Assembly: GCA_021904315.1 (NCBI GenBank) | Contig: CM038916.1 | Span: 6,971,065-7,035,064, forward strand | DNA: 64,000 bases | Reading direction: 5' to 3' | Source: Sphagnum magellanicum | Lineage: Eukaryota > Streptophyta > Sphagnopsida > Sphagnales > Sphagnaceae | Part shown: positions 1 through 64,000 of the stretch, piece after piece | Layout of the letters: every line of letters begins with the position of its first letter | How positions within the stretch are numbered: position 1 is the first letter of the stretch | Notes under the pieces: generated by a model | What the model saw: the letters and a program-made list of their open reading frames with translations, nothing else | Told to the model about the DNA's origin: nothing | The model's database searches: none | Translations under genes and position numbers: made by a program

Positions 1-3000
1 TTGGAACAGAGTTTTATGGCTATCGTAGATATCCAATTAATGCAAACACTTGCAAATGTGCCTTGACTTGGTGGTGGATCAAAGAACATGAGTTTCCAAT
101 AGTTATTAACTTGGCAAGATAGATTTGGGCATCTTAATTAACCAGATTGAAATCAAGCCTAGATTTTTTTGAGTACTAGCATTTTCACCATATTTCGCAA
201 ATCTCACTTTTAAACAAAAAACTTGACAAATAGATCTTTGTTAACAAGAATTGGCCTTCTAATCCACACATTGGGTGCCCCGAGTTCTGTGATTCTTCCA
301 TTTGCATGTGAGATTGAATTAATTTTAATAGAAGAATTAGATGTTGAATTTGAACACAAGGTGGAGCATGAAGAAATTGGTGTGATCTTATGATTGGTAG
401 TAACGTCTAGTGATTTTTGTGATGACTTTGATGGATGATCATCATGGGCGTGTGGTATTCATATTTTCTCCACTACAGAGGGCTAGGTTTTTCATAAAGT
501 AACATACAAGAATACCAATTGTAATGTTCCTTAATAAAAAGATGGATAAAGGAAATGATGACAAATCTTAAGTTTCAGAGCTTTCCAAGTCCTACTAATA
601 TAATAAGCAAGATGATATCTTGGATAAATAAAAGTTCAGAGAGGGGCATTATGAAAGTTTGATTCATTTACCTTTCTGAAAACTAATGGAGCAAAATAAA
701 AAATTGTATTGTAATTTTGTTTTAAAGTTGCCATAACAAACATTTTGTTTTGTTAGTTTATTGTTGTTTTGCTCCTCATGAGGTAGAATTAGTAACAACC
801 CATCAAAACCATATATTATTGTAAAATGATTCTTAATTTTTATTTCTTTAACATTTGATGTAGAACATTTAAAACATGTTCAAGTTTGGTTGTAAAGACT
901 AGGATTTGGGTATGTTGTTGGAATGTAGTAAATATATTATCCACTTTTGGCAATTTTAGATAATATTATTTTGGTTACAAAAGAATTTTTCATGATTTCT
1001 CCATGCATTTGCACGAACTCTCTTAACAAAATTCCCTTTTTAAACGTAAATTAATGAAGGACAAATAGACCCCAATGAGTTCCATCTAAACTTGTTTTTT
1101 TTATGCTTTAGACAATTCTACTTATTCTACATGTTTTATTATCCCAAACCAATTTCAAATCCACCATGTTTCAAAAGAGAATAAGGATCCAAACAACAAC
1201 ATATTCTTTTGACATTGAGGAAAAACAATGTTTTTTTGTGTTTAACCTACAAAACAAAAATATTGTCAAACCAAGTAAACCCTATAGCATACTAGTGTGG
1301 TTTCTTGTAATGTGTCATAGTAACACCTAAGAAATGCTTGTTGGGGCATACTTAATATCATGTTAATTGAACCTTACATTCAAGAGACATTAAATACCCC
1401 CTAATGAGATTTGTTTGGAGCCTATGTGGGGAGCCACATGTGATTCTACATGTTACATAGTTCATGTTTTCCACCATCAAAACTTGTTCTATTTTTTTTA
1501 TAAATATAATAAAACATCATGTTGCAAATGGCAAGAACTAGGTTAGTGGATGGGTATTAAATCGTACTTGCTTAAAATAATGAAGTCAAACTTGGTGAAG
1601 AATAGTAGGACATACCTTTTTGTGTAGAATTGTAAATATAATGTCAATAACATGTTCAATGTTTCAGAATCAAAATTTGAAATTACATATGATACATACA
1701 ATTTGCAATGTTACAAACCAAGAAAGCACACATTGTATAAAATAAAATGCATATAATAACATGTGATCAATTAACAATTATGAATAATATTTCCAAAATA
1801 TTTGAAAAATAAAATCAGATTATTTAGGGTTTAGGATGTGTTCCTTTGGCATTTAAAAGTATAAGATTTTGAGCATATATTTTTGAAATTTTAATGTCAT
1901 CTATGTAACAAGAAAAGTTGTGTTTATATGTTCCATTTGAACCAATGTTGGCCAAGTTCAAGTCTAAGAACCAAACTTGGTGAGTCACATGGACTTGGAC
2001 CCACTTTAAAATTGGATTCAACAAATATATATAAAGCTAGACTTATTTCAAAACCAAACTTGATGAGTTTTAGGGGCTATTTTTGTAGAGGTATAGGTCA
2101 TAAATTAAGGTAAGGACAAAGGTCCTAAGTTTATATATAGGGTTTAAAGGTTTTTTTTTCTAGGGCCCTAGGCTATATGTGTTGGAGATTACACACCATA
2201 GGACAAGGTAATAGGAGTTGTACATGATTAATATGTGGAATGGATAAATATATATTTAGTAGGATAATCTCTCGTAATACTAAAATACCTACAAGGGTAA
2301 TTTAAGGTAAGTTACATAATTTGATCGCTTTGTTTAGGTTTGCTTTACATTAGGGTCCAATTTGAAATGAAGATTCCTATAGACTTGAAACTCTAAGTTG
2401 GGCTTGTTTTTTAATACACACCATTAATGTCAAACAAGAAAAAATAATGAGGTGGTTGCTTGTAACATGGGGATGTGGTTATTTCCATGTCACAAATTTT
2501 TTGAGTTCTTGACAAGTTGGCTCAACAATCATTGTACAATAGCTTTACCCCTCTATGGCATGTGAAAACCAACAACAATTCAAAATAGGAAATGTTCCAT
2601 GAATTTAATTCATTAGGAAATGATTCATTGTAGAACGTAAAAATAAGAGAACGCATAACTAACCAATAATTAAGTTGGACGTATGCCCATTTTAATAAAA
2701 GCCAAGGGGTTTTATAAGGATTAGACTTTGAACCAAAGGGTCTTCCCTTGCACTAAATACCCTTAAAACTAAATCTAATCTAATGGTTCCAATAGACACA
2801 ACCAACACTAGTTTAAAACCAACCTCTTCCAAGCTTACCAAGTCATCCCCTTTCGTACCCGCCTACATGGATATGAAAAAGGCACATTAACATGTATTTT
2901 TTCATGTTCATGTTATAATGTTAAAATAGTCTAAAACCTACCTATTTCAAGCCTAATCACCTAACCCCTTCCCCTACCAACCTATATGGAAATGAAAAGC

Positions 3001-4238
3001 AAAATGTAGATTTGAAATCTAAAATAAATCTTGATGAATTATGGGGAACCATATGGAAACATGAGGGGAAAATGAAAGAGGGGTGAAAGGGGGAAGCGGG
3101 GGGGAGATTGGGATATAGTTAACAACATGGATGAAAAACAATTTCAAATAGATGGCAAAATTTAACACCTTGAATGATCTTATTATTTCAATATAAAGGC
3201 ATATATATATAGGCCTTTCATTATTATCCATGGACTCATTATTATATAGAAATTTGATTAAATGTGAGTGGAATGAAGGTTGACAATCTTTTGGATGTTT
3301 CACCTTTGATTGAGTTAGATTTGGTGGATTTTACCCTTTTTTCTCCCTTTTCCAACAAACTTGTCATTTTGGTAGAAAACAATTTGTGATGAATTACAAC
3401 ACCTATGGCAACAACATGCATCCCAATTAGTTAAATGTTTTTTAAAAATTCACATAAAGCCATATTCATTAACATATTGAAAGGATAATTTGCCACAATT
3501 CAATCAATTGGGATATATGTTTTTCCATAGTTTAAAGTGGAATTTGTAATAGCCCATGTATGATGTACTTTCAACTTGAAACAAGTTCATGAAAAACGTA
3601 TTTAGAAGGCCTTTTATTTCAAAAGAGCATGTTTGAAAAAAGATCAAACTAACATTTTTTTTTCAATGAAATTGTTCCTTTAAACTGAAACCAAAAGTAT
3701 ATAGCTTTCATCTAGAAATACAAATTAGTACATTGAGTAATTTGACAAAACAACATGGTTACATGGACCACCTTTGGAAATTCTCAATATAAACATCAAT
3801 AGGCTTTTGTACACAATGTTTGACAATATTGTATAACAATTACTTATACCTTTAAGATATTGACATATGTTGTCTTACAAAAGGGAGGGGTTGAAAAATC
3901 AATTTGGGGGCATGCATATTACTGATTAACTTAAAATAATAAATCGACCCAAATCTTCATAAACTTGAAGAAATCTCTTGAATTCATTTGTGTTTTTTTC
4001 CATCATAAATTTTTGATAAAAAGAACTAATAGTAAACTTGAAAAATGTTTCAAATTTTTATGGTATCAACAAACTTTCCTTCAATTTTTAAGTTTGTAAC
4101 ATAAATATGGTTTTTTGTACAATAGTTGACAAATTATGTAATGATGATCATATGATTTTCTATTTGAAGTTCATTTTTATCATGTATACATGCATTTATT
4201 TATTTCAAAACTTACATAATCAATATGTAAAAGGTTTA
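1..4238. other. AT-rich intergenic DNA, no gene seen
   Basis: This stretch is strongly AT-rich, with stops in all frames and only short open frames (under about 100 codons) that show no domain, codon bias or splice structure. I see no RNA gene and no clear terminal repeats. It is most likely old, decayed transposon sequence. Confidence 0.6.
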
Positions 4239-4397
4239 TGGTAAACACAAAATCTCTAATCCTATATTCTAATATAATTTGGACTAAAACATGTCGTAAA
4301 ACTAATACTTATAAAATATGTTCTTTCATATATACTCATATCTAGTTTCAAAATTAAAATTTAGAAATGAAAGTATGATAACAAGCAATATGATTTG
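4239..4397. repeat. Terminal direct repeat (left copy) flanking a gag relic
   Basis: About 160 bp here match 8348-8508 in the same orientation at roughly 80 percent by eye. Both copies start with TGGTAAA and share the run AGTTTCAAAATTAAAAT and the tail GAAAGTATGATAA. The minus-strand gag relic lies between the copies, so the simplest reading is that they are remains of the two LTRs of one element. Only part of each LTR is alignable. Confidence 0.5.
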
Positions 4398-4539
4398 TCC
4401 TATAACAATTTGTATAATACATTCTTGTTTTCTCTATAATTGTCTATGGTTTCTGAAGTAATATTGTTTTATTACTTTATGGTACTCACAAATTGTTTAT
4501 AACCTCTATTTGAGAAATTCCTTTTTCATAAACCAAAGA

Positions 4540-5410
4540 TGCTTCCTCATGCTACTGCAAGGTTTCTCTCTTCATGCTTGTTGTTCCTACATGCAAATAT
4601 GGTTGTAATCCAAATTTGAAAATAGTAGTTAGGAAATTATTTGTTGGCTTGTGTTGAAGACTATTGACTAATTTCAATAATCTTTCATAATAAACTTCCA
4701 CTCTTTCATTCTTTTCATGCTTCATATTCTTCAACTACATGAAAACTTGCTCATAATTCTGAACTTTTTTATACCTCTTACAAAAAGCTAATTGAAATTC
4801 TACAAAAGTACAATATGGGTAATCTCCCATGCAATTGTTACACTAGTCAAACACAATACTTCTAAAGGTAAAACTAACTTAATTAACAATATTTGCATTG
4901 TTTGTTTCACCATTTGTTTTAATGGCAACTTTAAAAACTTTGATTTGAGCATTTGGGTCAAAATCCTTCACATACTCAAGATAGTTAGGTGGCCGACAGT
5001 AAGGCTTGTTTGGTGGTAATGGTGGTATGTTCATATTCATCATTGGCACTCTAAAATATCCTCAAGGTCTTGGTGGTCTTAATGGGTCTAAGCCTCCTCT
5101 TGGATCTAATGGTTGTCTAGCAAAAATCTTGTCTACCTCTTTGGTCATCTCTTTATGCACACTAACAAGTTTTGTTTCCCTTAGAATCTAGGGTTTAGAC
5201 TTCATATTAACAACAATATGGGTTGGTGCTGTTACAAATGGAGCTTCTTACTATAACCATAGATTCAGGCATTACCACAAAATATATTTTTACAAATCTT
5301 ATTGGTTCCATTCTTAAATTGGAAATTCCCGGATAAGTAATTCCAACATTGTTGTGATGTAATAGACTTGGTGTAAGAACTATAGAAACATGTACTACTT
5401 CTGCCATAGT
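4540..5410 (-). pseudogene. Decayed retrotransposon gag (Retrotrans_gag type)
   Basis: Read on the minus strand, this region encodes a recognisable LTR-retrotransposon gag capsid segment broken by in-frame stops. In order it shows a Pro/Asn-rich stretch with PPNYLEYVKDFDPNAQIKVF (about 4955-5015), then NCMGDYPYCTFVEFQLAFCKR, then VEVYYERLLKLVNSLQHKP and a short FGLQPYLHVG motif (near 4590-4700). The capsid-like 'W/CNNYMGDYP...F..LQ.AF..RY' layout is typical of plant Ty3-type gag proteins. Several stops interrupt it, so it is not functional. No protease, reverse transcriptase or integrase relic follows before the left terminal repeat at 4239-4397. The parent may therefore have been a gag-only element, or pol may have been deleted. 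Confidence 0.65.
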
Positions 5411-5776
5411 CCGAACTTTCATTTCCACTATGTTATCTCTTTATATTTGTTCTCTAAATTTATTTGGAATTATGACCTTCTCATGGTGTAGTTCCTTTAG
5501 CTCATTTTATCCATGGTTCTTTGCTCTTGCAAGTTCAAGTGATGCACCCCCAAACTCCTTGATAGATTCAAGTGTGAGTCCAAAGGTGAAAACAACGGAA
5601 GGATAGGAGTTGGGGTATGTTCCTTGGTTTGCAACACTTTGGGGGTAGAAGGGCGTGCTGGAGCTTTGGGATGGGGACTAAGATGAATGACAAGTGGGTC
5701 AATTATTCACACGGATTTATACAAACAAAACAACAAGTTGATTAGTGCGTAATTGGAGCACTTTTGGTGCACGGAC

Positions 5777-6697
5777 TGTCGCAACCCTAGCCTTGGCTCG
5801 CGACCAAGGCAAGGGGGTTGCAAGGGTGCGGGCCAAAAGGAAGCCCGAGAGTCACATCAAGACTCCCGGGAGTGCAAGAAAGTGTGAGGGAGTGGACCCT
5901 CACACTCCCAAGGCAACTCCCATGTTGGGAGTTGGTGAGAGTTGGAGTCCCAAAAGGACTCCCAAAACTTCAGAGCACGTTTTGAGGGGTCAAAACTCAA
6001 TGGCTTGGTGCGCTCTTTATATCAATGGAAAGGTCTTGAAGTGTAGATGTCTAAAATGGGCTCGCATTGCTCATTTGGACATCTGAAACGCAAGTTATGG
6101 TCAAAAGAAGGCCCGGGAGTCGAACTCGCGGGAGTCCGCCAGTTTGGACTCCCGGGCACTAAAAGTCGGGAATCGACCCGAAATACTTGGCTGCTGAAAA
6201 CGTGCGACATACCGTTGGAAAGGTCTCGACGAGATCTACAACTTTGCTTCAGACCGCGTCGTCATCGGAGGTCTGCTCCGAAAGTTATGCGCGTTCAAAG
6301 TCCCGGGAGTCCCGCTGGGCGGGATTTCGGGACTCCCGGGACAAAATGTCCATTTGGGTGCCACCCCCGCGACGTGGCACAGAGTATACTATAAGGGGGA
6401 AGGTGGTGGCTTCCCCCAAGTCCGGGCCGTGGTGAGTCTTGTGTGTCCGTGTTGCCCGTGGCTCGTCCTAGCACCAAATGTGTTCCAACTATGTTCTAAC
6501 CACTTTGTGTGGTTCCATGCAGGCCCGTGTGAGTGAGTGAAACTTGTCAACTCTTCCTAGTCCCATCCCGGAGCTCCAACACGCCCCTCTACCCCTCCAA
6601 GTGTTGTGAGCTAGGGAGCGCCTCCCGACCACTCCCACTTCCGCTGTCTTTCACTTGGACTCACATTTGAGTCCTTCGAGTGGTTAGGAGTGCGTCA
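5777..6697 (-). mobile_element. Solo LTR (inner, younger copy) in inverted orientation
   Basis: This 921-bp insertion begins TGTCGCAACCC and ends GTGCGTCA. It is flanked by a perfect 5-bp target duplication, CGGAC (5772-5776 and 6698-6702). Its first bases are the reverse complement of the end of the related LTR at 48001-48819 (GGGTTACGACA), so it is the same family in the opposite direction. It is much richer in CpG and CCCGGG than the outer copy or the 48-kb copy. The short open frames inside it are composition-driven and are not genes. Confidence 0.82.
6300..6342. repeat. Perfect 15-bp inverted repeat inside the inner LTR
   Basis: GTCCCGGGAGTCCCG (6300-6314) and its exact reverse complement (6328-6342) flank a 13-nt spacer. 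Further GGGAGTC/GACTCCC units occur throughout this LTR family, near 5870, 6118-6160, 6810 and 48370-48590. Confidence 0.8.
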
Positions 6698-7364
6698 CGG
6701 ACGAACCATGGGCAAACACGGACTCACAAGACTCACCACGACCTGAACCCTTATAGTATTTTCTATGCCTAGCCACGGGGCTTGCACCCAATGTCATTTT
6801 GTCTCGAGACTCCCAAGTTGGGAATCTTGAAATTCCTGAAATTGGGATTCTTACAACTTTGAAAGCCCATAACTTCTTCTACACACCTCTGATTGAGGTG
6901 AAATTCAAAGCAAAGTTGTATTCTTCGTTAAAATCTTTTCAACGATATGTGGCAAGCCACCTTCACGTAAGTAATTCAAGGCGGTTCCTGACTTTTAATG
7001 GTTGGGAGTCAAATTGATAGTTTAACTCCCGACTCTTTTTTGGGTCATAACTTATGTTTTAAGTACTCAAATGCTTCATGCAAGCCCATTTTAAACATCT
7101 AGGTTCCAAAAGCTTTCCAATGGTATAAAAAAAATTTCAATCTAATGATTCTTGACCTTTGCAATTGCCCTTTGAAGATTCAAGAATCCATTAAAACTCC
7201 AATTCCCAAAGTGGAAGCCCACTTGAGAATGTGTGGGTTCATTCCCTCACACTCTCCTCCACTTTCGAGAGCATGAAATGTGACTCCCAAGCTTCATTCT
7301 CAACTCGCACCTTTGCAAGCTTTTGTTTTGGTTGCGAACCTAAAGCTAAGGTTGCAACATCTAG

Positions 7365-8347
7365 ATTCATATTTTAGAAATGTTTAACAAATCCTTGCCT
7401 CACATTATTTTCAATAAATGGACATTCATTGATCTAATGACAATACGTGCATTATGGAAGGTTAAGTTTTGGAACTTTATTCATACTATGAATTCTTTTA
7501 CTTTGGTCTCTTGAGACTCCTCTAACAATGGATCCATTTTACTGATTCAATTGGGGTTCACTATACCTAACTTTAATAGCCACATGTACACCTTGTGTTA
7601 TTGTTGGTGCGATTTTTAGTAAAATTACAATTTTTTGTTTAATTACAAATATTGGCTCAACTCCTTTAAACATTTTGATGCCTTAAGTTGTGGCTTCTTG
7701 TTCAACCACATAATGAATTAGAGGTTCAAAATTCTAAGCTTTTTGTTCAAACTTTAAATTCTCATGGTCTTTTCAATATTAAGGAGGTGAAGCAAATATG
7801 TACCTTGGTATTATTTCTTCCTTTTCTAATTTGTTGAATATTTATTCTTTTTCATACATCAAAGTTCTGTTGTTGCATCAAACATGGTGATTCTAGCACA
7901 ACTATTTTTCAAGCTTCATATTCCCGATTCCTTTGTCTAAATGTATCTTGTGAGTTTGCATTTTCAATCTTACATTTCTCTTTCTTAGAATTTCGTTGTA
8001 GATTACCAGTGTGCCTATGTGTTTCACCAATTTCACTATTTTCCACTTGTTCATTAATAAAACCTAATTTAATTATCTCCTAAAAATTTTAGTTACATTT
8101 ATATTTTCCATCTCTCCACATTTTAATTCAAATCTAAACAATCTTTTGCATTAAAACAAAACCTTCACAATTAGTTACTCTACTTAGATCTACATCGTGG
8201 AGAAAAACTTATGATCAAGATTTGAAAAAAAATGCAAAAAATGAAACTGAAGTTCACCATCTATCTATAAAAACAAAAATTTCAACAACAAGACGTAAAC
8301 AACATTTTGAAATCACTATGAATTCAGGCTTTGGGATGGTCACCAAA
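7365..8347 (-). other. Probable untranslated/leader part of the gag-bearing element, no gene
   Basis: This lies between the inserted solo LTR and the right terminal repeat. It is AT-rich, with no open frame worth calling. Read on the minus strand it follows the right repeat directly, beginning near TGGTGACCATCC, where a primer-binding site would be expected. I cannot match that to a particular tRNA. Confidence 0.35.
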
Positions 8348-8508
8348 TGGTAAATATAGAATCTTTAATCTTATATTTTGATTTAATATGGACTGAAACA
8401 TGTCATAAAACTAATATTAATAAAATATGATCTTTCAAATATACTCACATTTAGTTTCAAAATTAAAATCCAGTAATGAAAGTATGATAATAAACATCAA
8501 AACAAAAT
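8348..8508. repeat. Terminal direct repeat (right copy) flanking a gag relic
   Basis: This is the partner of 4239-4397: same orientation, similar length, diverged sequence. For the minus-strand gag relic it would be the 5' LTR remnant. Confidence 0.5.
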
Positions 8509-11500
8509 TTTTGACTATGGAAATGAAGCTTCTCTAAAAATCAAAGTGTTATTATTTCATATTCCATCAAAACTCAATGTTTTACAATGATACCATCTCT
8601 TCCTATTCTCCAAAGATATTCCTCAAAAAAAATAATCATTTGTTTTAATCAAATTCAAACGGTGATAAAAATGATGTAATCTAGTTAATAAGTCCTAAAA
8701 CAATAACTAAATAAGTAAAAATATATGAACTAACTATTACTACCAGAAACTATTCCCTTAACAATTTCAAATTAATTGTTGTAAATCATAAACCATTGAA
8801 TTGGTAATAAATGACATTTTTGGAAAAGAAAGCATAGTTTTAAAATGTGATAAAAAAAACTAATTTACCATGATTAAAGCATGATAAAGGCATGCTAAAA
8901 GTAAATGACCAATTTACCATGATTGTCTCATAAAAAATAACCAATTTAGCATGATTTTTTTCATTTAAAAAAAAAGTAGATTATAATGGAGAAAATTCTA
9001 AATGACATTATAAAGGTTCACATCTTTTTTTGACATGGAAACACATCGAACACACATCACAATTTTTTTATGAAATTCAAGACATTGATATTACAAGTAG
9101 GAAACCATGATGAAAACATAGGAATTGGTTTCCTATTTGTATCATAATATATGATCTATTATATCATACAACAAACACATTCCGTTGCAAATCATGGTCT
9201 ACTTTTAATGTTTAAAGTGCTAGCAAGGTCGTGCATACCAATTGCCAAATTCGAACGCATTTATCAAGGATATTGGTCTATTCATCTATTTATGGTTTGG
9301 AAACAAACTAATACATAAGGCAAACACAAGGGGATACCTAATGAATACAAATGCTTTGAAGGAGTAGTTCAAGAAAAATGCTAACCAACAATATTAAAAA
9401 CAACTAAAGTTCAAGATTGAACGTATTGGAAATACATGTGTGCCAACAATACAATTTCCAAATGATTTTGGAAATGTTTAAAAAGTTCATTTATAGCATT
9501 CATACAAGCCCAAAGACACTTTTCATATGGAACTATTATAAACATTAGAAATTCATTTCTAGATATATCTATAATGTGTATGTTTGGAAATTATAGAAGT
9601 CATAATTGTGGAAGTTTTAGAAAAGGTCTAGTTGGTGGAAGGTTTTAAAAACTCAAGGTGAACCTTTAGAAGGTTCTATGTGATAATATAAATAAAAAGT
9701 CTCGAGGGTATCACTTCTCAAATTTGCCAATGCAAGTTGTGACCCATGTAATATACTTCTATCTCAAACCTAGCTTTGTATAATGTTTCGTTCCATCAAT
9801 AAAGTCTTATAATTCTTTTTCATTGCCAAGTATTTAGTTTTCCTGGTTCATATCATTATATTTTTGAATCTTTATCTTGTCCATGATAAAAATTCAAAAC
9901 ATTCAAAGATAGGTGATGTCATAAATGACATCCATTGATGCCAATATGAATTATTGAAACATTGTTAGGAGGATTAAATTTATAATTTATTTCATATCAT
10001 TATTTATTTAGTTTAATTTTTTTGTTCATGGAAAAAAAATCATTCATCAATTACCAACTTTCATCCATCACCATCCATTGTCCTCTTAAGGATGAGATTC
10101 ATCATCATAATCCATTTTTTGGGGTCTATAATGCACATTCAATTAATAATATTGGAAGGTTATTTAAATGGATGGTGGGTCATAAAAAATTCCATGGCCT
10201 AACCACTTAAATTCACATAGTGCAACCCAATATATTTTTATTAACACAATTTTGAGTTATAATGTTACATTAGAGTCTTATTCACATTATGCCATGGTTC
10301 AAGATTTTTCTTGTTATGAATGAAATCATGTTTAGGTGCATACTTGTGTTGTAGTTTGTGTTTTGGCATATGGTTGGTATTATGCATAAACCTATTTTGT
10401 AATAATTTGTCATAACTCAAATTGTGCATATTTAGCATTAATGTATTTGTGACAACATGACATATAAAATCAACATTGGAAACTTTGAGAGGAAAATTTC
10501 AAACATTTTATCCATCAAACCATCATGAAATTCATTAAGAGATTGTATTTGACATTTCCCTCGGAAAAGAAAAAATCGTTCAATTTTTCTTTTGTTCTTT
10601 AATAGCTGAAATAATCAATAAATAATGAACACACCAATGAATGCAATATGGCTAGAGTGAGGACCCAAATGTTTAAATCACCATGAGTTTTATCAAGGAC
10701 ATCTAACTCTCCATGTAATCTATGTAACCTATATAAAAAATTTGTTCTTTTATTTTAAATGCAATGGTTTCGCACACTATATTGATTATATTTCAAATTT
10801 GTGCCTTTGAAATATAATTGATTGTATGTATATTTACTAGGAACTATATTCCTATTAGCCAAATGAAGCACATCCTTGTTTCTTAACACTTTGTCTAAAA
10901 ATTTCAACATTTTCACAAGTAAGGTTACATTTACAAATTTAAATTTGAGTTTTTGGCCCATTACAATCTATTGGTGGATGTTGTTTCATTCTCACACTAA
11001 AGCTATTGAATTATCCCATTGATGATCCAACACATTACTTTTTAGTGTTCAAATTGTGTTGATGATGCTCATCAAAATTAGTGCATGACCATCATTTTGT
11101 AGGTATCAAAATTTTAAATGGTTGATCTTTATAATGTGTGTAATATCAAGTATCAACATTTAATATAATATTTATTTTTAATATCAATCTTGATTTGAAA
11201 ATGAAGTATGAAACATTTTGTGCAATTAATTTATTTACATGAAAAAAGCCCTTCCCAAAATACTTTTCTTGACATTATTTTGGGTGTAAACTTGTGTGTG
11301 TGTGTGTGTGGTAAATAGGATTTACACTTCATGTAAATGTAAATGGCATAATGGAATTTATTTACAATTTGTGTAAATGTATAAGACCCACTTACATTTA
11401 TGTATGTGTATAACATGACACATCTAAGTGTAAGTGTTGAATTTTGTAAGTCCATATTATGCCTTGTATGATTGTGCCAATGTATTTGTTTTACACCTAC

Positions 11501-13900
11501 ATTTACACAATTTTACATAACTATGTAAAAAAATGTAAAATTATGGTTTTCTTATTTTAAGTGGGGAATAGGCTTGTACACGACACATCATGTCAATATG
11601 GATGTGTCACATTAGTATTGGAATTCATAGGAATACATATAATATGTGATAATAAAATATTTGAACTAAATTTGTTATCATATATTGAGTTGGCATTTTA
11701 TAATATAATGCACAAAATATAGTTTAAAACCTTTTATACAAGTGACTACAAAATATCTAAATTTGAAATAAGTTTGAACATGCAACCACAAATAAAATGA
11801 ATCTCAAAGCTTTAACAAAAGAAAGCTTAATTTAACATGTGATTTAACTATGTTCTATTTTAAAATATTTTTCCAAGATCATTGTGGTAGCCCAATGGAT
11901 AAGAATGGTTACCTTGACAAATGCATAATATATCATAGTAGACTCCCAAAAAAAATATCAGATTTGCCCTTTGGAGGATTAATTTTCTTTTAACATTAAT
12001 TGCATGTATAGTAAGATGAATCATGATAGGTATCCAAACTCTTGTAAAAGCCTAGGCCAAAAATGATGATGAACAAAGTTAGAAATGAAAATTCTACTTG
12101 AGCCATGAGGTGAAGCAACATGCACCCAAGATGCACCCAATAATGTGCACCAAAAAATTCCAATAACATCAGAATTTGTCCCATATCCTTCACCCAAAAG
12201 TGTGATCTTTTCTTGTATATATAGGAGGGCTAAAGGGAAACACACTTACAATACCACATTGGTAGTAAAAACTTATATTTGGGACTATAATTTTTAAAAA
12301 AAAAATTTAACTTTATTTTAGTGGATGGCCAATCAAAGTAGCTCATTGCCAAAAAAACATTGAGCTTTGGGATGCACTCACAATTAATTGATATGGATTG
12401 CAAATAAGTATATTCATTAAGGGTATATGTTTACTTATATTAACTTGCCGCAAAACATTTACACCGCATCATGTAAGTGTATTTGCTAATCACTTACACT
12501 TATTGTATGCAAATGTGATTTATGCTAGTTACATGGTTTTTACATGCTTTATGGTTATTCACATTTACATGTAGAACATTGGTGCAAACATTGACAATTG
12601 ATAGGTGTGCAATCAAACATTTTTTTGTGTGAATGTTTGGGTGGGAAACACAAACTTATGGTTAGAATAAAAAATTGTCACAACATGCATCCTTTTAATC
12701 AATGCAATTTCATAATTTTAAGTTGAATTTGGATATATTTGGGCTTTGATATAAAGAATCAAAGTTGCGCCCTTAAATGCTAAATGAAATTTGTGATTGT
12801 CATAGATTCAACAATTTAAAATCCTACTTGTAAGGTTCAAACTAGAATGGGGAAAATATTAAAAATGGCACCAAACCCCCTTGGGTATGGGGATGGGTTT
12901 GAAAGTTGATAATCTTGGTTATTAAAAAATCAAATATCTAGTTATTATATGTAATTGCAATGTTCAATTTTTTTGAAAATATCAATTGATTGCCTTAAAA
13001 ATAATTGAGTTTTTGTCAAATATTTCATGAAACCCAATAGTCTTTTGAACTTTTTGAAATACCCAAAATTCTTTGAATCTAAATATTTTCAAATACCTAA
13101 ACCTAGCAATCATTTGATTTTGAAAATTTTCAAGTACTTGAAATTAGTGGGTATGAAAAAAATATTTGCCCCACATCAGTTCAAACACAATTTAATTTTT
13201 TTGTTCATTTGTTTGTAATATGAATATTTCAATATTTTGAAAATGTATTGCTTTTGACCTTCAAAGTGGAGAGAATTATTACATTATCATATTGTTAAAA
13301 ACAATGAAAATGGAATGTCGACACCAACATTGACAAATAACTTAAAAGGTAACAATTATGAGAATATGAAAAAATTGAAAAACAAAATACTCACTAGAAA
13401 AGGTCAATGAGTTATGTTTCTAAACATTCTTTCTCATATTTAGAAATGCAAATTGAATATTTATTTTAGGTAATGTCAATATTATAAATTACATCAATTA
13501 GTACTTATTGGGAACACATAATAATCAACCCCAACTAGGTAAAAAATGATACACCAAGTTTCCACCCCCACAACTAGACAACAATACTCAATACCCATTA
13601 CAAAGAAAAGAGACTCCATGTTAGGTAACTATTTATGTAAGTAGGTAAGCATCATAAGTAAGTAGGGAGCATGGTACACAAGTGGTTTTCAATGCCATAA
13701 ATACATGTGCATTTATCCATGTGAAGAAAATAGCCCAATAATGAAAATTGATTTTTTCACTTAAATTTTTTTAATAATGGAAATAGACATCTTTATAATG
13801 CAATGGGTAAATTGGGCCAACATATTTGTACCTTACATATGGTTTTTTCACAAATTCAAAAGGCCGGTTATAAGTTATATAACCTGTGATTCAATTAGAC
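8509..13900. other. AT-rich intergenic DNA with simple repeats
   Basis: No coding region is supported. A (TG)n run is at 11293-11311. Around it (11310-11530) and again at 12460-12570, the words TTACAC, TTACATTTA and their complements recur on both strands, suggesting remnants of small inverted-repeat elements. I could not define ends or target duplications. The open frames present are short and unremarkable. Confidence 0.55.
11293..11311. repeat. (TG)n microsatellite
   Basis: An uninterrupted TG dinucleotide run in the AT-rich intergenic DNA. Confidence 0.9.
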
Positions 13901-13929
13901 AGTTAATGTTAACCTAAACTGTTTTAGTT

Positions 13930-14300
13930 AGTAAGTAGTAAGTAACTAGTAGGTCCCGGAATCATTTCCACGTCCTGAACCACTGAGGTAATGATCTGGA
14001 GTGTGAAGGACGCGGATAGGGTGACGTGGGGTCCATTGAATGGCCGAGATCCGCAATTCAGAAGATTCGGGACCTCGATTGGCTCGCGGATAGGCCAAGC
14101 CCGTGGGCCCCCCCACTGTGAGCGGCGAATGGACGTCATGAAAGCTACGACTTAAAAAAAACGCCTCCCTATTGGCTGATTCCGAATGGAAGCTTGTGGA
14201 CCTAACACGTGGACGATTTCTAATGGTCGCTACAATCTGCTTGCAGATTACTACCTACTGACTGAATGACGAGACGCGGATTTACTACTTCTCACCTTAA
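13930..14300 (+). promoter_or_regulatory. CpG-richer probable promoter region of the DUF7950-like gene
   Basis: Composition changes sharply here from AT-rich, CpG-poor DNA to GC- and CpG-richer DNA. The stretch contains a G-box CACGTG (14206-14211), a second ACGT core in GTGACGTGGG (14021-14030), GGACGTCATG (14131-14140) and two inverted CCAAT boxes (ATTGGCT near 14078 and 14170). These are binding sites of the bZIP/bHLH and NF-Y families. The start codon is more than 1 kb downstream, so either the 5' UTR is long or this is an upstream regulatory region. I see no unambiguous TATA box. Confidence 0.5.
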
Positions 14301-14334
14301 CTTTCTACTCTGGGGGCGAAAGTAAGAAAAAAAA

Positions 14335-14524
14335 TTACATTTTGCTGCCACTAATAAAACGCACAACAATTTTTACATTTTACTGTTACTAGTTATAGTA
14401 AAACGCATAACAATTTTACATTTTACTGTTACTAGTTATAGTAAACGCATAACAATTTTTACATTTTACTGTTACTAGTTATAGTAAACGCACAACAATT
14501 TTACATTTTACTGTCACTAGTTAA
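14335..14524. repeat. About 43-bp minisatellite, five units, upstream of the DUF7950-like gene
   Basis: The unit TTACATTTTACTGTTACTAG plus TTATAGTAAACGCATAACAA repeats with starts at 14335, 14373, 14416, 14459 and 14501. The middle units are nearly identical and the outer ones are diverged. It sits between the G-box region and the CT-rich leader. Confidence 0.9.
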
Positions 14525-14548
14525 ACTTACTAGTAAGACGATGGCGAT

Positions 14549-14577
14549 CTCTCTCTCTCTCTCCCTCTCTCTCTCTC
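14549..14577 (+). repeat. CT-rich microsatellite in the probable 5' UTR
   Basis: An almost pure (CT)n tract ahead of the DUF7950-like gene. Pyrimidine tracts like this are common in plant leaders and core promoters near transcription starts. The 14580-15377 stretch that follows is GC-richer and likely leader sequence. Confidence 0.75.
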
Positions 14578-15377
14578 GTGTTTGCGTGCGGGCGCAAGAG
14601 TTGCTCGTTTGCGGTGGGTTCTGTGTTGTTGTTTCTTGCGCTTGCGGTCTGCTCTTTTGCTGCGATAGCGCTTGATGGTCTTGCTTCTTTAGTTCCTGCA
14701 ACCATGTATGTCTTTTTCTTTTGGTCTTCTAGTTTCGATTGATGTTTTTTTTTGGTCGGCCTTGAGGACGTTGAGAATATATCGGTCGTTGTTTTCTTCC
14801 TCTCTGTTTTGCGCATTCAACAATTCCAGGGCGACTGTAGTAACGGCGATCGCGAGTAGGCCGCTGCTGCTGTCGTATGTGTGTGTTTATGTGTTTTGGT
14901 TCTCACAGGATATGGCTGAGTGTGGAGAGTTTTCATTTCTGTTGACGTTGTGAGGAGGTGGGAGGAGTAAGAGGAGGAAGAAACGACGGCGGGGAGCTAG
15001 CGGTCGGAATTTTTCGGTAGTTTGTATATTTTGCAGCAGCAGTTGGGCCTGATGCGAACGCCATCAGCGCATGTGGTGAGTCGCTCGTGTTTTTCGCGAC
15101 CGCGGTCGCCTTCTTGTATTCCTTTACCGTAAGTTCGTTCTTCCAGAAGATGTTGTTTCTACTGCTTGATGCGCTCTGAGAGCAGAAGAAGACGTAGCTG
15201 TTGGCCGATGCCTTGAGGTTTCAGATTCTTTTGGTTGTTGAGCACTGTGTGAGCGAGCGGGGTGCATGTCAAAAGCATCTAGAGGACGGAAAGGAGACCA
15301 AAGACGAAGGGGAGGGGGATCGACTTACAGGGAGAGGAGAAAGGTAGGACATAGAGAGAGGTAGGGTAGCGAGGCTG

Positions 15378-18300
15378 ATGAGTCGGGGCGATCAAGGCGG
15401 CTGCTGTTGTAGCGCAATGTACGCAGGTACTCCCACATTTGCGTCCAAGACCGAGCATATTATGTCAAGGTACCGTCCCATCGCACCGAAGCCGCTCGCT
15501 CCCAAGCCCACCGAGGGCGGCACTAGTACAGCAGACCCGTTAGATCCGCAGACTTCTTCCTCGCTCTCCTTGGACAAGGGCTCCAGCAAAGGAGGAGGAG
15601 GAGGAGGAGGGGGAAGCCGGAGATCGCGCAAACGGCCGCAGCCGCAGCAGACAGATTCCTCGACATCGGCATCGACAATCAACGCGAAGAAAGCTTCCAT
15701 CATCCCCAGTGAGAATAAGGGCCGTAGTAGTGATGCAGCAGCGGCAGGAAGCAGATCCAGCTGCAAGACGACGACAACGACGCCAGGGGGAACAACACCC
15801 AGGTCTAAACGAAGAGAACATAGTCCTTCTCCTCTTCCCCACAACAACGTCGTCTGCAAGGAGGTCGCAGTCGGACTGACGCCAATTCTGAGTGAGAGCG
15901 TGGCGCCCGTCTTTGGCCCTGGCGGCCTGCAGAGATTCAACGAAAGCTCGGACCGCAGCAGCCGGCAATCGTCGTACTTCGTCACTAGATCGCTCGTCAA
16001 CAACAACAACAATGAGAGCAGCAAAAGCTACGGAGTCGCAGCGAGGGATAACAGTTCGGTGAAGCTTGGCTTCCCTGGAGGCAGCAGCAGCAGTTGGAAC
16101 GCTGTAGCAGCACCGAGCCTCCTTTTGCAGCAGGAGATGATGCCGTTGCGAGAAACAGAGGATGCGGCTTTCATGGAGCGAGCGGCGGCTGCAAACTCGC
16201 CAGTTTTCTTGGGAGAGGTAAGTAGGAGCGGGATGTCGAATCAGCGGTTAGGTGGTTTCCCAGGGCTGAGCTTTGCAGGGGAGATACTCAAGGGGTCTCT
16301 ACCGGCAGCAGTAACAGGACCAGCGCAAGGAACAACAATGCCTGCTGAGCCAGGGATGATGCAGCAGCAGGAAAAGCATCAGTCATCGCTTCCTTCCAGA
16401 GACACCGGTGGTTGCAGCACGGTATTGATCAAGTCCAATGAGTCGTCTCTCAGAGGTGGTGGTGCTGCTTTCATGCCTCTGCCATATGCTTCTGCCTCTT
16501 ACGGTGCTGAGAGTGAGGTCTGCTCAGGTGAAGATGTTGCAGAGAGCAGGAGGACAACGACAAATCTTGTAACCCTCTCTTTGCTACCAGATGCTCCGAT
16601 ACATCCAGAAGGGCCCTCATCACCATCTGACTCCTCCTTCCCTAGTCCTTCTTCACATGCCAAGTCCAAATCTTGCTTTCCAAGCTCTCACAGGTATGGT
16701 GGTTCCAGTGTGGATTGGAATGTTGAGGGCGTAAGGAACCACCACCAAGCTGCTGCTGCTGTTGCGGATACCAATCTGACCATGTTCAGTAGAGGAGAGT
16801 GGCTGGTGGATCAGGAAGAAGAATGCAGGGACTCAACTACAGGTGGTGGCGACAAAGAGCTTACAAAACTTAGGAGGAAATCTGATAGCATGCTCTTGAC
16901 AGACAATTGTTTCAGGCCTGTGGCTGCTAGGGACTTTGTGGAGCAGGTGAGCGGTGGTTGGAGGACTCAAACTCCTTCTCCTCCTCCTCATGCCATAATA
17001 CAACACTTGCCAGTGGCAGGAGCAGTAGCAGGGAGTGACAGGCAGCAGCAGGCTCTTAATGAACCGGTGGTGGACTCATACTATCTGGATCATGTGTATG
17101 CAACCTCATCTGATGCTGTGATGCTCACAGATGAACAAAACAGGATTCTGTGGTCCAATTCTGCATTCCAGAGAGCAGCTACTGAGAAAACAAGTGGCAA
17201 GATGCAGGTGAGTTTGGTCTTAAGAACTCTCTCACCCACCCACCCGCTCTCATTCCCTCGTTCCTAGAGAGAGCATGAACATTCTCTTGCATTCTCTCTG
17301 TGCCTGAGCATTCTCTCTGTGCCTGAGCATTCTCTCTGTGCCTGAGCATTCTCTCTGTGCAGGCCTGTGTTCCCTTTCTGTTTCTCTTTACACATGAGGA
17401 AAATAACTGATCTCCCTTCTGCACCGGATCTAGAGTCCAAAGGTTTCATGAGTTTCTGCTATCAAAGGGCTTCCATTGTTTTGCCACTCTGCTGCTGTTC
17501 CAAAGCCATTTCCTTTTCCTGTATCTTCTACCACCAGAAATGGCTCTATACTTAATTGACCTACTGGTTCTGGCTTCACCAGTCATAACATCACAGGGCC
17601 AATACTATAGGGAAAGTAGTCTTGGTTTCTTTAATGGGTACTTGCAGAGGGATACAGAAAAGTGGTGCTTATGTACAGAGTGCATGAGTTCAGCTGAGAG
17701 ACACTGTGATATTCACATCCGAATCTGAAACTGTCTCCATTGTGGAAGAGAGAGGAACCTTGACATTCCTTTCAAAGTCTCCTCTTGTAAGCTGTCAAGG
17801 ATGTTCCTGGTCATGAAGACTCTAATGGACTCTGTCTGTGCTTTTCCCTGGTCCAGTCCGCAGGTCCACATATTGATCCACTGGGGATTCCAACTCAACT
17901 AGCAGTTCTGATGTTTCAGCCTCCATACCATGCTGCCAAGTGTAAGGCTGTGCTATGGGGTTTCTTGAAGAAATTCATATTCCAAGAGGTTGGTCCATGT
18001 TTTGCTGAGAGCAGACAGTTGGGAGAATGGAAATTGTCGCAAGCCCAATCGCATGAACATTCTTATGACTCAAGAACAGTGTCGTTTGATGCATCGATGG
18101 TTCCAAAGGACGGTGTTGTCTATGAAGGGGACCTCTCGTTAGGTCTGTCACCCCACAAGGTTATTGCTCCACAACCTATCAAAGCTGCTGAGTCCATGAT
18201 TTGTCTAGAGTGTATAACCAAGGTCAATCCACTGATGTCTCCCATGATGGGAACACTGGAGGCTTTCCAGGATCAGCTTGAGAAGCTGCCTTTGCCAACC

Positions 18301-18654
18301 ATAATCACTGATTTCAGACACAAAGTACAATGGGTTAACACAGCATACAAACACATGGTAGGACGGCCTGAATGTAGCTGGTTAAGCTCCGTGGTTGGAG
18401 GGAGCAGGGAATCAGAAGCTTATTCAGAAAATCAAATAGCTGGAAATGTCTCATTTATTTGTGCTGGTGAGCAACCCCCGGTGGATGCAGCTGAGTTTTC
18501 TTGTCAAGTTCGGATACAGTGGACGAAAAGTGGAGGGGAGAAGAGCTCACTTGTCTTCCCCACGGATGTGATAAGACTGGATGACAACAGCAGAGGTCCT
18601 TTGTTTGTTTGGAAATTTAATATCTTCAATGGCCATCTACCATTAAGAATTTGA
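15378..18654 (+). CDS. DUF7950-like plant protein with a PAS-like C-terminal half (two exons)
   Basis: I place exon 1 at 15378-17207 and exon 2 at 17857-18654. The junction is CAG|GTGAGT to GGTCCAG|TCC, phase 0, giving about 875 aa. The N-terminus carries SRYRPIAPKP (residues 30-39), resembling a conserved motif I recall from plant DUF7950 proteins. It is followed by a Gly run (72-79) and basic patches (RRSRKR 81-86, RSKRREH near 143) that could be nuclear signals. A long Ser/Ala/Gln-rich, probably disordered, region follows. The C-terminal half has two PAS-like segments: AVMLTDEQNRILWSNSAFQ before the intron and PTIITDFRHKVQWVNTAYKH in exon 2. It ends in CQVRIQW...VFPTDVIRLDD..FVWKF, which looks like the DUF7950 core. 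Molecular function is unknown; nuclear location is inferred. The start is the first Met before the conserved motif; residue 29 is a possible internal start. Confidence 0.75.
17289..17361 (+). repeat. 19-bp tandem repeat in the intron of the DUF7950-like gene
   Basis: GCATTCTCTCTGTGCCTGA repeats almost perfectly at 17289, 17308, 17327 and 17346, the last unit partial. It lies about 80 bp after the splice donor. Confidence 0.9.
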
Positions 18655-20240
18655 GCATTGGAGAATCTCAGAATTGCAAGCAGTAGCACTGGAAGGGGAT
18701 TTGTTAGTAGACAAGTACTGGAAAGGACTTCTTCTACTTAAGAGCTGTCTTGAGACTGTTCATGGGCAAGGAGGATGAAGTTTTGTAAACCGTTAGCTAC
18801 TTCTTTTACTCTTGCTTTCTCACAGATGCCAATCCCTGTTTCAAAGGAAGTCAAAGCAGAGAGTGCAACAGAAACCATTCTTCAGAGATGGTTTCTCAGG
18901 GTTGGGACATCAGGAAGGATTTCTGGGAGGCATGGAACAGGCTGTTTTGCTCAGCTTGGGGAGCAGCAGGCTCTTTGAAAGTCTTTGTGGACTATTATTG
19001 CAATATACACACTGGAAGCTGTGAAGAGATGATATTCATTTGGGCTGTGTGCATTGCCACCACTCGTGTTTAGAAGAGAACCAAATAATAGTAAAGTGAT
19101 TGTAAATACTTAATCTCATCACAAGCTCTTTCTCAAATGGAGTTTGTCAGTCTTGTGGTGAGAGTTATGAGCATTCAGGTTAAGCTGTTTGTAAGTGGTT
19201 TGACTGTACCACTCTACTGCACTTTCTTTCAGTTTTTTGTCGGTGTATCTTTTACAGTGCATGAGGAAACTGTGGTTTAATGGTTGAGGTAGAACTAGGG
19301 ACCAATTTTGTGGGCACAGGGTAGGTAAATTACTTTGCAAATTCTTCAAACAAAGGATGTTTGAGTCCAGTAATACTGACACAAACACGAACCTATCAAC
19401 CTCCTCAAAATAGGTAAGACAGTAGCTAAAAATAGCTAAAGAGGTAGGTAGGTAGGTAGGTAGGTAGTAGGTTGCAATCTCAAGTATGTGAGGCATTTGC
19501 TACCTTCTGCCTGACGGTGGTAGAAAGGCACAAGGTGGCTAATTCCTAGTAAACACTGAAGGTAGCCAACACCTAGTCCATAATCACCTTCCACTTGACA
19601 ATGTGATTTTGCTCTCTATAGCAATAGAGACAACAAGCTAGGAGGTTTTTTTTCTTTAGGTTCTTTCCCAAATGAAGGGAGATTATTCTCTGCTGAATTT
19701 GTCCAGTTCAAACTGTGATATGCTTTTCCAGCAATCAGCCCCCTAAGATCACAAATTTTGATAAAAGCTGAACTCCTTCAGTCTTCTCTCTCCTCTGCTT
19801 TGAGCCCATCGAATCCAGCCATAATGTTGAAGGTTTCCTCATAGAATGCAAAACCCTGAAAGAGCATATCACCTGGAATGCAAGGTGCAGATTTATGTAT
19901 TAGACAAACAAAGTCCATGCAAATCTTTGGCGTTGAAGAAGGAAATGAAGATGGGTAGCCAACAAGTACAAAGACGATAGATCAACTGCCACCCCAGGAG
20001 TCTCCCCGCACATCAACTGGTGCCATATGCTAATGAGCTTGATCAAGATCCATGGTGATAATGCACAAGCCCCACATGGAGACAATTTGCAAATGCAAAT
20101 ACTGAATAATTCTCATACATGTGGAATACTGTTTTGCTCTTCCTATTTGCCAGGTTCACATGTGTTATTTGTGACATCCACCCTGTCAGATCGACATTGT
20201 ATCTGGTCTAGTCAGCATCACAATTCACAAATGTTGAAAG
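18655..20240. other. 3' region of the DUF7950-like gene and intergenic DNA
   Basis: No further exon is supported. The first several hundred bases have moderate GC content and are probably 3' UTR. A (GTAG)n tract is at 19443-19470. Open frames here are short and on mixed strands. Confidence 0.5.
19443..19470. repeat. (GTAG)n microsatellite
   Basis: Seven near-perfect tetranucleotide units. Confidence 0.9.
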
Positions 20241-20440
20241 TGCATTTTGCCAAGTCACCAAATCCACATCAGCAAGCCCTCAAGTCCATTTTACCAAGTG
20301 ACCAAGTCCACATCAGCAAGTCCTCAAGTCCATTTTGCCAAGTGACCAAGTCCACATCAGCAAGTCCTCAAGTCCATTTTGCCAAGTGACCAAGTCCACA
20401 CCAGCAAGTCCTCAAGTCCATTTTGCCAAGTCACCTTATA
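20241..20440. repeat. 44-bp minisatellite, about four and a half units
   Basis: The landmark CCATTTT recurs at 20286, 20330, 20374 and 20418, exactly 44 bp apart. The units read CCATTTTGCCAAGTGACCAA then GTCCACATCAGCAAGTCCTC. Since 44 is not a multiple of three, the open frames running through it are not repeat proteins. Confidence 0.93.
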
Positions 20441-23400
20441 CACATTAATAGGAGGCACCTTGTGTGGCTACAAGAGGCCTCTTACACCTACTCCATGTTC
20501 CCAAACTTTGGAAAGGTATTGTGAATTTGTAGCCAAGCAATCATGCAGTGGCAAAAACCATTCTCATTGATAATTCAAGGGTTTACTTTGGACAAGTTAA
20601 GCACCAAAAAAATTCTTGCGCAAAACATTGATCAAGTTTCACATGATTTGTCTAATCTATTTGAAATTAGAGGGCATTTCAAGTTGTTGATTCATGAGTT
20701 GAAAGTGTGGTTGATTTGAACCTGGAAGTTGATGTCAACTTGGATTTTGCAAAATCCAAATCCAAGTTCATGATCCTCCTTGATCATGTGATTTATTTTT
20801 GCATCTCATTGATTGTCTTACTCTTGTATTACAACACTCAAAAGGCAAGGTGTGGATCCATGTTGTCTACACTCCAATGGTAGAGAGTATCACATATGGA
20901 GAGGAGATGGAGGCAATAGTTAATAGTCCTATGGGGTTCCAAAGATAATTTAAATCATTCTTAAAAATCAAAGAAAATGATTCACATTTGAAAATAGCGA
21001 AAATGGGCACAACATCCTGAATTCTAGAACATATGGTGAATACAAATCTTATAATAATTTGATTTTAATTGGATAGGAAGTTAGACAACTTACAAAAGAT
21101 TTAAATATTTTTCCCTATGTGTCAAGCATTGCTAAATGAATTTTCATACTTTGAACATTTGGAGCTTTTGTTTTTTCCAAACATTGTTTTTCCAACTTTG
21201 AATTGTTTAACTATAATATCATCCAACGATTGCTCAACTGCCTATTTAAACAATACTTTAGTTGTTAATGTATGCATAATTTGTAACACACAAAATAAAT
21301 TAAACATATTATTTTGAATTTCCATTCCATGAGGTTTATTTCTCAATTAATTTTGGTAAAGTTGCAAAGTAGATGTTTGAGAAGGCATTGATGTAAAGGG
21401 AATATTTGTGCATATGTAACACAAAATAGTTGTTTCACAAAATAATCCACTAAATGCATATGGATTTTGGTTCAAGGATTGATAGAATTTGGGTTTTGTT
21501 TAAATTGGAATTGGTAGGGCATGTGTTTTTGTTGAGATTGGAAGCTAGTTTTTCAATCCCCACTTTGTCATGCAAACAAAATCCAAATCATTTGATATTA
21601 TTATTGCCCTAGCTTAAGGATGCCCATGTGTAATTTTGGGGTCTACCCATCCACTTGTCGAGTTCTTGGTAGCTTTAGGTTGTGAGACCAAGGAGCATGT
21701 GATTGTTGATTTGGGAGGCATCAAAGAAACTATTCCAAATTTGTGTTCATCTTTAATTTTTAGTGATGTGTAGTGACAAGCATTGGAAACATTGAGATAA
21801 AGTGAAGGAAAGGCCATGGAGACAAACTAGGTGGAGACTTGGTTGTTGGAAAGATAATGGTGAAGTGTAATGTACAATGTTTGGAGATGTGAATTTCTTG
21901 ATGATGCACTTTTGACAATTTGGTGGAATTGAAGCCTAGGTCAAGTTCTACAAGTTTGTTGTGCAATGGAGGACATAAGTGAAGGTCTTTGGCAATTGGC
22001 TAATGAGCAAGAAAGAACATGTTGCATCCTTGTGGTTGTGAAGTGTTTGGAAATAATTTGTGAAATTTGGCGTCTTTCTTGCTAATCATTGAAGTCCAAA
22101 CTTGAATTTGGATTTCCATTATTCTTCTTGAGCACGCCAATAATATCATGCATACCAAGTTTCATGTGGAGATGTTTCCCTTTCATTTTTGTGAATGTAA
22201 CTACTCTTGTAATTGATTCCGTGTTCATTGAATGTATAATTTGTTAGTATTGAATTTGGGTTCTTGGTAGGTTTGGGTTGCAAGACTAAAACAATTAATG
22301 ATTTGCACTTTAATTGTATTCTAGTTTTATTTTGGGTATTTCGAGACTGTAGTTTGACCCTTTAAGAGCATGTTTCTACAAGATGGATTTTGGTTAGCAT
22401 AATTTTTTTTGCACATTTGGATTTTAAATCATTAATAGGTTTTCTTGTTTGGGGTGTTACATTGCTGATTCGTTGAATTCAATAGTGACTCATCATGACT
22501 TTGGGCATATACTTTCAACTTGCAACTTGTCAAGGCTTTCTTGTCAAAGGGTGATTTTATTGGATTTGGTTAAGCATTGGAATTTGGTTTGGAGATAATG
22601 ATTTCATTAGAATCAACAAAAAATGTAAATTAATGCTTTAAAGTTTTATTCCAATTGTTTGCTTGTTAGATTCACTTGTTAGAGTTTAGTTTGTAGCATA
22701 CATGCCCCCACAACATTTGCCTGAGATCATAGATGCATTATGCTAGTTATTATTTACAAGTGTGAATTTTCACTAAGACTACACAAATTATTCACAACAA
22801 AATTCATGAATCATTTAATGTAATGTGATATCTAAAGTTGGATACTAGTGGGATTTTGAAGCTTGGCTTGATATTTGTGCACCAAAAGAGGTATTGGAGT
22901 GAGATGTTGCATAGAAGATGTTAATGTTTGTGTTTAGATAGGACACTAAAACTATCTAGTCAATTTTGCATTGAGCTAATTCAACATAACATCTTAGTAG
23001 AGGTATGGATTGCAATTACATTGAACTTGTCCTATTATTTTATATGAATTTTATCATGGGCACTTTAAACTGTGTAGTTCATCACTTGATTGTGAAATCT
23101 TTGTACATTCCTCTTTCAAATTGGGTTGTTCAAAAAATATGTATAATATGATGTCACATGTGCAATGTGTCAAATTTGTTATGGACCATTTATTATTACG
23201 TAATATGGAAACTCCTTTTTATTTACAATGATGTAATTTTTTAAACCATTATTTATGGAGATACCTTACTAGATTAAGGTTTTTTTTTTTTTGTTTTTGA
23301 AGTTAACATGAAGAATGTGTTTGTGTTTTAGATTGCATATTTGGGTGTAGGTAATTAAAGGACTATTATTATTTTGCAAAGATACCCCCACAACATTTTG

Positions 23401-26400
23401 CCAAAGATTGTAGATGTGTTAGGTTAATTACTAGGTGTGAGTTTTCATTACCATAGACAAATGTTCATTAATCCTTTTGAAAATTCAGAAATCTCAAAAT
23501 CTCATTTTATCTTAATTGTTCTTTGTTCAAAATTGATGGAAAAGATTTATGTACAAATTTCTATTTATTGAAGTTATGAATTTGGGGATTACATAAGACA
23601 TATTGCAAAGGTTGGCTCACAACAATTTCTTAAAACTTTTGCTAGTTTGTGTCATTATCTTACTTCCTTAAGACCATGTTAATAAAACTAGTGTGCCAAT
23701 GATTTAATATTACAATTGCTAATGGTTTTGTAAGATCCCCCATCATTGAATACATAAGTGTGTTTAATATCAAAACAACCCAATTTTTTTATTATCCATA
23801 ATTGTGCCCCAATTTTAACAAAATTTTCAACGAGGACAAAAGTAATATGAAAATGCAATCTCCAAGGATTACTCATTTGCAAACATGTCATATTAAAAGG
23901 TGGGTTTCTAAAGGCCTATTTAATATTTTTATATTACCTTTTGATGTAAATGAGGTCTAATTATGGTATTACGAATGCCATGTAGGTTAAACACCCATAT
24001 TTGAATATATAAACTTTTGACTCCAAGCCTATGCCATTAGTTGGGAAACTACCTCTAGATTTGACAAAGAATTCAACCAAACTCTTTTTGGTTTTTTCAA
24101 AATGTGAACATGTGCAATATGTGGCATCACTAGATTACATAAATTTTCATATACCTTAAGAACAATTTAGAATATATTCAATCCAAAGGATATTTCAACA
24201 AGAGACTGTACATGTTACGAAAATTGCCAACATTTTGATGGTTAATCATACAACATTTGGAGGTCATTCCAAAAATATTATTAAACAATGTGCCACCATG
24301 ACATTGATATAATTACATATCAAACTCCTTACATTGTCTATCGCAACCTAGACTACATCAAAGATTTGTTGAAGGTACATAGGTGTTTAACTATTTTCAT
24401 TTTGGACATATATAATTTCTATGTTTTGATGAACAAAGAAATATGGTGTGTTTGAAGGCAAAATAGTTTGTTGAACAACCATATCCTCTCAAATGATGAG
24501 TTTCTTGATGAAGAAACCTTTTTTTGAAAACTTGATAGATGATAAATTCCTTTATTAAAAAAAATTACACAAAAAATTCTTGGATCAACTCATACAAGAT
24601 AAATTTGGAGAAACAAAACAACAAAACACAAGTGTATGTGTCTTATTGATTGAGATTGCTAAATCGATTATAAAGTCAACCATAAAATTATAAAATTGGT
24701 GACAAGGATGAGAATGCAAGCACTATAGAATGCTTGTCAATTTTGATCAACCTCAAACTTTTTAGTCCAAAGAATAAAAGGTATTTTTACATAGGAAATT
24801 TGATCAACCAAATAAACAACAAATTAAAAAGATTAAGTGTATGGCACTTTATATAATCATTTGAAAGGCTAAAACATAGGTAGGGGGACTAGTTGGATTG
24901 TCATATTCATAGGTTTTTTACATGAATTTAAAATGTAAAACCATATTCAACATTAACATTCTAATTTTTTTAGTTATACATCTTGCAATAGACTTTACTA
25001 GGAATCATGTTTAAAATTATGGATGATTTTTTAAAAAAATGGACTCATATGGACTTTTGAAATGATGACATTACATCTATCACATAGAGATAATGAAAAA
25101 TGTGAACTATAAAGTATGTCATAGTGATGCAAAAAATAAATAAAAAACTAGGCGACCATCAAATGAAAAATTTAAGACTAAAATGCATCGAAACTTTCTC
25201 AATACAAGTAATTTAATCTTTAAAAAATTAAAATAACGTGGTTTTCATTTTTTCATTTATAGTCCAATTCACATTGAAATATTCATGATTTCACATAAAG
25301 TTTTGGACCAATCACATGTATAGTCATATTATGAAATGGTTTATTAATAATTCTAAAAATAAAACAAGGTAACATTATAATATTTATGATTTGATAATTA
25401 TTATAATCACAAGAATTTTAGCTAGTGTAGATAGTGGATTTTTTGAAATATAAAAAACAAGCTACCTAACCATGCAAGTCTAAGATCACTTTAGAGGTAG
25501 CCATGTTCCCCTTCCTTTTCTTATAGGGGAATGGAGCATATGATGGGAAAAATTCGATACATAAGTACTTTAGATATTGAATACAATTATTTTTTATTGC
25601 ATTCAAGTTATTCAAACCATACTTATTAATTTGGATAGTGATGTTCATCAAGCTATCCAATTGATGAATTATATGTTAAAAAAAAGATATTAGCTTATTG
25701 AAACAAAAAAATCCATCAATATCATATGAAGATTCAATTGAACATATTGTCACATTCAACATACCTATAAGAAATTACATGGTTCCCCAAAAATTGGCAT
25801 TGTTCCCAACAATGTGATTTTATTTCCATCATTGACAGCCTACGACCATTTCATTTATTTCTAAACCTAATTTCAAATGAATCCTTTGAGCTCCAATGGA
25901 TGGATATATGTGATGTTGAATATGTAATATCATCATTAAATGAACAATTACCACATAAAAGATTGCCTTGTTGAATGTGCCTATTTGTTCCACACAAGAA
26001 TATGGGCATTTTTTAACAAAAAGGTATTTTGCAAAAATAATATTCTTGGATGTGTCAAATGACATGTTTGTCAATATGAGGTCCAACATACACTAACTTT
26101 GTATTGTCATATAATCATATAGATTTGTTAAGATGGTGTTAATAGATTAACAAATGAAATCATGGAATATGTGAACACTAACTATGATGAATTTAAACAC
26201 AAGTTCATTGAGCCTTCAAACTCTCATCAAAACCAACTATTCAAACTTGTGTGGAGAAATCATCGACAGATTGTTAATAAAAATTTGATACATTTAAATT
26301 TCCAAACATTGTATAATGGATTTCTTTGCATATAAGTAAGATGCAAGATTTTAAAGTGGATGAAAAATTTTCAACTTAGTTATACGTGCTTTGTAAATGT

Positions 26401-27056
26401 TTTAGACAAATGACATCCATGTTTAAATAATATGAACTAAATTTCACACAATTACTATTATCAAATTGTGACATAGGAAGTTTGTGATGACACTATAGAA
26501 AAACAACAACTTATATTTGATGTCCTTAGTAAGTCAATGACATGAATCAAGTTTCTAAAAGCCATTCTTAAAAGTGGCAAGTCATTCTTCATAAAATAAT
26601 TAAAACAAACCATTTGACCCAAATTGATGCTTGTCTATTATGAAATATTATACCTCCGAATAAATTGCTATTGCATCTAAATGATCTTGTGCCTTTGAAG
26701 TGGTGGAATTCAAGGACTATTGGCTTCACTATCCTAAATATAACCAAATAAAAAAAGAAGAAGTTGCAATTGGTGCTCTTGTAATGGTCACTAAAAATAT
26801 CAATTTAGAAAAAAAAGGCTTGCTCAATGGCACAATGAATGTCTTCCATTACTTAATGCTCCAACAATAAAATAGAGTCCATCAAAATAACACCTAATCA
26901 ATTCCAAATTGCAAATCAAGTTTTTTAAAATAAAAAATCCATTATAAATACTTGTTTCTTAAGGAAAGTTCTTCAAGGCAACATTTTCATTGGCCTTTGC
27001 ATATGCAATGGTTGGCTATAAATCAAAAGGGACAACTATCTCCTTAAAGATAATAG
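20441..27056. other. AT-rich intergenic DNA, no gene seen
   Basis: No coding region, RNA gene or element end could be supported. A diverged direct repeat of roughly 80-90 bp is visible at about 22705-22790 and 23385-23462, sharing CCCCCACAACATTT and GTGAGTTTTCA-like words, which suggests an old duplicated element. The rest is stop-rich. Confidence 0.5.
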
Positions 27057-27075
27057 TTTAGGGTTTAGGGTTTAG
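27057..27075 (+). repeat. Short interstitial plant telomere-type repeat
   Basis: TTTAGGGTTTAGGGTTTAG is two and a half perfect copies of the plant telomere unit TTTAGGG. It may be a telo-box, a small interstitial telomere repeat, or chance in AT-rich DNA. Confidence 0.7.
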
Positions 27076-27345
27076 TTGGTATATTTTGCAACATTTTCAT
27101 GTCTAAAGGTCCGTGACATGTTGAAGGGTGATGCATGGGCACTAGAGCATTGCATGGCATAATCATTTATAGCATGACATTATGGTCTGGGTTGGCAGAT
27201 TCAACAATTGAAAAAAGAATTTATGTTCAAAAAACATTTTGGTCACTATTATGAGTGTATATATCATCAGCAGAAGATTATGTTACATAATGTGGTCAAG
27301 AAAATGACATAATCTGCCACCCCCCAACCCTAAGTGTCCCATGTA

Positions 27346-27800
27346 AATGTCCATACTTCCTGATTTGGAAGCTTTTTCCAGCAATCTTTTAATTTGGCAG
27401 AATTGGCCTCCAGGACTGACTTGGTCATCTCTTATCTACCAAAACTATTCTACAAGCTGCCTACAGACCTTTACTTTGAGGAATGTACCATTCTGCCCTT
27501 GTTTGTCATCAGCCTCACCTAGTGATGCAGTAGGAGGCAGAATATGCTCCTTAGGATGCGTAATTTCACAGAATTGGCTGCCAGGGCCTAGTATTCAGTC
27601 ATCTCCTATGTCCCAAAACTACTTTAGGACCTACCAACAGATCTTTTACAGCACGGAATGTCTCCTGAATAGTGCATTCTGCCCCTAGTTTGTCTGCAGC
27701 CTCACTTGGTGACTCTACAGGCAGAATGCACCCACTAGGGCACGTTCTTGAGTACGTAATTGGTTTCAATAATCCTATTCAAGTGCGCTTTTTCCAGCTT
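27346..27800. repeat. Diverged tandem duplication of about 185 bp, with a third partial unit
   Basis: A block near 27394-27575 (GGCAGAATTGGCCTCCAGG ... GGAATGTACCATTCTGCCC ... CAGCCTCACCTAG) recurs at about 27575-27755 (CAGAATTGGCTGCCAGGGCC ... GGAATGTCTCC ... ATTCTGCCCCTAG ... CAGCCTCACTTGG). Flanking partial units carry the CGTAATT word. An open frame of 113 codons crosses two units, but without splice signals or family resemblance I do not call it a gene. Confidence 0.65.
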
Positions 27801-28239
27801 TTTTCTGTGGGACAGGGAGCCATCTGGTGGTTCCGCTTTCGGTGCTGTCAGTTTCACTTGTAATTTGAATCTATGGTGGAGAATATGCATATTCAATTGG
27901 GTGGGGAAAACCGATTACACTCTGGAATGAGCCACGGTAGAACCCATTAGCAGGTAATGAAATAGCGGGTCACGTATTGAGCTCACATGTGTTCTTAAGT
28001 GAAACAATTTGGAACAGGAACTTTGAGGCCCATTCAGATGATGTGTCACCTTCTTATTGGGCATCCACACTCTTATCCAACCGGCTTACTCGCAATTTTC
28101 ACTTTTACATCCATAATTTGAGGAGTACATGGATAGAATGGTATGTTTCATCCACAGGTCAGGAACGAAATGACCAATAAAATCAGTAAAAAGCAAAGGG
28201 AGCTAGTAATCTCAATGGCCCCCCTAACGCTGGTTATGT

Positions 28240-28271
28240 CTGGTAACCACCTGGAGTTCACTGGTTACCAG
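28240..28271. repeat. Perfect 10-bp inverted repeat
   Basis: CTGGTAACCA (28240-28249) and TGGTTACCAG (28262-28271) flank a 12-nt spacer, in a stretch (28200-28660) that is GC-richer than its surroundings. More GGTTA/TAACC words follow at 28310-28410. It may be part of an unrecognised element. Confidence 0.7.
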
Positions 28272-28659
28272 CAATAGTCTCAATGGTACTGTATTGTGCC
28301 TCGGGTAACTAGCAAGCTCCTAGTAGTTAGCTACATGGTCCGTTAACCATCCCTGGTTAGAATCTTGATGCTCTGATTGGCAACAAGGTCACGAGTTACA
28401 ACCTATTAACCTTCAACCTCGGTTTCATTAGCCACATACTTAGTTAGCACAAGGTACCAGCTTCCGCTCTCCTTGGCCCAATGATTCCGTGACCCTTCAT
28501 TACTTGGATGAACATAACTGTCTGCATGGATGAAAAGAGACGGTCATGAGGTACCATGCCACCGTCTTGCCGAAGTCAGGAGACAAGACAATGTGCAATC
28601 ATTTTGGTTCGTGTCTGATCGAGGGGCCCATGGAACCCCGAAGAGGGTGAAGTGAGTTG

Positions 28660-31350
28660 GGATTGGGCTTTCAAATTTGAATTGTGAATTCTTTGAGTAC
28701 CTACATACATAAGGGCACCAACATTTTGTTGGCCGATAAACACCCTTTACAAAATGATAGGATGAAAAACCTGGTCAATGAAGAGAAAGGCTATGACGGA
28801 TGACTACAAGAGAAACAAGCACCTCCACGGATGAAATAATATACATCCTTTGATTATGATTTTGACACCTAGCACAATTCACACACCTAGTGTTAAGTAT
28901 CTCGTAAATTGGGATTAATTTATTTATTTTTGATTTTGAGGTGAATTTGCTAACGTAATGTTAGTCATTACCATGGTGAATGATGTGGCATCCTAGTTAA
29001 GAAGTGATGCTAACTTGGTGTTAAGTGTGTGTGTGCGCGTGAGCTAATATTAAATCTAGAATTAAACTTAATATTTTAAGCTTTTCAATTAATGTTATGT
29101 AAAGCCATCAAAAAAGACCAAATAACTCCATGTTACATAACATGGAGATGATAGTATGGGTCTAATCTTACCATTCTTCCCAATCACATGAAAAACACAC
29201 ACCAAAAAAACCAAAAAAAAAAAAAAGGAAGTGAAGAAAGTGATGACTCTAGTATGAATGACAATTTTTGTTAAAGTGTGAATAGAGACCATAACACATA
29301 ACATTGGCCTCATGTGTGAATGTGCAAACTTTCTCGTATGGTTAACTTTCATGATAACTACCATCAAATGTTTTCCCAAAAAAAATCGTAATGACTAGGT
29401 GATTTGTTTCAAGGATTTGACAAGTAGCCTTAATGGCAAGGCCTAAGTTACAACTTGTCATGGTAAAGGGCTGGTAGGCTTCAAGTTTCAACATTTCAAC
29501 CACATATCTATCCAATAATCAATTAAATAAAATAATTCATTAATTTTGAAGATTCGAAATTTTCTTTGTTGATAAATAAAGTATTCGTGATCAATTTTTC
29601 ATTTTCTTTCACAAAATTTGGTTCTTTGAATTTTTTTTAAATTAAAAAAAAAAATTCAACATAATTTTTACTAATAATACAACTTGGGCTCCATGTTGAT
29701 GTGCATCATGACTAATGATTAATTGATGAAAAAGATTAGTGAATCTTCTAAAAAAATTAAGTTCCATTTCAATGAATTAATATTGAATGAATTTGCATAA
29801 TGAAATTTGAATTGAATGTAACATAATTGAATTTGAATTGAATTCAAAATTTTTAATTGAAATCAATTGAATTGAACACAATAGTTTTCTTTTTGGAATT
29901 TAACATGATTAGTCTTTTCATTGAAATTTCAATTGAGTTGAATTTGGTTGAATTGAATCAATCAAATTAAATTAAACTCAATTGAATACAAATTGATTGA
30001 ATTTAAATTTTAAAATTTTTTATTTTAATTTTTTTTTCATAAATTTTTTGAGTTGAATTCGATTATATTATGAAAATCCAATTATGAGAAGACACAATTT
30101 AATTATTTTTTTCATATCCATGCAAATGGGTTAATGAAAGGAGTGAGATAGTTAAGCAGTATAGAATATTTTCATAATTGTCACATGGAGTTGACAAAAG
30201 AAATGAATTACTTAAATAGTTATGAAATGTTTCCACGATTATCAAGTGGACAACATTCAGAATTGTCACGATGACAATCACTACTGGACTCTATACAAGT
30301 TTCACTTAAACCAATTCCGATTATAATTATCACTTGAATTATTATAATGTCAAATCTACCAAGGTATTTACTCTTACATTAAAACTATCCGTAAAGTCCA
30401 GTGATCAGGGAGCGAAAACGACCAGTTTCGGCATAATAGGGCATCAAATGCGTAACTGGGAATGAAATTTTACAAAACGAAATACTTGGGACACAAACTA
30501 GTTTTTCCACCAATTTTGGTGGTAAACTGAGTTTCATCCCCTGTTTCCCTTTTCCTGAGCGCCTCCACTGCTGCTACATATATTTTCAATGCTCCCTACT
30601 TGTAGGACTACTACAATTAGTCTCAAACCTTGTGCATTTCAGCATTTCATACTGAGATTTAATAAAATTTCCTTACTTTGCGGATTTACTGAAAGAGGGG
30701 ATAGGGGGTGAAAGAGAGGGTGACTTTACCAATGACTTTATTATATTCAATTGTTGTCTGATTCATAATTTTGAAGAAAACCTTCAATCCCATTTATAAC
30801 TTTCTTTTTTATTTAAAAAACCCCCTAGAGTTTGGTTCAAGATATTTTTGGGGATCCTTGTTAGAACCTCCAGTCCAGTTTCAAACCCAATTTTTCTCAT
30901 TTCAAGACTTCCAACTCCTCATTTTTCAAAAAAAAAAAAAGTCTTAGGTGAGTCTGGTTTCAAACTAGATTCAATATCACCCAACTAGACATAGTCCAAA
31001 TTTGATTTGATTTTTCTAATTACTAGCATTGTACAATGAATAAAAATTTGACCACCTATATCAATTTCATGCCTAAACTCCAAATTTAAATAAATAAATT
31101 AAAAAAAAAAAAAACACTTGCACACGTAATTGAGACATGTTCCAAAAATAACAATTACATGCCGAAATTTCAAACGACCCAAATCCAGCAATTTCATTGG
31201 CCATAGCATTTTTTTTTTGCTCACCTACACACAAGCCTATTCAATACCCTCTGTATATTAGCAATACTATAACCCTTGGGTCTGTATACGAAGAGAGCTA
31301 AATAAGACACCGGGTCTAGGTACTCGGTAACCGGCCGAAGAACCGGAACC
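28660..31350. other. AT-rich intergenic DNA with a low-complexity TTGAATT-rich block
   Basis: No gene is seen. From about 29750 to 30060 the words TTGAAT and AATTGAA recur many times, giving a low-complexity tract with many short internal inverted repeats. Poly-A runs occur near 29206-29225 and 31100. Confidence 0.5.
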
Positions 31351-32430
31351 GGACGACACTTGTGTATGTACACACAAAACTTATTACTAGTAACTAGTAA
31401 GTTACTAACCGTGATGATCGGTACCTACGAAAAGACCGTTGAACGAAGAAAAAGATGCTGTACTTCCTGACAAAGATTCTCAAACCGAGCGTTGTTTTGG
31501 AAACTGTGCGGAGGGAGGGAGGGAAGGAAGGAAGGAGACTGTTGCCATTTAAACCAGGAGAATCGTACCGCACGGAATGAGTATCGGAATCCGTGTTGCA
31601 GACGAAGTCTGAAGAAGAAGAAGATTTACAGCAGCCGGCACCGCAGAAGAGCAGCAGCAGCAAGAGGGAAAGGACTCCGGAGGACTCAGGAGGAGGGAAA
31701 GGCGGAACGACGCAGTCTGTCTCTGAGTGAGTGACTGACAGTAGTGTCTGTTGCGATACCTGTCGATTGATTGTAGTCATCGAGAATTCTTCGCGAGGTA
31801 AGTAAGTATATTTTCGGGAAATTTTTTGTGTTCAAGTATCTGAGAAAGTCTCTATCCATCAAGATTTGTGATTTTGCAAGACAGTAGTAGTACGTGTGTT
31901 GGTGTTGTTGCTGCGCTGTAGAGAAGAGAGAGAGAGATTTATAGATAGATAGATAGATAGATAGATCGTCGTCATGATAATTGTGTGTTTGTAGTAGTTT
32001 CGGCATTTGTGATAAGATCCATCTCTTTCTCTGCGATTTCAGTGGATTTTTAAAAAATATTTCTTTTGTGTATAACTTGGACGTCTTTTGTTGATGCGGT
32101 GGTTGTGAAGAGATACTATCTATCGATCGAGGTTTGTGATTTGCAAGACAGAACTGTGTGTTGTTGTCGTCGTTGTTTTTGTTGTGGTGTGTGTAGAGAT
32201 CCTCTTCAGTCATAATCGTGTGTTTGGAGTATATTATCGGCGTTTGTGATATCTCTTTTCCTCTGCTTAATTTTTCAGCGGATACTTGGACGTCGTCCTC
32301 TGTTGATGCGGTCGTGAACGGAAAGCGGGGCGGGAAAAGAAGAGCCTAATAAAAAGGATAGCACTGAAAACGTCTTCCGTCCGGTGTTTTTTTTTTTTTT
32401 GTTTTTCGTTTTTTTGGTGCGAAGAGAGCG
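31350..32430 (+). promoter_or_regulatory. Probable promoter / 5' leader of the LIM gene with a leader intron
   Basis: Composition becomes GC-richer from about 31310. A strong donor AG|GTAAGT at 31798 and an acceptor TTTTTCAG ending at 32278 suggest an intron inside the 5' UTR, followed by a leader of about 150 nt before the ATG at 32431. The intron contains a (GATA)n microsatellite (31941-31966). Leader introns are common in plant cytoskeletal genes and often raise expression. The exact transcription start is not visible. Confidence 0.5.
31941..31966. repeat. (GATA)n microsatellite
   Basis: Six tetranucleotide units inside the probable leader intron of the LIM gene. Confidence 0.9.
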
Positions 32431-35246
32431 ATGGCGTTTTCTGGCACACAACAGAAGTGCAAGGCGTGTGATAAGACGGTGTATTTGGTGGAGCAGTTAA
32501 CAGCAGATGGTGTTATTTATCACAAGTCGTGCTTCCGATGCAACCATTGCAAAGGTACACTTAAGGTCAGTCTCTTGGTTTCCATATCTGCGTCTCTTTT
32601 TTGGTACTACTTTTTTCTTCCTCTTCCGTGTTCTTTCCGTGTAGAAATGGGTAGCAAGCCTCAGTGATGGAGATCATGTTGCATCGTGTCCATTCTGTTG
32701 CCAGTAGTCAACATTGCTTTCGGAGTGATGCAATACGTGCAGCGAGCCGGGTCTGATGCGTCGTCGTATGGTTGAGAAAAAGGCGGGGACTACCTACCTG
32801 TCGATCAAGAGGGCTTGAGCTTCTCACCAGGAACCCGATTTTTCAGTGCATCGGAATGATGTGATGTCACATCGTGTTGATTTGCTGGCCTCAGTAATGA
32901 TCGTCTAGCTCTAAAGCTTGCAGATTCATCAGCGCCGAGCATGCGATCCAACTTCCCCGGATTTCAATGTCAGATCTGTTCGGAGATTGAACGGTCTCTG
33001 ATCGCTATCAATGCCGCAATGCGATCTCACCTTGTCTGTATGTCCCCTTAGTGCTACAAAAGACAAGCGGACATGCAGTTCTGTCCATCTGATGATGAGA
33101 AGTGGAGTCTCTCAATTCTGCCCACTTTGCTGTGCAAGATGGATTTTGCACTTGAGGAGATGCTGTGCAATGGTGCAATCATGCAAGCATGACGTGAATT
33201 TGATGTTGGCGACATTGAACCAAGAAATACAGCACTGTGTTATCATCTTAGCAGGACTGAGTCTCATCCTGTTTGAAGGCAGAAACTCTGATCATCCATA
33301 TTGTGGCAGTCTTGGGGCACTGACAGACGATCTGTTGAGCTGAGTTTAGTGCAAACTGGTTGAGTCTTTTGCAGGTCTGTCAAAAGGAACAACAGTATTT
33401 GCCTTGGTTGATGAGGCGCTGGTGTTTTCCAGAGAGATTCTTTACAGATAGCACTAAAAAATTGTCATTCGCATTTTAACCTAAGAAACAGGCAGTCAGA
33501 TTTTTGGAACACTTATTTTTGGCTTGTTTGTCACAGCTTGGAAACTACGCCTCATTGGAAGGTGTTCTCTACTGCAGGCCTCACTTTGAACAGCTCTTGA
33601 AGACAACGGGAAGTTTTGATAAGAGCTTTGACACCAAGACTGGCACTGAAGGTATGCTATTGTTAGAACACTGTTGATAGTTGTATAACTGCAAATGCTA
33701 CAACAAAGCACAAATGATGTCTCTTTGGGAATTCAGACCAGGAATGCTATGATTTATCTCTCTTCAAGCAGCATTGAGGACAGTTGAATAGGCTGAGGGT
33801 ATTTGGAGGATGGACATCTTTTTGGGTTCTGATCTGACAACTTTTGGCTTGTATGTGGAACAGTGGTCAAGAAGCTCCCTTCTGACAAGCAAGAGGTGCA
33901 ATCTCCTCTATGTCTTCCTCAATAGACATGATATCTTTAGATCAATAGGATGTGAAATGTTTCATGAAGCACTTGCACATGTTTTCATTCATTTTTCTCA
34001 CAGGTTGAATGAAGTTTTGGATCTCTTCTCTCCCTGTTCTTGTAAATTCAAGAAAAGGTTCCCTCCGTTAACCATTTGATTCTTGTTAAAAAGTTTCAGA
34101 ATTTGGGGAAGTAGAATTCTTTCCTGGAAATATTTGACACTTGACAGGTGTTTCAGAGTTATTAATGCAATATCTAAAGTCACATTCATGAAGATGGTCA
34201 TGAGCATCATTTTGTGTAATCATAGTGTCCTCTGCTGATGTAGCAGAACAAGCCACCCACAAAGGCATCGTTGCTGTTCTCGGGGACACAAGAGAAATGT
34301 ATTGCTTGCAACAAGACTGTGTATCCAATTGAGAAGGTTCAAATTCTGTCTTTTCTCCACTCTTTCTCCCCCTCCCTATCTTATCTGCACCACCTTTTGT
34401 TTGTTTAGAGTGGACACTAGATGGTTTCTTAAAATTGGTCAACATTCCTCAATGAGATAATAGTCTCACAAAATTGATGAACTTGAACTATAGAAATGAC
34501 TTATCGCCATGGTGACAAGGCCAGTTTTGGAAACTTTGAAAGTTGTCAGGCTTCAGAGTGTGTAAGAAGATAATCTTAGCATCTTGAGACAGTCTGACCT
34601 TTGAGCCTCCACTCTGAAGTTGCATCCTTTCATATGCATCATTTGCACTTTGAAATTTGATGTTGGCAGCTCCTTTTTGCCACCCTCTGCAAAGTACACA
34701 TATAGAAGGGAGCCTGATGTACCAATCAACATTCAAACAACTTGAAAAAGGACAAATATTGTCACCCTTCGTACTCTAATGTAGAAAATAGGAATATGCT
34801 TTAATGTATTACTCCCACTAGTTTTGTTGTACAATTTGTATCCCAAGCCAATCCAAATGAATCAGAAAGTCTCAAGGTCTCTGAAACAGAAGAACGGGGA
34901 AATCTGATTCAGAGCTTCTTTCTCAGCACCTGGAGTGGTATCCTCCCTGTGTGATGATTGAGACAACAGGATCTATCATATTAAATGATTGTACAGGTGC
35001 AATTGAGTGACCATGCGACTGTCTGCTGTGCAGACAAGTGTGGAGGGTCTGCCATATCACAAGAACTGCTTTAAGTGTGTCCATGGTGGCTGCACAATCA
35101 GCCCCTCAAACTATGCAGCCCTTGAAGGCCGACTTTACTGCAAACATCACTACTCCCAGCTCTTTAAGGAGAAGGGAAACTACAGCCAGTTCAACAAGAC
35201 CCCAGCATTGAAGCCAACTGGTAGCAATGCTAGTGCAGAATTATAG
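32431..35246 (+). CDS. Two-LIM-domain protein, plant WLIM/PLIM type (five exons)
   Basis: Exons are 32431-32565, 33537-33651, 33864-33895, 34247-34336 and 35034-35246, giving 194 aa, the usual size for plant LIM proteins. Joins keep the frame and have GT...AG ends. LIM1 ligands are C10, C13, H31, C34, C37, C40, C58 and H61. LIM2 ligands are C112, C115, H133, C136, C139, C144, C160 and H163. The longer C-x4-C step in LIM2 and the 'FSGTQ.KC.AC.KTVY' start of each domain are hallmarks of the plant family. Family members bind and bundle actin filaments, and some enter the nucleus and act on transcription. The LIM2 start and inter-LIM linker are split by introns. The third exon is only 32 nt, encodes VVKKLPSDKQE-like linker sequence and restores phase. 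The first ATG is used. Nothing in the exons is broken. Confidence 0.9.
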
Positions 35247-37214
35247 GACCTTCAGCAACACCCTCAGATCATCTCTGTAAGGCAGACATGATGCATAAAT
35301 CCTGATTGGGACCAGTATTAAAGTAGGTTTCCAGTACAATTTGTTTGCCAGGGGAGAGATGTATCTGCATTGACAAGCTTTCATGGTGGGCTTCAGAATA
35401 AGTTTACTCCTAAGGTTGCTCAAAAGGCCTGCTCTATTTTCAGTCGAGCTGTTCAGAGTATTCAATGTCTTGGAGGTCTAGGGTTTATCACCTCCTAAAA
35501 ATTTCTTGAAGCTTTGCAGATCTTATTGAGAATGGCAGAGAGGGGATGTTCTTTACATGTTCTTTATATGTGTCCTTCAGTGGGAGCATTCAGGGTCTGC
35601 AATATGCAGTCATCTTGAAGATCTTCCAAGCATCAACAAGGGAAGAATTGGTGCACAGCTTGGAGCTGTACGACTGTCTTCTCTTGATCCATGGTGTGCA
35701 TTTGGGCACATTTATCACTGTTGTAGCTGATCCATGGGGTCGATCTCTCGTGGAAGGAGGCACTCTACAGGATGTGAGGGTAAGCAGCGTATCTCTTAGC
35801 TGATTTCCTACTCTTCATCACAAAGAGTTAATGTTGTTCATGTTAAGAATGATTATGCATGATACATTAGAGTGTGTATCTTGTGTATTGTAACTAAATT
35901 TTGGTCTCTTTGAGTTTAAGGCTCTCTCTTTGGACTGACCACAAGCTTTGGGGTATTTTGCCTGCAGTAGTCAAAGAGAGTCTTCTGAGCTATACTTGCT
36001 CAATATCTAATAAAGTGAATTGTAGTCGATAGGTAACTGCCTCCCTGGTGATTTCTTTTCCTTTCACAACTAGGTTTTTCTATGTTGCATTTCGTGCACT
36101 AAACTTAAGGTGCTTTGGCTTGTCTATAATGTTAGTCACAAAAACTGTTGGAGTTAGTTCCTTTGTGTCTCTTTTTCTTCACCAGTCCAGCCCTCTGAAT
36201 CTCTTGCTATTTCATACTTGAAGCAAGGGCTTTGTCTCAAAACAAATCTCTCGGCTTCCATTCCTACAACACTAGAGAGTTCCAAAGTCCTGGAATATTT
36301 GTCAGAGTTTGGGAGTCTTACAGGACACAAAGGGTAGGCTTTTTTGACTGGCAATGTAGTAATGTGATGGAGTTTTGGATACATGTGAACAATCTCCTCC
36401 ACCTTTGAAACTCTAAGATAACACTTCTGCAAATGTTGATGGCAATGAGATTAGCTGGAGATCGAGCAGCAGAGCATTTCATCAGAACATTAGACCCAAC
36501 CCAAAATAACGCACAAAGCCACACACAAAATACATGCACAAAACATAGTAGTAAACACGAAACACAACTTTGTCAACTTTTTATTGCAAGATACGAAATT
36601 TTGTAGGATTTATTTTGTGGTTGGAACCAAGTTTAGTGTGAACCAGGTTTTAATTACTGTGTGCGTTTGAGGAATTTATCCTCATTGGGTGTTTTTGGAG
36701 TCTCATCTTTCATGTTACGAAATCAAACCCATCACCTCCAAAGAATCATTTGTGTGCATGTTTTCTTTAATGTATGTGACTTTGTTAGTTTTCGTAGTGT
36801 TGCTGGGCACCAATGTGCTAGTGCATAACAACTTTCACACACAAGAATATGTTTGCCTTTTATGTGGCTTCTTTCACACAAGATTTTTTCATCACCATGC
36901 ATGAAATGTTTGCCATGTAAAAAGACAATGAAAAAATGGCCTTAAAACATTGAGATAAGAGAAAAAAACCAAGCAAACAAAGAAACAAAAGGACCATAAC
37001 AAATAGAGCTACAAATCAGGATGCCTCATAAAACCTCTTCACTAAGGGAAAGGCCGTCTAATCTTATATTTTGCATGAAGCAATTGTGTGCAATTCTTTT
37101 GTTGCGGAGGAGCTTCATAACTCCAAAGGGACAACTGCAAAAGAAGAAAGAAAGAAAGAAAGAAGGAAGGCAAATGCCCCACTAGAAAGATGAACAGTAA
37201 AAGGATTGGACTTG
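35247..37214. other. 3' region of the LIM gene and intergenic DNA
   Basis: Moderate-GC sequence continues to about 36050 and includes an AATAAA at 36009-36014 that could serve as a polyadenylation signal, though far from the stop. An (AAAG)n tract is at about 37141-37165. No other exon or gene is supported. Confidence 0.45.
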
Positions 37215-37738
37215 GATGCAAAAGATGAGAAGAACGTTCATCCTGTTCTCAGGCTCTAGAACTTGGGAACTGAAATAGATACCCGATTAGAGCTTAGAGA
37301 ACGTGTATAACAAGAGTTGGAATTTTCAGAACAACTCTGGGGATCATGGGAACAGTAGTAAGAAGTATGGGAACCCTGAGAACCTTATCTAGACGTGGAT
37401 GCAAAAGATGAAAAAAAAGTTCATCCAACTGAAACAGATACCTATTACAGCCTTTTAGAGAGGACCGTATATCACAAGATCATGGGAACTTTCAGAACAA
37501 CTCTGGGGATCGTGGGAACAGTAGTAAGAATTATGGGAACCATTGAGAACCTTATCTAGACGTGGATGCAAAAGATGAAAACAAGGTTCATCCAAATGAA
37601 ACGTTGAGGAATACCTATTAGAGCTTTAGAGGACCTTGTATCACACAAGATCATGGGAACTTTGAGAACAACTCAAGGGATCATGGGAACAGAAGGAAGT
37701 GAATTGTGGGAACTTTGAGAACCTTATCTAGATTGCGC
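37215..37738. repeat. Three-unit satellite-like tandem repeat (about 167-183 bp) before the GluTR-binding protein gene
   Basis: Units start with GATGCAAAAGATGA at 37215, 37398 and 37565 and end with GAGAACCTTATCTAGA. Each holds several GGGAAC and GAACAACTC words (such as GATCATGGGAAC), giving a weak internal subrepeat. The array ends about 300 bp before the start codon of the next gene. Confidence 0.88.
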
Positions 37739-38042
37739 AGGTAAAAAGAAGATGAAAAGAGATAACATGGAGGGTAAGTAAAAGTGGGATGGACCATGGA
37801 CAACAAGACCTACTGTTTGTTATGTTTGTTATTTTTGTGCGGTAATTTTGATTTTTCCCCAGGTCGTCTTCTTCTTTGGTGCAGTGCGGTGGAAGAGGGG
37901 AGGAAGTAAAGGAGACGAAGGGAAGGAAGGAATTATGCGCAGAATTGGAGTAGCACGGGGCGGGCGGACGGGCGATGGGAAAGATTTTCTAGCTGAGCTT
38001 TGAAGCGATTTTGGCATATTCTGACCATCCTCTGTCATAGCT

Positions 38043-40102
38043 ATGGAGGTGCTGGGAAATGGGTTTTTGTCAAAATCCAACATTTGCAATTCTTCCAGCA
38101 GTAAGGATGTTGTTGTTCCGCTGAAGTTCTTCTCTCCGCATCAATCTTCTAGCTCCACTGCATTGTTTTCGAATGGCCGTTCTTGGTACTCCTCTTCTCT
38201 TGCTCGTCTCCCGAGATTCAGAACCAGAAGTGGTGGATGGATAAGAAGGTGTGGATCAGGGAAGATAGAAAGTGTCGCAGTAGCAACAGCGGCAGTGGTA
38301 GTAGTAGCGGCTGCCTCTTCTGCTGTTGCGGACTCGGTCAATACGACGGCAGAGACAACAGCAGCAGCAGCAGCAGCAGCGGGGGGCCTGCAGCAGGTGC
38401 TTCTTCGACCCACGGCAGCAGAGGCGGCGCGCACCGTAATGGAAGTCTGTGTAGAGGGTACGCTCTCGACTTTATCACAGGATGGATGGCCGTTGGGAAC
38501 TGAAGTCCGATTCGCAGTGGATGTGGAGGGTAACCCTGTTTTGCGTCTACAACCTTCAGCATTGCATACCAAGAACCTTCTCTCGGATAGTCGCTGTAGT
38601 CTACATGCCCAGGCAAGACTCCTCCTCCTCCTCCTCCTCCTCCAGTACAACAACAATGCTCACAGACAAGCTTCTGTTGTAAACCTAAGATGTCACTCTT
38701 TGCACCAGTCATTGTTTTAGGCAGGAACTAACTACTTTGTAGAGTTGGATGTTCGGTTTCTCCTTCTTCTCAAATTTCTGGTGGTAACTTTTTTCGGGTT
38801 GAGAGCAGCTGGAGCAACCAGGCAGACAAAAACCACAATGCACATTGCGGGGCCGAATCGTAAGAGTGGATGAGTCCAAGCTCAAAGAGGTAACAATCAC
38901 TTGATGATGAGATCTTGTTGCAAGTTCTCAAATACAAGACTGAGGGGAATCTAAGACAAACCATCTTGTTGAACTCATCCAGATGGAGTTTGCATGGGAG
39001 AGGAGATTTGGGAAGGAGCACATGCATGATGATGATGCCCTATATATGATGAAAGTGGAGCAAGCGCTTCAAGCCCAGGATATGGGTGAGGTGTGTTGAA
39101 ATTACTGAGATTCAGCTGAATGACAGGGCGTGATATCCTGATTTTGTTATTTGGAAAGGGAGGATGATGATGATGATGTCGTTGTTTGGGTCTTGATTGC
39201 ACCAGGAGGAGACTTGGGTAATGGGGACAGACTACAGTGCTGCAGTTGCTGATCCATTGAGAGAGTGTGCACCCCGAATTGTGGAAGACATGAACCGCAA
39301 GCACTGGGAAGACATTCGTCGGTTTTGCAATGTTTACACTCACTTGGATGCAGAGGTTAGCTGCCTCAGCCCAACTGGTCAAATTCTCTCTCTCTCAATA
39401 GGAATGCTGATCCTGAATGTGTATGGGCTGCCCTAAATCAGGTGAACTCACCAATTATATCTGAGCATGTACCCATTCTTAAGGTTTATGTAAACTGGCC
39501 AAGCAAAAACAGGTAGACCCTTCCCTCAAAGAGACAGGGAGAACCCAATTGTGAAGCAATTAGACCCTCTCTGAGCTCCTTGACTTGTGGCAAACACTCC
39601 TACAAAGACAACTATTGCCTTCTAAGAGCTGCTGGAGGCCTGGTTTTTTTCGCAGTCTCATTATAGTTGTTGCCTGGTGCACCCCAAAAGCTTTCAGTAG
39701 GGCTATTGTTTGCTGTTGGATCTATTCTGGCATGGCAAGCCAGATGTCCACAGGGAACATCATGGCTTTAAGTTCCACCACCAACCCCACAGCCTCTCTC
39801 TAATGAGTTGTGCCAACTAGGTGCAGAAAGCCTCACACACTCTCTCTCTCTCTCTCTCTCATATCTGACTCTTTCTTATGGTGCAGTTGGAGGAGGCCAG
39901 TATGACATGGGTGGATAGGCTTGGATTTGACATGCGAGTGCTCACATGTGAGCCCCACAAGATCCTGGAGATTCGAATCCCATTCCCTCGAGAGGTAACT
40001 GATGAGAGAGATGCTCGCTCAGCACTCACAATCATGGCACAAATTGCTTGGGAAAAGGAGCGCAATTATAACCCTGCAGAAGCTTTATTGGCAAGTGTCT
40101 AG
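38043..40102 (+). CDS. GBP: Chloroplast glutamyl-tRNA-reductase-binding protein (GBP/PGR7-like), five exons
   Basis: Exons are 38043-38612, 38809-38889, 38983-39090, 39206-39355 and 39887-40102, all joined in phase 0, giving about 374 aa. The N-terminus is Ser/Arg-rich with an Ala run, as expected for a chloroplast transit peptide. A flavin-reductase-like split-barrel domain follows (VEGTLSTLSQDGWPLGTEV near residue 140, then LLSDSRCSLHAQ). The C-terminal part (WEDIRRFCNVYTHLDAE, SMTWVDRLGFDMRV, IRIPFPREVTDERDARSAL) matches the DUF2470-like half of Arabidopsis GBP/PGR7. That protein binds glutamyl-tRNA reductase, the entry enzyme of tetrapyrrole synthesis, and protects it at the thylakoid; mutants affect photosynthetic electron flow. 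The first intron has a non-canonical GC donor (CCCAG|GCAAGA). The last intron carries a (TC)n tract. The final few residues are less certain. Confidence 0.87.
39839..39860. repeat. (TC)n microsatellite in the last GBP intron
   Basis: A pure TC run about 25 bp upstream of the exon 5 acceptor. It may add to the polypyrimidine tract. Confidence 0.9.
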
Positions 40103-41991
40103 AGTTCCAAAACAAAACCTTCTTTCTTTAGAGGGTTCTGAATCAGGCTGGAGAAGCTTAAACCCGCAAGTATCAATTTGAGATTAGGGCACTTATGCTA
40201 CAGCTTCAAGAGGAATTATCTAGCAAACATATGTGCAGCAAAGCTATGAACACTCTTGGGATGACAACCACAGAAGTGGCTGTCTTACACATCTATTGGG
40301 GATTTACACTAAGGAAACAAAGAAGCAATTGGCTCCTTTAGTTTTTCACCAACACCCACGGATTCATGCATGGCTGGGAGTACACTGGCTGAGACATTTG
40401 GACATGATACTGAAACCTGGAAGCTTCATGGTGAGTTCTTCGCAAGCAAGCACCTGTATTTGAACTGATCATCTGCGCACTAACTTGGACAAGAGAGCAA
40501 ATAATTCCAAATGTCTGCAAATAAGTTCAAAATGTTTTATGTCTTTGCAATTCAATTTCTGCCTCCCATGGGCTGTTTGCATTCTTGCCGTTTGAATGGA
40601 CCTCGGACATGTAGCCCAGCCATGTTGAGTTCTCAACAAGGAACCTAAATGCAATGCATTTTGTTTCACAAATTGAACCTGTGCAAAAACTTAAATCACA
40701 CTTCATTCCAAATGGTGACATCAATTCCCACAAAGAATGTCACAGGGGTAGAATTCTGTGGGCCAATCAACACACAAGGGGGCAGCTGAATCAACCACCT
40801 CTACTTTTAACATTGTGCAAATCATACCATATTGTAGACTGAGATGGCCTCATAGATCTGGAAATGCTGTCATTGCCACACCATAGTTGAGCTTTTCAGA
40901 AAGTTTACTGACATCTAGCATGCCATCAACCTACATGAGGCAAAAACCTAGTTCTCACTAAAACAAAACTGGGATGAAGTTCAATTCTCCTCCTTACAAT
41001 CATCTAGAGGTCCCTCTACTATCATATGAATTGGAGAACAAATAACACACCAACCTTAAGAAACCACTATTCTCACATCACAAATGCATATCATCCCACC
41101 ATCATCAACAAAACTTGCACATTGCCAACTAAAAACATCCATAATGAAAAGCCTTTTCATTGCCAAGTAGCTCAAAATGTCCATAATGAAAAAGCTACTC
41201 AATGGACCCAACATTGTGAGTGAAAGCCATTTCTCACTCTATTAATTAGGGTTTAAGGTTCAAGGTTAAAGCCTAAGAACCCTCAACAACAAACTAGATC
41301 ACTTGTTTACCAATCACACCTCATCTTGCACAACCCACCATCCATTGTGCATTTGTCTCAATGAGAGCTCAACATCAAGGTAGGGTGGCATCTTCAAATC
41401 TAGCAAGCATGATATATAACTCATATTTTGGCACTGAGGCATTAGGGGCTAAGGAGGTACCATAGCTTCATTAACTCAGGTTAGAGTTCATCCACTATGG
41501 AGTTGGACAAAGTTTGCATGCATTGGTGTGCTAGTTCACTCAAGCCTCTTCCCTTGGGGTTGCAGGGCAATTGGAAGGGCTGCCCCTTTGGATGGACTTG
41601 GAGGACCACAAAGTACATTTACTCCAAGTTGGATCCACAACAATGTGAATTTTGGACCATTGTGAAGACCCAACCATGTTGACATACATGCATCCACCAA
41701 CTCAAAATGTGCCCGTATATGAATTGTTGGATAATTTTAATGGAGCTATGAATCAACATTGGGCGGTTCCTAGGTTCTAGGTGGAACCTTTGGTTTTAGT
41801 TCCAAACAAATTTCAAGGCACTTGTTTGGATTCCTTTTTTTTGGGTTTTTTTAATGTTTTATAAATATTTTTAGATTGGACATGGTTCCAATTCTAGTTT
41901 TTTTAATTTAAAGGGTCATTTTTCTCATTTTTCAATTAGGCTGGTTTCAATTCTTAGTTCCATAACCTCCAGTTTGAAGTAACCTTTGGGT
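40103..41991. other. Intergenic DNA between GBP and the retrotransposon
   Basis: No gene is supported; the open frames are short and lack recognisable features. From about 41730 the sequence contains GGTTCC-rich words up to the left end of the retrotransposon. Confidence 0.5.
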
Positions 41992-41996
41992 TTTGT

Positions 41997-42041
41997 CATG
42001 CCCGTACATGGCCTCATACACGATGGCCATTTACGGGCATG
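41997..42041. repeat. Hairpin 1, left copy
   Basis: CATGCCCGTA pairs with TACGGGCATG, with an inner TGGCC/GGCCA stem. The right-hand copy at 51432-51476 has CATGCTCGTA and TACGAGCATG: the base that changed on one arm is matched on the other, so pairing is kept. Confidence 0.85.
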
Positions 42042-42241
42042 CCCATCATGCCTTTTAGGGTTAATGTATGCTTTTAGGGTAAGTGTACGTTCTTAGGTGA
42101 TTGTATGCTATTAGGTGTCTAGGGTTTCAGCTTGTTGGTGCTTGTATAAAAGGCCAAGCCTTTCTCTTCTCTTTTTAATTTTTTTAGAATTTTTTTGTCA
42201 AGAAAGTTTCTTCCATAATCAGATAGGATTTCTAGATGTTC

Positions 42242-42266
42242 ACGGTGGTTATTACATGACCACCGT
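42242..42266. repeat. Hairpin 2, left copy
   Basis: ACGGTGGT pairs with ACCACCGT around a 9-nt loop. The right-hand copy (51658-51682) has ATGGTGG and CCACCAT, again a paired change (C-G to T-A). Confidence 0.82.
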
Positions 42267-42304
42267 TTACATACATTACATGTTCGTCCTTCTTTGCAAT
42301 TTAA

Positions 42305-42972
42305 TTTTAGAAAAACTCTACTATTTGTTGCTTAATGTTGAAAGCGACAAATTTCTTTTGCCTTTGAGTTCTTGAGTTGTTACTACTAGTGTTGCTACTA
42401 CTAGTGTTATTGCTGTTGGAGGGAGCATAAGTTGCTACTAATGTTGCTGCTGGTTTTGTTCGAGGGAACTGGCGTTGTTACATTTATGCCAACCAACAAA
42501 ACAGGTTTCAAACTTCCGCCCCCCTTCTTTTTGTCTTTTTCACTTTTTTTTTTTTTTTTTTTTTCCTCTTTTTCACATGTAGAAATGTGCCATCCTGTGG
42601 CGAAAGGTCTTGAAGTTGTCAAGTAAAAAAAACAAAAAATTTGGTGGCAGCATTCGCCATCGCTATCGTGCCGAGATGTTCGTTCGACGTCCAACGTCTA
42701 TTGGCTTCCATGCAACGTCGAACGACGTCTGTTGTCGTCCACAAACTTCCGTCTGATTATCACCCTATGTCCTGTGTCCTACGTTTTGTCGTCTTGCCTT
42801 TTCGTCTGACATCCATTTGACCTCCGTCCAATGTCCATTTAACCTCCGTTTAACGTTCGTTTACTACCAGTCATTTTCAACAACACACCATATTCTTCAA
42901 ACTATACGTTGTGTTAAAATTTTGTAGCTAAGGCTTTATATTACTGTAAATTTTTGGGGCATGGGACAACAC
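42305..42972 (+). other. Retrotransposon leader region
   Basis: Non-coding, between the left terminal repeat and gag, with GTTGCTACTACTAGTG-like repeats at 42380-42445 and a poly-T run near 42548-42565. I could not identify a primer-binding site with confidence. ACGTCCAACGTC-like words recur at 42685-42860. Confidence 0.45.
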
Positions 42973-44280
42973 CATGTCTTCAGATGATGAGAGCACTGCT
43001 GCTCATCCAGAGCCAAGGTATCAGTTATGAAGTAACACACAATCCTTTGAACCAATATCTTTGAGTTCATGATCTTCCCAATGGTACCATCAAACATCTA
43101 CAACGCCATCATCATCTAGTACAACTCCTATTAGGAATTCAAGTTTAGGTTACACTACATTAACGATACATCAAAGTCCATTTGGAAAGGTTAATTAGTG
43201 GGGTACACCTACTGCTGCACCTGCTTTCACACCATCATCGTATATACTACTCCAAGCCGTAACCTCTACGCCCATATACACCATGGAAGTCAGTAGTTCT
43301 TCTGGGAAAATTAAGAAATTCAACGGAAGGCCAGGTATCATTTCTTTGAAGGAGTTCAAGGCAACTTTCTCAACTGTGGTTTATGAATTGGAGCTCAAAT
43401 ATGGTGCTAATTACACCGAGGCGTTTGCATTCAAACAATTGGCCCATTATGTGCACTATGAGGCATTGGATGTCTACAAACAATATTCTATAAGGATTTT
43501 GGGCATCACCCAGATTCCCAATCCAGCTTACACCATAGCCATCGCCACCGCCTCTCAAGTTGCAATTGCACATCATGGGACTGTGCCCAATAATCCAAAC
43601 CCGGTACCTACCTCAGTAAACCTTTATCCTCAACAACTCATTGTTGTTACCGTAAACATTCCTCCCACCATCGATGTGCCAGCTTTTGCTAATCCAGTGG
43701 GGGAATTCTTTCGAATTCTTGAGCTGGAATTTACTGTCAAGAATTTTGAAAAAATTATGCAGCTTGCCACCTTCTTTCAATAAAAGGATGAAACCTTCAA
43801 AATGCTATACAAGAGGCTTCTCAAACTCAAAGAGGATACCTAGAACATCACAGACCTAGAAATTGCCCACTGGTATTTTCGTTCGTTGGAAGGTACTCCA
43901 ACACTCCATGTGCAGGTTTTGCAACAAGTTTTTACAGAATTTGGAAACTCGTACATTTTGTTGGATGTGTACAACATTTCCGAAAAGTTGGAACTGGCTC
44001 ATGCACACTATGAGGCCAATACTATGAGGTCGCCATCGCGTTCAAGGCCTTAGCCTACACCAAGTGCGCTAACTAGATCATCACATTCTTCTTCAAGGGC
44101 TAAAGCTATACACTCGGCTACACCCATCCTACCTTCTTGCAACTACTGTGGCAATCCTACCCACAAAGCTAGTGAGTGCAACATTCCTTCCGAGGATCTC
44201 TTTTGTGATTATTGTGGGAAAAAGGGACATCAGGAAACTATCTATTTTGCCAAGTTCTCGCAACGGAAGTAATTCCAATT
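42973..44280 (+). pseudogene. gag: Gag relic with two CCHC zinc knuckles
   Basis: A possible gag start is the ATG at 42973, which runs into a stop after 18 codons. The longest open piece is 43283-43783 (166 codons). After a stop the homology continues in frame as FKMLYKRLLKLKED and LEGTPTLHVQVLQQV. A nucleocapsid segment follows: CNYCGNPTHKASEC (44138-44179) is a complete CCHC knuckle, and CDYCGKKGHQETIY (44204-44245) is a second whose last Cys has become Tyr. Gag packages the element RNA into particles. A downstream Leu/Gln-rich stretch (about 44410-44510, HAIQVQTLQNELESLRAQL) looks like a short coiled coil. Several stops and frame changes show it is inactive. Confidence 0.75.
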
Positions 44281-44963
44281 ACCATAGCAAAATCTACTAA
44301 CATCTTCTATTCTCCCTCAACTAAAAGCCAAGGCACCTCAACCTTCCACTCAGGCTTTGCCCACCAACGATGATTCCAATAAAAATGCTAAGAAGAAATA
44401 ACAGAATGCTAACAAGAGGGAGGTGCTTCAAGCCCATGCCATTCAAGTTCAAACTCTACAAAATGAACTCGAATCATTGAGGGCCCAACTTGCTAATCTA
44501 AAAAGCAAGTCTTCCCAACCAACTAATCATGCCCCAACATGTACAAGGTTTAGGATCACGAGAGGGACCTCCTAGCTCGTTTTATGGCCTCCCACATAAT
44601 GCCATGGTTGGGGAGTATGTTCTTTCCAGTGCAGACAATTGTAGTCTCACACCAGAACTTATTACTTCTTTTTGCCCTTCTTATGTCGTAGCATAAGAGG
44701 CTAGTGTGGCACCCAGAGTTTCTACCACTAGGTAGGTAATTCAAATTAATGAACTCACATTTGGTTCAAGTCCTATTACTAAGGCTAGAGGAGCTCGAAC
44801 AATCATGCCACAATCTTTTCGTCCTCTCAACACGGAAGAAGAACACACCTTGTTGGCGAAGGGGGAGGAGACTACTACACCACAAGTTATTAGGGCATCA
44901 AATTCTCGTGTCCTAGGAGTACATGTACATTAAAAAAACACACAATTTTCCATTGATCAACTT

Positions 44964-45640
44964 ATGGAATGCCATTTTCAAATGTGTGAAGTGGCACAAA
45001 AGCTTATGAATACACCCTTGTTTAGTTTTCAAAATTTGAAGCTAAGCACCAAGGACATAAGTGCATTATTAAAAGATACCTCAAACACTACATCAGGTCC
45101 TCTACCAATCCCTGATCCACATGCTACAAAGGTTCCATCCAACACCTTGGAGAGACACTCAATTGGCTCACGTGTTACAGATGGCATTCGTAATTTAGTC
45201 ACTAGTTCTAGCATGGCTAAACTAATGGGCTTTCCTACCTCTGATTTTACATTCACATATTAGAAGGTAATTAAAAACACCTCACTTGTGGATTTGTTGC
45301 TCAACAAAGTTGTTGTGGATAACCATTCTCTCCACAAAGTCTCTCACTCATTTCCGAAGGTGGTGCCTAGTGAGAGAACTTCCATCGCCACCGAAGTTGC
45401 CATTGTCAACAATATTGGGTCAACAATCCAAATGGGAGGACATACACCCAAAGTGGTACTCCTTGATACAAGTGCCCAACTAGTGACTCTTGGAGTTCAA
45501 TTCATCAAGAAGATGGGCATGCTTGATTCGAAACTACGGAAATCTATGTGGCAGATTCGCACCATTAGTGGGAACGTAGAGGAGGTATTTGGGGAAAGCT
45601 CGGATTTGATTGCACTTAACTTCAATGAAGGTACAAATTA
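44964..45640 (+). pseudogene. Retroviral-type aspartic protease relic
   Basis: The frame shows VPSERTSIATEVAIVNNIG, then GGHTPKVVLLDTSAQLVTLG at 45435-45495, the expected position of the D-T/S-G-A active site of retroelement pepsin-like proteases. Here the Gly is Ser (DTSA). The preceding open piece (44964-45263) is the gag-protease linker in the same frame. The enzyme would cut the polyprotein into mature parts. A stop ends the segment at 45641, before the methyltransferase. Confidence 0.7.
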
Positions 45641-46104
45641 GGAGCTTTGCTTATAGGTCAGATGTTTAGTCACCAATGCCACTAATTATGATGTGCTCAT
45701 TAAGTAAGAGGCCCTGTTTCCACCAGGTTTCACAATTGACAACTAGTTCGAGCATGCGTACTACCAAATGGTTAGGAGACTAATGGCCACCACCTAGGAC
45801 ACATACCCCTTGATTTACATGGGAACCATAGTCCTATGGCTCACCATTGTATGCTCAAGGAAACACACACTATTTCTTATATCCAACAAACTAACCACGA
45901 GTGGATACAGGGAGATGAAGAGGAGATAGCTTATGTTCAAGCTACTGAAAGCTTGAAGGTGGTTCCTACTAACATTCAACATGAACAAAAGGTTTTACGT
46001 AGGTTCAAAATAGCCTAGGAGCCCTTGGTCAAAGTTCTGTCTAGTTTTGAGAGCATGGAGAGCCATGGCAAACTGATTAAACCAGTACTTCGTCAACTAA
46101 TCAC

Positions 46105-47064
46105 TTGGACACCGCCTAAGGAGGGGATTACATTACTAAAACTCTTTGGTGGTATTAGTACAGGTCTCGAAACCTTACTACAGTCAAGGATGGTGGTTCG
46201 GAGGTATTTCTATGTAGACATTGATCCTATTGCAAGGCAAATGGCAGCATCGAAAATGATGGAGCTCAACCAAATTTCCACAATAGTTTGCAACCATCGC
46301 ACGGAAGGCCAGTTTCACTTTCTTGCCCTTTGACATACAACTAATTCAAAAGAAACATATGGAATTGCTTGGCCTTGTTGACCTCATCATTTTAGGTTGG
46401 GAGTGTCAAGGATTTTCAACAGCTGGATTTGGAGAAAGCTTGAGTGACACAAAATCCGGTCTCTTCACGGACATGGTATGATTAATCACTTAGGCTCAAT
46501 TCATTTCTCCTACGCTTGGTTATGTAATTGAAAACACCCCTTTTTAGCTTGACCAAAGGGGAAAGTCCAAGAGCACTACACGTTGGTCAAACATTACCTA
46601 GGAAAGGCACTCCTACTTGATGTGGCACAATGCAATTCCTATGCACATCAACTACACAACTAGTGGACCAACTTATCACCACTTTCAGTTCTACAGCTGG
46701 CTCTAAGATACACTATCAGAGACCCCAACCTGCAAGTTTCTCACATATTAGATGATCAAAGTTCTTGCCAACTAGTTACAAGGTAAGAGAAACCTCCTTG
46801 GTTTCTTGCGAACACAATAGGAAACTAATAGGTGCTTGGCCCACCTTTATCTCCTTCCTAGGAGCACATGCCTTTTCGGGAGATGGACCAAGCTTAGTGT
46901 ATCGTTATGCTTCAACCACTTGGGATGAACCAAGCCTAGAAGAAAGAAAAAAGGCTATGGAGTTCCAAGCTGGCATTACTAATCACACTAAGGTGACTAG
47001 ATTGGAACACAACGCTCTACTAGGGAGAGGCATGGACTTGAACTTCCTTACATGGTTGTTGGTA
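46105..47064 (+). pseudogene. Cytosine-5 DNA methyltransferase domain (DNMT3/DRM-like) inside the retrotransposon
   Basis: Signature blocks of C5-DNA-methyltransferases appear in canonical order over about 960 bp. Motif I is LLKLFGGISTGLETL (46133-46175), the S-adenosylmethionine site. Motif II is RYFYVDIDPIA (46202-46234). Motif IV is DLIILGWECQGFS (46380-46418), with the catalytic Cys after Glu rather than the usual Pro. Motif VI is VIENTP (46523-46540). A block resembling the 'RYFWGNLP' of DNMT3 reads HQLHN(stop)WTNL. Motifs IX-X are DEPSLEERKKAMEFQAG and ALLGRGMDLNFLTWLL (46923-47061). The fit to DNMT3/DRM-type spacing (motif I 'LFDGIATG', 'SGLFTDMVRL', 'LLGR') is better than to bacterial enzymes. 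It sits between protease and reverse transcriptase. At least one frameshift (near 46270) and several stops inactivate it. Confidence 0.82.
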
Positions 47065-47391
47065 ACATGTGTACTCTTTCAAATGTACACAACACTAACA
47101 CTTATTCAATTAACTTGCAGTTCTAGTGATGCAATCACATGGCACCCTGACCAAGTACATTTACTTATCTTCAACACTCTACATTTCATTATTAGTGTTG
47201 GGGGGGAGGAGGTACCATGTAATTTGATTCAAGTTGTGTCTAATACACCTGGAAGTACATTAGCTTTTAGAGAAAAAATTATAACCTTTTACGAATCTAC
47301 GCAGTTGGATAGTGGAGAACCCAATACACCAGGTTCTTCAAACACACTTTCCAACTCAATTCCATGTGTTTCCAACTACCCTTTCGTTATG

Positions 47392-49640
47392 GGGAACCAG
47401 TTCACCAAGAAGGAGAAAGACCAAGTCAACAACTTGCTAATTAAGTATGAGAATGTGTTCGCATTCTCAATGAAAGACTTAAGTAGGTGTAAGACCATGC
47501 AATTCTCTGTAGACCTTACAGATGAAACACCCGTCTATCGGAGGAGGCATAGGTTGAACAAACATGAATGGGAATTAGTAGATGAAAGATGTAAAGAGCT
47601 CCATGAAGTTGGTCTCATTCAGCCATCAAGTTTTGATTTTGCAGCCGCTACAATAATGCTAGCAAAAAAAGATTCAATTAAATTATGGACTAAAAAAAGG
47701 ATGTGCGGGGATTATAGGCCTTTGAACTTAATTACACCCCAAGACATGTACCCTATGCCCATCCCTGAAGAATTATTTGATAACATTAGAAACTCAAACA
47801 TCTTCACAATTGTGGTTCTGAGGCAAGGTTTCAACCAAATTGTGTTCGCTACGAAGGATCGCAAGAAAACGACATTCCATGGAAATAACAAGTTGTGGGA
47901 ATGGCTTATGATGCCTTTTGGATTAAAAAATGCACCTATCTTCTTTCAGCGAGTCATGGACCAAGTTTTCGAAGGGGCAGATTTCCTGAAGTGTTACATA
48001 TGATGCGGTCCCAAGTTCCTAGTTAAACCCAAAATGGGTTTAAGTTACTCAAATAGCAAAATTGTGAGGAACTTGGGGCACGCTCCCAACTCTTAGCACT
48101 AAAAGGGGTAGAGGGGTGTGTTAAAGCTCCAGGATGGGACTAGGAAGAGTGACAAGCATTAGTTACTTATTCGAACTTATATCAAACCAACCAACAAGTT
48201 GGTTAGTTCACTTTTTGGAACACCTTTAGTGCTAGGACAGGCCATAGGCAACTTTTGATTCACAAGACTCACCACAGCCCGGACTCAAAGGAAACCACCA
48301 CCTTCCCCAATATAATATTTTTTGCACTTCTCTGTGCCACCCACATCCGAATGACTTTTTGTCCCAAGACTCCCAAGGAGGAGTCTCAAAATTATCCCAG
48401 TTTAGACTCCCAGGACTTTGCAAGGTCATAACTCTTTGCTTAGACTTCTTATTAGGATGAGGTCTGAAACAAACTTATAGTGCTCCTTGAGAGCTTTTCA
48501 ATGGTGTGTCGCACTCCACCTGTGCACACCGAGGTCAAGTTGATTCCTGACTTTTAGTGGTCGGGAGTCAAATTGCCAGTTTGACTCCCGGCCCTTCTTT
48601 TTGCCATAACGTGTGCTATAGATGTCCAAATGGCCCATGCAAGCCCATTTTCAACATCTACATTTCAATAGCTTTTCAATGATATAATAAACACCCCAAT
48701 GCAAGGTGTTTTGACCCCTGCAATCGAACTCTGAAATTTTGGGAGTCCCAGAGGACTCCCAAGTCCCCATTTTGGGAGTGTGAGTTTCATCCCCACTTTC
48801 TCAAAGTAGGGTTACGACAACATAGATGACGTCCTAGTGCATAGCAAGGGACTCCTGCAGCACTTGGCTCATCTTGAGGAGTTATTCAAGAGGCTCCACG
48901 AAGTCAATATGAAGATTCATCCTAAAAAGTGTGAACTTGTTGTCACCTCAATAGTCTACCTTGGACACAAAATTTTGCCAAATGGTATTATGGCTCATTG
49001 GGCCAACATAATAATCATTTTGGAGATGCCCAATCCTACTGATGTTCACACATTGAAGAGCTTCATCAGATTATGTAATTACTACAGAAGTTATGTTCAA
49101 GACTTTAATACTATCACCCATCCTCTCTATGCATCATTAAAGAAGGATGTTGCTTGGACATGGAGTGATGAGGCTTAAGAAGCTTTCAACACACTCAAGG
49201 AAAAGCTTTCAGAGTTCCCCATTTTGAGAAAACCTAATTTCAACAAGGTCTTCATTCTACACACTGACTAAAATGCTCTTGATATTAGAACTATTTTTGG
49301 CTAACTTGATGAGGAAGGCAAGGAATATGTTATCGCCTATGCATCCTGAAACAACAACAAGGCTAAAAGCAATTACTCTTCCTAAGAGGGGGAGTGCCTT
49401 GTTGTTGTAGAGGCCGCTATACATTTTAGGCCCTATCTTTATGGCACCAATTTCACTTTGTATACCAACCACCAGCCTATCAAGTGGTTAATGACCAACG
49501 ATAAGCTTATTGGTAAATTAGCTCACTGGGTGCTTATACTTCAAGAGTATGAGTTCAAGGTTATTCACCAACCTGGTATTACACATTAGAACGTGAACAC
49601 CATGTTGCGGAAACCCCTCACTACCTCTAAAGATTTCTAA
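47392..49640 (+). pseudogene. pol: Reverse transcriptase and RNase H relic, split by a solo LTR
   Basis: The 46765-48003 frame runs from the methyltransferase end into reverse transcriptase without a stop: VNNLLIKYENVFAF, MQFSVDLTDETPVYRRRH, AKKDSIKLWTKKRMCGDYRP, YPMPIPEELFDNIRNSNIFT, WLMMPFGLKNAPIFFQRVMD and KCYI. The first catalytic Asp (FxxLDL block) is Val here (IVVLRQGF). The YIDD box is divided between YI (47994-47999) and DD (48825-48830) by the 819-bp insertion. After it come DDVLVHSKG, NMKIHPKKCELV and the connection region. RNase H-like sequence follows from about 49200 (VFILHTD, YVIAYAS, LYTNHQPIKWL) with stops. This is a typical Ty3-type RT-RH arrangement. Confidence 0.85.
48001..48819 (+). 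mobile_element. Solo LTR inserted in the YIDD codons of the reverse transcriptase
   Basis: The 819-bp insertion starts TGATGCGGTCCC and ends GGGTTACGACA. The perfect 5-bp target duplication is ACATA (47996-48000 and 48820-48824). It is collinear with the outer LTR at 5540-7359, and in reverse with 5777-6697, so it belongs to the same family, which is not the family of the host element's own terminal repeats. No internal region is present. Confidence 0.93.
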
Positions 49641-49779
49641 AAAGCTAGGCAAAACTTTGACCGAATTCCAATAATACATGTATCTAATGCATCTAATTAT
49701 CTTACACTATTACAATGTAACTTGGTTGAACATCCCATTGTGGATATATGGGAAGACTTGGACACTTTGAAGTTTCTTC

Positions 49780-50980
49780 AGCATGAGGAGTACCCTCCCC
49801 AAGTTACATCAAATCATCGAGATCGCATATAACAACGGTCCAAACGTTATTCATGGAGGGACAATCACCTCATTCGATGCTTACCACAAGGCAACAAAGT
49901 GGTTCCTCCACCACATGAACAGCCTGGTCTTATTCAAAAGGTACACTCGAAGCTTGGACACTTTGGAGTTAAGGGTACTTATAGCCTTTTTACTCCTCAT
50001 TACCATTGGAAAGGTATGTATGCTCAAGTCTGAGACATCATTACTAGGTGTGAACAATGTGATAGGGTGAGAATTTCTTTTTCCTCTCGACAACTCACGC
50101 TTTCTCCACTCCCTATTCAAGGCATGTTCTATCGCTAGTCATGTGATTTAGCTGGATAATTACCACATACCTCCAGGGATAATGTCTACATCATGATTAT
50201 GATTGAGCATTTTTCAAAGTGGGTTGAACTTGTTGCGCTACCAGACAAATCATCAAATAGCACCAGCCAGGCTTTCTTACAACAAGTCCTAAGTAGGTTT
50301 GGGGCTTATGCTAAATGTCTTACTAATCAAGGATCAGAATTCAGGGGAGAATTCCAAGACCTACTTGACCATGCTCTCATTGACCATCATCGGACTTCAA
50401 GAGATCATCTTCAAGCTGATGGCCTTACAGAGAAGATGGTTCAAACGTGCAAAAGGGACTTCGAAAGATTTGCCTCACTAAGAACAAAGAGGATTGGGAC
50501 CTAGCCCTCCCTTACATTGTCATGGGTTACATGATGTCCAAACACGCCTTTTTGTTTCATTTTTCTCCTTACTTTTCACTTTTTGGGAGACATCCCATTC
50601 CACCTTCTTCCATTGCTGCTCAAATGGACCAGGTTGTGGACTTGGACTCCCCAGCCACTTAGGCTAAGGTCATTGCAGAAAGGGCTACTCTATTCAAGAG
50701 GGTTATGCCCATGGCCATGGAAAACTTGTTCATTGCATAGCATCGAGACACCTTACGATATGCACACACACAAGGTGGCAGTTACAAACCTAAGGTGAAA
50801 TAATTTGATGTTGGTGATCTTGTGTATCTCCAGTAGCAACCCAATGATACTCTAGACACTTTTTCCGGTCGCATTATCTTGAGGATTAAGGCGATCAAGC
50901 CTTCAAGTGTGTTGGAGTGACAAGGAGTTGACGGACGCACAATTTGGGATCATTCCAAATTGTGCGCCCTGCCACCTACC
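49780..50980 (+). pseudogene. Integrase relic (HHCC, DDE core, GPY/F-like end)
   Basis: An HHCC zinc domain is visible as HSKLGHFGVKGTYS...HYHW...CEQCDRV (about 49945-50070). The core follows with CDLAG (first Asp; near 50140), MIMIEHFSKWVELVALPDKS (about 50193-50255), LTNQGSEFRGEF where the second catalytic Asp is Asn, and DGLTEKMVQTCKRDFE for the Glu. After a frame change come EDWDLALPYIVMGYM and the post-core segments. A GPY/F-like tail (FDVGDLVYLQ ... FSGRIILRIKAI) ends near 50980. It would insert element cDNA into chromosomes by DDE chemistry, and is inactive here. Confidence 0.8.
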
Positions 50981-51035
50981 AAACTTGGATCCTACCATCA
51001 TGACGTTGACTTGGATTCCTCCACTTGATTATCCA

Positions 51036-51170
51036 TGTCAGGTATGTTAGAGGACAAACGATGCTGATCAGATGTTGCTTTGCGATAACTGTAATGGTGG
51101 ATACCATCTCTTCTGCCTCAAGCCGGAGCTTACTCAAGTTCCCGCCAACAATTGGTAATGTTCATCATTA
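51036..51170 (+). pseudogene. PHD zinc finger after the integrase
   Basis: The reading gives CQVC, a stop, then RTNDADQMLLCDNCNGGYHL, FCLKPELTQVP, ANNW, a stop, and C. This is the C4HC3 layout of a PHD finger: C-x2-C, an acidic loop (DADQMLLCDNC), H-x2-C and a final W-x-C. The last Cys is Leu in this copy and two stops are present. PHD fingers commonly bind histone H3 tails. In the same place chromoviruses carry a chromodomain, so it may have steered integration. It is one frame away from the end of the integrase, consistent with an indel. Confidence 0.82.
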
Positions 51171-51223
51171 TCTCCTATAGCACCATAATTCCTACTCAAA
51201 CCATGCCACGTTTTTCCCGGCTT

Positions 51224-51238
51224 AGGTATAGGGGGGGA
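51224..51238 (+). promoter_or_regulatory. Polypurine tract
   Basis: AGGTATAGGGGGGGA lies immediately before repeat A, the position and composition expected of a plus-strand priming polypurine tract. Confidence 0.65.
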
Positions 51239-51431
51239 TACATGAGAATTTCATCTCAACCTCTTCTTGTGCATTGTATATATGTGTGTGTGTGTGTGTG
51301 TGTGTGCATCCCTTTTTGTTTGATTAGTTTATACTTTTAATTAACTTTAGTCTTTTTGTTTAGTAGAATTTACTATGGATTTACACCTTTATAACACCGT
51401 ACATCATGACACTACACGTCACGATAGCTAT
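51239..51431 (+). repeat. Terminal repeat segment A (first copy)
   Basis: Starts TACATGAGAATTTCATC and ends ACGTCACGATAG plus CTA at the boundary with the core. It matches 51721-51896 at roughly 85-90 percent by eye. It contains a (TG)n tract at 51282-51306 that is much shorter in the second copy. The A/core junction is a perfect palindrome, GATAGCTATC (51424-51433). Confidence 0.85.
51282..51306. repeat. (TG)n microsatellite in repeat A
   Basis: A TG dinucleotide run present in the first copy of repeat A but largely absent from the second. Confidence 0.9.
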
Positions 51432-51720
51432 CATGCTCGTACATGGCCTCATACATGATGGCCAATTACGAGCATGCCAATCGTGCCTTTCAGGGTTAAT
51501 GTACGTTCTTAGGTGACTGTACGTTATTAGGTGCTAAGGGTTTCAACTTGTTAGTGCCTGTATAAAAAGCCAAACCCTTCCCTTTTCGTTTTAGTTTTTT
51601 TAGAATTCCTTTGTCAAGAGAGTTTCCTCCATAATTAGATAGGATTTCTAGATGCTCATGGTGGTTATTACACGGCCACCATCTACATACAATACATGTT
51701 CTTCCTTCTTTGTAATTCAA
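51432..51720 (+). repeat. Terminal repeat core (second copy)
   Basis: Partner of 41996-42304. It contains hairpin 1 (51432-51476), the TATAAA near 51561 and hairpin 2 (51658-51682). Together with segment A it makes a candidate 482-bp LTR, 51243-51724, with TG...CA ends. Confidence 0.85.
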
Positions 51721-51896
51721 TACATGAAAATTTCATCTCAACTTTTCTTATGCATTGTGTATATATATGTGCGTGCATCTCTTTTTGGTTGATTAGTTTA
51801 TACCTTTGATTGGCTTTAGTCTTTTTGTTTAATAGAATTCACTATGGATTTACACCCTTACAACATTGTACATCACGACACCACATGTCATGATAG
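51721..51896 (+). repeat. Terminal repeat segment A' (second copy)
   Basis: Repeats 51239-51431 directly after the core and stops at CATGATAG, the same point at which the left core begins. The downstream sequence is unrelated. Confidence 0.85.
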
Positions 51897-51900
51897 TTTG

Positions 51901-54900
51901 GTCCTAAGATCCAAAACATCAAAACTCACAATGCTTTTATTCCAAAGGAAAAGATTATTACAAAGGTTTGCTAATGTCAAACTAATACAAAATAGCCTAC
52001 TTTTAATTTCTAAACTATAATAGATTTCTTAGGATCAAAATCATTTTTTCCATTGTCGCATGTGATTTCATGGTTAGGGTTTTGTGCAACTGTATTTAAT
52101 TAAATTAAAATTTAATATAATCAATTATTTTCAAAAATCCAACAAACAATGAAATAACTTGAATGTATGGAATATATTTGTGACAAAATAATACTTGTCA
52201 CAAAATTTGAAAAAATTGCATATATGTTTCAAAACTAGGGTTGTGAGTGGAATTCTTGAGTGAAATTTTTTATGGTGTATGATAATGATATACATGAATT
52301 AAATTTAGGACCATTTAGAGATTTCAAGTTTTTTGATGAAATTTCATTCAATTTTTTTTTCATTTTTGAACAATAAATGCATAATTATATTTTCTTTGTA
52401 AAAAAAAACATTACCATATCAAAAGGAGAAGATATTTTAGATAGGCATTGCATTATTTTTTCAATTTTCTTTTGTTTGGTAATGTTTCATGAACCACAAA
52501 CATGAAACCCTATGGCTATTGAAAAATTGTAAATTATATACTATATGTACATTAATTTTATCCAATCCTTTTCATCTAACAATTGAATCAAAATTAATTT
52601 TGACTCAAAGTGAACTTTGAGTTCCAAAATTTTGTCATGCAAATTTTAAACTTTTTTGCTTGTGTTTAAGATAATCAAAGTATACCATAACCTACTATAA
52701 TATTCCTTATACACCACCTCTTTTGGTGAAAAGTGGTTTACCTTTTGTGTATTTTCACCCTTTAGGCAAAAAAAGATGGATTAAAAAGAAAATCCACTAA
52801 AACTTTCTAGCAACAAAAAAAGGTTTTAGATTAGTCCAAGGTTATATAGTGTTGTGTTTGAAAATTTTGTAATTAAATAGTAATGTTACTAAAGTGTTTA
52901 AGGAAAAATAGTTGAATGAATGTGAAGATATTAACATTTTTAATGTAAAAAAAAGAAGAAAATGTGAGTTAATATTTAATCAATTAAAAAATAAAGCTAA
53001 AGGTAAAGTTTAATTAGTTCTTAAATTTTATTTTTATGACCATTCTATTTTCAAAAAAATAAATATTTAAATTCTTATTTATGATCATTTTGAAAATGTA
53101 ACATGTTATATTGAATTTCAATTGAAAGGGCAATTTTTGAAGTGTATGTAAGAAAGATGTAAGAACAATGGTAAAGAATGTGAAGATTTATCAATTTAAC
53201 AATCAATTTCATAAAAATAAAAAATCAATGAAATTATTTTTTATTTTATTTCTTAAAACGTGATAATTTATAGCTTGACTTTGAAAATGAAGTTCTTAAA
53301 AAGCATGTGAGAAAAAGATAAAAATAATGATAAATGAGATGGAGATTTGAAAAGGTATTTGAAAAATAGTTGAAAAAATGAAAATAATTGTAAAGTTAGT
53401 GTGCCTTTTCATATCCAGTTCACTTAAGTCGGTAGGAGAAAGGAATGAAATAGGTAGGCTTGGAAGATTCATTTCTAAGTGCAAAAGGTAATATCATAAT
53501 ATCATTAATTATTTGAAATCATATACTCTCTAGAAAAATAAATCTAGAGAATAAATTTTGGACTAGGCATACAAAACTATGTCTAGACCTATCAACTTCC
53601 TTTTCCTTTACATTGTAAAATAAGAATGGAATGGGTGTGGACAATTATTTTATGCCAGCCTCCTTATCTTCTAGTTCAATAGAACAACAATGGAGTGGGT
53701 GGACAATTTCTCTAGACCAACAGTCTCCTTGTTGATGTTGTTTTCCTCTCCATAACAAATATGGCTCAGCAAGTGGGCAATTCATTAGATTGTTGTATTT
53801 AACAGTCCAAAAGAATAAATCAATTTCTGAACATTTATCGTGTACCTAATTAATTGTAAATTTTGTTGATTACCTTGAACATGGGTGTGCTTAATTAAAT
53901 TTGAAATAATTTCTGAAAATTTTAATACCTTCAAGCACACCATCCATCATCACATGAACAAATTCAAAGTGGGCTATATCATGTTGTTAGATAATATATG
54001 AATGACATCCAAGGTCAAACAAATGGCACACGAATGATCATATGACAATTCATGCCATGTCATGTGATTTATGGATGAATAATTATATGGGTTCACAAAT
54101 TTGATAATTTCAAAAAGCTTTGAATATATGTAATTTATTTTCAAATGGAGGCAATGTGATTTTAATGTCATTAATTTATATTGATCTTTAAAGAAACAAT
54201 GAGTGGAAGTTTGCATGTTAACTTGTAAACTCATGGGGTCACTGCAGGTCAAAATAATTTTTCAGGGTGGCCTTTTCCATTTACCTCTTCTGATACCCTC
54301 TTCCATAACATACAACTAGAGAGTGTGGAGTGTGATGCTGGCCCCAGTGTGAACAAGATCCTGACGATAAAGTTCAATTGTGAAAAAAAACATTTTAATT
54401 TTAAAATTAATTTTCAATGATTAGAATTACTCAAACTTCAATATCTCCCTCAACTTAGGCCTAAAATTGATGAAACCACCTCAAAAATATCCCACTCATC
54501 ACAGACTTTCCAACAGTTCCAAGAACTTGCCACAATTTGTTTTTTATTTTATTTTTTTTATTTTATAATAAAATTTATTGAATTTTCTCATGACAAAATT
54601 GTTCAATATTCAATTACTCTTTCATAGTATCTCTAAAGATATAAACATTTCAAAACCACCTTGATGCACCTCTAATCATCAAGAGTTTCCCAATTGTACC
54701 AAAAGCACACTTGGAGGAAGGGGGGGGGGCTATGGGCTGGGAAATCTCAAAGTGACAAACAAAACACCTTCTTAATATATACAATGATGTTAATATAATT
54801 GGTGTGGACAATACTCACCCTCACATACAAACTAAAAATCCTCTCTATCTAATACAATTCAGAACACTAACTAAAAACTTCAGTTCAAAAGCAACACAAA

Positions 54901-55280
54901 TGTGAGAATCCATATTTAATTTAGCTGAAGCTTGTGATAAATTAACTCAAGTAATTAAGCTAGAAAAATTCATGCATAACTCAAATTTGCAAAATGAGTC
55001 TTAGGTAAACTGCTTTTTAAAGAACTCCAAAAGAATGAGAGATGTGAACACAACAGATATAATATATTTTCACATGTGCAAAATGTCTCAAAATTGGAGA
55101 TATAAGTCTGAAAAACCCCCCCCACATGGCAATCTCTATATCAATGTTTCATGCAAATGTACTTGATGCATACCTATGAAAAACCAACTGTAATAACTAA
55201 TTTGAAATGAAGCTTGTAGTCAATTACAGTGCTAATTCACAGGGCTTCAACAACAATATTGTCATAGGTTTAAGACAATT
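51901..55280. other. AT-rich intergenic DNA, no gene seen
   Basis: Very AT-rich, with stops in every frame and many poly-A/T runs. No conserved domain, RNA gene or element end is recognisable. Confidence 0.55.
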
Positions 55281-55434
55281 CTATCCATGATCATGTAATT
55301 GTGCACACCAATTTTCACTTCCAAATAGATGGATCACATGTATAACTGAATTAACAAGATTCATATTGTGCAGCAGCACAGTAGTAGCAGCATTCTTCTT
55401 CTTCTTCTTCTTCAAGTCTTCTTCTTGATTTGGA

Positions 55435-58149
55435 TCACAGTTTGATGGGTCTAGTGATTGCAACTTCAAACAAATTCCTGTCAAGGGCATTCTGGTGGAA
55501 CCTGCAGCAATCACCAACTTCCAACTTACAGTCCTTCACAAACTGAGACCACCCATCACAAATGCTTGATGTGCCTGCTGTAGGTCTCAAGACTACTGGC
55601 CAGTCTAACAGCTTATGATGCTGTGCAACAGCACCAGCAGCGACATCTGACTGCGAAGAAGAAGCTGAATAATTATGTCCATCAACTGCCACTGTTGCTC
55701 TTAAAATCAAAGAAACAGCTTCTTTTGGCAGGTGCTTGCTAATGACCTCCGGAAGCACCTAAAAAAAACACACACATTCAATCCAATAAAACATTGAAGG
55801 GACAAAAAAAGGAAGAAAAAAAAAAACAGAAAGAAATCAATAAAGTCGTAGAATAAATTTGAATTCCTTGAAATCAATATACAATATTAATAAAATAGTG
55901 ACATTATACAAATTGATTATAATAACTGATGATCAAAGCTGAGCTCTTGGAGTTTGATAAGTAAAATTGCAGAATGTGTCCAACATATCTAGCATTTACA
56001 ATAGGGTAAGACAATTATATATGACGAAGCACTGCAGAGTTGAATCATCTCTTTGAACATGCGAATTACGTGATACAATTTGCATCAAACAAAAAAACTG
56101 TGATGATGGTGAGGAAGGGAAATATAATATTCTACTCACAAACTGCACCTCCTGCTGCTGCTGCTGATTTTCCGCATCACTATAATCCACGGAAAACTTG
56201 CAATCCGCAGCAAACTTGGTTAGGGTAACCCAAAAATCCGGAACTTTGCCTACCACTACTGCAGCAGCAGCTACGGCTGGAGCGTTCCTCGACCGGCCGG
56301 GGATCTGCATTCCTAGTGCAGTGCGATTTGCAACTTCCTCCTCCTGACCTGCGTGAAGAGGAGGAGCAGCTGCTGCAGGCAGCACTAGATCATCATCATG
56401 TACACTAAAATCAATCCTATACATAATTAGCAAAGCTCATTTCTTAACAAATTAGGCGAATTGTTGTGTAGTTATTAAGATACAAAGCTGAAAAAAATAT
56501 TCATGATCTCTTATATAAATTTTACAGAGCTCTGGATGGACTGCATGCATGCATGTAAATGGACAGTATGTGATGTATGATTCCCCATCTGCCAAATTGT
56601 GCAATTGAAAATCCTGGAAATTGACATATTCGAGACAAGTACAGAATTCATGAGCACATACATCCCGAGGCTGAATCATTACTACATGAAAAGATAGGGG
56701 AATACAAAGTCCAGGAGCAGCTGTTGGAATCGGATGATTCATGAAAAGCTGCAAGAGCTCTAAGAGAAGGAAGTGAACGTAGTACTTACATAAGGACACA
56801 TCGCCCGGCGAAAATGGTAATGGTCGGTTTGGAGGAAAGGGCGTCGATATTACTGACTGCTGCGCCTGAGCTATTGTAGGACCCAAGATCTCAGGGAGAG
56901 GAGGAGGACCCATCGAACTCATCATCATCGATGGAGGAGGAGGAAAAGGACCAATCGTGCCTGTGATCGTGGCGTTGCTGATGGTGGTGGTCGTTGGACT
57001 ACAGTTCTGATGAGGTGGACCCTTGTAAGATTCAGTAGTAGTGTAGGGCATGCGCGACAAAACGATGGGCATCTCTGATGATGATGTAGATCGGGTCATG
57101 ATCAATTGCCGCCTATATGATCGCGCAGCCGCTGCTCTTGCGTCGGCCTTCAAAGCCTCCAGCTGCGCAGTGCCGTGATTCGGCTCGGCCAGTCGGGGAT
57201 GTTCTTGCAGAGAAGCTCTAGAGGATACCGGCAACATGGCTGTGCCTGTTGATCCAATGATCGAAGGAGGCGCAGTTGCTGATGGTCTGGAAAACGTTGA
57301 TGCAACCAGCTGCAACACTCCACCGCAAGACTCCACGCGGTATCGAAATTCATTGCGACTTCGCCGCGGGACTTCAACAGGGATGTGGCAGCTTATAGGG
57401 TATGTTGTTGCAGCAGCTGCTCGCTGGCATTGCAGTTCCTTAGCTCTAGAATGTAGGAAGGTCCTCCCTTGCACGTCAACATTATGCAAGTGGCCGTTCC
57501 CAAGGCGTAACTCTAAGTTTGGTTCTTCATGATCAGTTTGCAGCTGCTGCAACTGCTTTCTATAAACTGCTTTCCCTGATCTTTTGTAAGGAATGGCATG
57601 AGCTTGATCAGCCTCCCTCACAGCTGTGGCAAGAGTTTGGTGATTAAACAGCTTCTCGGCAGACGAAGACATCTTGTATCTTTTCAGTCCATGGTTTGCC
57701 GGATTTATGGCAACGTCCTGCTGCTGCAAATTATGAACCTCATATTGAATCTCCTCCACACACGAAGACACCTGAACCACCAGATCCGTGAAGGTCGGCG
57801 CGCGAACAGTTTGCTGAAAGGTTAACTTCGACTTATCTGCAGCAGGCTCCTCGAATGATCTGTTCCTTGACGGGTGCATACCAGAAACGGCCTGCGGAGC
57901 TTTCATATAAGACGTAATCAACCGAATTTGCTGAACCGGCTGTAGCTCCACTGCAGCAGCAATAGGCGCCTTGAGTCTAGAATTCGTTCCAGCTGCTTCG
58001 GCCTCCATAGTACTGCAGGTCCCGCGAGGTGCTGCCGGTATTTGCCGAATTAAGTCAGCGGCATTCATGTATAAAACTGAAGAAGCAGGCATAGCAGCCT
58101 GCTCGTCCATAAACCTCCGAATGCGCTGAAAGTCCCACTCATCCGCCAT
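55435..58149 (-). CDS. B3-domain (DNA-binding) protein with a long low-complexity N-terminus (three exons)
   Basis: Exons on the minus strand are 58149-56790, about 56384-56140, and 55758-55435, giving about 642 aa. Donors are TTAT|GTAAGT and GTTT|GTGAGT. The last acceptor is TTTTTTAG|GTG. The exon 2 acceptor is chosen for phase, and alternatives lie within 40 bp. The C-terminus (residues about 502-640) is a B3 fold: FWVTLTKFAADCKF, VLPEVISKHLPKEA, WPVVLRPTAG, GWSQFVKDCKLEVGDCCRFH and LFEVAITRP. B3 domains bind DNA in plant transcription factors; this one is most like the REM type. The N-terminal 500 residues are Ala/Gln/Ser-rich and I recognise no domain in them. A Gln run (QQQQQ) and a Ser/Asp insertion sit in loops of the B3 fold. 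The start is placed at MADEWDF; an in-frame ATG lies 24 codons upstream (58221). Confidence 0.75.
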
Positions 58150-58221
58150 TATTGTTGTTCTACTATAGCTGAAGCTGCATGGGAAAGACAGGCCCAGATG
58201 ATCATCATCAGTATTGCACAT

Positions 58222-59100
58222 CCCACGGGAAGAAGCAGCGTCAGCTTCATGACTAGAACTGCAACAAGGCAGTTATAGAAGACGGCAGATCGGAAAGGAC
58301 AACACTATACATGAGCAACAGAGAAAATAACCAATTACAAGCCATGAATAGAATGTGGCAGATCGGACGACAACAGCTGCTGCGCATGAGGATCGACAGC
58401 AGCCAAGAGCAATGCGTGCATTGAAGTAGGGGTCATATCGGCAACTGCAAAAGCAGAGCTCTCGTGTCAAACCTTAAGAAGCCAATGAATTGTTTCTTTC
58501 TTTCTTTCTTCCTTCACTTGCAAAATGCCCTGCAAAGCAAAAGCTTCGATGTACCAGCTTTCTTTCTCCCCGTTCACGAAATGCGCGCCCTCCACTGGTC
58601 TGAACACGTCTATTGGGTTTCAGCTCCGCAACTCCCTCTTTCCTTTCCCTTCCGTTCCATTTCCTTCCACACCTGCTGCAGGTCGGATGGCGATGAGGCT
58701 GGGTCTATAACCTAGAAAAACAAAACACCCAAGAGAGAGAGAACGCTTGCACCAGTTGGTTTACAGCGACAGCAGCCGTCTCCTTCCGGCGCCCGGCAGG
58801 TATATGTAGATACCGCGCAGTAGTGCGCATGACGAGGCGGATTCCCCTCTCCAAGGTACGTAACCCGAAGGGTAGATGAATCACTATGGATGAATGGAAA
58901 CTGTCTCTACAACTCTATCACTAAGTTGGCTCGTGCAGCAGTACGTGCTCATCATGACAATTGGATGAAAGCTGATTGTGGTGAAAGGGAAAGCAAGTGC
59001 AGGGGATTGATTCCTTGACGAAAGTCCCCACTAGATTATTCATCATGGACTAGTTGAAACTGTTTCTATCACTTTGGCACCTGCAGAAGTAGGCCTATAC
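58222..59100 (-). promoter_or_regulatory. 5' leader / probable promoter of the B3 gene
   Basis: The sequence upstream of the minus-strand start stays GC-richer to about 58860 before becoming repeat-bearing. It includes CT/GA-rich tracts (TTTCTTTCTTTCTTCC at 58496-58513; AAGAGAGAGAGAAC at 58730-58743). I do not see a clear TATA box. Open frames here are short. Confidence 0.4.
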
Positions 59101-59680
59101 ACGCACGCAGTATGTTTGTTTGAGAGCATCACAATATGAAAACGAAAGCAAGATAAGAGGAGAGCAGTATGTATGTTTGAGATTATCACGATTTGAAAGC
59201 GAAAGCAAGATAAGAGTAGAGCAGTATGTATTTGAGAGCATCACAATTTGAAAGCGAAAGCAAGATAAGAGCAGAGCAGTATGTATTTGAGAGCATCACA
59301 ATTTGAAAGCGAAAGCAAGAGTAGAGCAAAGCAGTATGTATTTGAGAGCATGGCAATTTGAAAGCTAGAGCAAGAGGGGTCTCTGTGATGAAAGAAGTCC
59401 TGGATAGATTATTCACTATAGATGAATAAAAACTATTTGTCTTACATTATGAAAGTTTTGGATGCACTAATTCACAACGGATGAATGAAAGCCGTTTCTA
59501 TCAAATGGCTCCTGCAATAGATATATTTTAAGTAGTAGGTGCACATGACAATAGAGAGCAAAAGAAACAAGGGATTCCCTTTCGAGAGTCCCGGATAGAT
59601 TGGTCACTAAGAGTCCTGGATAGTTTGGTCACTGCTGATGAGTGAAAACTATTTCTCTCAATTTGGCATTTCTAGACAAA
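58880..59680. repeat. Dispersed long-period repeat upstream of the B3 gene
   Basis: A diverged module (GGATAGATTATTCACTAT, then GATGAATGAAAACTGTTTCT, then ATC..TTTGGCTCCTGCAGTAG-like) recurs near 58875-58945, 59025-59090, 59400-59440, 59455-59520 and 59615-59670. The 55-57-bp array is embedded between copies, so this is a composite repeat block. Confidence 0.7.
59108..59375. repeat. 55-57-bp minisatellite, nearly five units
   Basis: Units start CAGTATGTATTTGAGAGCAT at 59108, 59165, 59222, 59277 and 59332 and contain CACAATTTGAAAGCGAAAGC. The early units are 57 bp and the later ones 55 bp. Confidence 0.92.
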
Positions 59681-60429
59681 TCACCAACCTTGAAATTTAA
59701 AAAAATAAAACCCCACAATGCTTTTAACAACAAAAGCAAGATTCGTGCACAAATGAATGAAAACTCTTTCTTCAGTTTTTGGCAACCATGTAGACAGACA
59801 GAAGGCCAAGATTTAAAAAAAAACCCACCCATTATTATTAACCTTGAAACATAAACTAAATTACTAAGTTACAACAAAGAAAACTTCACATGAGTTTATC
59901 CCAATATATCAAATATTTTTGACAGAATTAAACCACCATGTGAACTTGCAAGGAGAAGCAACACGAAACCCATCACACACAAAAAAAAACATAAAATAAA
60001 AAATCAAATTAATTTAATAATACACCCAATGGATTAAATATCAGTTTGACAACGGCAAGTGCACTCCCTAATCTTACCTCAAATACTCCCTCAAACAACC
60101 TGTAAATTTGACCCCAAAAAACATCCCCCTCAAAAATGTAAAGCACTAAGCAGAAATAACAAGTTAAATGTAGCATGGTTGACCCAAAACTTATGCAGGC
60201 CCCCAAGCATGCCCAATGGGAAACTAATTTTCAAAAAATAAAATCGATCCCACAATTATGATGATTATGTTAACTATGGTTGGGCTATTATATTTTTATG
60301 TAAGAAAAGCAGGAGATCCTTGTTTCAAGTTTTTTTTATCATGGATGATTTTTTCATGGATGATTTTCATCCTAGAAGGCTATGTTACCCTATGCAAATC
60401 AGCCCAAGTTCTTCGAGCAACCTAAGCTT
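59681..60429. other. Intergenic DNA, no gene seen
   Basis: AT-rich with A-runs; no coding or repeat structure beyond simple sequence. Confidence 0.5.
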
Positions 60430-60745
60430 CCGTGAATCCATGGTTCCTAAGGCAAATGGGCCCAAGTTCCCCCAAGGAACCATGGTTCCCCCGAGCAAAT
60501 GGACCCAAATTCAAAAGGAAAATGGGCCCAAGTTCCTATGGAAACTATGGTTCCCCAAAGGAAATGGGCCTAAGTTCCCTATGGAATGATGGTTCCCCTG
60601 GGGAAATGGACCCAAGTTCTTGACAAATGATGGTTCCTAGGGCAAATGGATGTAACTTCTTTGGGAAACCATGGTTTCTCAAGGTTAATGGGGCCCAAGT
60701 TCCCCAAGAAATCATGGTTCCTCAAGGCTAATGGATATTTTTCAT
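60430..60745. repeat. Diverged minisatellite of CCATGGTTCC / GGGCCCAAGTTCC words
   Basis: The pattern CCATGGTTCCC..GG.AAATGGGCCCAAGTTCC recurs about six or seven times with a period of roughly 42-63 bp. CCATGGTTCC-type landmarks are near 60438, 60480, 60547, 60590, 60630, 60668 and 60712. Short open frames through it on both strands are repeat-driven and not genes. Confidence 0.85.
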
Positions 60746-63700
60746 CCATAGTATGCCTGAATTTTTTTTCCAATTTTGCATTCATTATGTAATTTTTCAT
60801 CCATAATATATAGGTCTTTTACAACTTTTCATCATATTACGCAAATTTTTTTTCAACTTTTCATTGTGAATCTTGCATAGTGATTGAAAGTTGAAGACAA
60901 CTAATGACATAGTATGGATGAAAAATAACACAATGGATGAAAAGTTGAAAAATAGTTGCAACACCCCCCCCCTCCCCACCTTCATTGGGCAACTTTTGCA
61001 CACTTTCATTTGGTTGGAGCTTTCAAGTCCCCACTCATTCCCCAAGGGGACACTTAATGTAAAGTTTGGGATTTATGTGTGTCAAACAATCATTTTTAGG
61101 AGTATTAGATTATTGTCCAACCCATTTTTTATCATCTTATTATTATTATTATTTTAATATATGCATATTAAAGTCACTTTATATTAATTATAATTCATTA
61201 TTTTAGATCAATAGATATTTTATATTATAATTAAATTAATTATTTGAATAAAATGTACCTATTTTTAACTAATTAACTTACAATTCTTACCCAACAATTA
61301 ATATATTGCACCTTATTTTTTATTCACATATTTTTATTAGTGCCCCCTGCCCCCCCACCCCCCATGACTCTTTTACAAAAATAATCAATCCCCATTTTCC
61401 TAGGCCAACTAGGTTGAGGAAGTTATTTAGGGGTTACATCTTCTTTTTCATCCATCTGTGGAAAAAATTTTAAATTGAGGAAAAGAATTAAACAAGGGTT
61501 AAAGGCAAGATTTTTAATCATTGTAACACATTTTTCCCTTGAAAAAGTGGTGGAATAAATAAAATTAAAAATTAAAAATATTTTTCCTTCTATGTGTCAT
61601 TTTGCAACTATATCAAGCACAATTTTACTTTTATTTAGTGTTTGTCTTTGAAAACCCTTTAATTCACTCTTATTTGTTTACAACAGCCCCCCAATTCAGC
61701 CATATTTGGACCCCAAAAACACCCCTAAATCCCCCTAATTCATCCCCAATTTCTTCATATCCACTACAAGAAATCATGTTTTTTTAAATCATTCAACTTG
61801 ATTGGGCTATCCTTTTTTTACCGAAAAATTGGTCTTTTAATAATCTAGATTGACGTGGGTTTTTTTTGGGATCATTTGGTTAAAGTGGTTTTTTTAACAT
61901 TTGGTCAAATGTGACACTTAGTCAAAAATGACAACTAAAATGGACACCTCTAGTTTAAAAAAGACAACACAAACACACATCTAATCAAATGAAACATATG
62001 TCCTTTTTTATGGTACTAATGATCTAATAAAATAGGACATATATTCAAGAGGGGAAGTGGTGGTAACAATACAACCCTAGCAGATGGTTGGATTTCATGG
62101 TTTTTTTATCTTAGTAAACTATTTTAAACACATTTAAGCTACATGTACACCTAAGTTAGGCTACCTATGTATAGGTATACATATGTATACATAGGTTTAT
62201 ATGTTAGGCTATATAATACACCTAATTTACATACCTTAACCATCTACCTATTAATACATAGTTTACATATTTAGACTAAGTCATTAATTAATTACCTAGT
62301 TGCCTATTTAAGGCACATTAATTAGTGTGTAACTAAATAACTAAGTACTAATTTTATTGGAACTATTCCTACATTTGACTTAATTAGTGTATTTATTTAT
62401 TTATCTCTTTGCCTACCTAATTAATGTACCCACATTCTTAATTATTGTATCTATTTTTTCATTACTTACCTACTTGCTTCGTTCCTTAGAAATAATGTTA
62501 TATGGGATAAAAGGTTCCATGTGTTATATTAAATGTGAAAATGTTTTTTCCTTCCCAAAATTTTATTCCATATTGTTTGTGATTTCTTCAAACAAGTGTA
62601 AACAATATAATTGGGTGCATTATAAGCAGTCAAAAATCATAAGAAATATTTTTAATGTCATTTAGCTCAACATTAAAAGCTAAATTCAAAATAAAATATT
62701 TTCAATTAGGTGCCATGTCCTAACCTAGGTCTAGGCCTTGCCTAAGTGCCATGTGGCCTAACCACCCAAGGGGTTGTTAAAATTTGATTCCCACACGATT
62801 TTATAACTAACACCTCACTTTATTCAAATACAGTTCCACCCAATTCAAAAAACAAGGACTTAATTGTAATTACGTTCCTCACAACCAAAACCATTGGTTG
62901 TTACTTACCCAACACTAGTATGAACTAGATAATTTTGAAATTTGATAAATAATAATAATAATAATAAAGATGAAAAAAACACCTATTTACAACAAACTTT
63001 CCACCCAAGTTTAAGATCACACGCGTTACAACTATGTGATTGACCTTTAATCTTTAGCCAACTATATTCCCTTGGGACATAGTTTTGAGACTAAGCTTCT
63101 CTTAAATAAGAGTTGAACATTTTTCGTTAATATTATTTTTTCTAATATCACATGTGTGCAAGGTTATGGTCCTATGAAAATTTTACTTTCACAAATAGCA
63201 AAGGCGAACATCACATGCAATTAAATATTTTGACTAAATTATTTCAAAGTTTCAAAAGTTAAGTGCATGAAGCACAAACATTTAAAATAAAAAAATAACT
63301 TGACAGTAGTCACTTGAAAAGATGTTGATACACAACATGTGGTCCTTTCAAGCACCAAACAAATAAGAAGGTGAATTTTGCATTTTCATGAAGAACCTTG
63401 GGTTAACAACAAAACACCTTTGTTTTGAATGTAAGTTAAAACCACTTATAAAATGAATGTGATTCAATTTTAAAGGTGATAAGTGATAACCTTCACAATG
63501 GATTTCATTGGAAAACCCCAATACTTTATCTCTCATGAAAACCATGTATGCCATACGTCAAAAGGAAGACATACAATGATGAAACCCTACCTAACATAAC
63601 CAAAACATCCAAAAAAGGGGGGAATACAAGGAACAAAATGGAAGGACCCACATCCAAGAAGACAAAAGAACCACCTAAAAGGGTGAACCACAAAGGGAAC

Positions 63701-64000
63701 ATTAAGTCCTCAAACCCCTTCACGTCATGAAAAGCATATCAAATAAAGAAAGGGGAGCACCTCCTGCAAGGACACCTAGCCTAAAAAAACACTCACTTAC
63801 TACAATAATTTGTCTCAAAATAAATGCACATGCACACACTATAACACCACCGACACCTATCTATAAAATGTGCACAAAATTGAAAGAGGAGGACTTCCAA
63901 TGCCCTTTGCTCCCCCCACACCATGTTGGCACATCAATGAATAAACTTGTTTGCTTGCTAATGTAAACATCTGAAAACCTTCACAACTAAAGGGAGAAAC
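60746..64000. other. AT-rich intergenic DNA with simple repeats
   Basis: No gene is supported. An (AAT)n tract occurs at 62948-62967. The 62130-62480 stretch is rich in TACCTA/TAGGTA and TTAATTA words. Homopolymer G/C runs occur at 60961-60972 and 61341-61365. Open frames near the right edge (63548-63966) are low-complexity and show no domain; a gene fragment running past the window end cannot be excluded. Confidence 0.5.
62948..62967. repeat. (AAT)n microsatellite
   Basis: Six to seven trinucleotide units. Confidence 0.9.

What the first reader, a model, noticed from the sequence alone, without database searches (positions are those of the whole stretch)
46105..47064. Ty3-like retrotransposon encoding a cytosine-5 DNA methyltransferase between protease and reverse transcriptase
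Motifs I, II, IV, VI, a DNMT3-like pre-IX block and IX-X occur in canonical order in the same strand and polyprotein as gag, protease, RT, RNase H and integrase. An element that carries its own DNA methylase could mark its copies, hide in silenced chromatin, or alter host methylation. To my recollection such elements are known from charophyte algae and dinoflagellates; an occurrence in a genome with land-plant genes would widen the range. The methyltransferase end and the RT share one open frame (46765-48003), which argues against a chance neighbour.
Basis: partly seen in the sequence, partly recalled or inferred. Interest (0 to 1): 0.93.

Follow-up and report, generated by a model that had tools for sequence, protein, structure and literature searches.

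The report
Moss jumping gene carrying DNA methylase
A peat-moss genome carries many copies of a retrovirus-like jumping gene that encodes its own DNA-methylating enzyme together with a histone-reading domain on its integrase, which suggests that it can mark and place its own copies and shows that such elements are not confined to algae.

Summary
The window has a decayed Ty3-type retroelement (41994-51895, 4-bp target duplication) with a DNMT3-like cytosine-5 methyltransferase at 46037-47064, between protease and reverse transcriptase. A profile of five distant relatives finds five collinear pieces (best 60.3 bits; best of 50 shuffled windows 8.1). Of the 60 best RT matches, 55 carry methyltransferase sequence, two of them only its end. 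Its dN/dS is close to that of RT. A liverwort has relatives. The closest known element is KnitGypsy-Dnmt3 of the alga Klebsormidium; one paper says methylase transposons are absent from land plants. Beyond the finding: the integrase ends in a PHD finger, the most constrained domain measured; unnamed relatives with the PHD carry the methyltransferase between RNase H and integrase instead; the terminal repeats are split (A-coding-B-A-B) as in DIRS elements, although the integrase is a DDE enzyme making 4-bp duplications. Likely mechanism (inferred): Pol methylates the element's new DNA and the PHD integrase places it in chromatin lacking H3K4 methylation. Motif IV reads ECQ, not PCQ, so activity is unproven.

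The parts
41990..41993 (.). left copy of 4-bp target-site duplication GTTT
   Evidence: identical to 51896-51899, exactly at the TGTCATG...CATGATA ends
41994..42305 (+). terminal repeat part A1 (begins TGTCATG; TATAAAA at 42145)
   Evidence: 87.9% identical to A2 outside gaps, K2P 0.136; TATAAAA
43283..44533 (+). gag, decayed, with two CCHC-like knuckles (44138-44179, 44204-44245)
   Evidence: 68% identical to gag of P0123 by tblastn; knuckle positions
45363..45770 (+). retropepsin-like protease (VVLLDTSAQ at 45453)
   Evidence: 63% identical to the Calypogeia protein P0066, which passes the PF13975 cut-off; own piece E 0.0059, below cut-off
46037..47064 (+). DNMT3-like cytosine-5 methyltransferase, motifs I-X in order, three frames; motif IV GWECQGFS
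47536..48000 (+). reverse transcriptase, first part, in one open frame with the methyltransferase end
   Evidence: PF00078 E 1.7e-11 on the frame 46756-48000; 85% identical to P0121 over 46831-48000
48001..48819 (.). 819-bp nested insert with TG...CA ends and 5-bp duplication ACATA (47996-48000 / 48820-48824) inside RT; solo-LTR-like
48820..49175 (+). reverse transcriptase, rest
   Evidence: PF00078 E 4.9e-10 on 48810-49175
49179..49586 (+). RNase H
   Evidence: PF17917 E 3.2e-15 on 49386-49586
49950..50501 (+). DDE integrase: HHCC-like finger (49950-50069, by eye) and rve core
   Evidence: PF00665 E 5.4e-9 on 50160-50501; finger positions
50600..51025 (+). integrase C-terminal tail running into the PHD finger
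   Evidence: tblastn with S. magellanicum P0124: 50447-50968 55%, 50958-51152 89% identical
51030..51155 (+). PHD finger at the integrase C-terminus
   Evidence: PF00628 E 1.2e-8 on 51051-51155; PDB PHD fingers, best E 9.5e-11
51238..51427 (+). terminal repeat part B1
   Evidence: 87.0% identical to B2 outside gaps
51428..51719 (+). terminal repeat part A2; B1-A2 junction CACGATA-GC-TATCATG
51720..51895 (+). terminal repeat part B2, right end of the element
51896..51899 (.). right copy of 4-bp target-site duplication GTTT

Best explanation
SHOWN: the interval is the methyltransferase of a decayed copy of a multicopy Ty3-type retrotransposon family of Sphagnum magellanicum with the order A-gag-protease-DNMT3-like MTase-RT-RNase H-DDE integrase-PHD-B(-A-B). 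The MTase is a standing part of the family and is kept about as well as RT. The family has split direct repeats and sits between 4-bp target duplications. INFERRED: the MTase is made as part of Pol and therefore sits with RT and integrase in the particle or pre-integration complex, where it methylates the new double-stranded element DNA de novo. The PHD at the integrase C-terminus, where chromoviruses carry a chromodomain, reads H3 tails lacking K4 methylation and steers insertion to silent chromatin, so that a new copy arrives already marked in tolerated chromatin. Reader and writer together would copy, in one polyprotein, the logic of host DNMT3 (ADD domain reads H3K4me0, catalytic domain writes 5mC; recalled). 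The repeat layout suggests that the DNA passes through a circle opened at the B|A junction.
For: MTase identity and order. Family-wide presence: of 20 PF00145 places sampled at even steps from 124, 19 are retroelements with protease upstream, the other reads by eye like a host chromomethylase; 55 of the 60 best RT places carry MTase sequence, two only its end. Constraint: median dN/dS by dS class 0.24-0.39 for the MTase, 0.34-0.38 for RT, 0.23-0.39 for protease, 0.13-0.22 for PHD. Open frames: 10 of 124 PF00145 rows lie in frames of 1007-2379 aa without a stop in the match. MTase and PHD occur together in distant unnamed relatives P0138, P0147 and P0161 by alignment; PF00145 passes its cut-off in P0138 only, is below it in P0161 and absent in P0147. 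4-bp duplications exactly at the ends in 7 of 9 copies with both ends resolved (10 rows printed, L015 dropped because another element cuts its right end); one more after a 1-nt shift. 52 transitions against 6 transversions between the repeat parts of the window copy, as expected of methylated DNA.
Against: No activity, methylome, chromatin or expression data. Motif IV is ECQ instead of PCQ in 11 of 11 near relatives that cover it and in P0138, P0147, P0156, P0161, so the enzyme may be altered or inactive. KnitGypsy-Dnmt3 gave no methylation in yeast, which its authors call inconclusive. In the stricter set of open copies the RT median dN/dS was 0.65 (15 pairs, 0.07-1.08) and the MTase had one pair only, 0.14. 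The PHD preference is read from the lack of the cage tryptophan (recalled rule), not measured. No structure could be predicted.
Confidence: 0.55

Rival explanations
1. The MTase has lost C5 methylation and is kept as a DNA- or RNA-binding or SAM-sensing module. The Pro-Cys of motif IV became Glu-Cys and this was fixed in the clade.
For: ECQ in 11 of 11 near relatives covering the motif and in P0138, P0147, P0156, P0161; PCQ in P0165 and in the second Sphagnum family, L001 and L003.
Against: In the same alignment the catalytic Cys is invariant and motif VI Glu-Asn and motif VIII His-Arg are nearly invariant; an inactive enzyme would not need them.
Confidence: 0.2
2. The enzyme acts mainly on host DNA or on RNA: a regulator of the host methylome or of the element's RNA rather than a marker of its own DNA.
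For: PMC5890265 discusses RNA methylation for LINE-borne DNMTs and host-wide effects in Symbiodinium (section read).
Against: Its place inside Pol next to RT puts it with the cDNA; constraint like that of RT fits a role in the element's own cycle.
Confidence: 0.15
3. The split repeats are no special replication mode: ordinary LTRs of an LTR element (LTR = B then A) were cut and rearranged by deletion or recombination; short copies arose by B1-B2 recombination.
For: Short A...B copies could come from long ones by recombination between B1 and B2 and would keep the same target duplication. In L010 and L025 the sequence fetched before A is barely one B long.
Against: 12 of 12 left ends with A show no B before it (182-1215 bases of room); 5 of 13 right ends with B show complete B-A-B; the target duplications sit exactly at the A start and B end in both forms, long L011, L019, window and short L013, L017, L018, L023. 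Independent decay is unlikely to give the same ends.
Confidence: 0.07
4. Chance neighbour: a host DNMT fragment inserted into one retroelement copy.
For: None beyond the decayed state of this copy.
Against: Same order in many copies, in another Sphagnum and a liverwort, and in unnamed relatives.
Confidence: 0.01

Closest known systems
KnitGypsy-Dnmt3 of Klebsormidium nitens (PMC5890265; abstract, sections 6, 9, 10, 11 and passages read)
   Same: Gypsy-type Pol with a non-rearranged DNMT3-type domain, purifying selection, repeat structure described in the Fig. 4 legend as that of a DIRS element.
   Different: Land-plant host. PHD finger at the integrase end: the word PHD occurs 0 times in its main text, but the figure is not held, so a PHD there cannot be excluded. 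Domain position, motif IV and target duplications of the Klebsormidium element could not be compared; no Klebsormidium name was among the hits listed (120, 6 and 120 rows).
SymbioDIRS-Dnmt3 and SymbioLINE-Dnmt of Symbiodinium (same paper)
   Same: Retrotransposon-borne DNMT; SymbioDIRS shares split repeats and DNMT3 class and methylated CG in yeast.
   Different: Tyrosine recombinase or LINE machinery, dinoflagellate host.
Chromoviruses (Ty3/Gypsy with a chromodomain at the integrase C-terminus; recalled)
   Same: A histone-reading domain in the same place of Pol.
   Different: PHD finger instead of chromodomain; no MTase in those (recalled).
DIRS/PAT-type elements
   Same: A-coding-B-A-B split direct repeats.
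   Different: DDE integrase and 4-bp target duplications instead of a tyrosine recombinase.
Orchid Gypsy elements with an AlkB domain (PMC9289625; abstract and passages read)
   Same: Plant Gypsy element with a captured nucleic-acid modification enzyme.
   Different: RNA demethylase in an additional frame, not a DNA methyltransferase.

Membership tests
Ty3/Gypsy LTR retrotransposon | RT and RNase H closest to Ty3 | tested here: met
   P0121 to Ty3 RT/RNase H 4ol8 E 4e-62, 7q5b 9.5e-62; 8r0s enzymatic polyprotein 1e-45; retroviral RTs 3e-21 and weaker
Ty3/Gypsy LTR retrotransposon | order protease-RT-RNase H-DDE integrase | tested here: met
Ty3/Gypsy LTR retrotransposon | full LTR at both ends | tested here: not met
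   A only at the left, B or B-A-B at the right; hence Ty3-type by proteins, not a canonical LTR element
DNMT3 class of cytosine-5 methyltransferases | motifs I-X in non-rearranged order | tested here: met
DNMT3 class of cytosine-5 methyltransferases | closest solved relatives are DNMT3 | tested here: met
   DNMT3C/B/A 7e-10 to 1e-6, DRM-like 2.6e-5, HhaI 1e-4
DNMT3 class of cytosine-5 methyltransferases | Pro-Cys in motif IV | tested here: not met
   ECQ in the window family; PCQ in the second Sphagnum family
DNMT3 class of cytosine-5 methyltransferases | falls within DNMT3 in a tree with host DNMT3 of bryophytes | tested here: inconclusive
   nine retroelement rows plus P0165 form one side (98/93) against DNMT3A/C and a Sphagnum DRM; 13 rows, long branches; no bryophyte host DNMT3 row
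DRM (rearranged plant DNMT) | motifs VI-X before I-V | tested here: not met
   order I to X here; host genes L002 and L005 read by eye as rearranged
KnitGypsy-Dnmt3 lineage | DNMT3-type domain inside Gypsy Pol plus DIRS-like repeats | tested here: met
   against the text
KnitGypsy-Dnmt3 lineage | common descent of RT and DNMT with the Klebsormidium element | not testable with these tools
   no sequence under that name among the hits listed; supplement look-ups not available
DIRS | tyrosine recombinase | tested here: not met
   rve (PF00665) integrase and 4-bp duplications
Chromovirus | chromodomain after integrase | tested here: not met
   PHD (PF00628) there; no chromodomain among the Pfam matches of the pieces and relatives scanned

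The most novel reading that the evidence does not exclude
A lineage of DDE-integrase retrotransposons, found in mosses, a liverwort (PHD not seen in its pieces) and unnamed, perhaps algal, hosts, carries a full reader-writer pair: a PHD finger for H3 without K4 methylation on the integrase and a DNMT3-type writer in Pol. It inserts pre-methylated copies into silent chromatin after passing through a circular, DIRS-like intermediate that its DDE integrase opens at the B|A junction. The writer was moved between two places in Pol while the pair was kept.
Probability: 0.3. Interest if true: 0.9.

Novelty: new variant of a known kind. Interest (0 to 1): 0.78.

Why it matters
Transposons are normally targets of DNA methylation; here a large land-plant family encodes the writer and, on its integrase, a histone reader, both under selection. 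That makes the question why an element would methylate DNA testable in a moss with a genome in hand. It contradicts the printed statement that methylase-bearing transposons are not present in land plants (PMC6338049, passages read). It also shows a DDE-integrase element with DIRS-like split repeats and clean 4-bp target duplications, a combination for which no replication scheme turned up in the passages read.

Tried and rejected
Chance motif assembly: rejected by the shuffle control. Host DNMT fragment in a single copy: rejected by copies and relatives. DRM, CMT or bacterial class: DRM-like and CMT-like host genes occur (L002, L005, L016, named by eye) but differ; HhaI and HaeIII score weaker. 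Simple LTR reading of the repeats (my first reading): replaced. Single pieces of the window against the PDB found almost nothing (one HhaI row at E 0.33, two pieces none); only the family profile did. Relatives by degenerate pattern in viral contigs and in prokaryote genomes: none. A second SAM-binding domain in the tail of P0161 (IDPCSSSGKIA): no Pfam match at E up to 1. A clear host DNMT3 gene in Sphagnum: the three best matches to a DNMT3C piece are 33-38% identical over its first 106 residues, two of them at the DRM-like genes, so not found, not excluded. PHD-on-integrase in print: listings (2, 1, 3 papers, not opened) show none by title or abstract start. Land-plant or moss retrotransposon DNMT in print: listings show none besides PMC5890265 and PMC6338049; passages of PMC8775202 and PMC9289625 neither. 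The library lacks most subscription journals. Copies without MTase: capped lists leave 5 of the top 60 RT places undecided.

Full report
WHERE IT IS. The window lies in a 439-Mb genome of 31 contigs. Contigs C1 and C15 have the exact lengths given for two Sphagnum magellanicum proteins, P0125 (CY35_01G105500) and P0124 (CY35_15G039600), so I take the host to be that moss. The element spans 41994-51895 on the + strand and is flanked by GTTT on both sides.

OBSERVATION. Pfam PF00145 passes its cut-off on the piece 46287-46478 alone (8.9e-6); RVT_1, RT_RNaseH, rve and PHD also pass on their pieces, protease and zinc knuckle do not. Two profiles made of relatives and never of the window were run over all six frames. 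The five distant relatives gave five collinear pieces covering profile positions 1-326 at 52.5, 53.6, 20.2, 19.9 and 60.3 bits, the next window piece 3.8 bits, the best of 50 shuffled windows 8.1 bits; for the profile of near relatives the best shuffle was 9.9. The copy is broken: gag to RT runs through several frames, and an 819-bp TG...CA insert with a 5-bp duplication splits RT.

RELATIVES. A search with the methyltransferase pieces gave 251 hits at E up to 1e-3 among 2031 candidates, 120 listed; the X-padded form gave 6 of 1537; a profile of relatives plus the integrase tail and PHD of P0124 gave 647 of 8000 scored, 120 listed. P0123 (1214 aa, unnamed) reads gag, protease and methyltransferase in one frame, P0121 (820 aa, unnamed) methyltransferase, RT and RNase H, P0124 the protease end, parts of the methyltransferase, integrase and PHD. 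P0121 matches Ty3 RT/RNase H at 4e-62 and DNMT3A at 3.5e-5.

CLASS OF THE METHYLTRANSFERASE. A five-sequence profile matched DNMT3C, 3B and 3A best (7e-10 and weaker), then a DRM-like structure (2.6e-5), HhaI (1e-4) and others. P0165, a 325-aa relative with canonical GWPCQ and no retroelement domain in view, matched DNMT3A at 1.5e-8. The motifs are in plain order, unlike the host DRM-like genes L002 and L005. Motif IV reads ECQ instead of PCQ in 11 of 11 near relatives covering it and in P0138, P0147, P0156 and P0161; the Cys is invariant, motif VI EN and motif VIII HR nearly so. A small tree puts nine retroelement rows and P0165 on one side of a branch (98/93) against DNMT3A, DNMT3C and a Sphagnum DRM; it has 13 rows, some long branches, no bacterial and no bryophyte DNMT3 rows.

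FAMILY IN THE GENOME. PF00145 found 124 places, a lower bound that includes host genes; 10 rows lie in open frames of 1007-2379 aa without a stop in the match. I fetched 20 of the 124 at even steps down the ranking (every sixth from rank 9). Nineteen are retroelements with protease before the methyltransferase (in L014 nearly 3 kb before); L016 reads by eye like a host chromomethylase. RT follows forward in 17 of the 19; in L010 it is reversed, in L019 absent. PHD was found in 12 of the 19 within the 9.9 kb fetched; in the other seven the integrase end was missing or out of the stretch, or no match was found. The RT search listed 150 scored places of 3420 first-look candidates. Of these 56 had a PF00145 place upstream and 87 a methyltransferase-to-RT junction match, 82 of them complete at the methyltransferase side; of the top 60, 49 had the junction and 6 more a PF00145 place, 55 of 60 together. 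Five RT places without a PF00145 place, all within the top 60, were looked at: three have the methyltransferase, two (L057, L058) do not in the 801 bp fetched and match the junction only from residue 36 or 45. These two are counted in the 55.

CONSTRAINT. Nei-Gojobori medians in three dS classes: methyltransferase N part 0.378, 0.355, 0.238; C part 0.388, 0.336, 0.285; RT 0.375, 0.343, 0.347; protease 0.393, 0.374, 0.227; integrase tail 0.284, 0.328, 0.243; PHD 0.154, 0.219, 0.131 (11 to 23 copies per domain, 2 to 89 pairs per class, decay after insertion included, pairs not independent). The methyltransferase is thus kept about as well as RT, and the PHD better. In the stricter open-copy set RT pairs ranged from 0.07 to 1.08, median 0.65, and the methyltransferase had one pair only, 0.14.

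PHD FINGER. It follows the integrase tail directly and resembles PHDs of KMT2D, KAT6A, ATXR5 and others. At the place where H3K4me3-binding PHDs have the cage tryptophan the family has Gly (recalled rule, aligned by eye), so a reader of H3 without K4 methylation is the likeliest reading. Distant relatives P0138, P0147 and P0161 also have a PHD after the integrase; P0156 ends within the integrase core. The liverwort pieces do not reach the integrase.

TWO PLACES FOR THE METHYLTRANSFERASE. In the moss family, in P0156 and in the second Sphagnum family the methyltransferase lies before RT; in the liverwort it follows the protease; in P0161 it lies between RNase H and integrase, in P0147 after what reads like an RNase H end, and P0138 starts with it before the integrase. 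The three of the second order form one side of a branch at 92/95. PF00145 passes its cut-off in P0138 and P0156, is below it in P0161 and gives no match in P0147; there the assignment rests on the alignment. Either the domain moved or there were two captures; not decided.

ENDS AND REPEATS. The repeats are not plain LTRs. Left end A without B before it in 12 of 12 left ends with A, with 182-1215 bases of room; right ends B-A-B complete in five (L011, L012, L019, L026, window), B-A in L015 with another element next to it, B-A-A-B in L028, B alone in six (L010, L013, L017, L018, L021, L023); L022 and L025 gave no right end, L012, L026 and L028 no left A. Exact 4-bp duplications flank 7 of 9 copies with both ends resolved (window GTTT, L011 AACT, L013 AATA, L017 TGAC, L018 ATGG, L019 AGGC, L023 CAAA); L021 fits after a 1-nt shift, L010 differs in one base; a tenth row, L015, was dropped. 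The B-A junction is CACGACA-GC-TGTCATG or close to it. A has a TATA box, so by the usual rule the LTR would be B-A and the integrated ends lie inside it. A circle opened at B|A would give both forms; B1-B2 recombination could also turn long into short. This is inference. PMC5890265 says in a figure legend that the Klebsormidium element has DIRS-like repeats with Gypsy domains.

MECHANISM. See best explanation. Shown: presence, order, constraint, ends. Inferred: activity, target, PHD preference, circle.

KNOWN AND NEW. Known: DNMT-bearing retrotransposons in Symbiodinium and Klebsormidium (PMC5890265). New as far as the searches listed in Tried and rejected go: land-plant occurrence, PHD on the integrase together with DNMT, two domain orders, ECQ motif, 4-bp duplications in a DDE-integrase element with split repeats. 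PMC6338049 (passages read) states the absence of such transposons in land plants.

LIMITS. One genome; capped, ranked lists; no structure; unnamed hosts for the distant relatives; the Klebsormidium sequence not compared. Host class names of L002, L005 and L016 are by eye.

Noticed in passing
L001, L003, L004 (G000 C14, C18, C8): A second Sphagnum retroelement family with protease-like stretch, methyltransferase (GWPCQ read in L001 and L003) and RT about 49% identical to family 1 in a following open frame; methyltransferase 43-44% identical to P0156.
   Followed up: partly
window 48001-48819: 819-bp nested insert with TG...CA ends and 5-bp duplication ACATA; looks like a solo LTR of another element.
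   Followed up: partly
P0161 residues 1291-1547: Long C-terminal tail after PHD with a SAM-site-like IDPCSSSGKIA string; no Pfam match at E up to 1.
   Followed up: partly
P0138 residues 404-438: G-patch domain between methyltransferase and integrase.
   Followed up: no
P0138, P0147, P0161 after PHD: A conserved stretch that looks Tudor-like by eye.
   Followed up: no
L009, L014, L020, L024, L027: Copies of a related subfamily without a match to the A and B repeats of the window element in the stretch fetched.
   Followed up: no
L018 left end; also L025 left end, L028 right end: Part A is repeated in tandem in L018; L025 and L028 show two A matches.
   Followed up: no
L010 6331-7923: RT and RNase H in reverse orientation behind the methyltransferase of a forward copy: nested or inverted element.
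   Followed up: no
window 41994-42305 / 51238-51895: Repeat-part differences are 52 transitions and 6 transversions; 41 of the 52 transitions lie at CHG or CHH sites, 11 at CG.
   Followed up: partly
window 17791-18651: Plant gene with DUF7950 (E 2.8e-14); frame 15348-17264 before it (639 aa, no Pfam match) may be the same gene.
   Followed up: no
window 38025-38717: Frame with a weak CREG/PNPOx-like match (1.8e-5, below cut-off).
   Followed up: no
L002, L005, L016; G000 C6:13160109: Host DRM-like genes, a chromomethylase-like gene, and a further DNMT exon (open frame 477) not classified.
   Followed up: partly
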